Origin: Alphaproteobacteria bacterium | Lineage (GTDB): Bacteria > Pseudomonadota > Alphaproteobacteria > Reyranellales > Reyranellaceae | Direction of reading: 5' to 3' | DNA length: 59,786 nucleotides | Assembly: GCA_016869975.1 (NCBI GenBank) | Contig: VGCZ01000031.1 | Span: 1 to 59,786, forward strand | Shown here: piece after piece, positions 1 through 59,786 of the stretch | How positions within the stretch are numbered: position 1 is the stretch's first letter | Layout of the letters: the number at the start of each line of letters is the position of its first letter | Notes under the pieces: model-generated | What the model was told of the DNA's origin: nothing | Seen by the model: only the letters and a program-made list of their open reading frames with translations | Database searches by the model: none | Made by a program: the position numbers and the translations under genes

Positions 1-41
1 GCCTCCGTCACACCCGGTTCCAGCCCATTATTTCCGTCCAT
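1..41 (-). CDS. 5' end of an unidentified gene running off the left edge
   Basis: An ATG at 41 reading leftward is preceded by GGAGG six bases upstream (GGAGGTAGAGC-ATG), a textbook ribosome binding site. It opens a frame beginning MDGNNGLEPGVTEA that is still open at the window edge. Only 13 complete codons are visible, too few to name a family. It is divergent from the hydroxylase at 320, so the 42-319 gap would hold both promoters. Confidence 0.5.
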   Translation of the reverse strand, partial: MDGNNGLEPGVTE

Positions 42-162
42 GCTCTACCTCCGTCTTTACGATCGGTAGCGCAGTGCGCTGTCTCAGGAAACCGTGCCCC
101 ACCCCACTTCGTGATCGCCACCATACGTGCAGCGTGCGCGCACGAAATCACTCTACGCATAT

Positions 163-176
163 TTGATCTGGGTCAA
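163..176. promoter_or_regulatory. FNR/FixK-type box
   Basis: The sequence TTGAT-CTGG-GTCAA matches the FNR/FixK/Dnr consensus TTGAT-N4-(A/G)TCAA at every defined position. It lies in the divergent gap between the gene starting at 41 (minus) and the hydroxylase starting at 320 (plus), so it could serve either. Its centre (169.5) is about 150 bp from the hydroxylase ATG and 128 bp from the other start. Binding by an oxygen-responsive regulator is inferred. Confidence 0.55.
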
Positions 177-234
177 ATGCACCCGAATGGTGCCGCGAAG
201 CATCTATGCCTTGATTTTCGGGCATCTTTCGCCA

Positions 235-263
235 TTGACCGCCTCGCACGCCGCGCATAGTTT
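235..263 (+). promoter_or_regulatory. Candidate promoter for the fatty acid hydroxylase
   Basis: A TTGACC -35-like hexamer (235-240) is followed after 17 bases by TAGTTT (258-263) as a weak -10. A start point near 270 would leave a leader of about 50 bases before the ATG at 320. The -35 is good and the -10 poor, so this is tentative. Confidence 0.3.
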
Positions 264-319
264 GACGAGGTATCTTCCGTCCGCCGCATCCTCGCCGGCG
301 TATTCCTCAACAAGGCCCG

Positions 320-1147
320 ATGCTCACGGATCTCCTCCCGCCCTGGCTGTCTGTCGCCGTGTTCGCCTGGACGCTGCACATGGTCGTCTACCATGGCATC
401 GCGCTGGGCTTCGAATGGCTGGACGCCACCGGCCGTCTGCGACACTTCCGGGTGCGCCGGCCGGAGCGGCGCGGCTATGCCGCGCTGCTGCCGCGGGTGC
501 TGTTCAACCAGTGCATCATCCTGCTGCCCTGCATGTTGGTGCTGGAGTGGACCGGCCTGGCCTTCGTCGGCGAGCCGCAACTCACCGCCAGCTGGTTCAT
601 CGCCGCTCTGCTGTTGATGGCCGTGGGCCATGACGTGGTGCAGTACATCGGCCACCGCCTGATGCACCAGCGTGCGCTGCTGCGCGTGCTGGGCCATCAC
701 GTCCATCACTCGACCGGTGCCAGCCGCGCTGTCAGCGCCTGCTATATGAGCGGCCCCGACTTCTTCCTCGAGATCGTGCTGCCCTATCTGCTGCCGCTGG
801 TGCTGATTGGCGGTGGCGGTTCGGACCTGCTGTTCCACGTCGTGACCATGAGCCTGGGCGCGATCGGCGGCCTGTACGAGCATTCCGGCTTCGACTTCGC
901 GCGCGCACTGCGTGGCGAGAAATCGACGCCGTTGCGCACGACGATCTGCAACTTCATCGCCGACAAGACCAGCAGTCACGCCCATGCCGAGCATCACCGG
1001 CGCTCGACGGTGAGCTTCAGCGATGGCTTCGGCAGCCCGGGGATCTGCGACACGGTGTTCCGTACCCGCTGGGATCTGGCCGACGGCGCCACCGAGCCGC
1101 CGGGGGCGGCGCGCCCGGTCCACGGTGACAGCGGCGCCGCCGACTGA
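320..1147 (+). CDS. Sterol desaturase / fatty acid hydroxylase family protein
   Basis: A 275-residue integral membrane protein of the fatty acid hydroxylase superfamily, whose members use a non-haem diiron centre and O2 to hydroxylate or desaturate lipid chains. The iron-binding histidine clusters are visible: HRLMH at 112-116, HHVHH at 126-130, and a third cluster with HAHAEHH at 220-226. Hydrophobic segments lie around residues 8-30, 60-80, 90-110 and 150-190. The substrate cannot be read from the sequence. The gene stands alone, convergent with the dehydrogenase downstream, and has an FNR/FixK-type box upstream, which is notable for an O2-using enzyme. The ATG at 320 has only a weak AAGG upstream. 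Confidence 0.85.
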   Translation: MLTDLLPPWLSVAVFAWTLHMVVYHGIALGFEWLDATGRLRHFRVRRPERRGYAALLPRVLFNQCIILLPCMLVLEWTGLAFVGEPQLTASWFIAALLLMAVGHDVVQYIGHRLMHQRALLRVLGHHVHHSTGASRAVSACYMSGPDFFLEIVLPYLLPLVLIGGGGSDLLFHVVTMSLGAIGGLYEHSGFDFARALRGEKSTPLRTTICNFIADKTSSHAHAEHHRRSTVSFSDGFGSPGICDTVFRTRWDLADGATEPPGAARPVHGDSGAAD

Positions 1148-1199
1148 CCCAGCGTCGTTTGCATATATCCGCGGCTGCGCAAGAATGTGACGTATTGTT

Positions 1200-1219
1200 A
1201 CGGCCCCTTCGGGGGCCGT
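1200..1219. terminator. Hairpin between convergent genes
   Basis: A perfect 8-bp stem ACGGCCCC/GGGGCCGT closes a TTCG tetraloop between the hydroxylase stop (1147) and the dehydrogenase stop (1233). There is no strong T-run on either strand. The placement between two convergent stops suggests a bidirectional terminator. Confidence 0.5.
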
Positions 1220-1232
1220 CATGCGTTTCGGG

Positions 1233-2201
1233 TCAGTCCATTGGCACCGGCGTCAGCACGGGACGGCCGGCAAAATGGGCGTCGAAATTGGCCAGCGCCG
1301 TCTCGCCCATCGCCCGGTTCGCCTGGCGTGTGCCACCGCCCAGATGCGGCGTCATCACCACGTTCTCCAGGGTCATCAGCTTGGGGTGGACGATCGGCTC
1401 CTCCTCGAACACGTCGAGCGCCGCGCCGGCGATCACGCCGGCTTCCAGCGCCTCGGCCAGCGCCGCCTCGTCGACCGCCATGCCGCGCGAGATGTTCACG
1501 ACGTGGCCCAGCGGCCCGAGCTTCTTCAAGAGCTCCATGTTGATGATGTGCTTGTTCGAAGCGTCGGAGCGCAGCGCGACGATGAGGAAGTCGGACCACT
1601 CGGCCAGCTCGAGGGCGCTCGACAGATAGCTCCAGGGCGCGTCGGGCTTCTTCGTGCGGCTGTGATAGCCGACCTCGGCCTCGAAGGCGGCGATGCGGGT
1701 GGCGATGCGCGCGCCGATCGCGCCCAGGCCGAGGATGCCGACCTTGGCGCCCTTCAGCCCGAGGATCGGCGGCCATAGATGGGCGCCGCGGCGCACCCAT
1801 TTGCCGGCGCGAATATAGCGGTCGCCCTCGGCGAGGCGCCGCGACGAGGCCAGCAGCAGGCCCACCGCGATGTCGGCCACGGCGCTGGCGTTGGAATCGG
1901 CGGCGTTGGTGATGACGATGCCACGTTCCTTGGCCGTCTTCAGGTCCATGCGCTCGAAGCCGGTGCCGTAGCAGTGGATGATCGAGACGTTGGGCAGCGC
2001 ATCGAGCATGGCGCGACCGCCTTCGCCGATGCTGCCGACGGTGGCGATGGCGCGCACGCGCGGCTTGAAATCGTCCGGCACCATGTGCGGCGCGATCTCG
2101 CGCGTCGGGAACGGCCCGAAGACGTCGAAGCGCCTGTTCAGCTCCTCGGTGAACCACGGCGAGAAATGGTACAGCGCGAGCAGGCCGGGCTTTTGCGACA
2201 T
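1233..2201 (-). CDS. D-isomer-specific 2-hydroxyacid dehydrogenase
   Basis: A 322-residue NAD(P)-dependent reductase of the D-2-hydroxyacid dehydrogenase family (glyoxylate/hydroxypyruvate reductase-like), interconverting 2-oxoacids and D-2-hydroxyacids in the cytoplasm. The Rossmann motif GLGAIG is at about residues 158-163. The catalytic Arg is in NISRG (about 239), the Glu in DVFEEEP and the His in TPHLGG (about 286). An upstream in-frame start at 2237 exists, but the ATG at 2201 follows GGAG by six bases, so I chose it. It is 39 bases downstream of the aminopeptidase on the same strand and may be cotranscribed. Substrate is not determined. Confidence 0.88.
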   Translation of the reverse strand: MSQKPGLLALYHFSPWFTEELNRRFDVFGPFPTREIAPHMVPDDFKPRVRAIATVGSIGEGGRAMLDALPNVSIIHCYGTGFERMDLKTAKERGIVITNAADSNASAVADIAVGLLLASSRRLAEGDRYIRAGKWVRRGAHLWPPILGLKGAKVGILGLGAIGARIATRIAAFEAEVGYHSRTKKPDAPWSYLSSALELAEWSDFLIVALRSDASNKHIINMELLKKLGPLGHVVNISRGMAVDEAALAEALEAGVIAGAALDVFEEEPIVHPKLMTLENVVMTPHLGGGTRQANRAMGETALANFDAHFAGRPVLTPVPMD

Positions 2202-2240
2202 CCAGTACTCCGTAGCTGGGAGCGCCGGCGCTCCCAAAGA

Positions 2241-4280
2241 TCAAAGCGGCCGCGTCGCGGCCTCGAGCCAGGTGCGCGCCTCGCCGTCGAGCTGCGCGCC
2301 GACCACTTCGCGCACCCGCGCGTGGTAGGCGTCGAGCCAGGCGCGCTCTGGCGCGCTCAGCAGCGCGACGTCGATGCAGGTGCGATCGATCGGCGCGAGT
2401 GTCAGCGTCTCGAACTCGAGATAGGCGCGGTCGGCGCCCTCGATCTTCGCCTCGCGCACGGCGACGAGGTTCTCGATGCGGATGCCGTAGGCGTCGGTCT
2501 TGTAGTAGCCGGGCTCGTTGCTGACGATCATGCCCGGGCGCAGCGCCACCGCGTTGTGCGCCTTGGAGATGCGGTGCGGCCCCTCGTGCACCGAGAGATA
2601 GGCGCCGACGCCATGGCCGGTGCCGTGGTCGTAGTCGAGGCCGGCCTGCCAGAGGTGATAGCGCGCCAGCGCGTCGAGCTGCGAGCCGGTGGTGCCGACG
2701 GGAAAGCGCGCCATGGCGAGCGCGATGTGGCCCTTCAGAACGCGGGTGAAACGATCCCTCATCTCGGCGCTGGGCTCGCCGATCGCCACGGTGCGGGTGA
2801 CGTCGGTGGTGCCATCGCGGTACTGGCCACCGGAATCGACGAGATAGAGTTCGCCCCGCTTGAGCGTACGCGCGCTCCTCGGGCTGGCGCGGTAGTGCAC
2901 GATCGCGCCATTGGCGCCGGCGCCGGAGATGGTGTCGAAGCTCAGGTCGCGGATCGCGCCGGTGGCCTCGCGCAGCGCCTGCAGCTTGTCGGAGGCGGCG
3001 ATCTCGTCGGTCCCGCCCTTGGGCGCCTCGTTCGCCAGCCAGTGCAGGTAGCGGCTGAGCGCGGCGCCGTCGCGGCGATGCGCGGCGCGCACGCCGGCCA
3101 GCTCGACCTCGTTCTTGCACGCCTTGGGCAGCGCCACCGGATCCATCTCGCGCACCAGCTTGGGCTCGCCGCCGGCGCCGCTCGACAGGCGGTCGAGCGC
3201 CCAGCGCGGCGCGGTCTGCGGATCGAGCCACACCGTGCGACCGTCGCGGCCCAGCGCTTCGAGGGCGCCGGCCAGCGCCTCGGGCCGGTGCAACGCCACG
3301 CCGTTGCCGAGATGCGCGCGCGTCGCGGGCGGCAGCTTGCGCTGGTCGACGAAAAGGTCGACGCCGGCGTCCTTGCGCAAGAGCGCGAAGGACAGCGGGA
3401 AGGGCGTGCGCGGCACGTCGCCGCCGCGCACGTTGAGCAGCCAGGCGATCGAGTCGGGCTGGCTCAGCAGCACGGCGTCGGCGCCCTTGTCGGCCACCGC
3501 CCTGGCGATGCGCGCGCGCTTGTCCTCGCTCGATTCGCCCGCCAGCTCGACCGGCTGCGCGATCACCGGCGAGAGCGGCGGCGGGGGCCGCGACGTCCAT
3601 ACCGCGTCGACGGGATTGCCCTCGACCGGCACCAATGTCGCGCCGGCCTTGGCGCAGGCGGTGGCCAGCCGCTCGGCTTCGGACAGGCCGTGCAGCCAGG
3701 GATCGAAGCCGAAGCGCGCGCCCGCGACGAGGTTCTCCGCCAGCCAGGTATCGGGCATGGTCGCGGGATAATCGACCGGCGCGTAGAGCGAGACGTCGAC
3801 CTGCTGGCGCACCTGCAAGGTGTAGCGGCCGTCGATGAAGATGGCGGCCTTGTCGGCCAGCACCACGGCCCAGCCGGCCGAGCCGGTGAAGCCGGTGAGC
3901 CAGGCCAGGCGCTGCGCGGCGCGCGGCACGTACTCGCCCTGATGCTCGTCGGCGCGCGGCACGATCAGGCCGTCCAGCCCGCGACGCTTCAGCTCGGTGC
4001 GCAGCGCGGCGAGACGCGTGGCCGCCTCGCCGGGCGCCTGGCCGCCATCGCCCAGGCCATCGGCGCGGCTCGCCAGGCTCTGGCGCAAGGCGGTCAGCTC
4101 GGCGCGGACCTGCTCGTTGGCGCCCGCCGCCACCAGCTCGACCCATTCGGCGCCGGCCAGCCCTTCGGGGGCGGCGGCGATGCCGGCCATCAACGCGCCC
4201 AGCTCGTCCGGCGCGTAGGTGCGGCCATTGGCTCGCAACAAGTCGGCGAGTCGGGCGAGACCGTCGTCGGGAGCGGGCAT
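2241..4280 (-). CDS. Xaa-Pro aminopeptidase, M24B family
   Basis: A 679-residue cytoplasmic metallopeptidase of the M24B family that removes N-terminal residues preceding proline. It has the long three-domain form: two creatinase-like N-terminal domains followed by a pita-bread catalytic domain. Metal ligands are visible as the two Asp of VDSGGQYRDGTTD (about residues 480-490), the His of GTGHGVG, the Glu of SNEPGYY and the Glu of LEFETL. The frame is open to 4445, but the MPAPDDG start at 4280 fits the family; the extra upstream residues look like non-coding sequence in frame. It is divergent from the DUF1127 gene. Confidence 0.88.
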   Translation of the reverse strand: MPAPDDGLARLADLLRANGRTYAPDELGALMAGIAAAPEGLAGAEWVELVAAGANEQVRAELTALRQSLASRADGLGDGGQAPGEAATRLAALRTELKRRGLDGLIVPRADEHQGEYVPRAAQRLAWLTGFTGSAGWAVVLADKAAIFIDGRYTLQVRQQVDVSLYAPVDYPATMPDTWLAENLVAGARFGFDPWLHGLSEAERLATACAKAGATLVPVEGNPVDAVWTSRPPPPLSPVIAQPVELAGESSEDKRARIARAVADKGADAVLLSQPDSIAWLLNVRGGDVPRTPFPLSFALLRKDAGVDLFVDQRKLPPATRAHLGNGVALHRPEALAGALEALGRDGRTVWLDPQTAPRWALDRLSSGAGGEPKLVREMDPVALPKACKNEVELAGVRAAHRRDGAALSRYLHWLANEAPKGGTDEIAASDKLQALREATGAIRDLSFDTISGAGANGAIVHYRASPRSARTLKRGELYLVDSGGQYRDGTTDVTRTVAIGEPSAEMRDRFTRVLKGHIALAMARFPVGTTGSQLDALARYHLWQAGLDYDHGTGHGVGAYLSVHEGPHRISKAHNAVALRPGMIVSNEPGYYKTDAYGIRIENLVAVREAKIEGADRAYLEFETLTLAPIDRTCIDVALLSAPERAWLDAYHARVREVVGAQLDGEARTWLEAATRPL

Positions 4281-4558
4281 TGGAACAATCCGTCGGATCA
4301 GCGGGGCGTCGTGAGCGCACCGTACGGGGCCATGCGCGTGGACGCAATAAACGAACCGGATGTCCCGAATGTCATGGTGCAATGCAGCAGTGAATAATTG
4401 TTCAGAGCATGCGATTCTTGCATGACTGCGTCTTGGTCTTGGCACTAATCCCGGAGAATCAACGGCTTATATCGCGTTCGGTATCGCGTCGGAACAGCCA
4501 GCGGATCATGAAGGGGGTGGGAATTGTCTCGGCCCCGGGATCGAAAGTGAAGGAATCT

Positions 4559-4948
4559 ATGTTTATCTCGTCCAGCACACCCGCCTTCTCGAGCTTTGGC
4601 AGCGAGATCGCGCCGACGCCGGCGCGTGGTGCGGACAAAGTCCGCCTCGACCTCGTCGACCGGCACGCCATCGAGTACCAGGCGCGGGTCGATCGCGCCG
4701 AGATCATCGGCGAGATGATCGGCGGCGGCATCGCCCGCCTCTGGGGCCATATCCGCATGGCCCTGCGCCGCCGGGCGGCTGTCGCCGAGCTGAATGCGCT
4801 CGACGACCGGATGCTCGCCGATATCGGCCTGTCGCGCGGCCAGATCCAGGCCGCCGTCGACGCCGCGGCAGGCTTCGGCCCGGACCTGCGGGTCGGCCTG
4901 GGTACCGCCAAGCCGTTCAACGACAACGCCCATAGCCGCGTCGCCTAA
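4559..4948 (+). CDS. DUF1127 domain-containing protein
   Basis: A 129-residue protein with a C-terminal DUF1127 motif (ALNALDDRMLADIGLSRGQI, about residues 79-98), the short Arg-rich module common in alphaproteobacteria. Family members have been linked to RNA turnover and to phosphate and carbon metabolism; nothing here says which applies. The N-terminal 60 residues are Ser/Ala-rich without clear homology. I start at the ATG at 4559, which has AAGGA seven bases upstream, rather than at the in-frame ATG at 4409 that lacks a ribosome binding site. A strong intrinsic terminator follows at 5004. Confidence 0.8.
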   Translation: MFISSSTPAFSSFGSEIAPTPARGADKVRLDLVDRHAIEYQARVDRAEIIGEMIGGGIARLWGHIRMALRRRAAVAELNALDDRMLADIGLSRGQIQAAVDAAAGFGPDLRVGLGTAKPFNDNAHSRVA

Positions 4949-5003
4949 GCCTCTACGTCTCCCCAAGCGCGCGCACCTCCCCATTCCCCGCGCGCGCTTC
5001 CTG

Positions 5004-5034
5004 AAAGGGCCGGCCTACGCCGGCCCTTTTTTTT
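5004..5034 (+). terminator. Rho-independent terminator
   Basis: An 11-bp perfect stem (AAAGGGCCGGC / GCCGGCCCTTT, loop CTAC) runs into eight T residues. It lies 55 bases after the DUF1127 stop and ends just before the convergent prmA stop. The A-run on the other side makes it partly bidirectional, so it may also end prmA transcripts. Confidence 0.93.
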
Positions 5035-5042
5035 GTCGAGGT

Positions 5043-5951
5043 TCAGCGCTCGAGCACCAGCGTGCGCCAATCGGCGCCGCCGGCCTCGTGATCGATGCCG
5101 CGATGGAGCACGAAGCCCTGGGCGCGATAGGCGGCGAGCACCTCGTCGGCCTGCTCGACCAGCAGACCGGACAGGATCAAGGTCGTCCGCGCGGCCGCGG
5201 CGCCCGCGAAAGACGGCGCCAGCCCGACCAGCGGGCCGGCGAGGATGTTGGCGACGATCAGGTCGTAGGGCGCGCGCGCCGCCAGCGCTGGCGCGGCCAG
5301 TCCCTCGCTGAGGTGAAACGCGCACAGATCGGCGACACCGTTGAGCGCCGCGTTCTCGCGCGCCACGGTGATCGAGTCGGGATCGTTGTCGCCGCCCAGG
5401 ATCGGCCGGCGCCACGCCAGCGCCATGGCGATAGCGAGGATGCCGCTGCCGGTGCCGACATCGACCGGATTGCGGATGCCCGCGGGATCGAGCGCGCCGA
5501 TCGCCTCGAGACAGCCGCGCGTCGTGGCGTGCGTGCCGGTGCCGAAGGCGAGGCCGGCGTCGATGCGCAGCGCGATCGCGCCTGCCGGTACGGGTTCGGT
5601 CGCATGCGAGGGATGCACCCAGAAGCGCCCGACGCGGAAGGGCTGGAAGGAGCGCTGGTTCTCCGCCACCCAATCGGTGTCGGGCAGAACCTCAATGGCC
5701 CAGGCCGGCGCCGCGAGGCCGGCTTGCCGCGCCGCGCCGGCGATCGCCGCTTCCAGCAGCGCGCGAGTGGCGGCGTCGGGCCCGGTGGCCTCGACCGCCT
5801 CACCGTAGACTTCGCTGCGCCATGGCCCATCGCGCGTGGTCTCGACGGTCGAGACCACCAGGCCATGGTCGACCAGCGCGTCGGACAGGGCGCCGTCGAA
5901 GGCCATGGCGGCGGGCGCGGGAATGGTGACGGCGATCTTCCAGGCGGGCAT
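5043..5951 (-). CDS. prmA: Ribosomal protein L11 methyltransferase
   Basis: A 302-residue AdoMet-dependent methyltransferase that N-methylates ribosomal protein L11. Family features are clear: the FGTGTHATT segment, the AdoMet motif DVGTGSGIL, and the NILAGPL motif (equivalent of N[IV]LA.PL). The N-terminal substrate-recognition domain begins MPAWKIAV. Two starts are possible; 5951 is preceded by AGGG at a good distance, whereas 5981 has no ribosome binding site. It is convergent with the DUF1127 gene and shares the terminator at 5004. Confidence 0.92.
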   Translation of the reverse strand: MPAWKIAVTIPAPAAMAFDGALSDALVDHGLVVSTVETTRDGPWRSEVYGEAVEATGPDAATRALLEAAIAGAARQAGLAAPAWAIEVLPDTDWVAENQRSFQPFRVGRFWVHPSHATEPVPAGAIALRIDAGLAFGTGTHATTRGCLEAIGALDPAGIRNPVDVGTGSGILAIAMALAWRRPILGGDNDPDSITVARENAALNGVADLCAFHLSEGLAAPALAARAPYDLIVANILAGPLVGLAPSFAGAAAARTTLILSGLLVEQADEVLAAYRAQGFVLHRGIDHEAGGADWRTLVLER

Positions 5952-6051
5952 GCCGTGCCCTAGCACGCGGGGCGGACTCATCGCGAGCGTCTACACACCG
6001 CCATACTGCGCGCTGGCGGACGCAGGGCTATCGCCTATGACCTTGCGGAGT

Positions 6052-6086
6052 CTTCCCTCTCCCCGCGAAGGCGGGGAGAGGGGAGG
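6052..6086. repeat. Dispersed palindrome, family A
   Basis: An inverted repeat with arms CCTCTCCCCGC / GCGGGGAGAGG and a GAAG loop, in the gap between prmA and the small ORF at 6167. It shares the CCCTCTCCCCGC...GCGGGGAGAGGG core with the copies near 9732, 13811, 17042 and 24324. Confidence 0.85.
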
Positions 6087-6166
6087 AAAGCCACATGCGA
6101 TAGCCCTGCTGGCGGACGGGCGCGAAGTCCCGTAGATCGGCGTCCGGAGCCGTTGGAGGCGGACTC

Positions 6167-6370
6167 ATGAGAACGATTGATTTCGAGACCTTCGCCAAGC
6201 AGGTCGCGGCCCGCAAAGCGGAGTTGGGCCTGACCGGCGACAACTACGTCCCGCGCAACAGCGGGCGCCGGCGCACGCCCGAGAAGCGGGCGATCCTGGC
6301 GGAGCTGAAGCGCATGAACAGTCCGTTCCTGGTCGGCGTCGATCTCGATCCGCCGGCCGACGAGGGCTGA
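6167..6370 (+). CDS. Small conserved-looking hypothetical protein
   Basis: A 67-residue soluble protein (begins MRTIDFETFAKQVAARK) with a Lys/Arg-rich middle (NSGRRRTPEKRAIL). I do not recognise the family. Support for it being real is a good ribosome binding site (GGAGGCGGACTC-ATG) and protein-like composition. Its stop (6368-6370) directly abuts the stop of convergent uvrD (6371), with no intervening base. Function unknown. Confidence 0.65.
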   Translation: MRTIDFETFAKQVAARKAELGLTGDNYVPRNSGRRRTPEKRAILAELKRMNSPFLVGVDLDPPADEG

Positions 6371-8791
6371 TCACGCCGCCTGGACGAAGCTGTCGAGGAC
6401 CTTCTTCGGGCCGGCCTTCTCGAACTCGACGTCGAGCTTGTTGCCGTCGATGGCGGTGATCAGGCCATAGCCGAATTTCTGGTGGAAGACGCGCTGGCCG
6501 ACCGACAACGAATCGGCGGGGCGGTCGCCTTGCGCGCGGCGGTCGTCGAAGGTGTCCTCGCGGCCGAAGCGACCGCGCTGGAACTGGCCGCGGCCGCTAC
6601 CCGCGCCGCGCGTGGCGCCGCCGATCTGGCGCGCGCGCTTCCAGTCCGGACCCCAGTCGACGCTGTCGACGTCGACGTCGGTCATGCCCGAGCCGCCGCG
6701 TAACCCGCCGAAATGGCCGGTGGAGGCGGTGCCGTAGAGCCCGGCGTCGCTCGACGCGTCGACATGCGCCTCCGGCAATTCGTGCACGAAGCGCGAGGGG
6801 ATCGCGGCCTGCCACTGGTTGAAGACGCGGCGGTTGGCGGCGAAGGAGATATAGACCCGCTTGCGCGCGCGCGTGATGCCGACATAGGCGAGACGCCGCT
6901 CTTCTTCCAAGCCTGACAGCCCGCTCTCGTCGAGCGCGCGCTGGTTGGGGAACAGGCCTTCCTCCCAGCCCGGCAGGAAGACGGTGTCGAACTCCAACCC
7001 CTTCGCCGCGTGCAGGGTCATGATGTTGACCATGTCGCCGCCGGCCTTCTCGTTACCCTCGGTGACCAGCGCCACGTGCTCGAGGAAGCCTGACAGCGTG
7101 TCGAACTCCTCCATGGCGTTGACCAGCTCCTTGAGGTTCTCGAGCCGGCCCGGCGCCTCGGGCGAGCGGTCGCGCTGCAGCATATCGGTGTAACCGGATT
7201 CATCGAGCACGGTCGCGGCGACGTCGAAGTGCGGGATGCCCTCGAGCATGCCGCGCCAGCGTTCGAAGCTCTTGACCAGATCACCGAGCGTCTTGCGCTG
7301 CTTGGCCTTGAACTCGTCGGTCTCCAGGGCGCGCCGGGCCGCCTCGAAGAGGCTGACGCGCTGCGTCTTGCCGATGTCGCGCAGGGTCTTCAGCGCCGAT
7401 TCGCCCAGCCCGCGTCGCGGCACGTTGTAGATGCGCTCGAAGGCGAGGTCGTCGTCGGGCTGCGCGATGATGCGCAGGTAGGCCATCGCGTCGCGGATCT
7501 CCTGGCGCTCGTAGAAGCGCGGGCCGCCGATCACCTTGTAGGGCAGGCCGAGCGTGATGAAACGTTCCTCGAACTCGCGCGTCTGGAAGCCGGCGCGCAC
7601 CAGGATGGCGATCTGCGACAGCGCGTGCTTCTCGCGTTGCAGCGCCTCGATTTCCTCGCCGATGGCGCGCGCTTCCTCGTCGCCGTCCCACACGCCGCGC
7701 AGGCGGACCTTGTCGCCCTCGGCCATGTCGGTCCACAGCGTCTTGCCCAGGCGGCCCTCGTTGTGGGCGATAACGTGGCTGGCGGCGGCGAGGATATGCG
7801 GCGTGCTGCGGTAGTTGCGCTCCAGGCGGACGATGGTGGCGCCGGGGAAGTCCTTCTCGAAGCGCAGGATGTTGCCGACCTCCGCGCCGCGCCAGCCATA
7901 GATCGACTGGTCGTCGTCGCCGACGCAGCAGATGTTGCGCTGCTGATCGCCGCCCTGCCCGCAGACGCCCTGCGCCAGCAATCGCAGCCACAGATACTGC
8001 GCCACGTTGGTGTCCTGGTACTCGTCGACCAGGATGTAGCGGAAGCGCCGGTGGTAGTCGGCGAGGATGTCAGGGTGCTGCTGGAACAAGGTCACGCAAT
8101 GCAGGACGAGGTCGCCGAAATCGGCGGCGTTGAGCTGCGCCAGACGCTCCTGATACTGCTTGTAGATGTCGACGGCGCGGCCGTTGGCGAATTCCGCCTC
8201 GTCATCGTGGTTGCCGACCTTGTCGGGCGTCAGCGCGCGATCCTTCCAGCGCTGGATCACGCCGCTGAGCACGCGCGCCGGAAACTTCTTGTCGTCGATG
8301 CCCTCGACCTCCATCAGCTGCTTGAGCAGCCGCACCTGATCGTCGGTGTCGAGGATGGTGAAGTTGCTCTTCAGCCCCACCAGCTCGGCGTGGCGACGCA
8401 GGATGCGCACGCCGATGGAGTGGAAAGTCCCGAGCCACAGCCCGTCGGCGGCGTGGCCGATCAGCTGACCGACGCGGTCGAGCATCTCCCGCGCCGCCTT
8501 GTTGGTGAAGGTCACCGCCAGGATCTGGCTGGGAAAGGCTTTGCGCATGATCAGGATGTGGGCGATGCGGGTGATCAGCACGCGCGTCTTGCCGGTGCCG
8601 GCGCCGGCCAGCACCAGCAGCGGGCCTTCGGTGTGCTCGACCGCCTGGCGCTGGGTCTCGTTGAGCTTGCCGAGATGGTCGACGGTGGCGGGCATCGGAG
8701 GCGGCGGTGCGGGCACGATACCGCGGCGGCGCGCTCCGGGCTGCGGGCCTGCGTCCTCCGGCTCGTCGGTCAACTCGAAGGGATCGGACAT
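6371..8791 (-). CDS. uvrD: ATP-dependent DNA helicase UvrD/PcrA
   Basis: An 806-residue superfamily 1A 3'-5' helicase for nucleotide excision and mismatch repair. Visible motifs: the Q-motif region LNETQRQAV, Walker A AGAGTGKT (62-69), motif Ia TFTNKAA, motif II VDEYQDTN, motif III DDQSIYGWRGA, motif IV LERNYRS, motif V TLHAAKGLEF and motif VI YVGITRAR. The C-terminal segment (FGYGLITAIDGNKLDVEF) is the Tudor-like module that in PcrA/UvrD contacts RNA polymerase. The first 35 residues are a Pro-rich extension. A TATACG hexamer lies about 9-14 bases before the ATG, suggesting a very short leader. Confidence 0.95.
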   Translation of the reverse strand: MSDPFELTDEPEDAGPQPGARRRGIVPAPPPPMPATVDHLGKLNETQRQAVEHTEGPLLVLAGAGTGKTRVLITRIAHILIMRKAFPSQILAVTFTNKAAREMLDRVGQLIGHAADGLWLGTFHSIGVRILRRHAELVGLKSNFTILDTDDQVRLLKQLMEVEGIDDKKFPARVLSGVIQRWKDRALTPDKVGNHDDEAEFANGRAVDIYKQYQERLAQLNAADFGDLVLHCVTLFQQHPDILADYHRRFRYILVDEYQDTNVAQYLWLRLLAQGVCGQGGDQQRNICCVGDDDQSIYGWRGAEVGNILRFEKDFPGATIVRLERNYRSTPHILAAASHVIAHNEGRLGKTLWTDMAEGDKVRLRGVWDGDEEARAIGEEIEALQREKHALSQIAILVRAGFQTREFEERFITLGLPYKVIGGPRFYERQEIRDAMAYLRIIAQPDDDLAFERIYNVPRRGLGESALKTLRDIGKTQRVSLFEAARRALETDEFKAKQRKTLGDLVKSFERWRGMLEGIPHFDVAATVLDESGYTDMLQRDRSPEAPGRLENLKELVNAMEEFDTLSGFLEHVALVTEGNEKAGGDMVNIMTLHAAKGLEFDTVFLPGWEEGLFPNQRALDESGLSGLEEERRLAYVGITRARKRVYISFAANRRVFNQWQAAIPSRFVHELPEAHVDASSDAGLYGTASTGHFGGLRGGSGMTDVDVDSVDWGPDWKRARQIGGATRGAGSGRGQFQRGRFGREDTFDDRRAQGDRPADSLSVGQRVFHQKFGYGLITAIDGNKLDVEFEKAGPKKVLDSFVQAA

Positions 8792-8896
8792 GGCGGCCCG
8801 TATAGCATGGGGATGCCGTGGTCGACGGCGGCTTTACCGCGCGCCTTGTGGACGCCATGTTCGGGGCGCTGAATCCCTTCGGAAAGAGAACCAAGA

Positions 8897-9727
8897 ATGC
8901 GTCCAATCCTCGTACTGGCGATCCTTTGGCTGTCGGCCGGTGTCGCGCTGGCCCAGGCGCCGGCGTCCCCGACTCCTGCGAGCCCGACTCCCGCGAGCCC
9001 GACTCCTGGGGGTAAGCCTCCGGTGGCCAAGCCGCCAGCCGGTCCGAGCTTCGATTGCACCAAGGCCACTACCGGGCGCGAGAAGGTGGTGTGCGCCAAC
9101 GCCGATCTGGCGGCGCTCGATCGCGCCCTGGCCGAGGTCTACGCCAAGGAGCGCGCGCGGCGCGACGCCGCCGGCCAGGCCGATCTGCAGCGCGAGCAGC
9201 TGCGCTGGCTAGCTGGCGTGCCCAACACCTGCGGCGTGCCCGATAGTGCCGGGCCGGAACGCTGGGCCGAGCCGCAGCGCAAATGCCTCGCCGATCTCTA
9301 TCGCGCGCGCACCACGGCGCTGGCCGGCGCCGCGACGACCACGCCGGCGTCAAGCTCGCCGCAATCGGTGATTGGCCGGTTCGCGCTCGTGTTGCCCTCG
9401 GCCGATGCCGGCGGCGGCCGCCTCACGGTCTCGCCGGCAGCCGGTGGCAAGTATCGGGTGGTGATCGAAACGGTGATCGGGCCGACGGCGCATACCTGCG
9501 CCATCGATACCTCGCAGGGCGTCATGGAAGGCGGCATGGTGCGCGTCAGTGCGCCGGCCGAAATCTACGACCGGGTCAGCGCCAGCCTGAAACCGGCGCG
9601 GTGCGAGTTCCGCATCATGAGCACGGTCGACGGCGTGAAGGTCGATGTCGGCGAATTCCAGGAAGCCTGCCGCACCTTCTGCGGCATGCGCGCCTTCTTC
9701 GACGGCAATTACAAACGGGTGAAGTGA
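8897..9727 (+). CDS. Exported protein with LprI-like (DUF1311) domain
   Basis: A 276-residue protein with a signal peptide (residues 1-19, cleavage near ALA-QA). A Pro-rich linker with three PASPT repeats (22-36) follows, then an LprI-like module around residues 52-135. The module's cysteine pattern (C54, C66, C112, C130) and the conserved LAALDRALAEVY stretch match this lysozyme-inhibitor-type family. The C-terminal ~130 residues form a second, probably beta-rich domain with three more cysteines that I do not recognise. Likely periplasmic. The real ligand is unknown; lysozyme inhibition is known for LprI but only inferred here. Confidence 0.75.
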   Translation: MRPILVLAILWLSAGVALAQAPASPTPASPTPASPTPGGKPPVAKPPAGPSFDCTKATTGREKVVCANADLAALDRALAEVYAKERARRDAAGQADLQREQLRWLAGVPNTCGVPDSAGPERWAEPQRKCLADLYRARTTALAGAATTTPASSSPQSVIGRFALVLPSADAGGGRLTVSPAAGGKYRVVIETVIGPTAHTCAIDTSQGVMEGGMVRVSAPAEIYDRVSASLKPARCEFRIMSTVDGVKVDVGEFQEACRTFCGMRAFFDGNYKRVK

Positions 9728-9731
9728 TCTT

Positions 9732-9755
9732 CCCTTCCCCGCCAGCGGGGAAGGG
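9732..9755. repeat. Dispersed palindrome, family A variant
   Basis: Perfect 11-bp arms CCCTTCCCCGC / GCGGGGAAGGG with a two-base loop, filling the gap between two convergent stops (9727 and 9765). It may also act as a terminator there. Confidence 0.85.
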
Positions 9756-9764
9756 AGAGCGGCT

Positions 9765-11339
9765 TCACCCTCCACCGTGGCGGGCGACGTCGAGCAGGGT
9801 GCGCATCAGGGTGGCGTCGTGGATGACGCGGGGCACTTTGTTCTGCCCGCCGAGTCGGCCGCGCGCCTTCATCCAGGATGCGAAGCAGCCGGGCGGTGCC
9901 AGGACGACGAATGGCGGCGCGATGCCGACTCCCGGCGCGCGGTGCGCGCGGTAGTCGTCGTTGCACGCGCAGAGCTCGCGATCGAGGATACGCGCCAGGG
10001 TGACGGCGGTCGCCGGATCCACGGGGCGGCTCGCTTCGACCACGTAGACATGGCCGCCCGGCGCCTCGGGCCAGTCCGGTGGGCGGTGGAGGCTGGGAAA
10101 TTCACGGCAGATGCCGTCGGCGGCGAAATGAGCCGCAGCCACGCTGTAGTCCACCACGTCGATCGCGGCCTCGGCGGCGGCGACGCTGAGCGCGGCGTCG
10201 ATTTCCTCGCCGATGAGATGCTCGCCGAAATCCGACAGCATGTAGCTGGTGCGGCCGGTGATCAGCAGGCGCGGCGGATCGAGCGTGACGAAACGCACCG
10301 TGTCGCCGACGACGTATGACCACAGGCCGGCGCAGCTGCTCACCACCAGGGCGTAGTTCACGTCGGTCTCGACCGTGCCGACGCGATGGCGCGTCGGCCG
10401 GGGCGAGTCGAGCTCGTCGATCGGTACGAACTCGAAATAGAGGCCGTGATCGACGTTGAGGCGCAGCCCTTCGCCGTAGCCGCGATCGGCCGACGCGAAG
10501 AAGCCTTCGCTGGCGGGATAGACCTCGCGCAGGTCGGGCGTGGCGGGCGCGAGCAATTCGGCGAAACGCCGACGATAGGGATCGAAGCGCACGCCGCCAT
10601 GCAGCAGCAGCGCCAGGTCGGGCAGGGGCGTCGGCGACTCGCCACGCGCGGCGCGTTCGGCGCGCAGCCGTTCGAGCAGCAGCAGCAGCCAGCTCGGTGT
10701 GCCGGTCAAGGTCGTGATGCGTTGATCGATCGCCGCCCGGGTGATGCCCTCCAGCTTGACTTCCCAATCGGTCAGCAGCGCCAGCGCCCGCGGCGGGAAG
10801 ACCAGTGGTTCGGCGTACCAGGGCAGGGTCGCGGTCGCGATGCCACTGAGGTCGCCGGCGCGCACGCCGGGCGCTGGCGTCTCCAGCGCCGTGCTGCCGC
10901 CCAGCATCAGCGAGCGGCCGGACAGCGCGGCGGAGCCGGGGCGTGCCGCGAAGTGGTAAGCCAGCGTATCGAGACCGGCGCGCCGGTTCGACGCCAGCAT
11001 GGCGCGCGTCACCGGAATGCGCTTGGTCGTGCCGCTGGTGGTGCCGGAGCTCAGCGCGAAAAACGGAATGCGGCCGGGCCAGGCGATGTCGTCGAGCAAC
11101 GGCCAGGCTGGCGCGAACCAGTCGCGCCAAAAACCCTCGTAGCGACGCAACGGGACGGCCGCGGCGAAGTCATCGGGACCGCGCAAACGAGCGAAGTCGT
11201 GCGCGCGACCGAAGCGCGTGCCGGCGGCGACGCGCAGCAGCCGCTCCAAGGTGCGCCGCTGGGCCGCCACCGCGTCGACGCGCCGCGACGCGCGTGCACG
11301 TGCCGCCACCAGCGCGCGGATGATCGGGCTCAGCAGCAT
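9765..11339 (-). CDS. GH3 family acyl-acid-amido synthetase-like protein
   Basis: A 524-residue member of the GH3 branch of the adenylate-forming superfamily. Plant GH3 enzymes adenylate carboxylic acids such as auxin or jasmonate and join them to amino acids. The ATP motif SSGTTSGTTK is at 97-106, the YPASEGFF motif corresponds to the second GH3 signature, and GLWSYVVGDTVRF to the third. The frame is open to 11651, but the upstream part reads through a palindrome and the 3' end of the neighbouring gene, so I start at MLLSPI (11339); no strong ribosome binding site is visible. It lies 100 bases downstream of a penicillin-acylase-family gene on the same strand. The bacterial substrate is unknown. 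Confidence 0.82.
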   Translation of the reverse strand: MLLSPIIRALVAARARASRRVDAVAAQRRTLERLLRVAAGTRFGRAHDFARLRGPDDFAAAVPLRRYEGFWRDWFAPAWPLLDDIAWPGRIPFFALSSGTTSGTTKRIPVTRAMLASNRRAGLDTLAYHFAARPGSAALSGRSLMLGGSTALETPAPGVRAGDLSGIATATLPWYAEPLVFPPRALALLTDWEVKLEGITRAAIDQRITTLTGTPSWLLLLLERLRAERAARGESPTPLPDLALLLHGGVRFDPYRRRFAELLAPATPDLREVYPASEGFFASADRGYGEGLRLNVDHGLYFEFVPIDELDSPRPTRHRVGTVETDVNYALVVSSCAGLWSYVVGDTVRFVTLDPPRLLITGRTSYMLSDFGEHLIGEEIDAALSVAAAEAAIDVVDYSVAAAHFAADGICREFPSLHRPPDWPEAPGGHVYVVEASRPVDPATAVTLARILDRELCACNDDYRAHRAPGVGIAPPFVVLAPPGCFASWMKARGRLGGQNKVPRVIHDATLMRTLLDVARHGGG

Positions 11340-11354
11340 CGGTTCGAAGGGTTC

Positions 11355-11396
11355 CCCTTCTCCCTCGGGGCCGTCCGCGGCCCCGAGGGAGAAGGG
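11355..11396. repeat. Perfect 19-bp inverted repeat
   Basis: Arms CCCTTCTCCCTCGGGGCCG and its exact complement with a TCCG loop, lying just upstream of the GH3 start and after the penicillin acylase stop. It resembles family A palindromes but has a different core. It may attenuate readthrough from the upstream gene into GH3. Confidence 0.85.
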
Positions 11397-11439
11397 AAGA
11401 GAGCCAAAGGTGATCGCCCCACCGTCATACGCAATGAGC

Positions 11440-13704
11440 CTAGGGCTTCGGCCGCAGGGCCATGACGCGTGGGAAGTCGCGGGCGACGGCGTCCGGCCGC
11501 AATGGCATGCGGACGTATTCTCGCCGCTGCCACATCGGCACCTGGTCGTCGTAGGCCGCGCCGCCCAGCCAGCCGTCCTGGCCGCCAAACAGCAGGAACC
11601 AGTTGGCATCGGGATCGGCCATGTCGGAGATGTGGCGCGATTGCGAGCCATAGCGCGAGTCGTGTCGGTCGTTCACCAGGTCGTGCGCGGTCTTCATCAC
11701 CGTCTCGCGCGAGCCGCCCGCCGGCAGGTCGGCGACGACGAAGCTGCCGCCGATCAGCGGCGCGTTGGCCAGCAGATGGGCGGCCCTCAGGCGATGCATG
11801 TCGCCCCAGGTGGCGAAGCGCGCCGCGTCGCGCGCCGCCGCCGGCAGCGCCGCCGTCAGCACCTCGCGCCGTCGTGCCGCCGGCAGCGCGTCGAGATCGG
11901 CGACGAAGAAGCGCGTGATGTGCTGCCATTGCAGATACACGCCGGGCAGGTCGCGATGGCTCGCCGCGCCATACACGGCGGGAAGCACATGGTAGAGCAG
12001 CGTTTCGAACGCCACCGGCCCCGCTGAATCGACGCGGTAGTCGCCGTCCCAGGCGGCCAGCCGGCGCACGAGGTCGGGCGCGACGCCGTCGAGGCCTGAA
12101 GCGGCGATCGCGCCGAGCATGCCCTTGGCGATCTGCAGCGACTTCTCCGATCGCGTATCGCCCTGCAGGGCCATCAGATCGGCGACGGAGACCTTGGGCC
12201 GGTCGCGCAGCAGCGCTTGCAGGCGACTCACGCGCTCGTCGTCGCTGAAGAGGAAGCCGATCGGCGTCTTGGTCGCCGCCGGCCGGTTGTTGGCCGAGGC
12301 GACGAAGCCTTGGGCGGGATTGAGCACGTGCGGCAGGTCGCCGACGCCGACGAAGCCGCGCCAATGCGTCGCCGGATCGGCGGCGTCGAGCACCGGGTCG
12401 TCGCGGCGCAGGCTGTCGCGCGCTGGCAAGATCGCGGCGAGGACCTGGCCGACATTGCCGCGGGCGTCGGCGAACAGCATGTTCTGCGCCGACACGCCGA
12501 AGCCCTGGAAGGCGCGGCGGAATTCGTCGGGCGTGCGGGCGCGCGCGGCGCGCAACAGCGCGGTGATCTCGTCGGTCGGCTCGTGGCCGACCCAGCGCAG
12601 CGCCAGCATCTCGCCCGGCCTGCTCTGTATCATCGGCGAATCCGAGATGATCGGGCCGAAGGGACTCATGCGGGTCGTGCGCGTGCTGTCGAACCAGGCG
12701 CGCACGCCGATGCGGACATCCGCGCGCGTGATCGCATCAGGCGGCAGCTTCGAGACGTCGTAGAGGTCGCTGGAGGCGGCGCGCATGTTGGTCCCGCCCC
12801 AGGCCATGTCGGGGCTGCGACCCAGCGCCACGAAGGGCAGGCCGGGCACCATCAGCCCCACCATGTTGTAGCTCGGCGAGCGCATGCCGGCGATCAGCCA
12901 GGCGTTGGGCATGGCGAAGCCGAGATGCGGATCGTTGGCGATCAGCGCGCCGCCCGTGGCGCTGTTGCGCGCCGCGACCGCGACCGAGTTGCTGCCCGAG
13001 CGACCGCGGCCGGACAGGATGTCGTTGAGCATATTCTCCTGCGGCGTCGCGGTGAAGCTGGTCACGCCATCGGCGCCCGCCGCCAGCGTGCGTCGCCAGG
13101 TCTCGGCGAAGCCTGGCTTGCCGCGCTCCTTCAGCATGGCGAAGTACACCAGCCAGTTGACGTCGGCGCCGGCCAGCCGGCCCATGGTGATGATGTCGCG
13201 CAAGGTCCACGGCTCGGCGGCGATACCCATCAAGCCGAATTCCGGCGGCTTGCGGCTTCGGCGCGACTGGTAATGGTTCATGCCATCGACGAAAGCCTGG
13301 GCGAAGTCGCGCGTGTCGGCCGGCATGCGGGCGATCACCGCGTCGGCGGCGCGGCCCAGGCCCAGAATACGCAGGGAATGATCGATATCGACGGTGAACG
13401 GCCCGGCCGATTCCGACAGCCGGCCCTGGGAAACCCGCCGGAAGACCTCGAGCTGGCCCTCGCGCAGATGCAGGTGGACCATGCCGAGCGCGAAAGCGAG
13501 ATCGCGATCGGTGGCCGCCTCGATGAAGGGCACGTGATGGGCGTTCCAGCGGATGGTGACCGGCTGGGCCAGCGGCAGCTCCGTGGTGGGGAAATCCGCC
13601 AGCCGATCCTCACTGGTGACGCGCTGCGGCGACAGCGCCGCACAACCCGGGAGCAGGAGCGCAAGCACGCCAAACAGCGCCTGCCGAGCCCTATGCATGA
13701 TCAC
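11440..13704 (-). CDS. Penicillin acylase family lipoprotein (Ntn hydrolase)
   Basis: A 754-residue amidase of the penicillin/AHL acylase family, which autocleaves and uses an N-terminal Ser to hydrolyse amide bonds. The beta-subunit start is recognisable as G237-Ser238 followed by NSVAVAA, then ALIANDPHLGF. An export signal with a lipobox-like LLPG-C (Cys21) suggests attachment to a membrane facing the periplasm. The ATG at 13704 has GAGG five bases upstream. Family substrates include beta-lactams, acyl-homoserine lactones and N-acyl amino acids; the sequence does not decide. Its downstream partner GH3 belongs to a family that makes amide bonds, so the two may act on related conjugates. Confidence 0.85.
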   Translation of the reverse strand: MIMHRARQALFGVLALLLPGCAALSPQRVTSEDRLADFPTTELPLAQPVTIRWNAHHVPFIEAATDRDLAFALGMVHLHLREGQLEVFRRVSQGRLSESAGPFTVDIDHSLRILGLGRAADAVIARMPADTRDFAQAFVDGMNHYQSRRSRKPPEFGLMGIAAEPWTLRDIITMGRLAGADVNWLVYFAMLKERGKPGFAETWRRTLAAGADGVTSFTATPQENMLNDILSGRGRSGSNSVAVAARNSATGGALIANDPHLGFAMPNAWLIAGMRSPSYNMVGLMVPGLPFVALGRSPDMAWGGTNMRAASSDLYDVSKLPPDAITRADVRIGVRAWFDSTRTTRMSPFGPIISDSPMIQSRPGEMLALRWVGHEPTDEITALLRAARARTPDEFRRAFQGFGVSAQNMLFADARGNVGQVLAAILPARDSLRRDDPVLDAADPATHWRGFVGVGDLPHVLNPAQGFVASANNRPAATKTPIGFLFSDDERVSRLQALLRDRPKVSVADLMALQGDTRSEKSLQIAKGMLGAIAASGLDGVAPDLVRRLAAWDGDYRVDSAGPVAFETLLYHVLPAVYGAASHRDLPGVYLQWQHITRFFVADLDALPAARRREVLTAALPAAARDAARFATWGDMHRLRAAHLLANAPLIGGSFVVADLPAGGSRETVMKTAHDLVNDRHDSRYGSQSRHISDMADPDANWFLLFGGQDGWLGGAAYDDQVPMWQRREYVRMPLRPDAVARDFPRVMALRPKP

Positions 13705-13810
13705 GACCTCGCCGGAAGTTGCTTTCGCCTTCTACGTCACGAACGTTAACATAGGTCACTCTTGCGATCGCGACGGGTCTACGCGTGGGGCTATGGCGTG
13801 CGGTACCTTC

Positions 13811-13841
13811 CTCCCTATCCCCGCAAGCGGGGGAGAGGGAG
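13811..13841. repeat. Dispersed palindrome, family A
   Basis: Arms CTCCCTATCCCCGC and GCGGGGGAGAGGGAG around an AA loop, in the divergent gap between the penicillin acylase (start 13704) and the first HtrA-like gene (start 13929). Confidence 0.85.
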
Positions 13842-13928
13842 TCGCGCTTGATATCCCCACGAGTTGCGGGGTTTCGGTGCCCCGGCGACGTGGTACCTTC
13901 AGTTACTAGGAGCGGAGATCGGATTGCC

Positions 13929-14969
13929 ATGAGCGCTTCCCGTCGGTTCCTCTCGCTGGCGGTGATCCTTGCGGTCGTCGGTTGCTTGTCGCCGGCCGTG
14001 GCGCAGACGGTGGACAAGCCCGCGACGGGCGAGCCGGCGCCGCGGCCGTTGAGCGACGCCGTGAAAGCGGCGTTGCCCGCCGTGGTCACGCTCAAGAGCA
14101 CGGTGCCGCGCGAAGCGCGCAGCGCGCGCAATCTCGGCACCGAGCGCGAGGGCCACGGCGTCGTGATCGACGACGACGGGCTGGTCCTGACCGTGGGTTA
14201 TCTCGTGCTCGAGGCCAACAGCGTCGAGATCGTCGAGAACAGCGGCAAGCGCGCCTCGGCGATGGTCGTGGCCTTCGACAACGATTCCGGCTTCGCGCTG
14301 GTGCGTACGGCGATCCCGCTGAAGGTCAAGCCGGTGGCCTTCGGCGATTCCGACACGCTCAAGCAGCGCGACGCCATCGTGATCGCCGGCGCCGGCGGCG
14401 AGGACAAGCTGCTGCGCGGCCTGGTCGCCGATCGTCGCCAGTTCGCCGGCTACTGGGAGTATCTGCTCGACAACGCCATCTTTACCGTGCCGCCCTATCA
14501 CCATAACTGGGGCGGTTCGGCGCTGCTCGACGAGCAGGGTGCGCTGATGGGCATCGGCTCGCTGCAGGTGCCCGACGCCTATCGCGGCGCGCGTAGCTTC
14601 CCCGGCAACATGTTCATCCCGATCAACCGGTTGAAGCCGATCTTCGAGACGATGAAAACCGGGCGCCGGCCGGATGGCGCCAAGCCGTGGATCGGCATCA
14701 CCACGCACGAGGCGCACGGTCGCCTGATCATCGCCAGTGTGCAGCCCGGCAGCCCGGCGGAGAGCGCAGGCCTGCGGCGCGGCGATGTCGTGCGCTCGGT
14801 CGGCGGCACCGAGGTCGATTCGCTGGCCGAGCTCTACAGCAATCTGTGGAAGGCCGGCCCGAGCGGCACCACCGTCACCCTGGGCATCGATCGCGGCGGC
14901 GAGCGCGTCGACGTGGCGGTGCGCTCCGGCGACCGCTACAAGTACCTGCGGCTCGATAGCAGCCTGTAG
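13929..14969 (+). CDS. Exported HtrA-like pseudoprotease with PDZ domain (paralogue 1)
   Basis: A 346-residue protein with a signal peptide (1-25, cleavage near AVA-Q), a trypsin-like S1C core (about 60-240) and a C-terminal PDZ domain (about 250-340, LIIASVQPGSPAESAGLRRGD). By eye against DegP, all three triad positions are changed: His becomes Tyr91 (LTVGYLV for VTNNHVV), Asp becomes Gly121 (DNDSGFALV for DPRSDIALI), and Ser becomes Trp194 (NWGGSAL for NSGGAL). It should be proteolytically inactive and probably acts as a periplasmic PDZ scaffold or chaperone. The ATG at 13929 follows GGAGAT; an upstream in-frame extension through the palindrome is rejected. It opens a five-gene plus-strand cluster. 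Confidence 0.82.
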   Translation: MSASRRFLSLAVILAVVGCLSPAVAQTVDKPATGEPAPRPLSDAVKAALPAVVTLKSTVPREARSARNLGTEREGHGVVIDDDGLVLTVGYLVLEANSVEIVENSGKRASAMVVAFDNDSGFALVRTAIPLKVKPVAFGDSDTLKQRDAIVIAGAGGEDKLLRGLVADRRQFAGYWEYLLDNAIFTVPPYHHNWGGSALLDEQGALMGIGSLQVPDAYRGARSFPGNMFIPINRLKPIFETMKTGRRPDGAKPWIGITTHEAHGRLIIASVQPGSPAESAGLRRGDVVRSVGGTEVDSLAELYSNLWKAGPSGTTVTLGIDRGGERVDVAVRSGDRYKYLRLDSSL

Positions 14970-14990
14970 CGTCCGAACGAGGAGACCACC

Positions 14991-16031
14991 ATGTCGCGTC
15001 AGACGTCCGGACCGACGACCATCGCCATGGCCAGCCTGATGCCGATCTTCCCTGACGCCTCGGACGAGTCCGAGGAGCAGAACGAGGATCGCTCGTCGGC
15101 CGAACGCCGGCGCGGCATTCCGGCGCCGCCGGGGCTGGTGCGCGCCATGCGCTCGGTGGTCGGGCTGAAGTCGAGCGTGCCCAAGGACGCGCGCACGGCC
15201 GAGACCTTGGGCACCGAGCGCGGCGGCCATGGCATCGTTATCGACGACCAGGGCCTCGTGGTCACGGTCGGCTACCTGATCATGGAGGCCAACAGCGTCG
15301 AGATCGTCGAGCCGGGCGGCCGCTCGGTGCCGGCGCGCGTCGTCGCCTACGATTTCTCCACTGGCTTCGGCCTGGTGCGTGCCACCCTGCCGACGCGGGT
15401 CAAGCCGGTGAGCTTCGGCGATTCGAAATCGGTCAAGCACAAGGACGCCGTGACCATCGCCGGCTTCGGCGGCGGCGCCGCGCAGCGCGCCATCGTCACC
15501 GACCGCCGCGATTTCGCGGGATACTGGGAGTACTTCATCGAGAACGCGATCTTCACCTCGCCACCCTATGAATCGTTCGGCGGCGCTGCGCTGTTCACCG
15601 ACGACGGCGAGCTGCTGGGCGTCGGCTCGCTGTTCATCGGTGACGCCTATCGCGGCCCCTCGGGTGTGCTGCCCGGCAACATGTTCATCCCGATCGACCG
15701 CCTGCCCGCCGTGCTCGACATGGTGAATGAAGGCAAGCGGCCGGGCGTCGGCCGGCCGTGGCTCGGCCTCTACGCCCAGCAGGTGCCAGGCGGGCTGGTG
15801 ATCGCCCATGTATCGCCCGACGGGCCAGCGGCGCGCGCCGGGCTGCGCCGCGGCGACGCCATCAACAGCGTCGGCGACGTGCTGGTCGACGAAGTCTCGA
15901 TGTTCTACCGCGCGGTGTGGAGCGCCGGACCGGCCGGCACGCGCATTACGCTCAGCATCGAGCGCGAGGGCGACGAGTTCGACGTGACGATCCGCACGGT
16001 GGATCGTTACGACTTCCTCAAGCTGGATTGA
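14991..16031 (+). CDS. HtrA-like pseudoprotease with PDZ domain, no signal peptide (paralogue 2)
   Basis: A 346-residue paralogue of the preceding protein, 21 bases downstream with AGGAG eight bases before the ATG. It lacks a signal peptide; instead residues 20-45 are acidic and disordered-looking, so it is predicted to be cytoplasmic. The S1C fold and PDZ domain are kept, but the triad is again lost: Tyr95 (VTVGYLI), Gly125 (DFSTGFGLV) and Phe196 (SFGGAALF). Shared features such as GYWEY, NAIFT and LPGNMFIPI show that the two arose by duplication. Retention of the same His-to-Tyr and Asp-to-Gly changes in both copies suggests a conserved non-proteolytic role. Confidence 0.82.
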   Translation: MSRQTSGPTTIAMASLMPIFPDASDESEEQNEDRSSAERRRGIPAPPGLVRAMRSVVGLKSSVPKDARTAETLGTERGGHGIVIDDQGLVVTVGYLIMEANSVEIVEPGGRSVPARVVAYDFSTGFGLVRATLPTRVKPVSFGDSKSVKHKDAVTIAGFGGGAAQRAIVTDRRDFAGYWEYFIENAIFTSPPYESFGGAALFTDDGELLGVGSLFIGDAYRGPSGVLPGNMFIPIDRLPAVLDMVNEGKRPGVGRPWLGLYAQQVPGGLVIAHVSPDGPAARAGLRRGDAINSVGDVLVDEVSMFYRAVWSAGPAGTRITLSIEREGDEFDVTIRTVDRYDFLKLD

Positions 16032-16076
16032 GTTACCTTGCCCCTCCGGGGGACGGTAATGAACAGGGAGTAGTCT

Positions 16077-17033
16077 ATGAGCAAGGCTTTCGCCTCGCAG
16101 GCGGATACCGAGGACAAGAAGATCACCTTCAGTCGGCTGTCGGAGCACGCCTACGCCTTCACGGCCGAGGGTGATCCCAATACCGGCATCGTCGTTGGCG
16201 ACGATTGCGTGATGGTGGTCGACGCGCAGGCGACGCCCGTCATGGCGCAGACGGTGATCGAGAAGATTCGCACCGTGACCGACAAGCCGATCCGCTATGT
16301 CGTGCTGACGCATTATCACGCGGTACGCGTGCTGGGCGCCTCGGGCTACGCGCCGCAGCACATCATCTGCAGCGACGCCACGCGCGATCTGATCGTCGAG
16401 CGCGGCGCGCAGGACATGAAGTCGGAGATCCAGCGCTTCCCGCGCCTGTTCCGCGCCGTCGAGTCGATCCCGGGCCTGACCTGGCCGACCATCACCTTCC
16501 ACGAGCGCATGACCATGTGGCTCGGCAAGCTGGAGGTGCAGATCATCCATGCCGGGCGCGGCCACACCAAGGGCGACACCATCGTCTGGCTGCCGCAGGA
16601 GAAGACCCTGTTCAGCGGCGATCTCGTCGAGTTCGCGGCCACGCCCTATGCCGGCGACGCCTATTTCGAGGACTGGCCGCGCACGTTGCAGACGCTGCGC
16701 GACCTGAAGGCGGCGGCGCTGGTGCCGGGTCGCGGCGACGCGCTGATTGGCGCCGAGCAGGTCGAGGCGGGCTTGAGCGGCACGCAGAGCTTCATCGCCG
16801 AGCTCTACGCCGAGGTGAAGAAGCGCGCCGATGCCGGCGGCGATCTGAAAGCGGCGTATGACGCGGCGGTGACGGCGATGCGGCCGCGCTACGGCAACTG
16901 GGTGATCTTCGACCACTGCATGCCGTTCGACGTGTCGCGCGCCTACGACGAGGCCAAGGGCATCTCCGACCCGCGCATCTGGACCGCCGAGCGCGACATC
17001 GAGATGTGGAAGGCGCTGGAGCAACAGGCGTGA
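16077..17033 (+). CDS. MBL-fold metallohydrolase with altered metal motif
   Basis: A 318-residue metallo-beta-lactamase-fold protein. The usual HxHxDH motif reads H79-Y-H81-A-V83-R84, so the two Zn1 histidines are kept but the Zn2 Asp and His are replaced by Val and Arg. The downstream ligands H163 (GRGHTKGD) and D182 (SGDLVEF) are present, and a late DHCMPFD could supply another His. A mononuclear or changed active site is inferred. There is no signal peptide. The ribosome binding site GGGAG lies eight bases upstream. It sits 45 bases after the second pseudoprotease and before an FAD monooxygenase on the same strand. Substrate unknown. Confidence 0.8.
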   Translation: MSKAFASQADTEDKKITFSRLSEHAYAFTAEGDPNTGIVVGDDCVMVVDAQATPVMAQTVIEKIRTVTDKPIRYVVLTHYHAVRVLGASGYAPQHIICSDATRDLIVERGAQDMKSEIQRFPRLFRAVESIPGLTWPTITFHERMTMWLGKLEVQIIHAGRGHTKGDTIVWLPQEKTLFSGDLVEFAATPYAGDAYFEDWPRTLQTLRDLKAAALVPGRGDALIGAEQVEAGLSGTQSFIAELYAEVKKRADAGGDLKAAYDAAVTAMRPRYGNWVIFDHCMPFDVSRAYDEAKGISDPRIWTAERDIEMWKALEQQA

Positions 17034-17041
17034 CCGTCTAT

Positions 17042-17071
17042 CTCCCTCTCCCCGCGCGCGGGGAGAGGGAG
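17042..17071. repeat. Dispersed palindrome, family A (perfect copy)
   Basis: A perfect 30-bp palindrome with 15-bp arms CTCCCTCTCCCCGCG and its complement, no loop. It occupies most of the gap between the MBL-fold gene and the FAD monooxygenase gene, so it lies inside the presumed operon. Confidence 0.93.
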
Positions 17072-17087
17072 TGCGGGCAAGTGAGCG

Positions 17088-18767
17088 ATGGCCACCTACA
17101 CCTATCCTAGATACGCCTATGTCCCGCCGCCCGAGCTGGTGCTGAAGCCAGGCGGGCCGCAGACCGCGCCGGTGCTGATCGTCGGCGCCGGGCTGGTCGG
17201 GCTGACGCTCGCGCTCGATCTGGCGCTCAAGGGCATCCCAGTGACCGTGCTTGACGAGGATGACACGGTCAGCATCGGCAGCCGCTCGATCTGCCAGGCC
17301 AAGCGCACCCTTGAGATCTGGCACCGGCTGGGCGTCGCCGATCGCATGGTGGCCAAGGGCGTGACCTGGGACCAGGGCGAGGTGCTGCTGGGCGACGAAC
17401 CGTTGTACCGCTTCGACCTGCAGCCCGAGCCGGGTCATCGCTTCCCGGCCTTCATCAACCTGCAGCAATACTACTGCGAGCAGTACCTGGTGGAGCGCTG
17501 CATCGCCGAGGACAAGGTCGATCTGCGCTTCCTCAGCAAGGTGGTCGGCGTGCGGCCGGGCGACGAGTATGTCGAGGTCGATGTGCAAACGCCCGACGGC
17601 GTCTACCAGATACGCGGCCAATGGCTGGTGGCCTGTGACGGCGTGCGCAGCCCAGTGCGCACCATGCTGGGCCTGCCGTACGAGGGCGAGGTGTTCGACG
17701 ACCAGTTCCTGATCGCCGATATCCGCATGACCGCTGACCTGCCGAACATCCGCCGCTACTGGTTCTATCCGCCGTTCCATCCCACCGACTCGGTGCTGCT
17801 GCATCGCCAGGCCGACAACGTGCTGCGCGTCGACTTCCAGCTCGGCCGCGACGCCGACGCCGAGGAGGAGAAGAAGCCCGCAAACATCGATCGGCGCCTG
17901 CGCATGATGTTCGGCCCCGACGCGCGCTGGGAGCACGAGTGGAGCAGCGTCTACAAGTTCAGCTGCCGCGCCATGCCGCGCTTCGTGAACGGTCGCGTGA
18001 TCTTCGCCGGCGACGCCGCGCATGTCGTCTCGCCCTTCGGCGCGCGCGGCGGCAATTCCGGCGTCGAGGACGCCGACAATCTCGGCTGGAAGCTGGCGCT
18101 GCTGATCGAGGGCCGGGCCTCGGCCTCGCTGCTCGCCAGCTACGACAAGGAGCGCGGTGCCGCGGCGCGGGAGAATATCCGCCAGTCGACGCGCAGCACC
18201 GACTTCATCACGCCGAAATTCCCCGCCGCGCGCCTGTTGCGCGACGCGGCGCTGTCGCTGGCGCGCGACTTTCCCTTCGCCCGCGCGATGGTCAATAGCG
18301 GGCGCCTGTCGCGGCCGGTCGCCTACGCCGAATCGCCGATCAGCTCGCCCGACGACATCATGGCGACCTGGGACGTGGCGGCGCCCGCACCCGGCATGCC
18401 GCTGCCCGACGCGCCCCTGCTCGACGCGACACGGGGCGAAGTCTGGCTGACCGAGGCCGTTGCCGGCCGCTTCGCGGTGCTGAGTTTCGCCGAGCGCGCG
18501 TCCTCGCTCGACGGCGCCATGGCGCGCGCGATCGTCGACATGGCCGACGACATCCCGGGCTTCCGGCCGATCCTGATCACGCGCGATCGCTCGGGCGCGC
18601 CGGATGGCTGGACGACGGTGATCGACAAATCCGGCCTCGCCGCGCGCCGCTGCGACGCGCGCGACGGCACGACCTATCTCGTCCGGCCCGACCAGTACGT
18701 CGCCGCGCGCGCGCGCCGGCTTCACGATTCATGGGTTTTGGCCGCCTTGAAGCGAGCGACGTCATGA
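17088..18767 (+). CDS. FAD-dependent aromatic monooxygenase-like oxidoreductase
   Basis: A 559-residue class A flavoprotein monooxygenase of the phenol hydroxylase / 3-(3-hydroxyphenyl)propionate hydroxylase type. FAD-binding features are GAGLVG (33-38), the DG motif CDGVRSPVR, and the GD motif FAGDAAHVVSPFGARG followed by GVEDADNLGWKLALL. These enzymes use NAD(P)H and O2 to hydroxylate aromatic rings; the substrate here is unknown. The C-terminal ~110 residues form the thioredoxin-like tail seen in the family. The stop overlaps the next start (ATGA), implying coupled translation with the DUF2783 gene. Confidence 0.87.
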   Translation: MATYTYPRYAYVPPPELVLKPGGPQTAPVLIVGAGLVGLTLALDLALKGIPVTVLDEDDTVSIGSRSICQAKRTLEIWHRLGVADRMVAKGVTWDQGEVLLGDEPLYRFDLQPEPGHRFPAFINLQQYYCEQYLVERCIAEDKVDLRFLSKVVGVRPGDEYVEVDVQTPDGVYQIRGQWLVACDGVRSPVRTMLGLPYEGEVFDDQFLIADIRMTADLPNIRRYWFYPPFHPTDSVLLHRQADNVLRVDFQLGRDADAEEEKKPANIDRRLRMMFGPDARWEHEWSSVYKFSCRAMPRFVNGRVIFAGDAAHVVSPFGARGGNSGVEDADNLGWKLALLIEGRASASLLASYDKERGAAARENIRQSTRSTDFITPKFPAARLLRDAALSLARDFPFARAMVNSGRLSRPVAYAESPISSPDDIMATWDVAAPAPGMPLPDAPLLDATRGEVWLTEAVAGRFAVLSFAERASSLDGAMARAIVDMADDIPGFRPILITRDRSGAPDGWTTVIDKSGLAARRCDARDGTTYLVRPDQYVAARARRLHDSWVLAALKRATS

Positions 18768-18964
18768 GCACCTTGAAGAGCGATCTCAACCTCGCGAGTC
18801 CCGACGACATCTACAATCTGATCGTCGACGCGCACAAAAGCCTGTCGCGCGAGCAGAGCGAGAAGCTCAACGCCGCGCTGGTGCTGCTGCTCGCCAACCA
18901 TGTCGGCGACGAGGCGGTGATCCGCGCGGCGGTGGCGGCGGCGCGCAAGAGCCTCAGCGCCTGA
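18764..18964 (+). CDS. DUF2783 domain-containing small protein
   Basis: A 66-residue helical protein beginning MSTLKSDLNLASPDDIY, matching the DUF2783 pattern (acidic N-terminus, then AHKSLSREQSEKLNAAL and LLLANHVGD). No function is established. The ATG at 18764 overlaps the monooxygenase stop by four bases (ATGA), so I prefer it to the in-frame ATG at 18731. Tight coupling suggests a subunit or accessory of the flavoenzyme; this is inference from context. Confidence 0.8.
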   Translation: MSTLKSDLNLASPDDIYNLIVDAHKSLSREQSEKLNAALVLLLANHVGDEAVIRAAVAAARKSLSA

Positions 18965-19012
18965 CGCGGCCCAGCCAGTCCGCCGCGTAGTCGACCAGCG
19001 CGCGCTGGCACA

Positions 19013-19546
19013 TCAGCGCCTTGGGATGCCGATCAGTCGGCCGGATTTCGCCGGCTTGGGCAATTTGCCATGGGCTTCGGCCATCAGTGCCAGGCGCTCC
19101 TGCACGACCCGACGAAAGGGCGACGATTTCCGGGTCTTGGCGTCGATGTGCATGATCATCGACTCCTGGGTCGAGGCGAGGAAGCCTTCCTCGGCGTGAA
19201 ACATCTGATGGAACAGATGCAGGCGCTTGGCGTCGTGGTCGAGCAGCTGGGTGGTGAAGCGCAGCGGCGCGCCGCCCCTGAGCTCGCGGTCGTAGGTGAT
19301 GTGCGCCTCGAGCACGAAGGTCATGCCGAGTTTGTTGTCGATATAGCGCCGTCCCATGCCGATCTGGGTGTGGAAGGCGCCGGAGGCGTAGTCGAAGGCC
19401 TCCATGTAGCGCGCCATGTTCATGTGGCCGTTCCAGTCGACCCATTCGTCCTTGACCACCGCGCGATGGCGGTCGAGCGGCGCCGTGAGATCGAGCTCGG
19501 GCAGCGCGTAGGGCAGGGGCTCTTCGTTCAGCAGGGTGTCGGGCAT
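19013..19546 (-). CDS. Acyl-CoA thioesterase, hotdog fold (tandem copy 2)
   Basis: A 177-residue 4-hydroxybenzoyl-CoA-thioesterase-type hotdog protein. The DWNGHMN motif at 37-43 carries the family's active-site region, and the later EAHITYDRELRGG and LLDHDAKRLH strands match the fold. It begins two bases after the stop of its paralogue, so the two are translationally linked and probably form a related or heteromeric enzyme. Acyl-CoA hydrolysis is known for the family; the substrate is not visible. It is convergent with the DUF2783 gene. Confidence 0.82.
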   Translation of the reverse strand: MPDTLLNEEPLPYALPELDLTAPLDRHRAVVKDEWVDWNGHMNMARYMEAFDYASGAFHTQIGMGRRYIDNKLGMTFVLEAHITYDRELRGGAPLRFTTQLLDHDAKRLHLFHQMFHAEEGFLASTQESMIMHIDAKTRKSSPFRRVVQERLALMAEAHGKLPKPAKSGRLIGIPRR

Positions 19547-19548
19547 GG

Positions 19549-20061
19549 TCACTTCTTGCGGATGGCGATGACGCGGCCGGCCTGTGGCGGCTTGGGCAAC
19601 CTGGCGTGGATGGGCGCGAGCGTGTCGAGTCGGCGCATGGTCTCGGCCGGCCACGGCGCGCCTCGGCGCGAGGCGAAGTCGATGTTCATCAGGATCAGCT
19701 CGTTGGTCGCCGCGAGGAAGCCCTCGTCGGCGTGGTACATGGCGTGGATGCAGTGCACGCGCTTGGCGTCGTGGTCGAGGATCTGCGTGGTGATGCGCAG
19801 CGGATCGCCCTCCTTGACCTCGCGGTCGTAGGTGGCGTGCGCCTCGAGCACGAAGGTCATGCCGATCTTGCGATGAGTGTACTCCCAGCCGACGCCGAAC
19901 TGGTTGCAGAACGTGTCGGTCGCCTTGTCGAAGGCGACGATGTAGTAGCCGACGTTCATGTGGCCGTTCCAGTCGATCCACTCCTTCAGCACGGTGGCGC
20001 GATGGCGGTCGAGCGGGGCGGCGAGGTCGAGCGGCTCGATGGGGTAGGGCAAATCCGTCAT
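19549..20061 (-). CDS. Acyl-CoA thioesterase, hotdog fold (tandem copy 1)
   Basis: A 170-residue hotdog-fold thioesterase, clearly paralogous to the downstream gene: both share APLDRHRA near residue 18, the DWNGHMN motif (30-36), a GMTFVLEAH strand and LDHDAKR. Divergence is substantial outside these blocks, so the duplication is not recent. It lies 28 bases downstream of an alpha/beta hydrolase in what looks like a four-gene minus-strand transcript starting with MmgE/PrpD. Substrate unknown. Confidence 0.82.
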   Translation of the reverse strand: MTDLPYPIEPLDLAAPLDRHRATVLKEWIDWNGHMNVGYYIVAFDKATDTFCNQFGVGWEYTHRKIGMTFVLEAHATYDREVKEGDPLRITTQILDHDAKRVHCIHAMYHADEGFLAATNELILMNIDFASRRGAPWPAETMRRLDTLAPIHARLPKPPQAGRVIAIRKK

Positions 20062-20089
20062 GGCGCGGACCTTAGCGAAGCGGGATCGG

Positions 20090-20803
20090 TTATGGAATCG
20101 CCAGTAGCTCGTCCGCCACCAGGTCGGGCGCGGAGAGGATGCAGTTGTGGCCGGCCTCGATCGCGCGGAAGCGCACGCCGGGTGTGGCCTGCGCGCGCTC
20201 GTGGCTGCCGGCGGAGACCGGATAGCGCGGCTTGACGCAGGCGATGTAGGTGATCGGCAGCCCGTTGCCCGGGCCGTGGGCGATGCGCACCGGCTCGGTG
20301 TAGCAGCGGACCGGATGCGGCGTCAGGCGTTCGTGCGTCCATCGCGCCAGATCGGGATCGTCGATGATCAGGCTGGTCACCGGCGCGAAGGGCAGCACAT
20401 CCGTGCCGTTGACCTGGTAGATCATGGTCTGGCGCTTGGCCGCGATGCGCTCGGGGATGCGGCCGAAGATCGACTGGCCGTCGCGCGCGATGCCGCCGTC
20501 GATGATCACCAGATGTGCCACGCGCGAGGGATCGCGATCGACCACGATCTGCGCGATCAGGCTGCCGAAGCTGTGGCCGACCAGCACCACGTCGCTGAGA
20601 TCGTTGTCGCGCAGGCAGGAAAGCGCGTCCTCGGCGCAGCTCTCGTTGCCGATGTCGGGCGACAGCTCTGAAGCGCGCTCAGCCACGCCGCGGAAGCTCG
20701 GCGTGTGCACGATATGGCCGGCCGCGCGCAGCTTCTCGGCGACGAATTGCCAGGTCCAGCCGCCCATCCAGGCGCCGGAGAGGCAGACGAAGGTACGACT
20801 CAC
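20090..20803 (-). CDS. Alpha/beta hydrolase
   Basis: A 237-residue alpha/beta-fold hydrolase of the EstC/salicylate-esterase-like branch. The nucleophile elbow is GHSFGS with Ser78; the catalytic His is in EAGHNCILSAPD near residue 219. The start is GTG at 20803, 10 bases after the MmgE/PrpD stop; no strong ribosome binding site is present, consistent with coupling to the upstream gene. No signal peptide. Ester or thioester substrate undetermined. Confidence 0.82.
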   Translation of the reverse strand: MSRTFVCLSGAWMGGWTWQFVAEKLRAAGHIVHTPSFRGVAERASELSPDIGNESCAEDALSCLRDNDLSDVVLVGHSFGSLIAQIVVDRDPSRVAHLVIIDGGIARDGQSIFGRIPERIAAKRQTMIYQVNGTDVLPFAPVTSLIIDDPDLARWTHERLTPHPVRCYTEPVRIAHGPGNGLPITYIACVKPRYPVSAGSHERAQATPGVRFRAIEAGHNCILSAPDLVADELLAIP

Positions 20804-20813
20804 GGCGTGCGGA

Positions 20814-22166
20814 TCAGTTCTTCACCGTGAGCTTCATCACCTCGCCGATGTCCTCGACGCTGTCGAGGTCGCGGCAGAGCCGGGTGAGCTGGCTGGTGCG
20901 CGCCTCGCCGAGGATCGGCGTGACCAGGGCGCGGAACTTGGACTCCAGCTTGGCCCATTGCGCGTCGAGGTCGGTCATCGGGATGCCGACATCGGTGGTC
21001 TCGCTGAGCTCGCGGCCGTCGCGCAATCTCACCACGACCTCGGCGGCGCTGTTGTGATCGTGGTGGCGCGTCTCGACCACGACCTTGTCGCGCAGCGCCA
21101 CCAGGTCCGGTTCGCGCGTCAGCGCGTCGGTGTAGACGGCGTCGTTCGAGGTGTCGCGGCCGGCCAGCGCCATCGCCGCGGTGAAGCGCAGCGAGAACTT
21201 GATCTCCAGCCCGGTCTTCGGCTCGGCGATGTTGCACACCTTGAGGTGGCCGGGATCGACCCGCAAGGTCACCCGCTCGATGTCGTCGCCCTTGAGCTTG
21301 TGGCGCTCCTTCAGCGTCTTCACCGCTTCGATGCTGGAATGAGTCATGTAGCAGGCGGCGTGGTACTTGAAGACGGTATCCGTCGTGTGGAAGCCACCCG
21401 GCGGATCGGCCAGCGCCGCGTCGGGCGACGGCGTCGAGGAGGCGGTGGCGACGAAGCCCTGCGGCACGTCCAGCACCGAGGCGTTGGCGGTGAAGCCCTT
21501 CTGCGCCCAGCGCGCCGCCTGCAGCCCGTTCTGCGCCGCCTTGCCGGCGTGCAGCGGCTTGGTCATCGTGCCGAACATGCTCTTCAATCCGGCGGCCTGC
21601 GTGCCGGCGATGCCCATGGCCTGGCGCGTGCGCTCGATATCGAGGCCCAGCAGATTGGCGCAGGCCGCCGCCGCGCCGAAGGCGCCCAAGGTGCCGGTGT
21701 TGTGCCAGCCCTTGTCGTAGTGGCTCTTGCCCACCAGCTCGCCCAGCCGGCACTCCATCTCGACGCCGGCGACGATCGCGGTGATCAGGTCGCGGCCCGA
21801 CATCTTCCTGCTCTCGGCCAAGGCCAGCGCGGCGGGCGCCACCGGCACGGTGGGATGGCCGCCCATGGTCAGGTTGACGTCGTCGTAGTCGAGCGCGTGG
21901 CTCATCGCGCCGTTGATCAGCGCGGCGTTCGACAGCGACGTGCGCATGCCGCGGCCGATCACGGTGGCCTCGGCGCGCCCGCCGTCTTCCTCGGCGATGT
22001 CGCTCAATATGTCCGACAGCGGCTCGTCCATGCCCGACAAGGTCACGCCGAGGAAATCGAGCAGGCACTGCTTGGCCACCGTGCGGGCCTGCGGCGTCAG
22101 ATGCTGGAAGCGCAACGCGGCGGCCTTCTCGGCCAGCGCCGCCGTGACATTCGCGGCCTCGGTCAT
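20814..22166 (-). CDS. MmgE/PrpD family protein
   Basis: A 450-residue protein of the MmgE/PrpD family, which includes 2-methylcitrate dehydratase and cis-aconitate decarboxylase. Family signatures are the N-terminal ALRFQHLTPQ / LLDFLGVTLSG region, the HALDYDDVNLTMGGHP block with its active-site Asp and His, and GVEMECRLGELVG. The start at 22166 has a near-perfect ribosome binding site (GGGAGGAACCACC-ATG), overriding the longer frame to 22331. It heads a minus-strand run with an alpha/beta hydrolase and two thioesterases. There is no propionate-cycle partner nearby, so methylcitrate dehydration is only one option. Confidence 0.87.
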   Translation of the reverse strand: MTEAANVTAALAEKAAALRFQHLTPQARTVAKQCLLDFLGVTLSGMDEPLSDILSDIAEEDGGRAEATVIGRGMRTSLSNAALINGAMSHALDYDDVNLTMGGHPTVPVAPAALALAESRKMSGRDLITAIVAGVEMECRLGELVGKSHYDKGWHNTGTLGAFGAAAACANLLGLDIERTRQAMGIAGTQAAGLKSMFGTMTKPLHAGKAAQNGLQAARWAQKGFTANASVLDVPQGFVATASSTPSPDAALADPPGGFHTTDTVFKYHAACYMTHSSIEAVKTLKERHKLKGDDIERVTLRVDPGHLKVCNIAEPKTGLEIKFSLRFTAAMALAGRDTSNDAVYTDALTREPDLVALRDKVVVETRHHDHNSAAEVVVRLRDGRELSETTDVGIPMTDLDAQWAKLESKFRALVTPILGEARTSQLTRLCRDLDSVEDIGEVMKLTVKN

Positions 22167-22351
22167 GGTGGTTCCTCCCATCCAGTCTGTGGGCCGCATC
22201 GTGTCGCAGGGCGCGGCCCACGGCAACGGCCCACTCTTCCTTCCCCTGCCAGCGCGGGAAGCGTGTTCGTCCCGCATCGCGGAATCGTCGCATGGATGTT
22301 CGCGGCGTTTCATCGGATAGGGTGGGGTCATCGAACCCGATGGAGGCCGTC

Positions 22352-23377
22352 ATGGCTGAAATGAACCGCCGTGTGCTCCTGAAGTCCCGGCCGCAGGGCG
22401 AGCCGGTGCCCGCGAACTTCGAGGTCGCCAACGCGCCGCTGCCGGAGCCGGGCGAGGGTGAGTACCTGTCGCGCACCATCTGGCTGTCGCTCGATCCGTA
22501 CATGCGCGGGAGGATGTCGGAGGCCAAGGGCTATGCCGCCAATACCGGCCTGGGTGAACCCATCGTCGGCGGCACGGTCGGCCAGGTGATCAAGTCGCGC
22601 AACGCCAAGTTCAAGGAAGGCGATTTCGTCGGCGAGTACAGCGGCTGGCAGAGCCACGCCGTGTCCAATGGCGCCGGCGTGATGAAGCTTGATCCCAAGG
22701 CGGCCCCGCTCTCGACCGCGCTCTCGGTGCTGGGCATGCCGGGCATGACCGCGTGGTGGGGGCTAATGCATATCGGCCAGCCCAAGCCGGGCGAGACGGT
22801 CGTCGTCTCGGCGGCCTCGGGCGCGGTCGGCTCGATGGTCGGCCAGGTCGCCAAGATGAAGGGCTGCCGCGCCGTGGGTATCGCGGGTGGCAAGGACAAG
22901 TGCGACTACGTCGTGAAGGAACTGGGTTTCGACGCCTGCGTCGACTACAAGGCCGAGGCCGGCAATCTGTTCAAGGCGATCCGCGCGGCGTGCCCGAAGG
23001 GTATCGACGTCTACTTCGAGAATGTCGGCGGCGCGGTGCAGGCCGCGGTGATTCCGCAGCTCAACGACTTCGCGCGCGTGCCGCTATGCGGCCTGATCTC
23101 GTCCTACAACGAGATGCAGATGAATCCCGGGCCGGACTGGCGGATGTTGCTGATCAAGCGCGTGCTGGTGAAGGGCTTCATCGTCAGCGACCATTTCGGC
23201 CAAATGCCGGAGTTCTGGCAGGAAGTGCCGCCGGCGGTGAAGGCCGGCAAGATCAAGTACCGCGAGGACATCGTGAAGGGCCTCGACGCCGCGCCCGAAG
23301 CCTTCATCGGCCTGCTCAAGGGCCGCAACTTCGGCAAGCTGCTGGTGCAGGTGTCGGACGATCCGACCAGGAATTAA
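22352..23377 (+). CDS. NADP-dependent oxidoreductase, MDR family (zinc-free)
   Basis: A 341-residue medium-chain reductase of the leukotriene B4 dehydrogenase / 2-alkenal reductase (PTGR, YncB-like) type, which reduces activated C=C bonds with NADPH. It lacks the zinc cysteines of alcohol dehydrogenases and has the LDPYMRGRM motif, the nucleotide-binding SAASGAVGSMVGQ stretch, and YFENVGG. Start 22352 follows GGAGG by six bases. It is divergent from MmgE/PrpD, sharing a 185-base promoter gap, and is followed by a large inverted repeat that may stop transcription. Confidence 0.9.
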   Translation: MAEMNRRVLLKSRPQGEPVPANFEVANAPLPEPGEGEYLSRTIWLSLDPYMRGRMSEAKGYAANTGLGEPIVGGTVGQVIKSRNAKFKEGDFVGEYSGWQSHAVSNGAGVMKLDPKAAPLSTALSVLGMPGMTAWWGLMHIGQPKPGETVVVSAASGAVGSMVGQVAKMKGCRAVGIAGGKDKCDYVVKELGFDACVDYKAEAGNLFKAIRAACPKGIDVYFENVGGAVQAAVIPQLNDFARVPLCGLISSYNEMQMNPGPDWRMLLIKRVLVKGFIVSDHFGQMPEFWQEVPPAVKAGKIKYREDIVKGLDAAPEAFIGLLKGRNFGKLLVQVSDDPTRN

Positions 23378-23383
23378 CTCCCT

Positions 23384-23446
23384 GTCATCCCGAGCGTAGC
23401 GAGGGATCTAGGCCGCAACTAGATCCCTTGCTGCGCTCGGGATGAC
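23384..23446. repeat. Dispersed inverted repeat, family B
   Basis: Starts GTCATCCCGAGCGTAGCGAG and ends with the near-complement CGCTCGGGATGAC, with inner arms GGGATCTA/TAGATCCC. It begins seven bases after the oxidoreductase stop. The same GTCATCCCGAGCGNAGCGAGGGATCT unit recurs at 25379 and 35197, with diverged copies at 29193 and 59620. Confidence 0.9.
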
Positions 23447-23473
23447 GGATTGCGTGAAGGACAGCACAGAGTC

Positions 23474-24298
23474 ATGAGCGAGAAGAAAGCACCGTCGACG
23501 CCGTTGCCCGCCACCACGGTGCTGCTGGTGCGGCCGAAGGTCAGGGGCGACGCCAATTCGCCGCTCGAGGTCTTCATGGTGGTGCGCCATCACAAGATCG
23601 ATTCGTTTTCCGGCGCGCTGGTGTTTCCCGGCGGCAAGCTGGAGGACGCCGACGCCGATCCGCGCCTGCGTGCGCGCTGCGCCGGCGCCGAGGGCATCGC
23701 CGATGCCGAGCTCGCCTTCCGCGTCGCCGGCATCCGCGAGGCCTTCGAGGAATGCGGCATCCTGCTGGCGATGAAGCGCGGCGCCTCGGCTTTGATCGGC
23801 GCCGCCGAGCTCAAGCCGATCGAGGATCGCTGGCGCGACAAGCTCGCCCAGGACGAGGCCAGCATCGTCGACATGGTCGAGGCCGAGGACCTCGTGCTCG
23901 CGGTCGATCGCATGACGCCCTTCGCGCACTGGATCACGCCGGCCATGGTGCCCAAGCGCTTCGACACCTGGTTCTTCGTCGCCGCCGCGCCGGTCGACCA
24001 GGTGGCGCTGCACGACGGCTCGGAGTCGGTCGACTCCGTGTGGATCGAGCCCAGGGTCGCGGTCGCCGATGCCGACGCCGGCAAGCGCACCATGGTGTTC
24101 CCGACGCGGCAGAACACGCTGATGCTGGGCGAGGCGAAGACGGTGACCGAGGCGATCGCCCAAGCCAAGGCGCGACGCATCGTCGACGTGCTGCCCTGGC
24201 TGAAGACCGAGGCCGACGGCTCTGTCTGGCTCAACATCCCGCCCGACGCCGGCTACCCCATCCACCGCGTGCCGCGCGAGAAGATGGCGAGCGGTTGA
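23474..24298 (+). CDS. NUDIX hydrolase, NUDT19-like
   Basis: A 274-residue NUDIX hydrolase. The motif is split: [13 protein letters not shown] begins the box and [12 protein letters not shown] completes the REUXEExGU part about 37 residues later, an interruption like that of mammalian NUDT19/RP2p. NUDT19 hydrolyses CoA and CoA esters to phosphopantetheine products; transfer of that activity here is inference, though the neighbourhood has thioesterases. The start at ATG 23474 is chosen over a TTG at 23450; the ribosome binding site is weak. Confidence 0.83.
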
Positions 24299-24323
24299 TG
24301 TCATCATCGCTCATGGCGTTCTC

Positions 24324-24353
24324 CTCCCTCTCCCCGCTCGCGGGGAGAGGGAG
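24324..24353. repeat. Dispersed palindrome, family A
   Basis: Perfect 14-bp arms CTCCCTCTCCCCGC and complement around a TC loop, between the NUDIX gene and the AEC transporter gene. Confidence 0.92.
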
Positions 24354-24398
24354 TCATTGGTGATCGGCCTGCCCTGCGGGGGAAGGTAGTTCGCGACC

Positions 24399-25343
24399 AT
24401 GATCGCCGTGCTCGAGATTATCCTGCCGGTCGTGCTGCTGGGGCTGGCGGGGTTCGTGCTGGCGCGTTCGGCGCTGGTGAGCGAGGAGGCGGTGCGCGGG
24501 CTGGCCAACGTCACCTTCTACATCCTCTTCGCCGCGCTGCTGTTCCGCTCGATGTCAAAGGTGCGCATCGAGACGCTCGATCCCGCCATCCTGCTCGCCT
24601 TCTTTGGCGGCGTGGCCATCGTCTTTGGCGCGCTGATGCTGATCGGCCGCTTCATGCTCAAGATGAGTCTCGGCGACCAGGCGATCCTCGCGCTCTCCGG
24701 CTCGTTCTCCAACGGCGTCGGCCTGGGCATCCCGCTGGTCGCCCTGGCCTTCGGCGAGGCCGGCCTGGTGCCGCTGCTGATGATCATCAGCGTGCATTCG
24801 CTGGTCATGCTGACGCTCACCTGCTTCCTGATCGAGATCGACCGCCAGGATCGCGGCGGCATCGCACGCCGCATGGGTGCCGCCACGCTCACCATGTTCA
24901 AGCATCCGGTGCTGCCGGCGATCTTCGCCGGCCTCGCCTGGGGCGAGCTGACGCGCCGCGTGCCTGGCCTCGCGCTGCCCGAGGTGCTCGACAAGGCGCT
25001 GGCACTCGCCGCCCAGGCCGCCGCACCGGTGGGCCTGATCACCCTGGGCGCCTCGCTCGCGCATGTCGGCCTGCGCGGCCATTGGCGCGAGGGCGTGCTG
25101 ACCTCGACGGCCAAGCTGCTGGTGCTGCCGGTCGTGGTCTACCTGCTGGGCCGCTACGTCTTCCGGCTCGAGCCGCTGTGGCTCACCATCGCCGTGATCG
25201 ACGCCTGCATGCCGGCCGGCGCCAACGTCTACATGATCGCCCAGCGCTACGGCGTCGGCGTCGGCCGCGCGACCAACGCGGTGGTGCTGTCGACGGTGGC
25301 CAGCGTGGTCACGGTGAGCGTGGCGTTGGCGTTGTTGCGGTGA
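24399..25343 (+). CDS. AEC family transporter
   Basis: A 314-residue inner-membrane permease of the auxin efflux carrier (AEC) family, with about ten hydrophobic segments in two halves separated by a charged loop near residues 145-160 (IEIDRQDRGGIARR). Conserved points include SFSNGVGLGIP in the first half and PAGANVYMIAQRYG in the second. Bacterial members move small carboxylates such as malate or malonate; the name does not imply auxin. It is isolated by repeats on both sides. Confidence 0.88.
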   Translation: MIAVLEIILPVVLLGLAGFVLARSALVSEEAVRGLANVTFYILFAALLFRSMSKVRIETLDPAILLAFFGGVAIVFGALMLIGRFMLKMSLGDQAILALSGSFSNGVGLGIPLVALAFGEAGLVPLLMIISVHSLVMLTLTCFLIEIDRQDRGGIARRMGAATLTMFKHPVLPAIFAGLAWGELTRRVPGLALPEVLDKALALAAQAAAPVGLITLGASLAHVGLRGHWREGVLTSTAKLLVLPVVVYLLGRYVFRLEPLWLTIAVIDACMPAGANVYMIAQRYGVGVGRATNAVVLSTVASVVTVSVALALLR

Positions 25344-25378
25344 GCGGCATGGGGCGCGATCTGGTAGACTGACCACCT

Positions 25379-25467
25379 GTCATCCCGAGCGCAGCGAGGG
25401 ATCTCATTGGGACCGCCGGCGTCCTGCCGGCTCTTCTCATGATGCCGGCGGGACGCCAGCGGTCCCA
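25379..25467. repeat. Composite repeat: family B half-unit plus a second inverted repeat
   Basis: A family B half-unit (GTCATCCCGAGCGCAGCGAG, 25379-25398) is followed by a different inverted repeat: 24-base arms at 25408-25431 and 25444-25467, matching at 22 of 24 positions (TGGGACCGCCGGCGTCCTGC...). It fills the gap between the convergent AEC gene and metH and probably separates their transcripts. Confidence 0.88.
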
Positions 25468-25468
25468 G

Positions 25469-28119
<2,651 letters not shown>

Positions 28120-28120
<1 letters not shown>

Positions 28121-29175
28121 CAGAAGAAGCTCGCCGCTTCCATGCCCGACAAGCGCAGGGCCGGCACCAGGCTGGGGGCTCGTCGCGGCGGCAGGTCGCG
28201 CACCGCGTCGGCGATCGCCTTGATGTGCGCCGGCGTCGTGCCGCAGCAGCCGCCCACGACGTTGATCCAGCCGGCCTCGGCCCATTTGCGGACGAGCTTG
28301 GCGGTGAGCTCGGGCGGCTCGTCATAGGCGCCCATGTCGTTGGGCAGGCCGGCGTTGGGATAGACGCAGACCAGGCTGTCGACGCGACCGTTCATGTCGG
28401 CGACGTAGGGCTGCAATTCGGTGGCGCCGAAGCTGCAGTTCAGGCCCATGGTCAGCGGCCGCACATGGCGGATCGAGTGCCAGAAGGCCTCGACGGTCTG
28501 GCCCGAGAGGTTGCGGCCGGCGAGATCGGTCAAGGTCATCGAGACCATGACCGGCAGCTCCTCGTCGAGCGCTTCGGCGGCCTCGTCGGCGGCCACGAGA
28601 GCGGCCTTGGCGTTGAGCGTGTCGAACACCGTTTCCACGAGGATGAAGTCGACGCCGCCTTCGAGCAGCCCGTCGATCTGCTCGCGATAGATCGCCTTGA
28701 CCTCGTCGAAGCTCACGGCGCGGTAGCCCGGGTCGTTGACGTTGGGCGAGACCGAGAGCGTCTTGTTGGTCGGCCCCAGCGCGCCGACGACGAAGCGCGG
28801 CTTGTCGGGGTCCTTCGCGGTCCAGCGATCGGCGTGCTCGCGCGTGATCTTCGCCGCGGCGATGTTGATCTCGCGCGCCATGGTCTGGATGCCGTAGTCG
28901 CTCAGGCTGATGGCGTTGGCGTTGAAGGTGTTGGTGGCGACGATGTCGGCGCCGGCCGCGAGATAGGCGTCGCAGATCTCGCCGACGATCTCCGGCCGCG
29001 TGACGTTCAAGAGATCGTTGTCGCCCTTCTGGTCGTGATTGAAGGTCCGGCCGCCGCGGAAGCCGTCCTCGTCGAGCTTGTAGCCCTGGATCATCGAGCC
29101 ATACGGCCCGTCCTTCACCAGGATACGCTCCCGCGCGATGCGCAGCAGCAGGTCGGCTTTGTCAGCGCGGGTCAT
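28120..29175 (-). CDS. metH: Methionine synthase, homocysteine-binding subunit (MetH N-terminal part)
   Basis: A 351-residue homocysteine S-methyltransferase module equal to the first domain of MetH. It forms a barrel in which a zinc held by three cysteines activates homocysteine; the ligands are visible as NCSFG and the paired cysteines of GGCCGTTP. The product methionine is made only together with the downstream cobalamin subunit, whose start codon overlaps this stop (TGATG). It lies 109 bases after metF, with a family B repeat between them. The ATG at 29175 has only a weak ribosome binding site. Confidence 0.93.
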
Positions 29176-29192
29176 GCTTCAATATCCCAACT

Positions 29193-29294
29193 GTCGTCCT
29201 GAGCGCAGCGAAGGACCTCGCGGTGATGCGCTCGGATGCGATGAATCGATGTGACCGCCATACCGTCAGGTCCTTCGCTAACGCTCAGGACGAC
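29193..29294. repeat. Family B-like inverted repeat overlapping the end of metF
   Basis: Arms GTCGTCCTGAGCGCAGCGAA (from 29193) and its near-complement ending CGCTCAGGACGAC (to 29294) enclose about 50 bases. It is a diverged family B unit. It supplies the last two serine codons and TGA stop of metF (stop at 29285) and lies inside the met operon. Confidence 0.85.
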
Positions 29295-30214
29295 GGGGTG
29301 CGCGTCGGCCGGACGCCCAGCAGGTGGCAGATGGCGAAGGTCAGGTCGGCGCGGTTGAGCGTGTAGAAATGGAAGGCGGTGACGCCTTCGCTCTCGAGGC
29401 GACGGCAGAGGTCGCCGGCCACCGTCGCGGCGATCATGCGGCGCGTTTCGAGATCCTCGTCGAGGCCCTCGAACATCTCGGCCAGCCACGCCGGCACCTT
29501 GGCGCCGCACAGGCCGGCGATGCGCTTGACCTGGGCGAAATTGCTGACGGGCACGATGCCCGGCACGATCGGCGCGCGGATGCCCATCGCCCAGGCCTGG
29601 TCGCGGAAGCGCAGGAAGTCGTCGGCCTCGAAGAAGAACTGGGTGATGGCGCGATCGGCGCCGGCGTCGATCTTGCGCTTGAGGTTCAGCAGGTCCGAGG
29701 CGGTGTCGGCGGAGTCGGGATGCTTCTCGGGATAGGCCGCGACGCTGATCTGGAAGTCGGCGATCTTCTTCAGGCCGGCGACCAGCTCGGCGGCGTTGGC
29801 GTAGCCGCCCGGATGCGCGGTGTACTTGCCGCCCATGCCCGAGGGCGGATCGCCGCGCAGGGCGACGATGTGGCGGATGCCGGCGTTCCAGTAGTCGCGC
29901 GCGACCTCGTCGATCTCTTCTCTCGTCGCGCCGACGCAGGTGAGATGCGCGGCGGGATCGACGCCGGTCTCGCGCTTGATGCGCACCACGGTCTCGTGCG
30001 TGCGCTGGCGGGTGGAGCCGCCGGCGCCGTAGGTGACCGAGAAGAACGCGGGCTTGAGCGGCGCCAGACGCTCGACGGCGTGCCACAAGGTCTGTTCCAT
30101 CGCCTCGGTCTTGGGCGGGAAGAACTCGAACGACACCGCGAGCTTGCGCGGCGCGCGGGCCGGGAACTCGGCGAGTGGCGTGGCGTGGCTGAGCGGGCCG
30201 GTGTCCGGGCTCAT
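29285..30214 (-). CDS. metF: 5,10-methylenetetrahydrofolate reductase
   Basis: A 309-residue FAD-dependent reductase making 5-methyltetrahydrofolate, the methyl donor for methionine synthase downstream. Family features: SFEFFPPKTE near the N-terminus with the catalytic Glu, YGAGGSTR, HLTCVGATREEI, ALRGDPP, and AITQFFFEADDFLRF. The start overlaps the regulator stop by four bases (ATGA). The extreme C-terminus (TPSS) and stop come from a dispersed repeat. Confidence 0.95.
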   Translation of the reverse strand: MSPDTGPLSHATPLAEFPARAPRKLAVSFEFFPPKTEAMEQTLWHAVERLAPLKPAFFSVTYGAGGSTRQRTHETVVRIKRETGVDPAAHLTCVGATREEIDEVARDYWNAGIRHIVALRGDPPSGMGGKYTAHPGGYANAAELVAGLKKIADFQISVAAYPEKHPDSADTASDLLNLKRKIDAGADRAITQFFFEADDFLRFRDQAWAMGIRAPIVPGIVPVSNFAQVKRIAGLCGAKVPAWLAEMFEGLDEDLETRRMIAATVAGDLCRRLESEGVTAFHFYTLNRADLTFAICHLLGVRPTRTPSS

Positions 30215-31182
30215 CGGGGCGTCTCCTGCAGGGGCGCGCGCGGCGCGTCGGTCACGGGCGCGTCGGTGTCGGCTTTGGACTTGGAGGCACGCCAGATGCT
30301 GACCATCAGGCGCTTGCCGGGCAGGTGCAGCGGCTGGGCGGCGTCGAGGCCGGCGGCGGCGAGCCAGCCGGCGACCTGGTTGTCGGCGAAACCGAGATGC
30401 ACGTGCGCGTGCTCGCGGCGCAGCTCGACCAGGTCGTGCGGCGCGAAGTCGACGATCAGCGCCGTGCCGCCGGGCGCCAGCACGCGCGCGGCCTCGCGCA
30501 GGACGGCGGCGGGGTCCTCGGCGTAGTGCAGCACCTGGTGGATCGACACGACGTCGATCGACATCGAGGCGAAGGGCAGCAGGTACATGTCGGCCTGGCG
30601 GATCTCGACATTGCGCAGGCCGGCGCGGGCCAGGTTGGTGCGGGCCACCGCCAGCATCTCGCGCGACTGGTCGATGCCGGTGGCGCGCTCGGCGTGGCGC
30701 GCCAGCACCTCGAGGATGCGGCCGGTGCCGGTGCCGATGTCGAGCAGCGTGCCGACGTCTTCAGGGAGCAGGCCGACCAGCGCCTTCTCGATCTCGGTGT
30801 CGTCGATGTGCAGCGCGCGCAGCTGGTCCCAGCGCTCGGCGTTGGTGCGGAAATAGGCGATGGCGCGGTTCTCGCGCCGGCGCCTGAGATCCTCCAGGCG
30901 CGCCATGTCGCCCTCGGCGCCCAGCTTGGCGACGATCGCCTCGACGACGGAGGCGAGCTGCGGATGCCTGGCCAGCCGGAAATACGCCCACTGGCCTTCG
31001 CGGAATCTTTCGAGGAGCCCCGCCTCGACCATCAGCTTGAGATGCCGCGACACCCTGGGCTGGCTCTGCCCCAGGATGTCGACGAACTCACTGACCGTGA
31101 GCTGGTCGCGTGCCGCCAAGGCCAGGATCCGCAACCGCGTGTCCTCGGCCGCTGCCCGCAGGAGCAAAAGGAGATCGTCCAT
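30211..31182 (-). CDS. ArsR-family regulator fused to an AdoMet-dependent methyltransferase
   Basis: A 323-residue protein. Residues ~5-90 are an ArsR winged helix (LRILALAARDQLTVSEFVDILGQSQPRVSRHLKLM), without an obvious CVC metal site. Residues ~135-290 are a class I methyltransferase domain with AdoMet motif LLDIGTGTGRIL. It leads the metF-metH operon and overlaps metF by four bases. ArsR-type regulators such as SahR control methionine-cycle genes by sensing S-adenosylhomocysteine; here the fused AdoMet/SAH-binding domain could be the sensor, which is inference. The start at 31182 fits the family; the frame upstream to 31296 crosses the AT-rich promoter. Confidence 0.88.
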   Translation of the reverse strand: MDDLLLLLRAAAEDTRLRILALAARDQLTVSEFVDILGQSQPRVSRHLKLMVEAGLLERFREGQWAYFRLARHPQLASVVEAIVAKLGAEGDMARLEDLRRRRENRAIAYFRTNAERWDQLRALHIDDTEIEKALVGLLPEDVGTLLDIGTGTGRILEVLARHAERATGIDQSREMLAVARTNLARAGLRNVEIRQADMYLLPFASMSIDVVSIHQVLHYAEDPAAVLREAARVLAPGGTALIVDFAPHDLVELRREHAHVHLGFADNQVAGWLAAAGLDAAQPLHLPGKRLMVSIWRASKSKADTDAPVTDAPRAPLQETPR

Positions 31183-31190
31183 AGCGAAAC

Positions 31191-31217
31191 ATAAACATAT
31201 ACTTATATACAGGTCAA
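31191..31217 (-). promoter_or_regulatory. AT-rich operator/promoter of the met operon
   Basis: An unusually AT-rich block lies just upstream of the regulator's ATG (31182). It contains a perfect short palindrome ATATA-CT-TATAT (31197-31208) and, on the minus strand, a -35-like TTGACC (31217-31212). The palindrome sits where a bound ArsR dimer would block transcription, suggesting autoregulation of the regulator-metF-metH operon. Confidence 0.5.
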
Positions 31218-31346
31218 TCGAGAATCGAAAGTGTCTGAAAAAATACCTACATGCCCTCAGGGTAACTTTGCCGTTGTGAACTGAGTGCCCGCGCACGCAT
31301 ACTGCGCCACCTTTCCGGACCCCTCGGGATGGCGCAGCAGGTAGCG

Positions 31347-32138
31347 ATGATCAGGTCTTTTCTGTCCCGTGTCCGGTTTGGCCTCGCCGTTGTACTGCTG
31401 GCCGCCACGACCGGTCTGGGCGCATGTGCCAGCCAGGAGCCGGGCGAGCCGTGGGATCCGCTGGAGGTCCCCAACCGCTTCATGTTCGCGATCAACCGCA
31501 CCATCGACATGTTGATCGTGCGGCCGGTCGCGGTGACCTACAAATTCTGGGTGCCCGAGCCGATCCAGCGCGGCGTCAGCAACGTCGTGCAGAACCTCGG
31601 CGAGCCGGTCACCGCGATCAACGAGGTGGCCCAGGGCGAGCCCTCGCGTGCGGCGCAGACCATCGCCCGCTTCCTGGTCAACACCACTATCGGCATCCTC
31701 GGCATCTTCGACGTCGCCAAGGAACTCGGCATGCCGCCGACCAAGGAGGATTTCGGCCAGACCATCGGCGTGTGGGCCAAGGCCCCGCCCGAGGATGGCG
31801 GACCCTATCTGGTGCTGCCGCTGCTCGGCCCGTCCAACGCGCGCGACGCGGTTGGCCTGCTGGTCGACTACGTCATCGACCCGTTCAGAATTCTGACGTG
31901 GCAGCTCGACGTCGAGTACCTTATGTACGCAAGGACCGGCGTCACGGTGGTTGACGCCCGCTCGCGCACCCTGCAGGCGCTCGACGATATCGAGAAGAAC
32001 TCGCTCGACTACTATTCGGCGCTGCGCAGCGCCTACACGCAGAAGCGCGCGGCCGATATCCGGCAGAAGGGCGCCCCGCAGAGCGCGTCGATCGCGCTGG
32101 TGGCGTCGGGACGGCCGGAACTCGGCTTCGCGCGCTGA
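31347..32138 (+). CDS. mlaA: MlaA/VacJ family outer-membrane lipoprotein
   Basis: A 263-residue lipoprotein of the MlaA family, which extracts mislocalised phospholipids from the outer leaflet of the outer membrane. It has a signal peptide with lipobox LGA-C. The typical sequence follows: DPLEVPNRFMFAINRTID near the N-terminus, then GEPVTAINEVAQG and GPYLVLPLLGPSNARDAVG. I use ATG 31347, preceded by AGG at a reasonable distance, rather than 31329. The next gene encodes MlaC, so these two Mla parts are paired; the MlaFEDB transporter is not in the window. Confidence 0.93.
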   Translation: MIRSFLSRVRFGLAVVLLAATTGLGACASQEPGEPWDPLEVPNRFMFAINRTIDMLIVRPVAVTYKFWVPEPIQRGVSNVVQNLGEPVTAINEVAQGEPSRAAQTIARFLVNTTIGILGIFDVAKELGMPPTKEDFGQTIGVWAKAPPEDGGPYLVLPLLGPSNARDAVGLLVDYVIDPFRILTWQLDVEYLMYARTGVTVVDARSRTLQALDDIEKNSLDYYSALRSAYTQKRAADIRQKGAPQSASIALVASGRPELGFAR

Positions 32139-32161
32139 CGCGTCATCTTATGGAGGCTGAT

Positions 32162-32743
32162 GTGGCGACGTTTCGGCGTTGGGTCGTGACGTGCGTGATG
32201 GCGACGGCGGCGACGCTTCTCGCCGCCGCGGGCGCTGCCGCCCAGGACGCGGCGCAGGTCGTCGAGCGGATGGCGAGCCAGGTTCTCGCGACGGTCAAGA
32301 CCGGTGCATCGGACAGCGAGCGCGAACAGCAGATGACCCAGCTGTTCCGCGCCAATTTCGACATCGCCGCCATCGGCCAGATGGTGCTCGGCCGGCACTG
32401 GAACGGCGCCACGCCCGACCAGCGCGACAAGTTCATCGCGGCCTTCGAGAAGGCCGAGATCCGCGCCTATTCCGGCCGCTTCAAGAACTACCAGGGCCAG
32501 ACGCTGAAGATCGGCAGGGTGTCGCCGTCGCCCAACGGCGCCTCCGAGATGGTCGAATCGCAGCTCCTGCAGCCCACCGGCCAGCCGATCCGCATCGTCT
32601 GGGAGATCTCGCGCGGCAAGGTCATCGACATCGCCGTCGAAGGCGTCAGCATGGGCATGACGCGGCGCTCCGATTTCAGCGCCTATGTCCAGCGCAACGG
32701 CCTCGACGCGCTGATCGACGAGCTGCAACGCCGCGGCGGATGA
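32162..32743 (+). CDS. mlaC: MlaC-type periplasmic phospholipid-binding protein
   Basis: A 193-residue MlaC/Ttg2D-family protein that shuttles phospholipids between the MlaA complex and the inner-membrane MlaFEDB transporter. It has a signal peptide ending GAAAQ-DA. The domain is recognisable from QLFRANFDIAAIGQMVLGRHW, YSGRFKNYQGQ and DIAVEGVSMGMTRRSDF. I prefer GTG 32162, because GGAGG sits six bases upstream of it; the in-frame ATG at 32150 overlaps that ribosome binding site. It starts 23 bases after mlaA. Confidence 0.9.
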   Translation: MATFRRWVVTCVMATAATLLAAAGAAAQDAAQVVERMASQVLATVKTGASDSEREQQMTQLFRANFDIAAIGQMVLGRHWNGATPDQRDKFIAAFEKAEIRAYSGRFKNYQGQTLKIGRVSPSPNGASEMVESQLLQPTGQPIRIVWEISRGKVIDIAVEGVSMGMTRRSDFSAYVQRNGLDALIDELQRRGG

Positions 32744-32893
32744 GCCCGTCACGCTCGCGTGAAGCGGATTGCCTGGACGCGCCTTAAAACTCATGTGAGG
32801 ACGTATTGCGCCGGCCCGCGTCGGCGGCGAGAGTTGGCATCATGAACCCGGCCGATCCAGCCGCGGGAGGGCCAGCCGCGAGAGGGTAAGCGC

Positions 32894-33694
32894 ATGGACA
32901 GCAACGTCGTCGCCAAGGTCGCCGCCGTCGATCCGATCTGGACCGAGATCCGCGAAGCGGCCCAGGATCTCGCCCGCGCCGAGCCGGCACTGGCCAGCCT
33001 GCTGCACGCCACGATCCTCAGCCAGCCGCGCTTCGAGAGCGCGCTCAGCTACCACCTCGCGCGCATGCTGGCGACCAACGAGACGCCGGCCATGCTGATC
33101 CGCCAGACACTCGACGAGGCGATCGCCGGCGATCCGGAGATCGGCGTCGCCGCGCGCGCCGACATCGTCGCGGTCTACGAGCGCGACCCCGCGTGTCGTT
33201 CCCGTCTCGACCCGTTCCTGTGGTTCAAGGGCTTCCACGCCCTGCAGACCTACCGCGTCGCCCACTGGCTGCAGGGTCGCGGCCGGCGCGGCATGGCGAT
33301 GTTCCTGCAGAGCCGATCGAGCTCGATCTTCGGCGTCGATATCAACCCTGCCGCACGCATCGGCAAGGGCATCATGATCGACCACGCCACCGGCGTGGTG
33401 ATCGGCGAGACCGCGGTGGTCGAGGACGGCGTGTCAATGCTGCAAGGCGTGACCTTGGGCGGCACCGGCAAGGAGACCGGCGATCGTCATCCCAAGATCC
33501 GCCGCGGCGTGCTGATCGGCGCCGGCGCCAAGGTGCTGGGCAATATCGAGGTCGGCGCGCGTGCCAAGGTCGCCTCGGGCAGCGTCGTGCTGCACCCCGT
33601 GCCGGCCGGCTGCACTGTTGCCGGCGTGCCGGCCAAGGTCGTGGGCTGCGTCGATTGCGAGGAGCCTGCCCTGGAGATGGACCAGCGCATCTGA
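32894..33694 (+). CDS. cysE: Serine O-acetyltransferase
   Basis: A 266-residue enzyme that acetylates serine with acetyl-CoA to give O-acetylserine for cysteine synthesis. The N-terminal helical domain (about 10-140) is followed by a left-handed beta helix with hexapeptide repeats (GVDINPAARIGKGIMIDHATGVVIG...). Active-site features DH in MIDHATG and the later GDRHPKI loop are intact. It is followed by the usual C-terminal tail. ATG 32894 has a GAGAGGG element upstream. Confidence 0.95.
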   Translation: MDSNVVAKVAAVDPIWTEIREAAQDLARAEPALASLLHATILSQPRFESALSYHLARMLATNETPAMLIRQTLDEAIAGDPEIGVAARADIVAVYERDPACRSRLDPFLWFKGFHALQTYRVAHWLQGRGRRGMAMFLQSRSSSIFGVDINPAARIGKGIMIDHATGVVIGETAVVEDGVSMLQGVTLGGTGKETGDRHPKIRRGVLIGAGAKVLGNIEVGARAKVASGSVVLHPVPAGCTVAGVPAKVVGCVDCEEPALEMDQRI

Positions 33695-33798
33695 ATCGCC
33701 TCGTCGTCCAGAACGAAGAAGCGCCGGGCTGATCGCTGGCGCCCACGAGGACGAAGACGGCGAGATTGTGGCATGTGCCCCCGGCACGCTCCCGGGGA

Positions 33799-33827
33799 TT
33801 CACATCGAGGCGCTGTTCGAGTACTCT
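33799..33827 (+). promoter_or_regulatory. Promoter just upstream of the NlpD-like gene
   Basis: TTCACA (33799-33804) and TACTCT (33822-33827) are separated by 17 bases. The predicted start point (about 33834) lies only about four bases before the ATG at 33838, which would explain why no ribosome binding site is visible there. Confidence 0.45.
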
Positions 33828-33837
33828 GCGCGGCCAA

Positions 33838-34755
33838 ATGAACGCGCATCGCTCCCCCTCGCGATCGTCGCCGTTTACCCCCGCCAAGCGGGTCCTCGCG
33901 GTGCTGACCATTCTACTGATGGCGGCCTGCGACACGACCTATAGCGGCCGTGAAGGCGTGATCGAGTATCCCGGTTCGGGCGCCAGCCCCGACGCCGTGG
34001 CGACCTATGTCACGACGCAGGGCGATACCGTCGACAGTGTCGCGACGCGTTTCGGCGTGTCGCGCGAGACGATCATCCAGCGCAACGGGCTGAAGGAACC
34101 CTACAAGCTGCGCGTCGGCACCATCCTGGCGCTGCCCGGCGCGCGGGTCGTCGACACCAGCGCTCCCGCGCGCGGCGCGCCGCCCGCGTCGGCGCCGCCA
34201 TCCTCGTCGGCGCCGCCATCCTCGTCGGGGCCGCCGCCCGCGATCGGCCGCGTCGAGTCCACCGACCTGCCGCCACCCCCTGGCTCGGCGCCAGCGCCGC
34301 CGACATCGGCCGCGCCGCCGGTGCCGGCCGACGGCGCGCCGCGTATGGCGCCGCCGGCGCCGGCCCTGCCGGCCGCGGCGCCGCGCTTCGATTGGCCGGT
34401 GCGCGGCCGCACTCTGGCCGGCTTCGGCCCGCGCGCTGGCGGGCAGCAGAACGACGGCATCGACATCGCCGCGGCCGCCGGCACGCCGGTGAAGGCCGCC
34501 GACGGCGGCACCGTGGTCTACGCCGGCAACGAGGTGCGCGGGCTGGGCAACCTGCTGCTGGTCAGCCACAGCGGCGGCTATATCACCGCCTACGCCCATC
34601 TCGATCAGATGTCGGTGGCCAAGGGCGCGACGGTGAAAAAGGGCCAGTCCATCGGCACCGTCGGCACCTCCGGTGGCGCGGCGGAACCGCAGCTGCATTT
34701 CGAGATCCGCCACCGCAACAAGCCGGTCGACCCGGTCGGGCTGCTGCCGCGCTGA
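33838..34755 (+). CDS. NlpD-like lipoprotein: LysM plus degenerate LytM (M23) domain
   Basis: A 305-residue lipoprotein with lipobox MAA-C near residue 30, a LysM peptidoglycan-binding module (about 55-105), a Pro/Ala/Ser-rich linker with repeated APPSSS, and a C-terminal LytM domain (about 205-305). Zinc ligands are lost as in NlpD: the first His is Asn in QQNDGIDIA, and the HxH motif reads QLHFEI. Such degenerate LytM proteins activate cell-wall amidases during division rather than cut peptidoglycan. That role is inferred. The start at 33838 fits the signal peptide and the adjacent promoter. Confidence 0.85.
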   Translation: MNAHRSPSRSSPFTPAKRVLAVLTILLMAACDTTYSGREGVIEYPGSGASPDAVATYVTTQGDTVDSVATRFGVSRETIIQRNGLKEPYKLRVGTILALPGARVVDTSAPARGAPPASAPPSSSAPPSSSGPPPAIGRVESTDLPPPPGSAPAPPTSAAPPVPADGAPRMAPPAPALPAAAPRFDWPVRGRTLAGFGPRAGGQQNDGIDIAAAAGTPVKAADGGTVVYAGNEVRGLGNLLLVSHSGGYITAYAHLDQMSVAKGATVKKGQSIGTVGTSGGAAEPQLHFEIRHRNKPVDPVGLLPR

Positions 34756-34814
34756 CTCCGGCGCGACTTGTTTGCTAGGGTGCTTTCCGTCTCGTTGAAC
34801 GGAGGGAAAGCATC

Positions 34815-35159
34815 ATGGTCGAACGCATCAACGCCGGCCCGCGCATGAGCCAGGCCGTCGTGCACGGCAACACCGTCTATCTCGCCGGCCTGACCGCCGA
34901 CGACAGCAAGGCCGACGTCAAGGGCCAGACCAAGCAGATCCTCGACAAGATCGACGCGCTGCTCGCCAAGGCCGGCACCGACAAGAGCAAGATCCTGTCG
35001 GCCAATATCTGGCTTACGGATATCTCGACCTGGAGCCAGATGAACGAGGTGTGGGACGCCTGGGTGTCGCCTGGCAACACGCCAGCGCGCGCCACCGTCG
35101 AGGCCAAGCTCGCCGCGCCGGGCCTGAAGGTCGAGATCATGGTGCAGTGCGCGAAGTGA
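34815..35159 (+). CDS. RidA/YjgF family protein
   Basis: A 114-residue RidA-family protein, a small trimeric fold that in RidA itself hydrolyses reactive enamine/imine intermediates. The family core is visible: AVVHGNTVYLAG, QILDKIDALLAKAGTDKSKIL, and ARATVEAKLAAPGLKVEIMV, including the conserved Arg before the ATV. It has GGAGGG upstream and a hairpin terminator downstream. It belongs to a RidA subgroup rather than the archetype, so the substrate is uncertain. Confidence 0.9.
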   Translation: MVERINAGPRMSQAVVHGNTVYLAGLTADDSKADVKGQTKQILDKIDALLAKAGTDKSKILSANIWLTDISTWSQMNEVWDAWVSPGNTPARATVEAKLAAPGLKVEIMVQCAK

Positions 35160-35167
35160 CGAAGACG

Positions 35168-35192
35168 GCAGGGGCGCCTTGTGCGCCCCTGC
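35168..35192 (+). terminator. Strong hairpin after the RidA gene
   Basis: A perfect 10-bp stem GCAGGGGCGC / GCGCCCCTGC with a CTTGT loop starts eight bases after the stop at 35159. There is no T-run, so it may be a weaker or Rho-assisted terminator. Confidence 0.6.
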
Positions 35193-35196
35193 GGCC

Positions 35197-35279
35197 TCGT
35201 CATCCCGAGCGCGGCGAGGGATCTCTCAGGATCGAGTCCGCGCTCGCGGAAGAGGCCCCGCCGCGCTCGGAATGACGAC
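35197..35279. repeat. Dispersed inverted repeat, family B
   Basis: Arms TCGTCATCCCGAGCGCGGCG and the near-complement ending CGCTCGGAATGACGA enclose about 40 bases. It lies in the 309-base gap 35160-35468, the longest gene-free stretch of the window. The remainder of the gap (35280-35468) shows nothing I can identify apart from in-frame sequence upstream of the kinase. Confidence 0.88.
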
Positions 35280-35468
35280 AGGTCGCGGCGTGAGGTCTCC
35301 CGAGCACTTGGTTGGGTGTCCTGGCTGTGACGTGACCGGGACGTCGTGCCTCGTGCTGGCAAGGTCGATGTCGCCGCGACGCCAACGGCGACCCCTGAAG
35401 ACACACACGACACAACTGGCGGCATCCCGCGACACGGCGTAGACGCGGCCATGCGGCATGATGGTGCG

Positions 35469-38400
35469 ATGAGCGAGACTCTGAACGCGGCCGAGCGACC
35501 TGTCGATCCGGCCGATCCCGCTGTCGAGCGCGAGCTGACCTCGCGCCTGCTACGGCGGAACATGGGGGTGCGCAGCCTCTTGCTGCTGATCTGGCCGATC
35601 TATGCCGCGCTCGACGCCGGGCGCAGCCCATGGTGGTTGTTCGTGCTGCTTGCCGTGTTGCATGTCGTCGGCCGGCTGGGTTACCCGCGCCTGGAGCGCG
35701 ATTACGGCGCCAACCCCGATCGCCGGCCACTCGGCCAATGGCGGACCCTGCACCTGGCGTTGACGTTATGGAATGGGTTGATCGTCGGTCTCGGCGCGGC
35801 GCTGGTGGCGCTGTCGGCCGATCCGCCGGTGCGCTTCGCGCTCTGCTTGCTGCTGATCATCATGGCGCTGGGCTCGCCCTCGCGCGCCTATTCGATGCGC
35901 AGTTACGCCGGCTACGTCTTCGCCCTGCTCGCACCGATGAGCGTCGCGTTGGTCGTCGCTGGCGACGTGCTGTCGATCATCCTGGGCGCCGCGTGCCTGC
36001 CGCCTTTCGGGCTGGGCCTGTTGCTGGTGGCGCGTGGCCAGCAGCGTTTCGCGCGCGAGATGATCGCGATGACGCTGTCGCACGAACGGCTGCTCGGCCG
36101 GCTCGAGGAGGCGCGCGGGGAGGGCGAAGAGGCGCGGGCCATCTTGCGGACCGCGCTCAACGCGTTGAGCGAGGCGGTTTTCCTCTACGCGCCCGACGGC
36201 AAGCTGCTGTTGCTCAACGACGCCGCCTACCAGATCCACGGCATTGATCGCCAATTGCCCTTGATTGGTCGGAACTTCCGCGAATTCGTCGAGGCGCAGG
36301 CCAGTCGTGGCGATTTCGGGCCGCTCGACGGGCCGGCGCGAGAGGCCGCGGTCGCCGATCGCCTGGAGCAGTTCCGCCGCGGTACCGACGGCTGGCTGCT
36401 GGCGCGGCGGCGCGATCGGTGGCTGGAGCTGTCGACCAGCGTGCTGCCCGATGGTCACCGCCTGATCGTGCATCGCGACGTCACCGACCTGAAGAACAGC
36501 GAGACCGCCGCCACAGAGGCGCGCGCGATGTTGCAGACTACGCTCAATACGTTGAGCGACGCTGTGGGCCTGTATGGTCCCGATGATCGGCTTCTGTTTC
36601 TCAACGATGTCGGCTATCGGGTCTACGACAAGGACTATAGCGACATGCGGGTGGTTGGATGGACCTACCGCCAAATCCTCGAGCTGATGACCGATCAGGG
36701 CGACTTCGGCGAGTTTGGTCCGGCCGAGCGCGAGGCGGCGATCGAAGCCCGTATGGTCCCGTTTCGCCAGGGCACCAATGGCTGGCGGCAGATTCGTCAC
36801 AATGATCGGTGGCTCCAGTTCTCCGTCACCGTTCTCGCCGATGGCCATCGCCTGACCGTGCATCGCGACGTCACCGATCTGAAGAACAGCGAGACCGCCG
36901 CCAAGGAGGCCACCGCGAAGCTGATGGCGGCGATGGAGAGCATGGCCGGCGGCATCGCCTTTCTCGACGCCGACGAGCGGATCGAGCTGTGCAACGAAGC
37001 CTACAAACGGTTCACGAACGACGATCCGCTCATGTACTCGCCCGGAGTCAAACTGGAAGATGCCTTTCGTCGCGGCGCGCTGAGGCTGCCGGTCGAGGCC
37101 AGAGAGAAGGCGGTCGAAGACTCGGTGCGCCGCTATCGCGCCGGCGAACCGGTCCTCATCCCCTTCGGCGATAATCGCTGGACGCGCATGGACATGCGCC
37201 CGACCGGCGACGGTCGTTGGACCCTGCTGTTGACCGATGTGACGGAGCAGCGTCAGCGCCAGCGCGAGCTGGAGCAGGCGTTGGCCTCGGCCACCGAGTC
37301 GCGCACCAAGCTCATCGCGGCGATGGAGAGCATGGCCGGCGGCATCGCCTTCATCGACGCCGAGGAGCGACTGGAGCTGTGCAACGAGGCGTTCAAGACG
37401 TTCATGAACCACGACCCCGCGATTTGCACGCCAGGGGTCACGCTGGAAGCCGCCAATCGCCACGGCTCGATGCGGCTGCCGCCGGAGGTCCGGGAGCAGG
37501 CGGTGCAGGACGCCTTGCGCCGCCATCGCGCGGGCGAGTCGGTGCTGATGCCATTTGGCGACAATCAATGGGCCAGGATGGTGATGCGCCACACCGGCGA
37601 TGGTCGCGCGACCCTGCTGGTGACCGACGTGACCGGGGAGCGCCAGCGTCAGCGCGAGCTCGAAACCGCGCTCGCCGCTGCCACCGATTCACGCGCCAAG
37701 CTGGTGGCGGCGATGGAGTCGATGGCTGACGGCATCGCCTTCTTCGACGCTGAAGACCGCCTGGAACTGTGCAACGAAGCCTACAAGCGCTTCATGGGCG
37801 ACAATCCCGACCTCTACAAGCAGGGTGTGCCGCTGTCGAACGCCGTGGTCATCGCCGCTTATGCCGGCGCCGTACCGGCGGATCAGACCGCCGACTGGAT
37901 CGCAAATTCGCTGCGGAGTCTGCGGACCGGCGATCCGATCCTGTTCCGCTTCGGCAAGGGCCAATGGGCGCGCGCGCTTGCCCGCGCCACCGGTGGACGC
38001 ACCACTCTGCTGGTGACCGACGTGACCGAGCAACGACGCCGGCAGCGCGAACTCGAGCGGGCGCTGGCGGCGGCGGAGGCGGCGCGCGTGGAGTCCGATG
38101 CGGCCAATCAGGCGAAATCGACCTTCCTCGCCACCATGAGCCACGAGATCCGCACGCCGATGAACGGCGTGCTCGGCATGATCGAGGTGCTGGGCCGCGA
38201 CAAGCTGAACGACGACCAGCGCGATCTCGTCCACACCATGCGCGACAGCGCCGGCGCCGTGCTGCGTCTGCTCGACGACCTGCTCGACTTCTCCAAGATC
38301 GAGGCCGGCCGTACCGACCTGGAGGCCGCCGCCTTCTCGCTGTCGAGCGTCGTCGAGCGCGCCGCCGACAATTTCCGGGCCGCCGCGACGGCCAAGGGGG

Positions 38401-39656
38401 TCAACCTGAGCGTCGCGATCGCGCCGGGCTCGGCCGACGCGCTGATCGGCGATCCAACGCGCGTACGCCAGATCGTCGCCAACCTGATCGGCAACGCGGT
38501 GAAGTTCACCGAGCGCGGCGCGGTGATCGTGCGCGCGCTGACCCGGCCGCTCGGCGAGGGCCGGACCGAGGTCGAGATCTCGGTCAGCGACACCGGCATC
38601 GGCATGGACGAGGCGCAGCTCGCCGGCCTGTTCCGGCCTTTCGCGCAGGCCGACAGCGGCACGACGCGACGCTACGGCGGCACGGGGTTGGGTCTGTCGA
38701 TCGTGCGTCGGCTGGCGCAGCTGATGGATGGCGATGTCAAGGCGCAGAGCGCGCCGGGCGTCGGCTCGACCTTCACCGCGACCGTGATCCTGCTGGCCGC
38801 GCCGGCCGATTCGCCCCTGGTCGAGCTGCAGACCTTGAGTGCTCCCGCCGGCTCGGACGTCGCCGTCGCGCCGACGGTCTCCTCGCGCGCGCGCGTCCTG
38901 GTGGTCGACGACCATCCGGTGAACCTCAAGGTGGCGCTGCGTCAGCTCGCCTCGCTGGGCGTCGCCGCCGACACCGCCGCCAATGGCCGCGAGGGACTGG
39001 AACGTTGGCGCGCCGGCGATTACGCGCTGATCCTCGCCGATGTCCATATGCCTGACATGGACGGCTTCGAGATGACGGCGCTGATTCGCCGCGAAGAGAT
39101 CACCCGTGCCCGGCAGCGCACGCCGATCGTCGCCAGCACGGCCAACGCCATGAAGGGCGAGGACGAGCGCTGCCGCGCCGCCGGCATGGACGGCTATCTC
39201 GCCAAGCCGGTCGAGACCGAGCGTCTGCGCGCGGTGATCGAGCGGTGGCTGCCGGCGGCAGGGCAGCCCGATGGCCACGCCGATTTCGCCCCGGGCGCCG
39301 CGATCGACGCAGCGGAGATCCTCGACCACAGCGTGATACGACGCTGGTCGGGTGGTGACGCGGCCTTCGAGCGCGATCTTCTCGAGACGTTCGAGGGCGA
39401 GCTGGAGCAATCGGAGATCGACATCGACGCCGCGATACGCGTTGGCGATCTCGCGCGCGTGGCACAGGCCGCGCACCGGCTGAAGGGCTCGGCGTTGCAG
39501 ATCGGCGCCAAGCGCACGGGCGCTGCGGCGTTGGCATTGGAGGAGGCGGGCAAGGCGGCGGACCGTCAGCGCTGCCAGGACGCGCGCGGCCATCTCGCCG
39601 CCGAGCTAAGACGCCTGACGGCCGTCCTTCAGTCGGTGGGCGGTACGAACATATAG
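35469..39656 (+). CDS. Hybrid sensor histidine kinase (6 TM, 5 PAS, HisKA, HATPase, REC, HPt)
   Basis: A 1395-residue membrane kinase. About six hydrophobic segments lie in residues 30-195. Five PAS-like units of 129-130 residues follow (about 222-855), two of one type then three of another. The HisKA phosphoacceptor is His892 in FLATMSHEIRTPMN. The HATPase has LIGNAVKF, DTGIGM and GTGLGLS. The receiver domain has Asp1191 in LADVHMPDMDG, and the HPt domain has His1336 in AHRLKGSA. All phosphorelay residues are intact. The stop overlaps the convergent response regulator by 28 bases, marking it as the likely partner. Start 35469 is the best of several ATGs; no clear ribosome binding site. Confidence 0.92.
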   Translation: MSETLNAAERPVDPADPAVERELTSRLLRRNMGVRSLLLLIWPIYAALDAGRSPWWLFVLLAVLHVVGRLGYPRLERDYGANPDRRPLGQWRTLHLALTLWNGLIVGLGAALVALSADPPVRFALCLLLIIMALGSPSRAYSMRSYAGYVFALLAPMSVALVVAGDVLSIILGAACLPPFGLGLLLVARGQQRFAREMIAMTLSHERLLGRLEEARGEGEEARAILRTALNALSEAVFLYAPDGKLLLLNDAAYQIHGIDRQLPLIGRNFREFVEAQASRGDFGPLDGPAREAAVADRLEQFRRGTDGWLLARRRDRWLELSTSVLPDGHRLIVHRDVTDLKNSETAATEARAMLQTTLNTLSDAVGLYGPDDRLLFLNDVGYRVYDKDYSDMRVVGWTYRQILELMTDQGDFGEFGPAEREAAIEARMVPFRQGTNGWRQIRHNDRWLQFSVTVLADGHRLTVHRDVTDLKNSETAAKEATAKLMAAMESMAGGIAFLDADERIELCNEAYKRFTNDDPLMYSPGVKLEDAFRRGALRLPVEAREKAVEDSVRRYRAGEPVLIPFGDNRWTRMDMRPTGDGRWTLLLTDVTEQRQRQRELEQALASATESRTKLIAAMESMAGGIAFIDAEERLELCNEAFKTFMNHDPAICTPGVTLEAANRHGSMRLPPEVREQAVQDALRRHRAGESVLMPFGDNQWARMVMRHTGDGRATLLVTDVTGERQRQRELETALAAATDSRAKLVAAMESMADGIAFFDAEDRLELCNEAYKRFMGDNPDLYKQGVPLSNAVVIAAYAGAVPADQTADWIANSLRSLRTGDPILFRFGKGQWARALARATGGRTTLLVTDVTEQRRRQRELERALAAAEAARVESDAANQAKSTFLATMSHEIRTPMNGVLGMIEVLGRDKLNDDQRDLVHTMRDSAGAVLRLLDDLLDFSKIEAGRTDLEAAAFSLSSVVERAADNFRAAATAKGVNLSVAIAPGSADALIGDPTRVRQIVANLIGNAVKFTERGAVIVRALTRPLGEGRTEVEISVSDTGIGMDEAQLAGLFRPFAQADSGTTRRYGGTGLGLSIVRRLAQLMDGDVKAQSAPGVGSTFTATVILLAAPADSPLVELQTLSAPAGSDVAVAPTVSSRARVLVVDDHPVNLKVALRQLASLGVAADTAANGREGLERWRAGDYALILADVHMPDMDGFEMTALIRREEITRARQRTPIVASTANAMKGEDERCRAAGMDGYLAKPVETERLRAVIERWLPAAGQPDGHADFAPGAAIDAAEILDHSVIRRWSGGDAAFERDLLETFEGELEQSEIDIDAAIRVGDLARVAQAAHRLKGSALQIGAKRTGAAALALEEAGKAADRQRCQDARGHLAAELRRLTAVLQSVGGTNI
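36132..38036 (+). repeat. Intragenic array of five PAS-coding units with a 387-390 bp period
   Basis: Matching segments recur at fixed distance. CATCGCGACGTCACCGA starts at 36471 and 36861. CGATGGAGAGCATGGCCGGC starts at 36931 and 37321, and a near-copy starts at 37711. These are all 390 bp apart. CTCAA..CGTTGAGCGA recurs at 36156 and 36543 (387 bp). Units 1-2 and units 3-5 form two subtypes. Confidence 0.85.
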
Positions 39657-40342
39657 CCGGCGCCGCGTACCGTGCGGATCGCCTCGGGATGCGCCGCGTC
39701 GTGCTCGACCTTGCGGCGCAGGCGCTTGATGCGCAGATCGATGGAGCGCTCGAAGGCGTCCATGTCGCGGTGGCTGGTGACCTCCAGCAGCCATTCGCGG
39801 GTCAGCGGCCGGTTGGGGTTCTCGGCGAAGACCTTGAGCAGGTCGAACTCGCTGGCGCTCAGGGACTCCTCGGCGCCATCAGGGTCGAGCAGCAGGCGCT
39901 TGTCGAGATCGAGCACGCGGCGGCCCATGCGCACGCGGCCGGCGGCCTTGGGCGTCACCGCGCCGGCGCCCGTGGCGCGCCGCAGCCCGGCCTTCACCCG
40001 CGCCAGCAGCTCGCGCGGATCGTAGGGCTTGGCGACATAGTCGTCGGCGCCAGTCTCCAGCCCGACGACGCGATCGACCGCGTCGCCCGCCGCCGTGACC
40101 ATGATGATCCAGACGCGGCCGCTGCGCTCACGCAGGTAGCGGGCCAGGGAGAAGCCATCTTCGTCGGGCAGGCCGACATCGAGCAGCACCAGCGCCGGCA
40201 TCTCGCGATCGACCAGGCGGCGCAGCATGGCGCCGTTCTCGGCGCCGCTAACCCTGAGGTTCTGGCGCGCCAGATAGTCGACGAGCATCTGGCGCTGTGA
40301 GGCGGCGTCTTCGACGACGACGATGTGGGGGCGGGTATCCAT
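39629..40342 (-). CDS. OmpR-family response regulator
   Basis: A 237-residue response regulator with an N-terminal receiver (phosphoacceptor Asp55 in VLLDVGLPDEDG, acidic pair in VVVEDA, Lys in VAKPYDP) and a C-terminal OmpR/PhoB winged helix (RSIDLRIKRLRRK, VRGAGYMF). It overlaps the end of the hybrid kinase by 28 bases, tail to tail, which suggests a cognate pair. It has its own promoter (40354-40381) and a leader of about five bases, in line with the absence of a ribosome binding site. Targets unknown. Confidence 0.92.
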   Translation of the reverse strand: MDTRPHIVVVEDAASQRQMLVDYLARQNLRVSGAENGAMLRRLVDREMPALVLLDVGLPDEDGFSLARYLRERSGRVWIIMVTAAGDAVDRVVGLETGADDYVAKPYDPRELLARVKAGLRRATGAGAVTPKAAGRVRMGRRVLDLDKRLLLDPDGAEESLSASEFDLLKVFAENPNRPLTREWLLEVTSHRDMDAFERSIDLRIKRLRRKVEHDAAHPEAIRTVRGAGYMFVPPTD

Positions 40343-40353
40343 GGACGGGCGCT

Positions 40354-40381
40354 AACCTAATGGCCCCGGGCGTGGCGTCAA
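40354..40381 (-). promoter_or_regulatory. Promoter of the response regulator gene
   Basis: On the minus strand TTGACG (40381-40376) is followed after 16 bases by TAGGTT (40359-40354). Transcription would start near 40347, about five bases before the ATG at 40342. The -35 element overlaps the stop of the upstream lipid kinase gene. Confidence 0.5.
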
Positions 40382-41268
40382 GCGCGCGGGGCCATGACGT
40401 CGATGGCGTTTCGCCCCACGGCAAGGCGCAGTGGCGGGCGCTCGCGCACGATCTCGCCGTCGATCACAAGGCGGATCGAGCGCCGCCGTCGCGTGATGTC
40501 GATCGCGTCGCTGCACAGGATCTCGATCTGCTCGGCCCGCTCGAGCGTCCCAGCGAGGATATGGCCGGCGACGGCGAGGATGTCGGCGGGGGTCGCCGAC
40601 TTCACGATGATCGCCGCCATGCCGCCCGCCGCCACCGACCGGACGACGGCCGGATCGAGGTTGAGATCGCCGACCTGCACCGAGTTCGCGCAGACGAATA
40701 TCAGCGGCGCGTCGATCCTGCGTGTCTTGCCGTCGACTTTCAAGAACATGGCGTAGGACGGCGTACCACGCAGCAGCGTCATCAGCGCCGAGAAGACCGC
40801 CACCAGCCGGTTGCGGCCGAAGATCCCGGCGTGCTTTTCACGTTGCGCGATCAGCCGGACATAGAGGCCCAGTCCGACACTGTTGACGAAAACACGCTGG
40901 TTGACTCGGCCGACATGCAGCTTGCGCGGCACGCCGTCGACGAGGATGCGCGCCGCTTCCGCCGGATTGTTCGGGATGTCGAGCAGTCGGGCGACGTAGT
41001 TGAACGTGCCGAGCGGCACGATGCCCATGGTCAGCGACTTGCCGAGCAAAGAGCCGGCGACCGTGTTGATCGTGCCGTCGCCACCCGCAGCGACAACGAT
41101 ATCCGTGCCGCGATCGGCCTCGTCCACGATTCGCCGAAGCAGGGCGTTGTCGGCGATCTGATGGAACGCGACCTCGCGCCCCGCGTCGCGCAGCGCCGCG
41201 GCGATGGCGTCGCGCGCCGCGTTCTTGTCGCCGCCGCCCGAGGCCAGGTTCATGAACACGTGGATCAT
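40378..41268 (-). CDS. Diacylglycerol/lipid kinase family protein
   Basis: A 296-residue member of the DAGK catalytic family (YegS/DgkB-like), which phosphorylates diacylglycerol or related lipids. The nucleotide motif GGDGTINTV is at 62-70, preceded by VAA and followed by GIVPLGTFNYVAR (the usual PLGTxNxxAR). The C-terminal beta-sandwich ends with VIDGEIV. It lies upstream of the response regulator on the same strand with a 35-base gap, but that gene has its own promoter. A CRP-like box and a TATCTG -10 lie upstream. Confidence 0.88.
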   Translation of the reverse strand: MIHVFMNLASGGGDKNAARDAIAAALRDAGREVAFHQIADNALLRRIVDEADRGTDIVVAAGGDGTINTVAGSLLGKSLTMGIVPLGTFNYVARLLDIPNNPAEAARILVDGVPRKLHVGRVNQRVFVNSVGLGLYVRLIAQREKHAGIFGRNRLVAVFSALMTLLRGTPSYAMFLKVDGKTRRIDAPLIFVCANSVQVGDLNLDPAVVRSVAAGGMAAIIVKSATPADILAVAGHILAGTLERAEQIEILCSDAIDITRRRRSIRLVIDGEIVRERPPLRLAVGRNAIDVMAPRA

Positions 41269-41337
41269 AGAGGGCGCCAGTTGGGCTTTTGGGTCGGAGA
41301 AGCCATTGCCGCAGATAGGCGACTGACCAAATGCAGG

Positions 41338-41353
41338 TGTGATTCAAATCACG
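41338..41353 (-). promoter_or_regulatory. CRP-like operator upstream of the lipid kinase
   Basis: TGTGA-TTCAAA-TCACG matches the CRP consensus TGTGA-N6-TCACA at nine of ten positions; its core GTGATT-CA-AATCAC is a perfect palindrome. A minus-strand -10-like TATCTG at 41317-41312 puts the start point near 41305, so the site centre would be about -41, the position for class II activation. An adenylate cyclase gene is encoded at 51001. Confidence 0.5.
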
Positions 41354-41355
41354 CC

Positions 41356-41748
41356 CTACCGCGCCCGGAAAACCCGTTCGTCGCCCAAGCTGCACGAGAG
41401 GTAGACGCGCTCGAAGTTTGATCGCGCTGACGTGTTTGCAGCCAGCGTCTTGGTTGTTCCCAAGTCTCGAAGGCCCCGGGGAGCTTCAAGATGCACGAGC
41501 AACCATGTACCCCGTGGATAGATCTTGCTCATCTTCACTTCAAACCGAGCGCAAACCAAACGGGCTTGGGCTCTATCGATCTCCGAACGCTCGAAAAACC
41601 GATTCGGAGGACGCACCACCCTTAGATAGTCTGCTTCGCTGATTGAATTTCCGACATCGTCTATGCAACGCAAAACGCGTGGCATGAGACCTGCGGCAGG
41701 CGCCCAAGCAAAGAGTCCTTCTGGAAGATCACTCAAAGCTGGGTTCAT
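41356..41748 (-). CDS. Hypothetical protein in a low-GC patch
   Basis: A 130-residue ORF of no family I recognise (begins MNPALSDLPEGLFAWAPAAG). Its composition is protein-like and it begins 10 bases after the GlcD-type gene's stop on the same strand. No ribosome binding site is visible. The DNA here is clearly poorer in GC than its neighbours, with codons rare elsewhere in the window, which suggests recent acquisition or a decaying remnant. No transmembrane segment or signal peptide is apparent. Whether it is expressed is uncertain. Confidence 0.45.
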   Translation of the reverse strand: MNPALSDLPEGLFAWAPAAGLMPRVLRCIDDVGNSISEADYLRVVRPPNRFFERSEIDRAQARLVCARFEVKMSKIYPRGTWLLVHLEAPRGLRDLGTTKTLAANTSARSNFERVYLSCSLGDERVFRAR

Positions 41749-41758
41749 TTGATGCTGT

Positions 41759-43162
41759 TCAATTCATCGGCCCGAAGATTTTGCCCGGGTTCATGATGTT
41801 GTCCGGGTCGATCGCCTTCTTGACCGCGCGCATCAGGCCCACCGCTTCGCCATGCTCGGCGTAGAGATACTTGATCTTGCCGATGCCGATGCCGTGCTCG
41901 CCGGTGCAGGTACCGCCGAGATTCTGCGCCCGCGCGATCATGCGGTCGTTGAGGCCCTCCGCTCGCGGCAGGTAGGTCGGATCGTTCGGGTCCACCATCA
42001 TGGTGAGATGGAAATTGCCGTCGCCGACATGGCCGACGATGGGGGCGTAGAGGCCGGTGGCGACGATGTCCTTCTGGGTCTCCAGGATGCATTCCGCGAG
42101 GTTGGAGATCGGCACGCACACGTCGGTGGCCCACATGCCCCAGCCCGGCTTGGCGGCCTTGGCGGCCCAGGCGGCGTCGTGGCGCGCCTGCCACATCTTG
42201 CTGCGCTCCTCGGCCTGGCTAGTCCAGGCGAAGTCGCCGCCGCCGTTCTCGGCGGCGAGCGCCTGCACCATCTCGGCCTGCTCCTTGGTGCCGGCCTCGG
42301 TGCCGTGGAATTCCAGCAGCAGCAGGTTCTTGTGCGGCAGGCTGAGCTTGGAATACCTGTTCACGGTATCGACCGTCTCGGTGTCCATCAGCTCGATACG
42401 TGCGACCGGGATCCCGGACTGGATCGTCTGGATCACCGTGTTGACCGCGCCCTCGAGGCTGTCGAACGCGCAGGTCGCCGCCACCATCGATTCGGGGATG
42501 CCGTAGAGGCGCAGCGTGATCTCGGTGATCACGCCCAGTGTGCCTTCGGAGCCCACGAACAGCTTGACCATGTCGTAGCCCGCGCTCGACTTGCGCGAGC
42601 GCCGGCCGAGCCGCATCAGGCGGCCGTCGGGCGTCACCACCTGCATCGCCAGGACGTTCTCGCGCATGGTGCCGTAGCGCACTGCGTTGGTGCCGGACGC
42701 GCGCGTGCTCGTCATGCCACCGATCGAGGCGTCGGCGCCTGGATCGATCGGGAAGAACAGGCCGGTGGCGCGGATGTACTCGTTGAGCTGCTTGCGTGTG
42801 ACGCCGGGCTGCACGACGACGTCGAGATCGGCCTCGTTGACCTGCAGCACCTTGTTCATGCGGCTGACATCGAGCGAGATGCCGCCATTGGGTGCGCTGA
42901 TATGGCCCTCCAGCGATGTGCCGGTGCCAAAGGGGATGATCGGCGTGCCGTGCCGTGCGCAGATCTGCACGATCGTCCGCACCTCCTCGGCCGATTCGGC
43001 GAAGACCACTGCGTCGGGCAGCGGCGCCTCGTGGTAGCTGATGTCCTTGCCGTGCTGTTCGCGCACCGCATGCGCCGTGCTCAGCCGGTCGCCCAGCAGG
43101 GCTTTGAGCTCGATGATCGTGGCGTCGACCTGCGGCGGTCGAGCGGGGGCGGCGATGGCCAT
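41759..43162 (-). CDS. FAD-binding oxidase, GlcD / D-lactate dehydrogenase type
   Basis: A 467-residue flavoprotein of the VAO family. The N-terminal FAD_binding_4 domain shows IIPFGTGTSLEGH, VVQPGVTRKQLN, DPGADASIGGM and GSEGTLGVIT. The C-terminal domain has VGHVGDGNFH with its metal/active-site histidine and GTCTGEHGIG. Such enzymes oxidise D-2-hydroxyacids (D-lactate, glycolate) and pass electrons to the chain. ATG 43162 has GGAG six bases upstream, so the longer frame to 43522 is rejected. It is divergent from the MFS gene. Confidence 0.92.
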   Translation of the reverse strand: MAIAAPARPPQVDATIIELKALLGDRLSTAHAVREQHGKDISYHEAPLPDAVVFAESAEEVRTIVQICARHGTPIIPFGTGTSLEGHISAPNGGISLDVSRMNKVLQVNEADLDVVVQPGVTRKQLNEYIRATGLFFPIDPGADASIGGMTSTRASGTNAVRYGTMRENVLAMQVVTPDGRLMRLGRRSRKSSAGYDMVKLFVGSEGTLGVITEITLRLYGIPESMVAATCAFDSLEGAVNTVIQTIQSGIPVARIELMDTETVDTVNRYSKLSLPHKNLLLLEFHGTEAGTKEQAEMVQALAAENGGGDFAWTSQAEERSKMWQARHDAAWAAKAAKPGWGMWATDVCVPISNLAECILETQKDIVATGLYAPIVGHVGDGNFHLTMMVDPNDPTYLPRAEGLNDRMIARAQNLGGTCTGEHGIGIGKIKYLYAEHGEAVGLMRAVKKAIDPDNIMNPGKIFGPMN

Positions 43163-43319
43163 GACGGGCTCCGGTGCGGCGATGCGAAAGGTTGGCCAGA
43201 CAATGGCCACAAAGTGGGAGGCATTCAAGGCATCGGCGCCCAGGCGCGTCTTTTGTCGGGGCGGGAGGACCTGCCGACATGGTCGATACGGCTTTATTCC
43301 GCCTTTCCCGCGCAAAGGC

Positions 43320-44768
43320 ATGACCGACACCAGCGCTGACACCGGCCGGATCGTCGAGACCGACATTCCCGCGCGGCTCGACCGGCTGCCCTGGGGCCGC
43401 TTCCACACTCTCGTTGTGGTCGCGCTGGGCGTCACCTGGGCGCTGGACGGGCTCGAGGTGACCCTCGCCGGCACCTTGGCCGGAGCGCTGCGCGACAGCC
43501 CTGTGCTGCGGTTCTCCAACACCCAGATCGGCCTGGCGAGCAGCGCCTATCTCGCCGGCGCAGTGCTGGGCGGGTTGGGCTTCGGCTGGCTCACCGACGT
43601 GCTGGGCCGCCGCAAGCTCTTCTTCGTCACCTTGGCGCTCTACATCGCGGCCACGGCGGCCACGGCGTTCTCCTGGGATTTCTGGAGCTTCGTGGTGTTC
43701 CGCTTCCTGACCGGTGCCGGCATCGGCGGTGAGTACACGGCGATCAACTCGACCATCCAGGAGCTGATCCCGGCGCGGGTGCGCGGGCGCACCGATCTGG
43801 CGATCAATGGCTGCTTCTGGCTGGGCGCGCTGTTCGGCGCGGCCGGCTCGGCGGTGGTGCTCGATCCGGCACTGTTCGCGCCCGATCACGGCTGGCGTGC
43901 GGCCTTCGTGATCGGCGCCGTGCTCGGCCTGTTCATCCTGTTGATGCGGTTCTGGATCCCCGAAAGCCCGCGCTGGCTTGTGCTACATGGCCGCGTCGAG
44001 GAGGCGCGCAAGATCGTCGACGACATCGAGCGGAGCGTGGCCGCTTCCGGCCATCGTGTCGATACGACGAAGGCGCCGGTGCTCAAGCTGCGCGCCCGCC
44101 CACGCCTTCAGCTGCGCGAGGTCGCGCATGTGCTGTTCGCCCTGCATCGCCGGCGCGCCGCCGTCGGTCTGGTGCTGATGGCGGCGCAGGCCTTCTTCTA
44201 CAACGCGATCTTCTTCACCTACGCATTGGTGCTGGCCGAGTTCTACGGCGTGCCGTCGGGCGATGTCGGCCGCTACATCATTCCCTTCGCCATCGGCAAT
44301 CTGCTGGGCCCGCTGATTCTCGGCCCTCTCTTCGACTCGGTCGGCCGGCGGATCATGATCGCGTCGACCTATGCCGTCTCGGGCGTCCTGCTGGCGGTGA
44401 CGGCCTGGCTGTTCTGGGCCGGCTATCTCGACGCCACGACGCAGACCATCGCCTGGTCGGGGATTTTCTTCGTCGCGTCGGCGGCCGCCAGCTCCGCCTA
44501 TCTCACCGTGTCCGAGACCTTTCCGCTGGAGCTGCGCGCCGTGGCGATCGCTGTCTTCTACGCCATCGGCACGGGCGTCGGCGGTGTCGCCGGCCCGGCG
44601 ATCTTCGGCGCGCTGATCGACACCGGCTCGCGCCCGCATCTCGCCTACGGCTACATCGCCGGCGCCGTGCTGATGTTGGGCGCGGCCCTGGTGCAATGGC
44701 GCTGGGGCGTCGCCGCCGAACGCCGCTCGCTGGAGTCGGTCTGTCGCCCCTTGGCCGCCATCGACTGA
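43320..44768 (+). CDS. MFS transporter, sugar/aromatic-acid type
   Basis: A 482-residue inner-membrane permease with about 12 hydrophobic segments. MFS signatures are GWLTDVLGRRKLF after segment 2, GAGIGGEYTAINS in segment 4, PESPRWLV before the central loop, and GPLFDSVGRRIM in the second half. The pattern suits the sugar-porter/AAHS-like group; the substrate is unknown, though the divergent hydroxyacid oxidase hints at an organic acid. Start is ATG 43320 with AAAGG close upstream. Confidence 0.88.
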   Translation: MTDTSADTGRIVETDIPARLDRLPWGRFHTLVVVALGVTWALDGLEVTLAGTLAGALRDSPVLRFSNTQIGLASSAYLAGAVLGGLGFGWLTDVLGRRKLFFVTLALYIAATAATAFSWDFWSFVVFRFLTGAGIGGEYTAINSTIQELIPARVRGRTDLAINGCFWLGALFGAAGSAVVLDPALFAPDHGWRAAFVIGAVLGLFILLMRFWIPESPRWLVLHGRVEEARKIVDDIERSVAASGHRVDTTKAPVLKLRARPRLQLREVAHVLFALHRRRAAVGLVLMAAQAFFYNAIFFTYALVLAEFYGVPSGDVGRYIIPFAIGNLLGPLILGPLFDSVGRRIMIASTYAVSGVLLAVTAWLFWAGYLDATTQTIAWSGIFFVASAAASSAYLTVSETFPLELRAVAIAVFYAIGTGVGGVAGPAIFGALIDTGSRPHLAYGYIAGAVLMLGAALVQWRWGVAAERRSLESVCRPLAAID

Positions 44769-44883
44769 CGGCCTAAAGAGCGGCGCCATGGTCGCCGGAC
44801 GATGACGGCGACGCCTCTCGATTCAGGCGCACGCGCCACTGTGGTATGGTGCGAAAACCACGGGGGCGGAGCTTTCTGACCGT

Positions 44884-45672
44884 ATGAGCGCAAGTTTCAT
44901 GGACGGCGACGGGTTGCTCCAGCGGCTCGGCCGGTCGGTGCTGTCCCTGGTGCCGCGAAACGCCTTCATGCCGGTGCTGTCCGGAATCAATCGTGGCTAT
45001 CGTTGGCGCGCCGGGGCGGGCATCCATCGCTGCTGGCTGGGTCGCTACGAGGCTGACAAGCTGGCGCTTCTGGCGCGCGTTACGCCAAGCGGCGCGACCG
45101 TCTATGACATCGGTGCGCACGCCGGTTACTACAGCCTCGCCGCCTCGCGGCTGGTCGGCCCCGGCGGCAAGGTCTTCGCCTTCGAGCCGGATGCGGGCAA
45201 TCTCGCCGATCTGCGCCAGCACGTGGCCCGCAACGGCTTGGCCAATGTCACCATCGTGCCTAGCCCGGTGGGCCAGGCACACGGTACATCCGTCGACTTC
45301 GGCAGCGAGCACGGCAGCTACCAGGGGCACGTCATCGAACGGGGCGGATCGGGCGGCATGCGCCTGGTGTCGCTCGACGGTTGGCGCGCGGAAACCGGCG
45401 CGCCGGCGCCCGATGTGGTGAAAATGGATGTCGAAGGCTTCGAGGTCGAGGCGCTGGACGGTGGCGCCGGTATTCTCGCCGCGGCGTCGGCGGTTTGGCT
45501 GATCGGGCTGCATGGCGATCGCCAGACCGTCGGCTGCTTCGAGCGACTGCGGCGACACGGCTATCGCATCTTCGAATTCAGCGGCCACGAGATCGCCGAA
45601 GGCGCGCCGACCGGGCTCTTCGAGATCGTCGCCCTGCCGCCGGGCCTCGAGCCGCGCTCGCTCTTCGGCTGA
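44884..45672 (+). CDS. FkbM family methyltransferase
   Basis: A 262-residue AdoMet-dependent methyltransferase of the FkbM group. Motifs: YDIGAHAGYYSLAAS (AdoMet site), VFAFEPDAGNLADLRQHVARN, and VVKMDVEGFEVEAL. Members O-methylate sugars or polyketides; the substrate is not evident and no glycan cluster is nearby. The start at 44884 has GGAG about 13 bases upstream. It stands between the MFS and aminotransferase genes on the same strand. Confidence 0.87.
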   Translation: MSASFMDGDGLLQRLGRSVLSLVPRNAFMPVLSGINRGYRWRAGAGIHRCWLGRYEADKLALLARVTPSGATVYDIGAHAGYYSLAASRLVGPGGKVFAFEPDAGNLADLRQHVARNGLANVTIVPSPVGQAHGTSVDFGSEHGSYQGHVIERGGSGGMRLVSLDGWRAETGAPAPDVVKMDVEGFEVEALDGGAGILAAASAVWLIGLHGDRQTVGCFERLRRHGYRIFEFSGHEIAEGAPTGLFEIVALPPGLEPRSLFG

Positions 45673-45783
45673 TCGCTCGCGCCAGGTTCCCGATCGCTGA
45701 AATCGCGCCGCTGGAGTGGCGCGCCTCGACCGCTTGACCTACCGTGCGATGATCTTCTGCCAGCCGCCGCGAGGACTCGTACC

Positions 45784-47106
45784 GTGAACCAGATTTCGCC
45801 CACCCTGCGCAACGAGCCCGAGGGTGTCAGCATCAACGCCTGGTCCTCGATCAAGGACACCTTCGGCTCGCCCAAGGTGACGCGCGCTGAGGGCGTCTAT
45901 TTCCACGACGACACCGGCAAGCGTTGGCTCGACTTCACGGCGCAGCTTTTCAACGTCAATCTGGGCCACCAGGATCGGCGCATCATCGATGCCATCAAGG
46001 CGCAGGCCGAGAAGCTCTGCTTCATCTCGCCGTTCTACCGCAACGAGCCGCGCGAGGAGCTGGCGCGGTTGCTGGCGACGGTGACGCCGGGCGATCTCAA
46101 CACCTTCTTCTTCATGAATTCCGGCACCGAGGCCAACGAGGCGGCGCTGACCTTCGCGCGCATGGTCACCGGCCGGCCCAAGGTGATGTCGCGGTATCGC
46201 TCCTATCATGGCACCGGACTGACCACGCTGGGCGTATCGGGCGATCCGCGGCGCGGCGCCAGCGCCAACAACTTCGCCAGCTCGGTGAAGTTCCCCAACC
46301 CCTACTGCTATCGCTGCACCTTCAAGCAGACCTATCCGTCCTGCGGCGTGGTCTGCGCCACCAGTATCGAGGAGCAGATCCTCGCCGAGGGGCCCGACAC
46401 GATCGCGGCGATGATCTTCGAGCCGATCACCGGCGGCAACGGGCCGATCGTGGCGCCGCCCGAGTATTACAAGATCCTGCGCCAGCTTTGCGACAAGTAC
46501 GGAATCCTGATGATCGCCGACGAGGTGATCAACGGCTTCGGCCGCACCGGCAAGTGGTTCGCCATGCAACACTACGATGTCGTGCCCGACATGATGACCG
46601 TATCCAAGGGCATCAACGGTGGCGTGCTGCCGCTGGGCGCGGTGATGATGAGCGACGCCATCGCCCGCAAATTCTCCGACCGCAGCGTGGCGATCGGCTC
46701 GACGCAGACCGGCAACCCGCTGTCCTGCGCCGCCGGCGTGGCTGCGATCTCGGCGATGATCGAGGACCACGTGGTCGACAACGCCGCGACGCGCGGCGCC
46801 TACCTGATGCGCCGCCTGAAGGAACTGGAGGCCAAGCACCGCCTGGTCGGCGAGGTGCGCGGCCTGGGCCTTCTGGCGACGCTTGAGCTGGTGAAGGACC
46901 GTGCGAGCCGTGAGCCGCTGGTGCAATGGAACGCGCCCGATCCGCTGGTCGGCCGCATCAAGGCGCTGTTCAACGAGCGCGGCGTGCAGATCCATGTGCG
47001 CTCCAACCAGATCGTGATCTCGCCGCCGCTCACCATCACTGAGGCCGAGCTCGAGGAGGGCCTGAGGGCGGTGGACGAGGTGCTGGGCATTCTTGAGGCC
47101 GGCTGA
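45784..47106 (+). CDS. Class III PLP-dependent aminotransferase
   Basis: A 440-residue fold-type I aminotransferase of the omega-amino acid:pyruvate / taurine:pyruvate type. The PLP lysine is Lys275 in TVSKGINGG. Other signatures are FMNSGTEANEAAL, YRSYHGTG, IFEPITGGNG and LMIADEVINGFGRTG. The start is GTG 45784, with GAGG nine bases upstream. An insertion with PYCYRCTFKQTYPSCG (four cysteines) is a distinctive subfamily feature. The amine donor is unknown. Confidence 0.9.
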   Translation: MNQISPTLRNEPEGVSINAWSSIKDTFGSPKVTRAEGVYFHDDTGKRWLDFTAQLFNVNLGHQDRRIIDAIKAQAEKLCFISPFYRNEPREELARLLATVTPGDLNTFFFMNSGTEANEAALTFARMVTGRPKVMSRYRSYHGTGLTTLGVSGDPRRGASANNFASSVKFPNPYCYRCTFKQTYPSCGVVCATSIEEQILAEGPDTIAAMIFEPITGGNGPIVAPPEYYKILRQLCDKYGILMIADEVINGFGRTGKWFAMQHYDVVPDMMTVSKGINGGVLPLGAVMMSDAIARKFSDRSVAIGSTQTGNPLSCAAGVAAISAMIEDHVVDNAATRGAYLMRRLKELEAKHRLVGEVRGLGLLATLELVKDRASREPLVQWNAPDPLVGRIKALFNERGVQIHVRSNQIVISPPLTITEAELEEGLRAVDEVLGILEAG

Positions 47107-47240
47107 TCATCACGAGCTTCCCCTGGTGGTCCGATGAGGGCGACCGTTGGTGGCGCGTGAGGTGATCGCCATACGCCACACTGGCGACATATTGGCGGCG
47201 TCAGTGATGAGCGATAGGGACTGGCGGTCCGGGGAAATCC

Positions 47241-48797
47241 ATGAGCCTCGATGTTGATCCGCGCGTTCTGCTGAACAAGCTAGCCTTCGGCCCGACCAAC
47301 GGCGAGCTTCAGACGATCCAGCGGGGTGGCGCGGAGGCATGGCTCCTGCGGCAGCTGACACCCGAGCCCGACGACGATTGCGCGCCGCGCATCGCGGGCG
47401 CGCAGGTTCGGGTGAAGTACGAGAGCAAGAATCCCGACGCCAAGGTCGATGAGGATCGCCCGATCGGCGTGATCGCCCAGCCGATCGAGCAGCACTGGCA
47501 GGTTGTCGAGAAGGGCGCGCCGTTTCAGGAGCGCGCGTTCTTCCGGTCCGCGGTGGCGCACGCCACGTTGATCCGCGCCGTGCACAGCCGCTGGCAGGTG
47601 CGCGAGGTGCTGTCCGACTTCTGGCACAACCATTTCAACGTCAACGCCCTGGGCGAGTCGTCTGTCGCCGTCTCGTTGCCCGCCTATGACCGCGACGTGA
47701 TCCGCCGCCATGCGCTCGGCAATTTTCGCGCGATGCTGGAAGCCGTGGCGACCAGCGCGGCGATGCAGATCTATCTCAACAACCGCAGCTCGCGCGGCGG
47801 TGCCGCGAACGAGAACTACGCGCGCGAATTGTTCGAGCTGCATACGCTCGGCCGGCCGGCATACCTGAACGCGCTCTACAACAAGTGGCGCAAGGTGCCG
47901 GGCGCGCTCGACGGCCGACCTCAGGGCTATATCGACCAGGACGTCTACGAGGCGGCCCGCGCCTTCACCGGCTGGACGATCGAGGATGGCACCGGCCTGG
48001 GTCCCGGCCGCAAGCTGCCGACGACCGGCAAGTTCATTTATCTCGAGATGTGGCACGACAACTATCAGAAGCGAATTCTCGCCACCGAATTCGAGCCCTA
48101 CCAGAAGCCCATGAGCGATGGCCTCAAGGTGCTCGATCTCGTGGCCGATCATCCGGCGACGGCGCGCTATGTCTGCGGCAAGCTTTGCCGGCGGCTGATG
48201 TCGGATGCGCCCGATGCCGCCGCGCTGTCGGCCGCCATCACGGCATGGACCGACAATCGCCGCAAGCCCGACCAGATCGCGCGAACCGTCGAGGCGATCG
48301 TGCGGTCCGACGCGTTTCGCCGGTCGGGTGGCGCCAAGATCAAGCGGCCGCTCGAACTCTATGCGTCGTTCGCGCGCGCGGTCGATATCGATGCCTCGCC
48401 AACGACCGCTCTTCTCGGCGCGCTCGACGGCAGTGGCCAGCGTCTGTTCGGCTGGGGACCGCCGACAGGCCATCCCGACGACAGCGACTACTGGCTTTCG
48501 TCCAGCATGATGCGCATGCGGTGGACGTTGCTACTCGGGCTGGCGGACGATGCGTGGAAGACCGGCGCGCCGCGACGCGCGCAAATGGTGGCCGAGAAAT
48601 CCACGCCGGAGCAGGCGGTCGACACCGCGCATCGGCTCCTGCTCGATCGCGAGGCGCCGCCCGGGGTCCATCGGGCGATCGCGGCCGGCCTCGACCTGGC
48701 GCCTGGCTCGCCGTTCAACGCGCGCAAGGATGCGCTGCCGCTGGCGCGGCGCATGCTGGCCTACTGCGCCATGACTCCCGCTTTCCAGATGAGGTAG
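47241..48797 (+). CDS. DUF1800 domain-containing protein
   Basis: A 518-residue protein with DUF1800 hallmarks: VLLNKLAFGPTNGEL at the N-terminus, LSDFWHNHFNV, the signature NENYARELFELHTLG, and YEAARAFTGWTI. No signal peptide is evident from this start (GGGGAAATCC-ATG). DUF1800 genes are commonly paired with DUF1501 genes, as here (the next gene starts three bases after this stop). Biochemical function is not established. Confidence 0.9.
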   Translation: MSLDVDPRVLLNKLAFGPTNGELQTIQRGGAEAWLLRQLTPEPDDDCAPRIAGAQVRVKYESKNPDAKVDEDRPIGVIAQPIEQHWQVVEKGAPFQERAFFRSAVAHATLIRAVHSRWQVREVLSDFWHNHFNVNALGESSVAVSLPAYDRDVIRRHALGNFRAMLEAVATSAAMQIYLNNRSSRGGAANENYARELFELHTLGRPAYLNALYNKWRKVPGALDGRPQGYIDQDVYEAARAFTGWTIEDGTGLGPGRKLPTTGKFIYLEMWHDNYQKRILATEFEPYQKPMSDGLKVLDLVADHPATARYVCGKLCRRLMSDAPDAAALSAAITAWTDNRRKPDQIARTVEAIVRSDAFRRSGGAKIKRPLELYASFARAVDIDASPTTALLGALDGSGQRLFGWGPPTGHPDDSDYWLSSSMMRMRWTLLLGLADDAWKTGAPRRAQMVAEKSTPEQAVDTAHRLLLDREAPPGVHRAIAAGLDLAPGSPFNARKDALPLARRMLAYCAMTPAFQMR

Positions 48798-48799
48798 CC

Positions 48800-50032
48800 A
48801 TGCTCGCGCGCCGCCATCTCCTCGTCGCGGCCCCTGCACTGGCGCTTGGATCGTCGGTGCGTGCCTTCGCGCAGACGGGTGCGGCCGCCCGCCCCGGGCC
48901 GGTCCTCGTCAACGTCTTCCTGCGTGGCGGCATGGATTCGCTGGGGGTTGTCGCGCCGGTCGACGACCGCGATTACGTGGCGAGTCGATCGCCTGAGCTG
49001 CGTCTGCTGACCGACGGTGACAGGCCCGCCCTGCGCCTCGATAACGCGCCGGCCGGTTTCGATTTCCGCCTGCATCCGGAAATGGCCGCCTTGCTCGATC
49101 TCTATCGCGACAAACGGTTGGCGATCATACACGCCTGCGGACTCGACAACGGCACGCGCAGCCATTTCGACGCGCAGGACCTGATCGAGCGCGGGGTCGC
49201 GAGTGGCAACGACGCCGGCCGCGTCAGGGGTGGCTGGATGACGCGCTGGCTGGCGGCGATCGGCGGCGCCACGAGTCCGGCCTTCGCCGCCAGCACGGCG
49301 GTGCCCAATGCGCTCGCCGCGCATCCCGGCACGGTCGCGGCCGCCGATCTCAGGGGCGGCATGGGCCTGCCGGGCGGCAAGCAGGCGGCGACCGTGTTGG
49401 GTCATCTCTACGATGGTCACGGCGCGTTCGAACTCGCCGCGCGACGCACCTTGCGGGGCATCGCGCTGGTGGACGGCCATCTGCGCCAGCCTGACGGCAA
49501 GGTCGCGCCCTATCAGCCGGCGGGCGGCGCGGTCTATGAAGAGACCGAGATCGGCCGCGGCCTGCAGAGCGTGGCACGGGTCATCAGGATGGATCTCGGC
49601 ATCCGTGCCTTCACCGTCGACATGGGCGGCTGGGATACGCACGACAACCAGCCGCCGCGGCTGGCCAACCTGGTCGGCCAGCTCTCGCGGGCGCTGGGCG
49701 CGTTCCATGCGGATCTGCACGATCGTCTGAACGATATCGCACTGGTGGTGATGAGCGAGTTCGGCCGCCGGCTGCGCTCCAACAGGAGCAACGGCACCGA
49801 TCACGGCCACGCGGGCGTGATGCTGATATCGGCGCGCCGGATCGCGGGCGGACGCGTGCACGGCGTATGGCCCGGTCTCTCGTCGGACGTGCTCGACAAC
49901 GCCGTCGATCTCGCCATGACAACGGACATCCGAAGCGTGCTCGCCGAGCTGATGAGCGGTCCACTGGCCACGCCGCAGGCCGTGGCGGCGGCGTTTCCGA
50001 ACTTCGCGCCCAAGAAAGTGGGTCTGGTCTAG
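48800..50032 (+). CDS. DUF1501 domain-containing exported protein
   Basis: A 410-residue protein with a Tat-like signal (MLARRHLLVAAPALALG, cleavage near AFA-Q) and a DUF1501 domain, a sulfatase/alkaline-phosphatase-like fold: LVNVFLRGGMDSLGVV, HPEMAALLDLY, AIIHACG, DMGGWDTHDNQ, and VVMSEFGRR...GTDHGHAG. It has GAGG just before the ATG and starts three bases after the DUF1800 stop. The Asp and His residues are those expected for metal binding. The pair probably acts together at the cell surface or in the periplasm; the role is unknown. Confidence 0.9.
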   Translation: MLARRHLLVAAPALALGSSVRAFAQTGAAARPGPVLVNVFLRGGMDSLGVVAPVDDRDYVASRSPELRLLTDGDRPALRLDNAPAGFDFRLHPEMAALLDLYRDKRLAIIHACGLDNGTRSHFDAQDLIERGVASGNDAGRVRGGWMTRWLAAIGGATSPAFAASTAVPNALAAHPGTVAAADLRGGMGLPGGKQAATVLGHLYDGHGAFELAARRTLRGIALVDGHLRQPDGKVAPYQPAGGAVYEETEIGRGLQSVARVIRMDLGIRAFTVDMGGWDTHDNQPPRLANLVGQLSRALGAFHADLHDRLNDIALVVMSEFGRRLRSNRSNGTDHGHAGVMLISARRIAGGRVHGVWPGLSSDVLDNAVDLAMTTDIRSVLAELMSGPLATPQAVAAAFPNFAPKKVGLV

Positions 50033-50117
50033 TCGCGAGGAGTCCGGCGTTGGCGCCGGGGCGTGATTCTTGTGCTAGATAGCCGGCGCCTGACAGAGCG
50101 AGCGCTGGGGGACCGTC

Positions 50118-51008
50118 ATGACCATCCGTTTCGACAACCGCGTTGCCATCGTCACCGGCGCCGGCAACGGGCTAGGGCGCGCGCATGCGCTCTTGCTGGC
50201 CAGCCGCGGCGCGAAGGTGGTGGTCAACGATCCCGGCGGCGCGCGCGACGGGCGTGGCGGCGACCACGCCGCGGCCGACAAGGTCGTGGCCGAGATCAAG
50301 GCGGCCGGCGGCCAAGCGGTGTCGAACTACGACAGTGTCGCCGACAAGGCGGGCGCCAGGAACATCGTGCAGACCGCGGTCGACGCCTTCGGCACGCTCG
50401 ACATCGTCGTGAACAATGCCGGCATCCTGCGCGACAAGTCGTTCCCCAACATGACCATGGAGGATTTCGATTTCGTCGTGCAGGTGCATTTCCTCGGCAC
50501 CGCCTATGTCACGCACGCCGCCTGGCCGATCCTGCGCCAGAAGGCCTATGGCCGCGTCGTCGTCACCTCGTCGAACTCCGGCATCTACGGCAATTTCGGC
50601 CAGGCCAACTACGCCGGCGCCAAGCTGGCGCTGGTCGGCTTCGTCAACGCGCTGCGTCTGGAGGGTGCGAAGTACAACATCATGGTCAACGCGCTGGCGC
50701 CGGTCGCCGGCACGCGCATGACCGAGGACCTGATGACGCCGGAGGTGCTGGCCAAGATGAAGCCGGAATTCGTCTCGCCCATGGTCGCCTATCTGTGCAG
50801 CGAGCAGTGCCAGCACAGCGGCGACATCTGGGCCGCCGGCGCCGGCTACTTCTCGCGCATCGAGTATCGCGAGGGGCCGGGCGTGCGGCTGGGGCCGCAG
50901 GCCACGGTCGACGACGTCGCGGCCAATATCGAGAAGATCGCCGACCTTTCGACCACGGTGCGCTATCGCACGTCGAGCGAGGAGGTCCAGGCGGTGCTGG
51001 GTGGCTGA
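50118..51008 (+). CDS. SDR-family oxidoreductase, (3R)-hydroxyacyl-CoA dehydrogenase-like
   Basis: A 296-residue short-chain dehydrogenase closest in pattern to the dehydrogenase part of peroxisomal multifunctional enzyme 2 (HSD17B4). The cofactor motif TGAGNGLG is at 13-20, VVVNDPGG fits the MFE-2 pattern, NNAG is at 99-102, and the active site has Ser152, Tyr165 and Lys169 (YAGAK). The C-terminal extension (residues ~245-296) is also typical of that group. The next gene overlaps its stop by eight bases, an unexpected coupling to an adenylate cyclase. Confidence 0.9.
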   Translation: MTIRFDNRVAIVTGAGNGLGRAHALLLASRGAKVVVNDPGGARDGRGGDHAAADKVVAEIKAAGGQAVSNYDSVADKAGARNIVQTAVDAFGTLDIVVNNAGILRDKSFPNMTMEDFDFVVQVHFLGTAYVTHAAWPILRQKAYGRVVVTSSNSGIYGNFGQANYAGAKLALVGFVNALRLEGAKYNIMVNALAPVAGTRMTEDLMTPEVLAKMKPEFVSPMVAYLCSEQCQHSGDIWAAGAGYFSRIEYREGPGVRLGPQATVDDVAANIEKIADLSTTVRYRTSSEEVQAVLGG

Positions 51009-52194
51009 CGGCGATCGCCGCGACGCCGATTGGGATCCCGCGCCGGTCATCGACTGGCTGGCGCGCGAGGGCAGGCTGCTGCCCGACGTCGTGCCGCTTG
51101 TCGACGCGCTATGCGCGCGCCTGCTGGCGACGGGCGCGCCGCTGTGGCGCCTGACCATCGGCCTGCAGACCATCCACCCGCAACTGCGCGCCATGGGCAC
51201 GGTATGGCGGCGCGACCGGCCCGCCTACGAGCAGGGCCGGCCGCACGGCATCGAGAATTCGCCGGCCTATATCGGCAGCCCGCTGTACGAGCTGGCGACC
51301 ACCGGCCGGCCGGTGCGCTATCGGCTCGACCGGCTGGCGCCGGACAACCACCCGGTGCTGCACGAGGTCGCGGCCGAGGGCGGGCGCGACTACTACGCCC
51401 TGTCGGTCGCGGTGGCGCATGGCCGTTGGCCGGCGCTGACCTTCTCGACCGACCGCGTCGAGGGCTTCAGCCAGCCCGACATCGCGAAATTCGAGCGGCT
51501 GGCGAACCATCTCGGGCCGGTGCTGGAGAGCCACCTGCACTATCGCGTCTCGACCACCTTGCTGGAGACCTATCTTGGTCGCGAGACCGCGCGGCGCATC
51601 CTCGACGGCCTGATCCGCCGGGGCGACGGCGAGGCGATCAACGCCGTGCTGTGGTTCTCCGACCTGCGCGGCTTCACCGCGCTCAACGAGCGACTGCCGC
51701 CCAACGAGATGCTGGAGCTGCTCAACAGCTATTTCGAGACCGTGGGCGACGCGCTCGCGCGGCACGGCGGCGAGATCCTGAAATTCATCGGCGACGGCGT
51801 GATGGCGATCTTCCCGGTGCTCGACGCCGGCTTCCTGCCCGACATCACCGCCGGCGCGCACGACGCGGCGCGCGAGGCGCACGCGGAGTTCGCCGAGATC
51901 AATTTTGGCCGCGCCGAGGCCGGGCGGCAGGCGATCCGCTTCGGGGTCGGCCTGCATGTCGGCATGGTGACCTTCGGCAATATCGGCACGCGCGACCGGC
52001 TCGACTTCACGGTGATCGGTCCGGCGGTCAACCGCTGCTCCCGGATGGAGGGCATGACCAAGGCGCTGGGCGTGTCGACCGTCGCCTCGTCCGAGTTCAA
52101 CGCGCTTTGCCCGCGCAAGCTGCGGCCGCTGGGCGCGCATCGCCTGCGCGGCGTGCCGCGGCCGGTCGAGCTCTACGCACCGGAATGGGCCTGA
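51001..52194 (+). CDS. Class III adenylate cyclase
   Basis: A 397-residue soluble cyclase with a helical/GAF-like N-terminal region (about 15-190) and a C-terminal class III catalytic domain (about 213-390). All catalytic residues are present: metal Asp221 (WFSDLRGFT) and Asp265 (FIGDGVM), adenine-specifying Lys261 and Asp335 (LDFTVIG), and Asn344/Arg348 (VNRCSR). It should therefore make cAMP. The GTG start overlaps the SDR gene by eight bases. The N-terminal region may sense a ligand. A CRP-like box occurs upstream of the lipid kinase at 41338. Confidence 0.9.
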   Translation: MADGDRRDADWDPAPVIDWLAREGRLLPDVVPLVDALCARLLATGAPLWRLTIGLQTIHPQLRAMGTVWRRDRPAYEQGRPHGIENSPAYIGSPLYELATTGRPVRYRLDRLAPDNHPVLHEVAAEGGRDYYALSVAVAHGRWPALTFSTDRVEGFSQPDIAKFERLANHLGPVLESHLHYRVSTTLLETYLGRETARRILDGLIRRGDGEAINAVLWFSDLRGFTALNERLPPNEMLELLNSYFETVGDALARHGGEILKFIGDGVMAIFPVLDAGFLPDITAGAHDAAREAHAEFAEINFGRAEAGRQAIRFGVGLHVGMVTFGNIGTRDRLDFTVIGPAVNRCSRMEGMTKALGVSTVASSEFNALCPRKLRPLGAHRLRGVPRPVELYAPEWA

Positions 52195-52227
52195 GTTTTC
52201 GCGCGGCGAAAGCGGGCTGGCGCGCGA

Positions 52228-52255
52228 TTGCGTGGCGCGCGCGCCGCCCTATACT
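52228..52255 (+). promoter_or_regulatory. Promoter of the HxlR gene (leaderless)
   Basis: TTGCGT (52228-52233) and TATACT (52250-52255) are 16 bases apart. TATACT ends six bases before the ATG at 52262, so the predicted transcript starts at or within a base or two of the start codon. Confidence 0.5.
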
Positions 52256-52261
52256 CGCGCC

Positions 52262-52786
52262 ATGCGCAGAACGTCCTACGGCCACATGAACTGCTCGATC
52301 GCCGCGGCGCTCGACATCGTCGGCGAGCCGTGGACCTTCCTGATCGTGCGCGACGCGCTCTACGGCGTGCGCCGCTTCGACGACTTCCAGGTCAACCTCG
52401 GCATCGCGCGCAACGTGCTGACGGCGCGCCTGAAGCGACTGGTCGAGGCCGGCGTGTTCCGCCGCGTCGCCTACCAGCAGCGCCCGCTGCGCTATGAATA
52501 CCGCCTGAGTGAGAAAGGCGCGGCGCTGTTTCCCATCATCATCGGGCTGAAGGAATGGGGCGACCGATTCGGCGCCGCCGCCGAGGACGGCCGGCCGATG
52601 GAGCTGGAGGACGCCGCCAACGGCCATCGCATCGAGCCGGCGCTGGTCGACCTGCGCACGGGCCGCAAGCTCGACCTGATGGGCGTGCGCGCCGTCGCCG
52701 GCGAGGGCGCCACCGCCGAGACCAGACGCTTCTTCGAGCGTATCGCCTTCGAACGCGCCACCACGAGGCGCGTGGCGCGTCCATGA
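52262..52786 (+). CDS. HxlR-family transcriptional regulator
   Basis: A 174-residue winged-helix regulator of the HxlR type. Signatures are CSIAAALDIVGEPWTFLIVRDAL, FDDFQVNLGIARNVLTARLKRL, and the wing YEYRLSEKG. A C-terminal ~60-residue extension follows the DNA-binding domain. The start is ATG 52262, immediately after a -10 element; the frame to 52232 is rejected. Targets are unknown; the neighbours are an adenylate cyclase and a divergent-side DUF4169 gene. Confidence 0.88.
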   Translation: MRRTSYGHMNCSIAAALDIVGEPWTFLIVRDALYGVRRFDDFQVNLGIARNVLTARLKRLVEAGVFRRVAYQQRPLRYEYRLSEKGAALFPIIIGLKEWGDRFGAAAEDGRPMELEDAANGHRIEPALVDLRTGRKLDLMGVRAVAGEGATAETRRFFERIAFERATTRRVARP

Positions 52787-52822
52787 CGCCGGCCCGCACG
52801 ACGGGCGGCGCTGCGCAGCGCT

Positions 52823-53011
52823 TCACGATTTCGTGTCGTCTTCCCTGGCGTGCGCCGCGTGTGCGCGCCGGGCGCGCTCCTCCTCGAGCTTGCTGGCGCG
52901 CTTCTCGGCGCCGGTCCGACCATGGATCGCCCGGTTGGCGTCGGCTTGCGCCTCGCGCTCGCGTCGCGCCTTTTGCTTGCGCGCCCGCCTCAGGTTGACA
53001 ATATCGGCCAT
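52823..53011 (-). CDS. DUF4169 family protein
   Basis: A 62-residue highly charged protein (MADIVNLRRARKQKARREREA...) matching DUF4169, a short alphaproteobacterial family usually found next to fumC and a ribbon-helix-helix gene. Here it lies 60 bases from the divergent AsmA gene, which separates it from the RHH and fumC genes at 56.4-58 kb. The reading frame continues far upstream on the minus strand, but that part is antisense to AsmA and not real. Function unknown. Confidence 0.8.
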   Translation of the reverse strand: MADIVNLRRARKQKARREREAQADANRAIHGRTGAEKRASKLEEERARRAHAAHAREDDTKS

Positions 53012-53071
53012 GTCGTATTGTCGCCGCGTTCCCCGCCTTTGATAAGGTCGAATCGTCGCGTTGAGGTCCCC

Positions 53072-56000
53072 ATGCTGAAGAAGGTCGCGATCGGGCTGGG
53101 CGCGTTCGTCGCGCTTGTTGTCGCCGCCCTGCTGGCGGCGCCCCTGCTCATCGATGCGGAGAGCTTCAAGCCGCGCATTGCCACGGCGATCCGCGACGTC
53201 ACAGGCCGCGAGCTGGCCATGACGGGACCGGTGAAGCTGCGCCTGCTGCCCTCGCCGGTGGTGTAGGCCGCCGACATCAGGCTGTCGAACATGCCGGGTG
53301 GCAAGGCGGCTTCGATGATCGAGGCCAAGTCGCTGCGCTTGGCGGTGGGTGTCTTTTCCCTGCTTGCCGGCCGGTTGGATGTATCGGAGCTGAAGCTGGT
53401 CGAGCCGCGCATCGCGCTGGAGGTCACCGCTGACGGCCGCGCCAACTATGATTTCAGCCCACCGGCGTCGCGGCAGCCAAGCGCCGCGGGCGCCGCGCCG
53501 CCGAAAGCCGCTGGCGAGGGTTACCGCATCACCGCCGAGCGCGTCGTCGTCGAGAACGGCACGGTCAGCCTGATCGACGCCCGGGCGAAGCGCGAGATAC
53601 GCCTGGAGCAGATCGCGCTCACCGCCTCGCTGCAGGGGCTGCCTGCGCCGGCGACGCTCAACGGCACAATGGTGGCCAACGGTGTCCGACTGGCGCTGGA
53701 GGTGAACCTCGCGACCCCCGATGGCGCACGCCAGCCGGTCGAGGCGGTGCTGAAGCTCGACGATGGCGATCTGCGCCTCACCGGCGCGATCGAGGATCTC
53801 GCGAAGGCGCCGCGATATGTCGGCTCGGTGAAGCTCGCAGCGGCGGATTTCGCCGGCTTCGTCACGCGCCTGGCGCGTGCGACCGGCACTCCCCCGCCCG
53901 AGCTGCCGCCGGCGCTGGCGCGCAAGGTGGCGTACGAGGGCGGTCTCGACGCATCGGCGGCGGCGATCGTCGCGCGCGACTTCAAGCTCGGCTTTGGGGA
54001 GGACTCCGGCGCAGGGTCGCTGTCGGTGGCGCTCTCGCCGTTGAAAATTGACGGCAAGCTGAACTTCACCCGGCTCGATCTCGACAAGTGGATGGCCGCC
54101 GCGCCGACGACGCCGACCGCCGCGCCGGCGCCCGGCAAGCCCGCGCCGAGACCTGCGGCTCAGCCCGTCGGCGTGCCGGCCGATCTGGCGCTGAAGCTCG
54201 ACCTGCGCGCCACCGAGATCGTCTACGGCGGCCGTGGGGTGAAGGATTTCGTAGTCGACGTGGAGTTGGCGCAAGGCAGCCTGTCGGTGCGCAAATTGGC
54301 GGCGATCTTGCCGGGCGGCACCAGGCTCGACGCGTCGAGCAGCGCGCAGGGCAAGGCGCATCGCGGCACCATCAGCCTCGACGGCGAGAAGCTGCGCGAG
54401 CTGCTGACCTGGCTCAAGGTCGATGTCGCGTCGGTGCCGCAGAGCAAGCTCGGCGCTTTCTCGCTCAAGGGCACGCTCGCCGGCAGCGGCCTCGACACTC
54501 TTTCCATCTCCGACGCCACGGCGCAGCTCGACGGCACCAGCATGAAAGGCGCGCTGACCGTGGCGCTCAAGGCGCCACCGGCCATCACCCTCGAAGTGCA
54601 GGCCGATGCGCTTGACCTGGATGCCTGGCTGCCGAAGCAAGCCGACGCCGCGCGACCCGCGGCCAAGGGAGCGGCGCCCCAACCGGCAGCCCCCGCCGAC
54701 CTGTCGGGCGTCGACGCACGCGTGAAGGCGAAAATCGGGCGACTGACCTATGGCGGCGAGCGCCTCGATGGCGTCGATGCCGACGTCACGCTGCGCGGCG
54801 GCCGATTGACGATCGCCGACGCGCGCATCGCCGGGATCGCTGGCGGCTCGCTGGGCCTGAAGGGCAGCGTCGCCAATCTCGGCGCGGCCCCCGTCTTCGA
54901 CCTCAATATCGGGGCGCAGAACGTCAACGTGGAGCGCCTGGCGAAGCTGGCGCACCAGCCGCCGCCGACCAAGGCGCCGATCGGCGCGCTCACGGTCCAG
55001 GGCGGCATCGCCGGCACGGCGAACGATCTCACGATGCGCGACCTGCAGATCGCCGCGCTGGGCAGCCAGCTGCGCCTGACCGGCAAGCTGGCGCTGCAAC
55101 ATGGCGGGCCGCGCTATGATTTCAGCGCCTTCTCCCTGCGCACCGACGATCTCGGCAGACTCTTCGCCGCGATCGGCCAGGATCCACCGGGCGTCACGGG
55201 CGACATCAGCGCCGCCGGCGCGCTGCAGGGCGATCCCAAGGTCGTGTCCTATCGCGGCAATTTCGCGCTCAAGGGCATTCAGGCGCAGGGCTCGGTGCGG
55301 GTCGATATCGCGGCGGTACCGCGGATCACCGCCGATCTGCGCGTCGGCGATCTCGACATCGAGAAACTCATCGGCGGCGGTGCGGCCGGCCCGGCCGCGG
55401 CTAGCGCTGGCGGTGGTGGCGGGCGTCATTCGCGCGCGCCGATCGATCTGTCGCCGCTGAAGGCGCTCGACGGCCAGTTCAAGCTGGTGGCCGCCACCCT
55501 GCAGAAAGGCGTATGGCGGCTGGAGAACGCCCAGCTCGAGGCGTCGCTGAAGGGCGGGGTGCTGACCATCGCGCGCCTCAACGGCGGCTTCTATGGCGGC
55601 GCGCTCGATCTCACCGGCAAGGTCGACGGCGCGCGCGCGCCGGGGCACCTCGATGCGCGCGTGAGTGCGGCCAACGTCAATCTCGGGCGTTTCGTGCCGG
55701 CGGTCGTGGGGTCCAATCGTATCGGCGGCGTGATGAACGCCAACGTCGCCTTCAACGCCTCGCTCGCCAGCGTCCATGATTTCGTCAGCACGGTGGACGC
55801 CGACGGCAAGATCAACGGCACGGTGCGTTTCAACGTCACCGACGCCGAGCGCATCGCCGGCCAGGCGGTCGGCGTGGTCGGCGGCGCGGCCACGCAAGGC
55901 GCCGCCGGCGTGCTGCGCGACATCACCGGCCCTGTCATCGGCGGCCTCGCGCGCGGCGCCGGCGACACCGTGGAGGGCCTGGGCCTCGCGGTGCGCATCG

Positions 56001-56368
56001 CCATGGATCGCTTCGTCGGCCGCAACGCGCCGATGAGCGGCGATATCACCGTGCGCGATGGCGTGCTGAGCACGAACAACACACGCGTCGACGGCGAGCG
56101 CGCCTGGGCGATGGTCGTGGCCAACATCAACCTGCCGGCCTGGACACAGGACACGACGCTCAACGTCTTCGTGCAGGAGGATCCGAGCCGGCCGGCCGTC
56201 ACGGTGCGCCAGACCGGCAGCGTCGACAATCCGCGTCGCGCGATCGCCACCAGCGGTGCCGGCGCGCCGCAGCAGCAGCAGCCACCGCAGCAGCAAGCGC
56301 CACCGCAACAGCGACCGAGCCCGGTCCCAGGGCCGGTGCGCGATATCCTGAAGGGGCTCGGCCGCTAA
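53072..56368 (+). pseudogene. AsmA family protein, interrupted by an in-frame TAG
   Basis: AsmA-type envelope protein, 1099 codons including both stops, predicted to be anchored by an N-terminal membrane segment (residues 5-27) with a large beta-rich periplasmic part linked to lipid transport or outer-membrane assembly. ATG 53072 has GAGG upstream. Codon 65 is TAG (53264-53266), between LLPSPVV and AADIRLSNMPGG, a stretch that is continuous in AsmA proteins. Both sides are in the same frame and the downstream 1033 codons are intact. This is either a recent nonsense mutation, a sequence error, or readthrough. A restart at ATG 53291 would lack the membrane anchor. The C-terminus is Gln/Pro-rich. 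Confidence 0.85.
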
Positions 56369-56385
56369 CCGGTGGCCGAGCCGCT

Positions 56386-56649
56386 TCAGGCTTTCGGTGC
56401 CGCCAACCGCTCGCGCAGGTCGCCGAGCACGAAGAGACGCAGGGCGCCCGACAGGTTGGGCGCACTGGCGAGATCGCGCCCGGCGATGCGCGCGCGATCG
56501 ACCTCCGCCACCAAAGCCGCCAGCGATTGTCCGCGGCGCGCGGCGATTTGCGCCAGCTCGTCCCAGAACGCCGCCTCGAGCGAGACGCTGGTGCGATGCC
56601 GGCCGATGGCGATCGAGCGCTTGCGTACGCGCGCGTCGGCGGGGATCAC
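56386..56649 (-). CDS. Ribbon-helix-helix domain protein
   Basis: An 87-residue protein with an RHH_4-type domain: [35 protein letters not shown] and then [11 protein letters not shown] use the GTG at 56649, which overlaps the fumC stop (GTGA) and has GAGGAG six bases upstream; the frame opens earlier (56691) inside fumC. This gene commonly follows fumC in alphaproteobacteria. A DNA-binding role is inferred from the fold. Confidence 0.85.
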
Positions 56650-58052
56650 GCCGGCTCCTCGGGCCGCGTCATCGCGCCGGGCTTCACCCATTGATCGAAC
56701 TGCGCCGCTGTGACGAAGCCCGAGGCGAGCGCCGCCTCGCGCAGCGACAGGCCTTCGAGATGCGCCTTGCGCGCGATCTTGGCCGCCTTGTCATAGCCGA
56801 TATGCGGGTTGAGCGCCGTTACCAGCATCAGCGAGCGTTCGAGTAGGTCGGTGATACGCTCCCGATTGGGTTCGATGCCGATGACGCAGTTGCGTGCGAA
56901 GCTTTCGGATGCGTCGGCCAGCAGGCGGACCGATTGCAGCACCGCATCGGCGATCACCGGCTTGTAGACGTTGAGCTGCAAATGGCCGCTGGCGCCGGCG
57001 AAAGTGACGGTGGCGTGATTGCCGATGACACGCGCGGCCACCATGGTCAGCGCCTCGGCCTGGGTCGGATTGACCTTGCCCGGCATGATCGAGGAGCCGG
57101 GCTCGTTCTCGGGCAGCGCCAGCTCGCCCAGCCCGGCGCGCGGGCCGGAACCCAGCAGGCGTACGTCGTTGGCGATCTTGTGCAGCGACACCGCGATGGT
57201 GTTGAGCGCGCCCGACAGCTCGACCAGCGCGTCATGACTCGCCAGCGCCTCGAACTTGTCGTGTGCCGAGGCAAAGGGCAGGCCGGTCAGGGCCGCGATC
57301 TCGCGCGTGAAGGTTTCCGCGAACAACGGATGCGCGTTCAGCCCGGTGCCGACGGCGGTGCCGCCCTGGGCGAGCTCGAGCACGCGCGGCAGCGCCGCAT
57401 CGAGTCGCGCCAGCGATAGCTCGATCTGCCGCGCCCAGGCGCCGAACTCCTGGCCCAAGGTCACCGGCGTGGCGTCCTGCAGATGCGTGCGGCCGATCTT
57501 GACGATCGACTCGAACGCGCTGGCCTTGGCCACGAGCGCCGTGCGCAGCTCACGCAGCGCCGGCTTCAACCGCCGCTCGACCTGGAGCGCGGCGGCGATG
57601 TGCATCGCGGTTGGAAAAGAATCGTTGGAGGACTGGCCAAGATTGACGTGATCATTGGGATGCACCGGCGCCTTGCCGCCGCGCTTGCCCGAGAGCAGCT
57701 CGTTGGCGCGCCCGGCGATGACCTCATTGGCGTTCATGTTGCTCTGCGTGCCGGAGCCGGTCTGCCAGACCACCAGCGGGAACTCCCCGGTCAAGGTGCC
57801 GTCGATTACCTCGTCGGCCGCCTTGAGGATCGCGCCGGCCTGCGGCTCCTTCAGCAAACCCAGCGCGATGTTGGCCAAGGCCGCGGCCTTCTTCTGCAGA
57901 CCCATCGCCTCGACCAGCGCGGCCGGCATGCGTTCGCCGCCGATGCGGAAGTTCTCGACGCTGCGCTGGGTCTGCGCACCCCAGTAGCGCGTGGTCGGCA
58001 CGCCGACCTCGCCCAGTGAGTCGGTTTCGATCCTGATGTCCTTGTCGGCCAT
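56646..58052 (-). CDS. fumC: Fumarate hydratase, class II
   Basis: A 468-residue oxygen-stable fumarase converting fumarate and malate in the citric acid cycle. The family signature [13 protein letters not shown] with the mobile-loop serine is intact, as are [11 protein letters not shown] with the catalytic His and [13 protein letters not shown] near residue 100. The downstream RHH gene overlaps by four bases. It is separated from gltD upstream by a hairpin. Confidence 0.96.
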
Positions 58053-58074
58053 GCCGGAACTTTCTGGAAACGAA

Positions 58075-58102
58075 GAGGGCGGAACCCCGCGGCTCCGCCC
58101 TC
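58075..58102 (-). terminator. Hairpin between gltD and fumC
   Basis: A perfect 9-bp stem GAGGGCGGA / TCCGCCCTC. On the minus strand it is followed by a mild T-rich stretch (TTCGTTTCC). It lies 41 bases after the gltD stop and could end the gltBD transcript. Confidence 0.55.
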
Positions 58103-58143
58103 CATGTCGTACCCATCGTGGCCGGGGTCAACCCGGCTATTGT

Positions 58144-59595
58144 TCAACGCGGCAGGACGGTCGAGCCCATCAGGAACGCGTCGACCGCGGAGGCGCATTG
58201 GCGGCCTTCGCGGATCGCCCAAACCACCAGCGACTGGCCGCGCCGCATGTCGCCGGCCGAGAACAGCTTGGGTACCGAGGTCTTGTAGTCCAGAACGTTG
58301 GCCTTGATGTTGCCGCGCGGGTCGAGCTCGACACCGGACTGCTCGACCATGCCCTTGCGCACGGGGCCGAGGAAGCCCATCGCCAGCAGCACGAGATCGG
58401 CCTTCAGCTCGAAGGCGCTGCCGGCGATCTCGCGCATGGCCATGCGGCCGGAGGCGTCCTTGACCCACTCGACACGAACGCATTCCAGCGCCGTGACCTT
58501 GCCGTTCGCGCCGATGGCGCGTTTGGTCAGCACGGCGAAATCGCGCTCGGCGCCTTCCTCCTGCGAGGACGACGTGCGCATCTTCAGCGGCCAATCGGGC
58601 CAGGTGAGGCCCTTGTCCTCTTTATCCGGTGGCTGCGGCATGACCTCGAGCTGGGTCACCGAGGCGGCCCCCTGGCGGTTCGAGGTGCCGATGCAGTCCG
58701 AGCCGGTGTCGCCGCCACCGATCACCACGACGTGCTTGCCCTTGGCCGAGATCGTGCCGCGCGGCGCCGCGCGCGCCTCGTCGTCGCCGGCGACGCGCTT
58801 GTTCTGCTGGGTCAGGAAGCTCATCGCAAAGTGGATGCCGTCGAGCTCGCGGCCCGGCACCTCCAGGTCGCGCGGCCACTCGGCGCCGCCAGTCAGCGCC
58901 ACGGCGTCGTAGCCCTCGAGCAGCGACTTCACCGAGATCGTCATGCCGACCTCGACGCCGATGCGGAACTCGACGCCCTCGGCCTCCATCTGCCTGACGC
59001 GGCGGTCGATGAGATGCTTCTCCATCTTGAAATCGGGGATGCCGTAGCGCAGCAGGCCGCCGACGCGGTCGCTCTTCTCGAAGAGCGTCACAGAATGGCC
59101 TGCGCGCGCGAGTTGCTGGGCGCAGGCCATGCCGGCGGGACCCGAGCCGACGACGGCGACGCGCTTGCCGCTCTTCTTCGCCGGCGCCTGCGGCGTGATC
59201 CAGCCTTCGTCCCAGCCGCGATCGACGATCGCACATTCGATCGTCTTGATGGTCACCGGGTTGTCGTCGATGTTCAGTACGCAGCTTGCCTCGCAGGGCG
59301 CGGGGCAGATCCGGCCGGTGAACTCCGGGAAGTTGTTGGTGGAGTGCAGCACCTCGAGCGCGTCGCGCCACTGGTCGCGATAGACGAGGTTGTTGAAGTC
59401 AGGGATCTGGTTACTGACCGGGCAGCCGTTGTGGCAGAACGGGATGCCGCAATCCATGCAGCGTGCGCCCTGCTGACGGACCGACTCCGCCGGCAGCGGC
59501 AGGACGAATTCCTTCCAGGTCTTCAGGCGCGACTCGACCTTTTCGTAGCCCCGGTCCTGGCGCTCGATCTCGAGGAAGCCGGTTGGCTTGCCCAT
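58144..59595 (-). CDS. gltD: Glutamate synthase small (beta) subunit
   Basis: A 483-residue FAD- and Fe-S-containing subunit that takes electrons from NADPH and passes them to the large subunit for glutamate synthesis from glutamine and 2-oxoglutarate. The N-terminal cysteine motifs [14 protein letters not shown] and CPAPCEASC bind the clusters; [13 protein letters not shown] binds [13 protein letters not shown] is in the NADPH domain. It lies 65 bases downstream of gltB, with a repeat in between. Confidence 0.95.
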
Positions 59596-59619
59596 CGTCT
59601 TGAACTCCGTCTCGGCACT

Positions 59620-59652
59620 CCTGTCATCCCTCGCTGCGGTCAGGATGACAGG
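59620..59652. repeat. Short inverted repeat, family B-related, inside gltBD
   Basis: Perfect 10-bp arms CCTGTCATCC / GGATGACAGG enclose TCGCTGCGG-like sequence. It resembles the ends of family B joined with the middle removed. It sits in the 65-base gap between gltB and gltD. Confidence 0.75.
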
Positions 59653-59660
59653 GAGGGTTG

Positions 59661-59786
59661 TTACTCCGCGGCGACGGCCTTGGCCGCCGTGCGTTCGGCG
59701 CGCATGTCGAGCAGCGCGCGGCGGTAATCCTTCGGCATCACCTTGACGAAGCGCTTTACGGCTTGGTCCCAGTTCGCGAGGATCTC
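59661..59786 (-). CDS. gltB: Glutamate synthase large (alpha) subunit, 3' end only
   Basis: The last 41 codons plus stop, entering from the right edge. The translation [20 protein letters not shown] followed by [11 protein letters not shown] matches the extreme C-terminus of GltB (…FVKVMP.DY.RAL). The Ala/Lys-rich tail ends AVAAE. Position immediately upstream of gltD confirms the call. The rest of the gene lies outside the window. Confidence 0.9.

Follow-up and report, generated by a model that had tools for sequence, protein, structure and literature searches.

Proteins of the AsmA-like superfamily, among them AsmA, YhdP, TamB and YdbH, are described in Escherichia coli, where an N-terminal helix is predicted to anchor all six members and where YhdP, TamB and YdbH stand in for one another (PMC8593681). 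Single deletions of asmA, tamB or yhdP in the same bacterium increase outer-membrane permeability only slightly (PMC8593681). Readthrough of the amber codon UAG is reported at 0.01% in Pseudomonas putida and at 1 in 20,000 in Pseudomonas aeruginosa, and in E. coli it lies approximately 500-fold below the 12% given for UGA (PMC9481147). According to reporter assays in E. coli, a G directly after the stop codon and a downstream sequence high in G and low in T favour readthrough (PMC11126739). Here we describe an AsmA-family gene that is interrupted by a single amber codon, and weigh what this codon might mean.

The window, by which we denote the whole stretch of DNA analysed, is the entire contig 31 (59,786 bases); the draft genome, that of a bacterium related to Reyranella, comprises 4.84 Mb in 96 contigs. 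Its interrupted frame begins with ATG at 53072 and ends with TAA at 56366–56368, and the TAG is in phase with both (Table 1). Translated with X at the stop, the frame has 1098 residues and is interrupted internally only at residue 65, which bears out the original prediction of an in-frame amber codon at this position of an AsmA gene. Frame translation of the 1033 codons past the TAG revealed no second internal stop, as had also been claimed. A hydrophobic segment, recognized by eye in the translation at approximately residues 4–27, lies upstream of the stop; the sequence thus fits the proposal that without its first part the protein would lose its membrane anchor.

Table 1. Features of the interrupted AsmA-family gene (positions in the window).
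Feature	Position	Strand	Basis
AsmA-family (PF05170) gene, 1098-codon frame from ATG to TAA, one interruption	53072..56368	+	translation, Pfam, relatives
64 codons 5' of the stop, with N-terminal hydrophobic segment and start of the AsmA match	53072..53263	+	segment by eye; Pfam
In-frame TAG, codon 65; sense codon in 29/29 relatives read	53264..53266	+	sequence, relatives' loci
1033 codons and TAA past the stop, open; dN/dS with the closest congener (G001) 0.123	53267..56368	+	translation, dN/dS
First in-frame ATG past the stop (codon 74), most obvious re-start; 1025-aa product without the N-terminal segment	53291..53293	+	sequence, relatives

The whole frame matched the Pfam AsmA profile PF05170 with 143.7 bits (cut-off 29.8). 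Scored separately, the 64-residue piece before the stop reached 34.5 bits against the same cut-off, and the piece from codon 74 onwards reached 86.1 bits. The best match of the X-read frame (residues 3–179) crosses the stop, so that the AsmA sequence is indeed continuous across the TAG, as predicted. By contrast with Pfam, two NCBIfam models remained far below their cut-offs, namely the E. coli AsmA equivalog NF008091 (96.2 bits; cut-off 412) and the YhdP family TIGR02099 (46.5 bits; cut-off 519.15). On these profile scores, therefore, the interrupted gene is classed as encoding an AsmA-family protein that is neither E. coli AsmA nor YhdP proper. On the opposite strand, an open frame of 1161 aa (52823–56308, minus) runs over the AsmA gene. 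It was rejected as a real gene, since the congener G003 has several separate frames in its place and conservation is higher for the AsmA frame; it is probably a by-product of the 70% G+C content.

Sixty-one genomes, the window's own among them, were searched with the protein, and 52 gave a match; the nine named relatives matched by protein comprise Reyranella, Reyranellaceae and other alphaproteobacteria. The codon at the place of the TAG was read in the 29 relatives for which the locus was retrieved, three of them (L020, L036 and L038) being distant, approximately 31–33% identical, and possibly paralogues. All 29 carry a sense codon at this place, which by hand tally encodes Ser in 20, Thr in five, Glu in two and Gly in two. 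The nearest relatives, G001 (91% identical) and G003 (83%), belong to the same genus as the source genome and their copies are intact; a third congener, G002, for which the assembly is 67% complete, gave a distant match only. Apart from the TAG, the AsmA frame is open in the source genome, G001 and G003, its lengths differing by whole codons only. Among the matches listed there was no other internal TAG, and three contained one TGA each. The sequence flanking the stop is collinear with both G001 and G003, and a misjoin at the stop was discarded on this ground. Elsewhere in the window, approximately 3 kb (~47,088–50,064) lack a counterpart in the collinear region of G001 and in that of G003 and were either gained here or lost there. 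The comparison with relatives, which the original prediction had proposed as a check, fits a recent pseudogene and an error alike.

Against G001, the AsmA gene showed a dS of 0.337 and a dN of 0.044 (dN/dS 0.131); dN/dS was 0.28 before the stop, where it rests on 64 codons only, and as listed in Table 1 beyond it. With G003 as the outgroup, 101 synonymous and 47 nonsynonymous changes fell on the branch of the source genome and 104 and 40, respectively, on that of G001 (Fisher p 0.52). Purifying selection acts on the gene both before and after the stop, with no excess of amino-acid change on the source lineage. Neither these values nor the branch counts revealed relaxed selection in the AsmA gene, and no second lesion was seen in it. 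Since the relatives have sense codons, the constraint is unrelaxed and the branch shows no excess, the TAG is either derived and too young for decay to have followed, that is, very recent, or an error. Because relaxation of selection is not visible, nothing independent of the stop shows the gene to be dead; the lack of relaxation or of a second lesion is, at the same time, what is expected for a very recent nonsense change. Single changes in the sense codons of this gene produce a stop in 1.9% of cases (186 of 9,873), and one such change is therefore unremarkable.

How common internal stops are in the assembly was judged from alignments with frames of G003. In the window, 39 coding-like frames (16,580 codons) were aligned and seven internal stops were flagged in four of them. 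The AsmA TAG is accompanied by 16/20 and 19/20 identical residues beside it and is not overlapped by a better open frame. The remaining six are located in or beside poorly aligned frame starts, and a better-conserved open frame also lies opposite two of these. One extra stop (30763), flagged when the coding filter was omitted, is covered by two open frames of 92% identity. In the 39 window frames, the AsmA TAG alone is convincing as an internal stop. On contig C2, where 115 frames (41,852 codons) were aligned, ten stops were flagged in eight frames. Three were in one frame, and for two of these a 94%-identical open frame runs opposite; those at 87955, 114872 and 167709 fall at frame ends, whereas the stops at 28517 and 150626 have an opposite frame that is free of stops at like identity. 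Two TGA codons on C2 have no better open frame and are candidate lesions or errors. The one at 48651 (minus strand), flanked by 20/20 and 15/20 identical residues, may alternatively not be in a gene at all; of a 298-aa congener frame, only the first 119 residues align with the stretch, at 80% identity. The other, at 51654, lies within a decayed remnant (~51,498–51,760) of a 155-aa congener frame, with the start missing, one stop and one frame change. Alignment in the other direction, with frames of the source genome on G003, gave raw counts of nine and twelve flagged stops. Clean internal stops are rare in the source genome, but the AsmA TAG need not be alone.

The reading that we prefer, with a probability of roughly 0.6, is that the TAG is a real, recent nonsense (null) allele of an inner-membrane-anchored envelope gene. 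A recent single-base change would have created the stop in this AsmA-family gene; translation would start at the ATG at 53072 and be terminated by release factor RF1 at codon 65. The only product would be a 64-residue peptide that carries the anchor, and the large periplasmic body would be lost, apart from traces. The loss would be borne through redundancy within the superfamily, other members of which are still open in the source genome: a second AsmA gene on contig C7 (700 aa) and a YhdP-like gene on contig C29 (1066 aa). We infer that the cells themselves carry this base and do not make the protein, that the hydrophobic segment anchors it and that redundancy makes its loss tolerable. A real null allele is favoured because the superfamily is redundant, because tamA-tamB is apparently deleted as well and because the YhdP-like and second AsmA genes remain open; along with this apparent deletion on contig C6, the decayed remnant of the 155-aa frame on C2 was counted in its support as other gene loss in the source genome.

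The TamB profile, which matches both congeners, had no match in the source genome, and a search with the congener's protein as query, itself lacking a positive control of its own, found none there. In the congeners, tamB stands beside a tamA-like gene (1438 and 616 aa in G003, 1435 and 617 aa in G001); profiles support both genes of G003 (TamB; Omp85 and POTRA) and the tamB of G001. The sequences that flank this pair are approximately 66 bases apart inside contig C6 of the source genome, at ~78.2 kb (G000:C6 ~78,213–78,279; L135 reversed, 7721–7787), while between the same flanks there are 7.8 kb in G003 and 6.4 kb in G001. The absence looks like a lineage-specific deletion rather than a contig gap, albeit a misassembly is possible. 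Should the stop be real, the lineage would have dispensed with two AsmA-like superfamily members, TamB through the tamA-tamB deletion and the window gene through the stop, and, having kept the YhdP-like and the smaller AsmA gene, it would offer a natural experiment beyond E. coli and Pseudomonas on how many lipid bridges of this kind a cell requires. We regard the apparent tamA-tamB loss as a more interesting by-product than the AsmA stop itself, although its interest is modest.

Copies of a dispersed repeat were noticed beside the tamA-tamB place in G003. Dispersed elements of approximately 50–150 bases match many contigs of the source genome at 70–98%, many of them on both strands; they are inverted or palindromic repeats common to species of the genus (L107 4911–5032 and 5775–5904; L134 ~7825–7936 and 9241–9290).

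Ranking second, and to be taken seriously even if we think it less probable than a real null allele, is an error: a wrong base in the assembly, or a variant of a minority strain that entered the consensus, the gene being intact in most or all cells. A base error would also have this appearance: one substitution within an otherwise intact and constrained gene, in a single draft assembly of 96 contigs. The draft also lacks a detected RF2, and tRNA-Phe and others are missing from its 43 tRNA hits. The low rate of internal stops (one convincing in the 39 window frames, and two candidates and two equivocal sites, 28517 and 150626, in the 115 frames of C2) could also result from scattered errors. 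On the other hand, none of the 39 window frames had an alignment flagged as split by a frame change, and the collinear flanks bear no sign of a misjoin at the stop. Of the three options offered by the original prediction, a recent pseudogene and a sequencing or assembly error retain almost all of the probability, and the third, programmed readthrough of TAG, did not find support.

That leaky or programmed readthrough yields useful amounts of full-length protein is very improbable, and together with re-initiation it falls far behind the two readings above. It would accommodate the unrelaxed selection past the stop; the base after the TAG is a G followed by G+C-rich sequence, which resembles the context found permissive in E. 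coli, and the residue at this place differs between relatives (Ser, Thr, Glu or Gly). Against it, the stop is conserved in 0/29 relatives, the UAG readthrough measured in P. putida and P. aeruginosa is very low, and the RNA around the stop (106 bases) gives no clear folding signal, with a z of -1.54 and 15 of 200 shuffles folding as stably. RF1 (TIGR00019) is present, the match (506.9 bits) extending over profile positions 7–359 of 361. The search for a suppressor tRNA, another check that had been proposed, gave a partial answer: none of the 43 tRNA hits, 42 of which were named by ARAGORN, has a CTA anticodon, and the anticodon loop of the 43rd (29.1 bits, no ARAGORN call) does not read CTA by eye, but tRNA-Phe, essential to the cell, is not among the 43 either, and since essential tRNAs are missing the absence of a suppressor is unproven.

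TAG moreover ends other genes in this genome. It is the stop where the congener's frame also stops in 2/34 frames in the window and in 28/94 in contig C2, counts that are rough since codon-position G+C served to select the frames and some on the opposite strand are among them. Since RF1 is present and TAG acts as a terminator, reassignment of TAG in the host was dismissed. RF2 (prfB) was not found in the assembly, although the completeness is given as 100. Its absence was considered as a sign of an altered code and rejected. It is compatible with a contig gap, since the left end of contig C45 begins approximately 2.2 kb from the place of prfB in G003 (L107 6014–7030), the other flank giving no match at high identity; frames that end where the congener's do also use TGA more often than any other stop. 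An unusual genetic code or termination machinery is not supported, there being no sign of either. A tRNA-SeC with a tca anticodon is encoded at G000:C16:93671-93761 (L100); the organism may make selenoproteins, and some in-frame TGA codons could then be sense.

A more elaborate version, in which the TAG acts as a leaky or conditional switch and readthrough in the permissive G-rich context supplies a low, regulated amount of a lipid-bridge protein in a lineage that is also without TamA-TamB, strikes us as slightly more far-fetched still. Least probable of all is a re-start at the ATG 24 bases past the stop giving a working product: this close in-frame ATG is also ATG in both congeners and is preceded, by eye, by AGG nine bases upstream, yet the codon 74 place is ATG in only 7/29 relatives and the product would be without the hydrophobic segment and the beginning of the domain, whereas the E. 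coli AsmA-like proteins are predicted to be N-terminally anchored.

Set beside known systems, the window gene resembles the AsmA family (PF05170) in its profile match, its N-terminal hydrophobic segment and its large body, and departs from E. coli AsmA and YhdP in scoring below the NCBIfam cut-offs and in being interrupted at codon 65. With described cases of stop-codon recoding, whether by suppressor tRNA, TAG reassignment or programmed readthrough, it shares an in-frame TAG within a constrained frame; unlike them, it has a stop that is not conserved, in a genome with RF1, with no CTA tRNA found and with TAG serving as a terminator. From recent nonsense pseudogenes and null alleles of bacteria no difference was seen, the base in the window being known from the assembly alone. 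With such alleles it has in common the one stop, the absence of other decay and the intact orthologues in congeners. It is an ordinary finding, a single stop in one draft genome, and most likely a very recent loss-of-function change or a base error, not a new reading of the genetic code.
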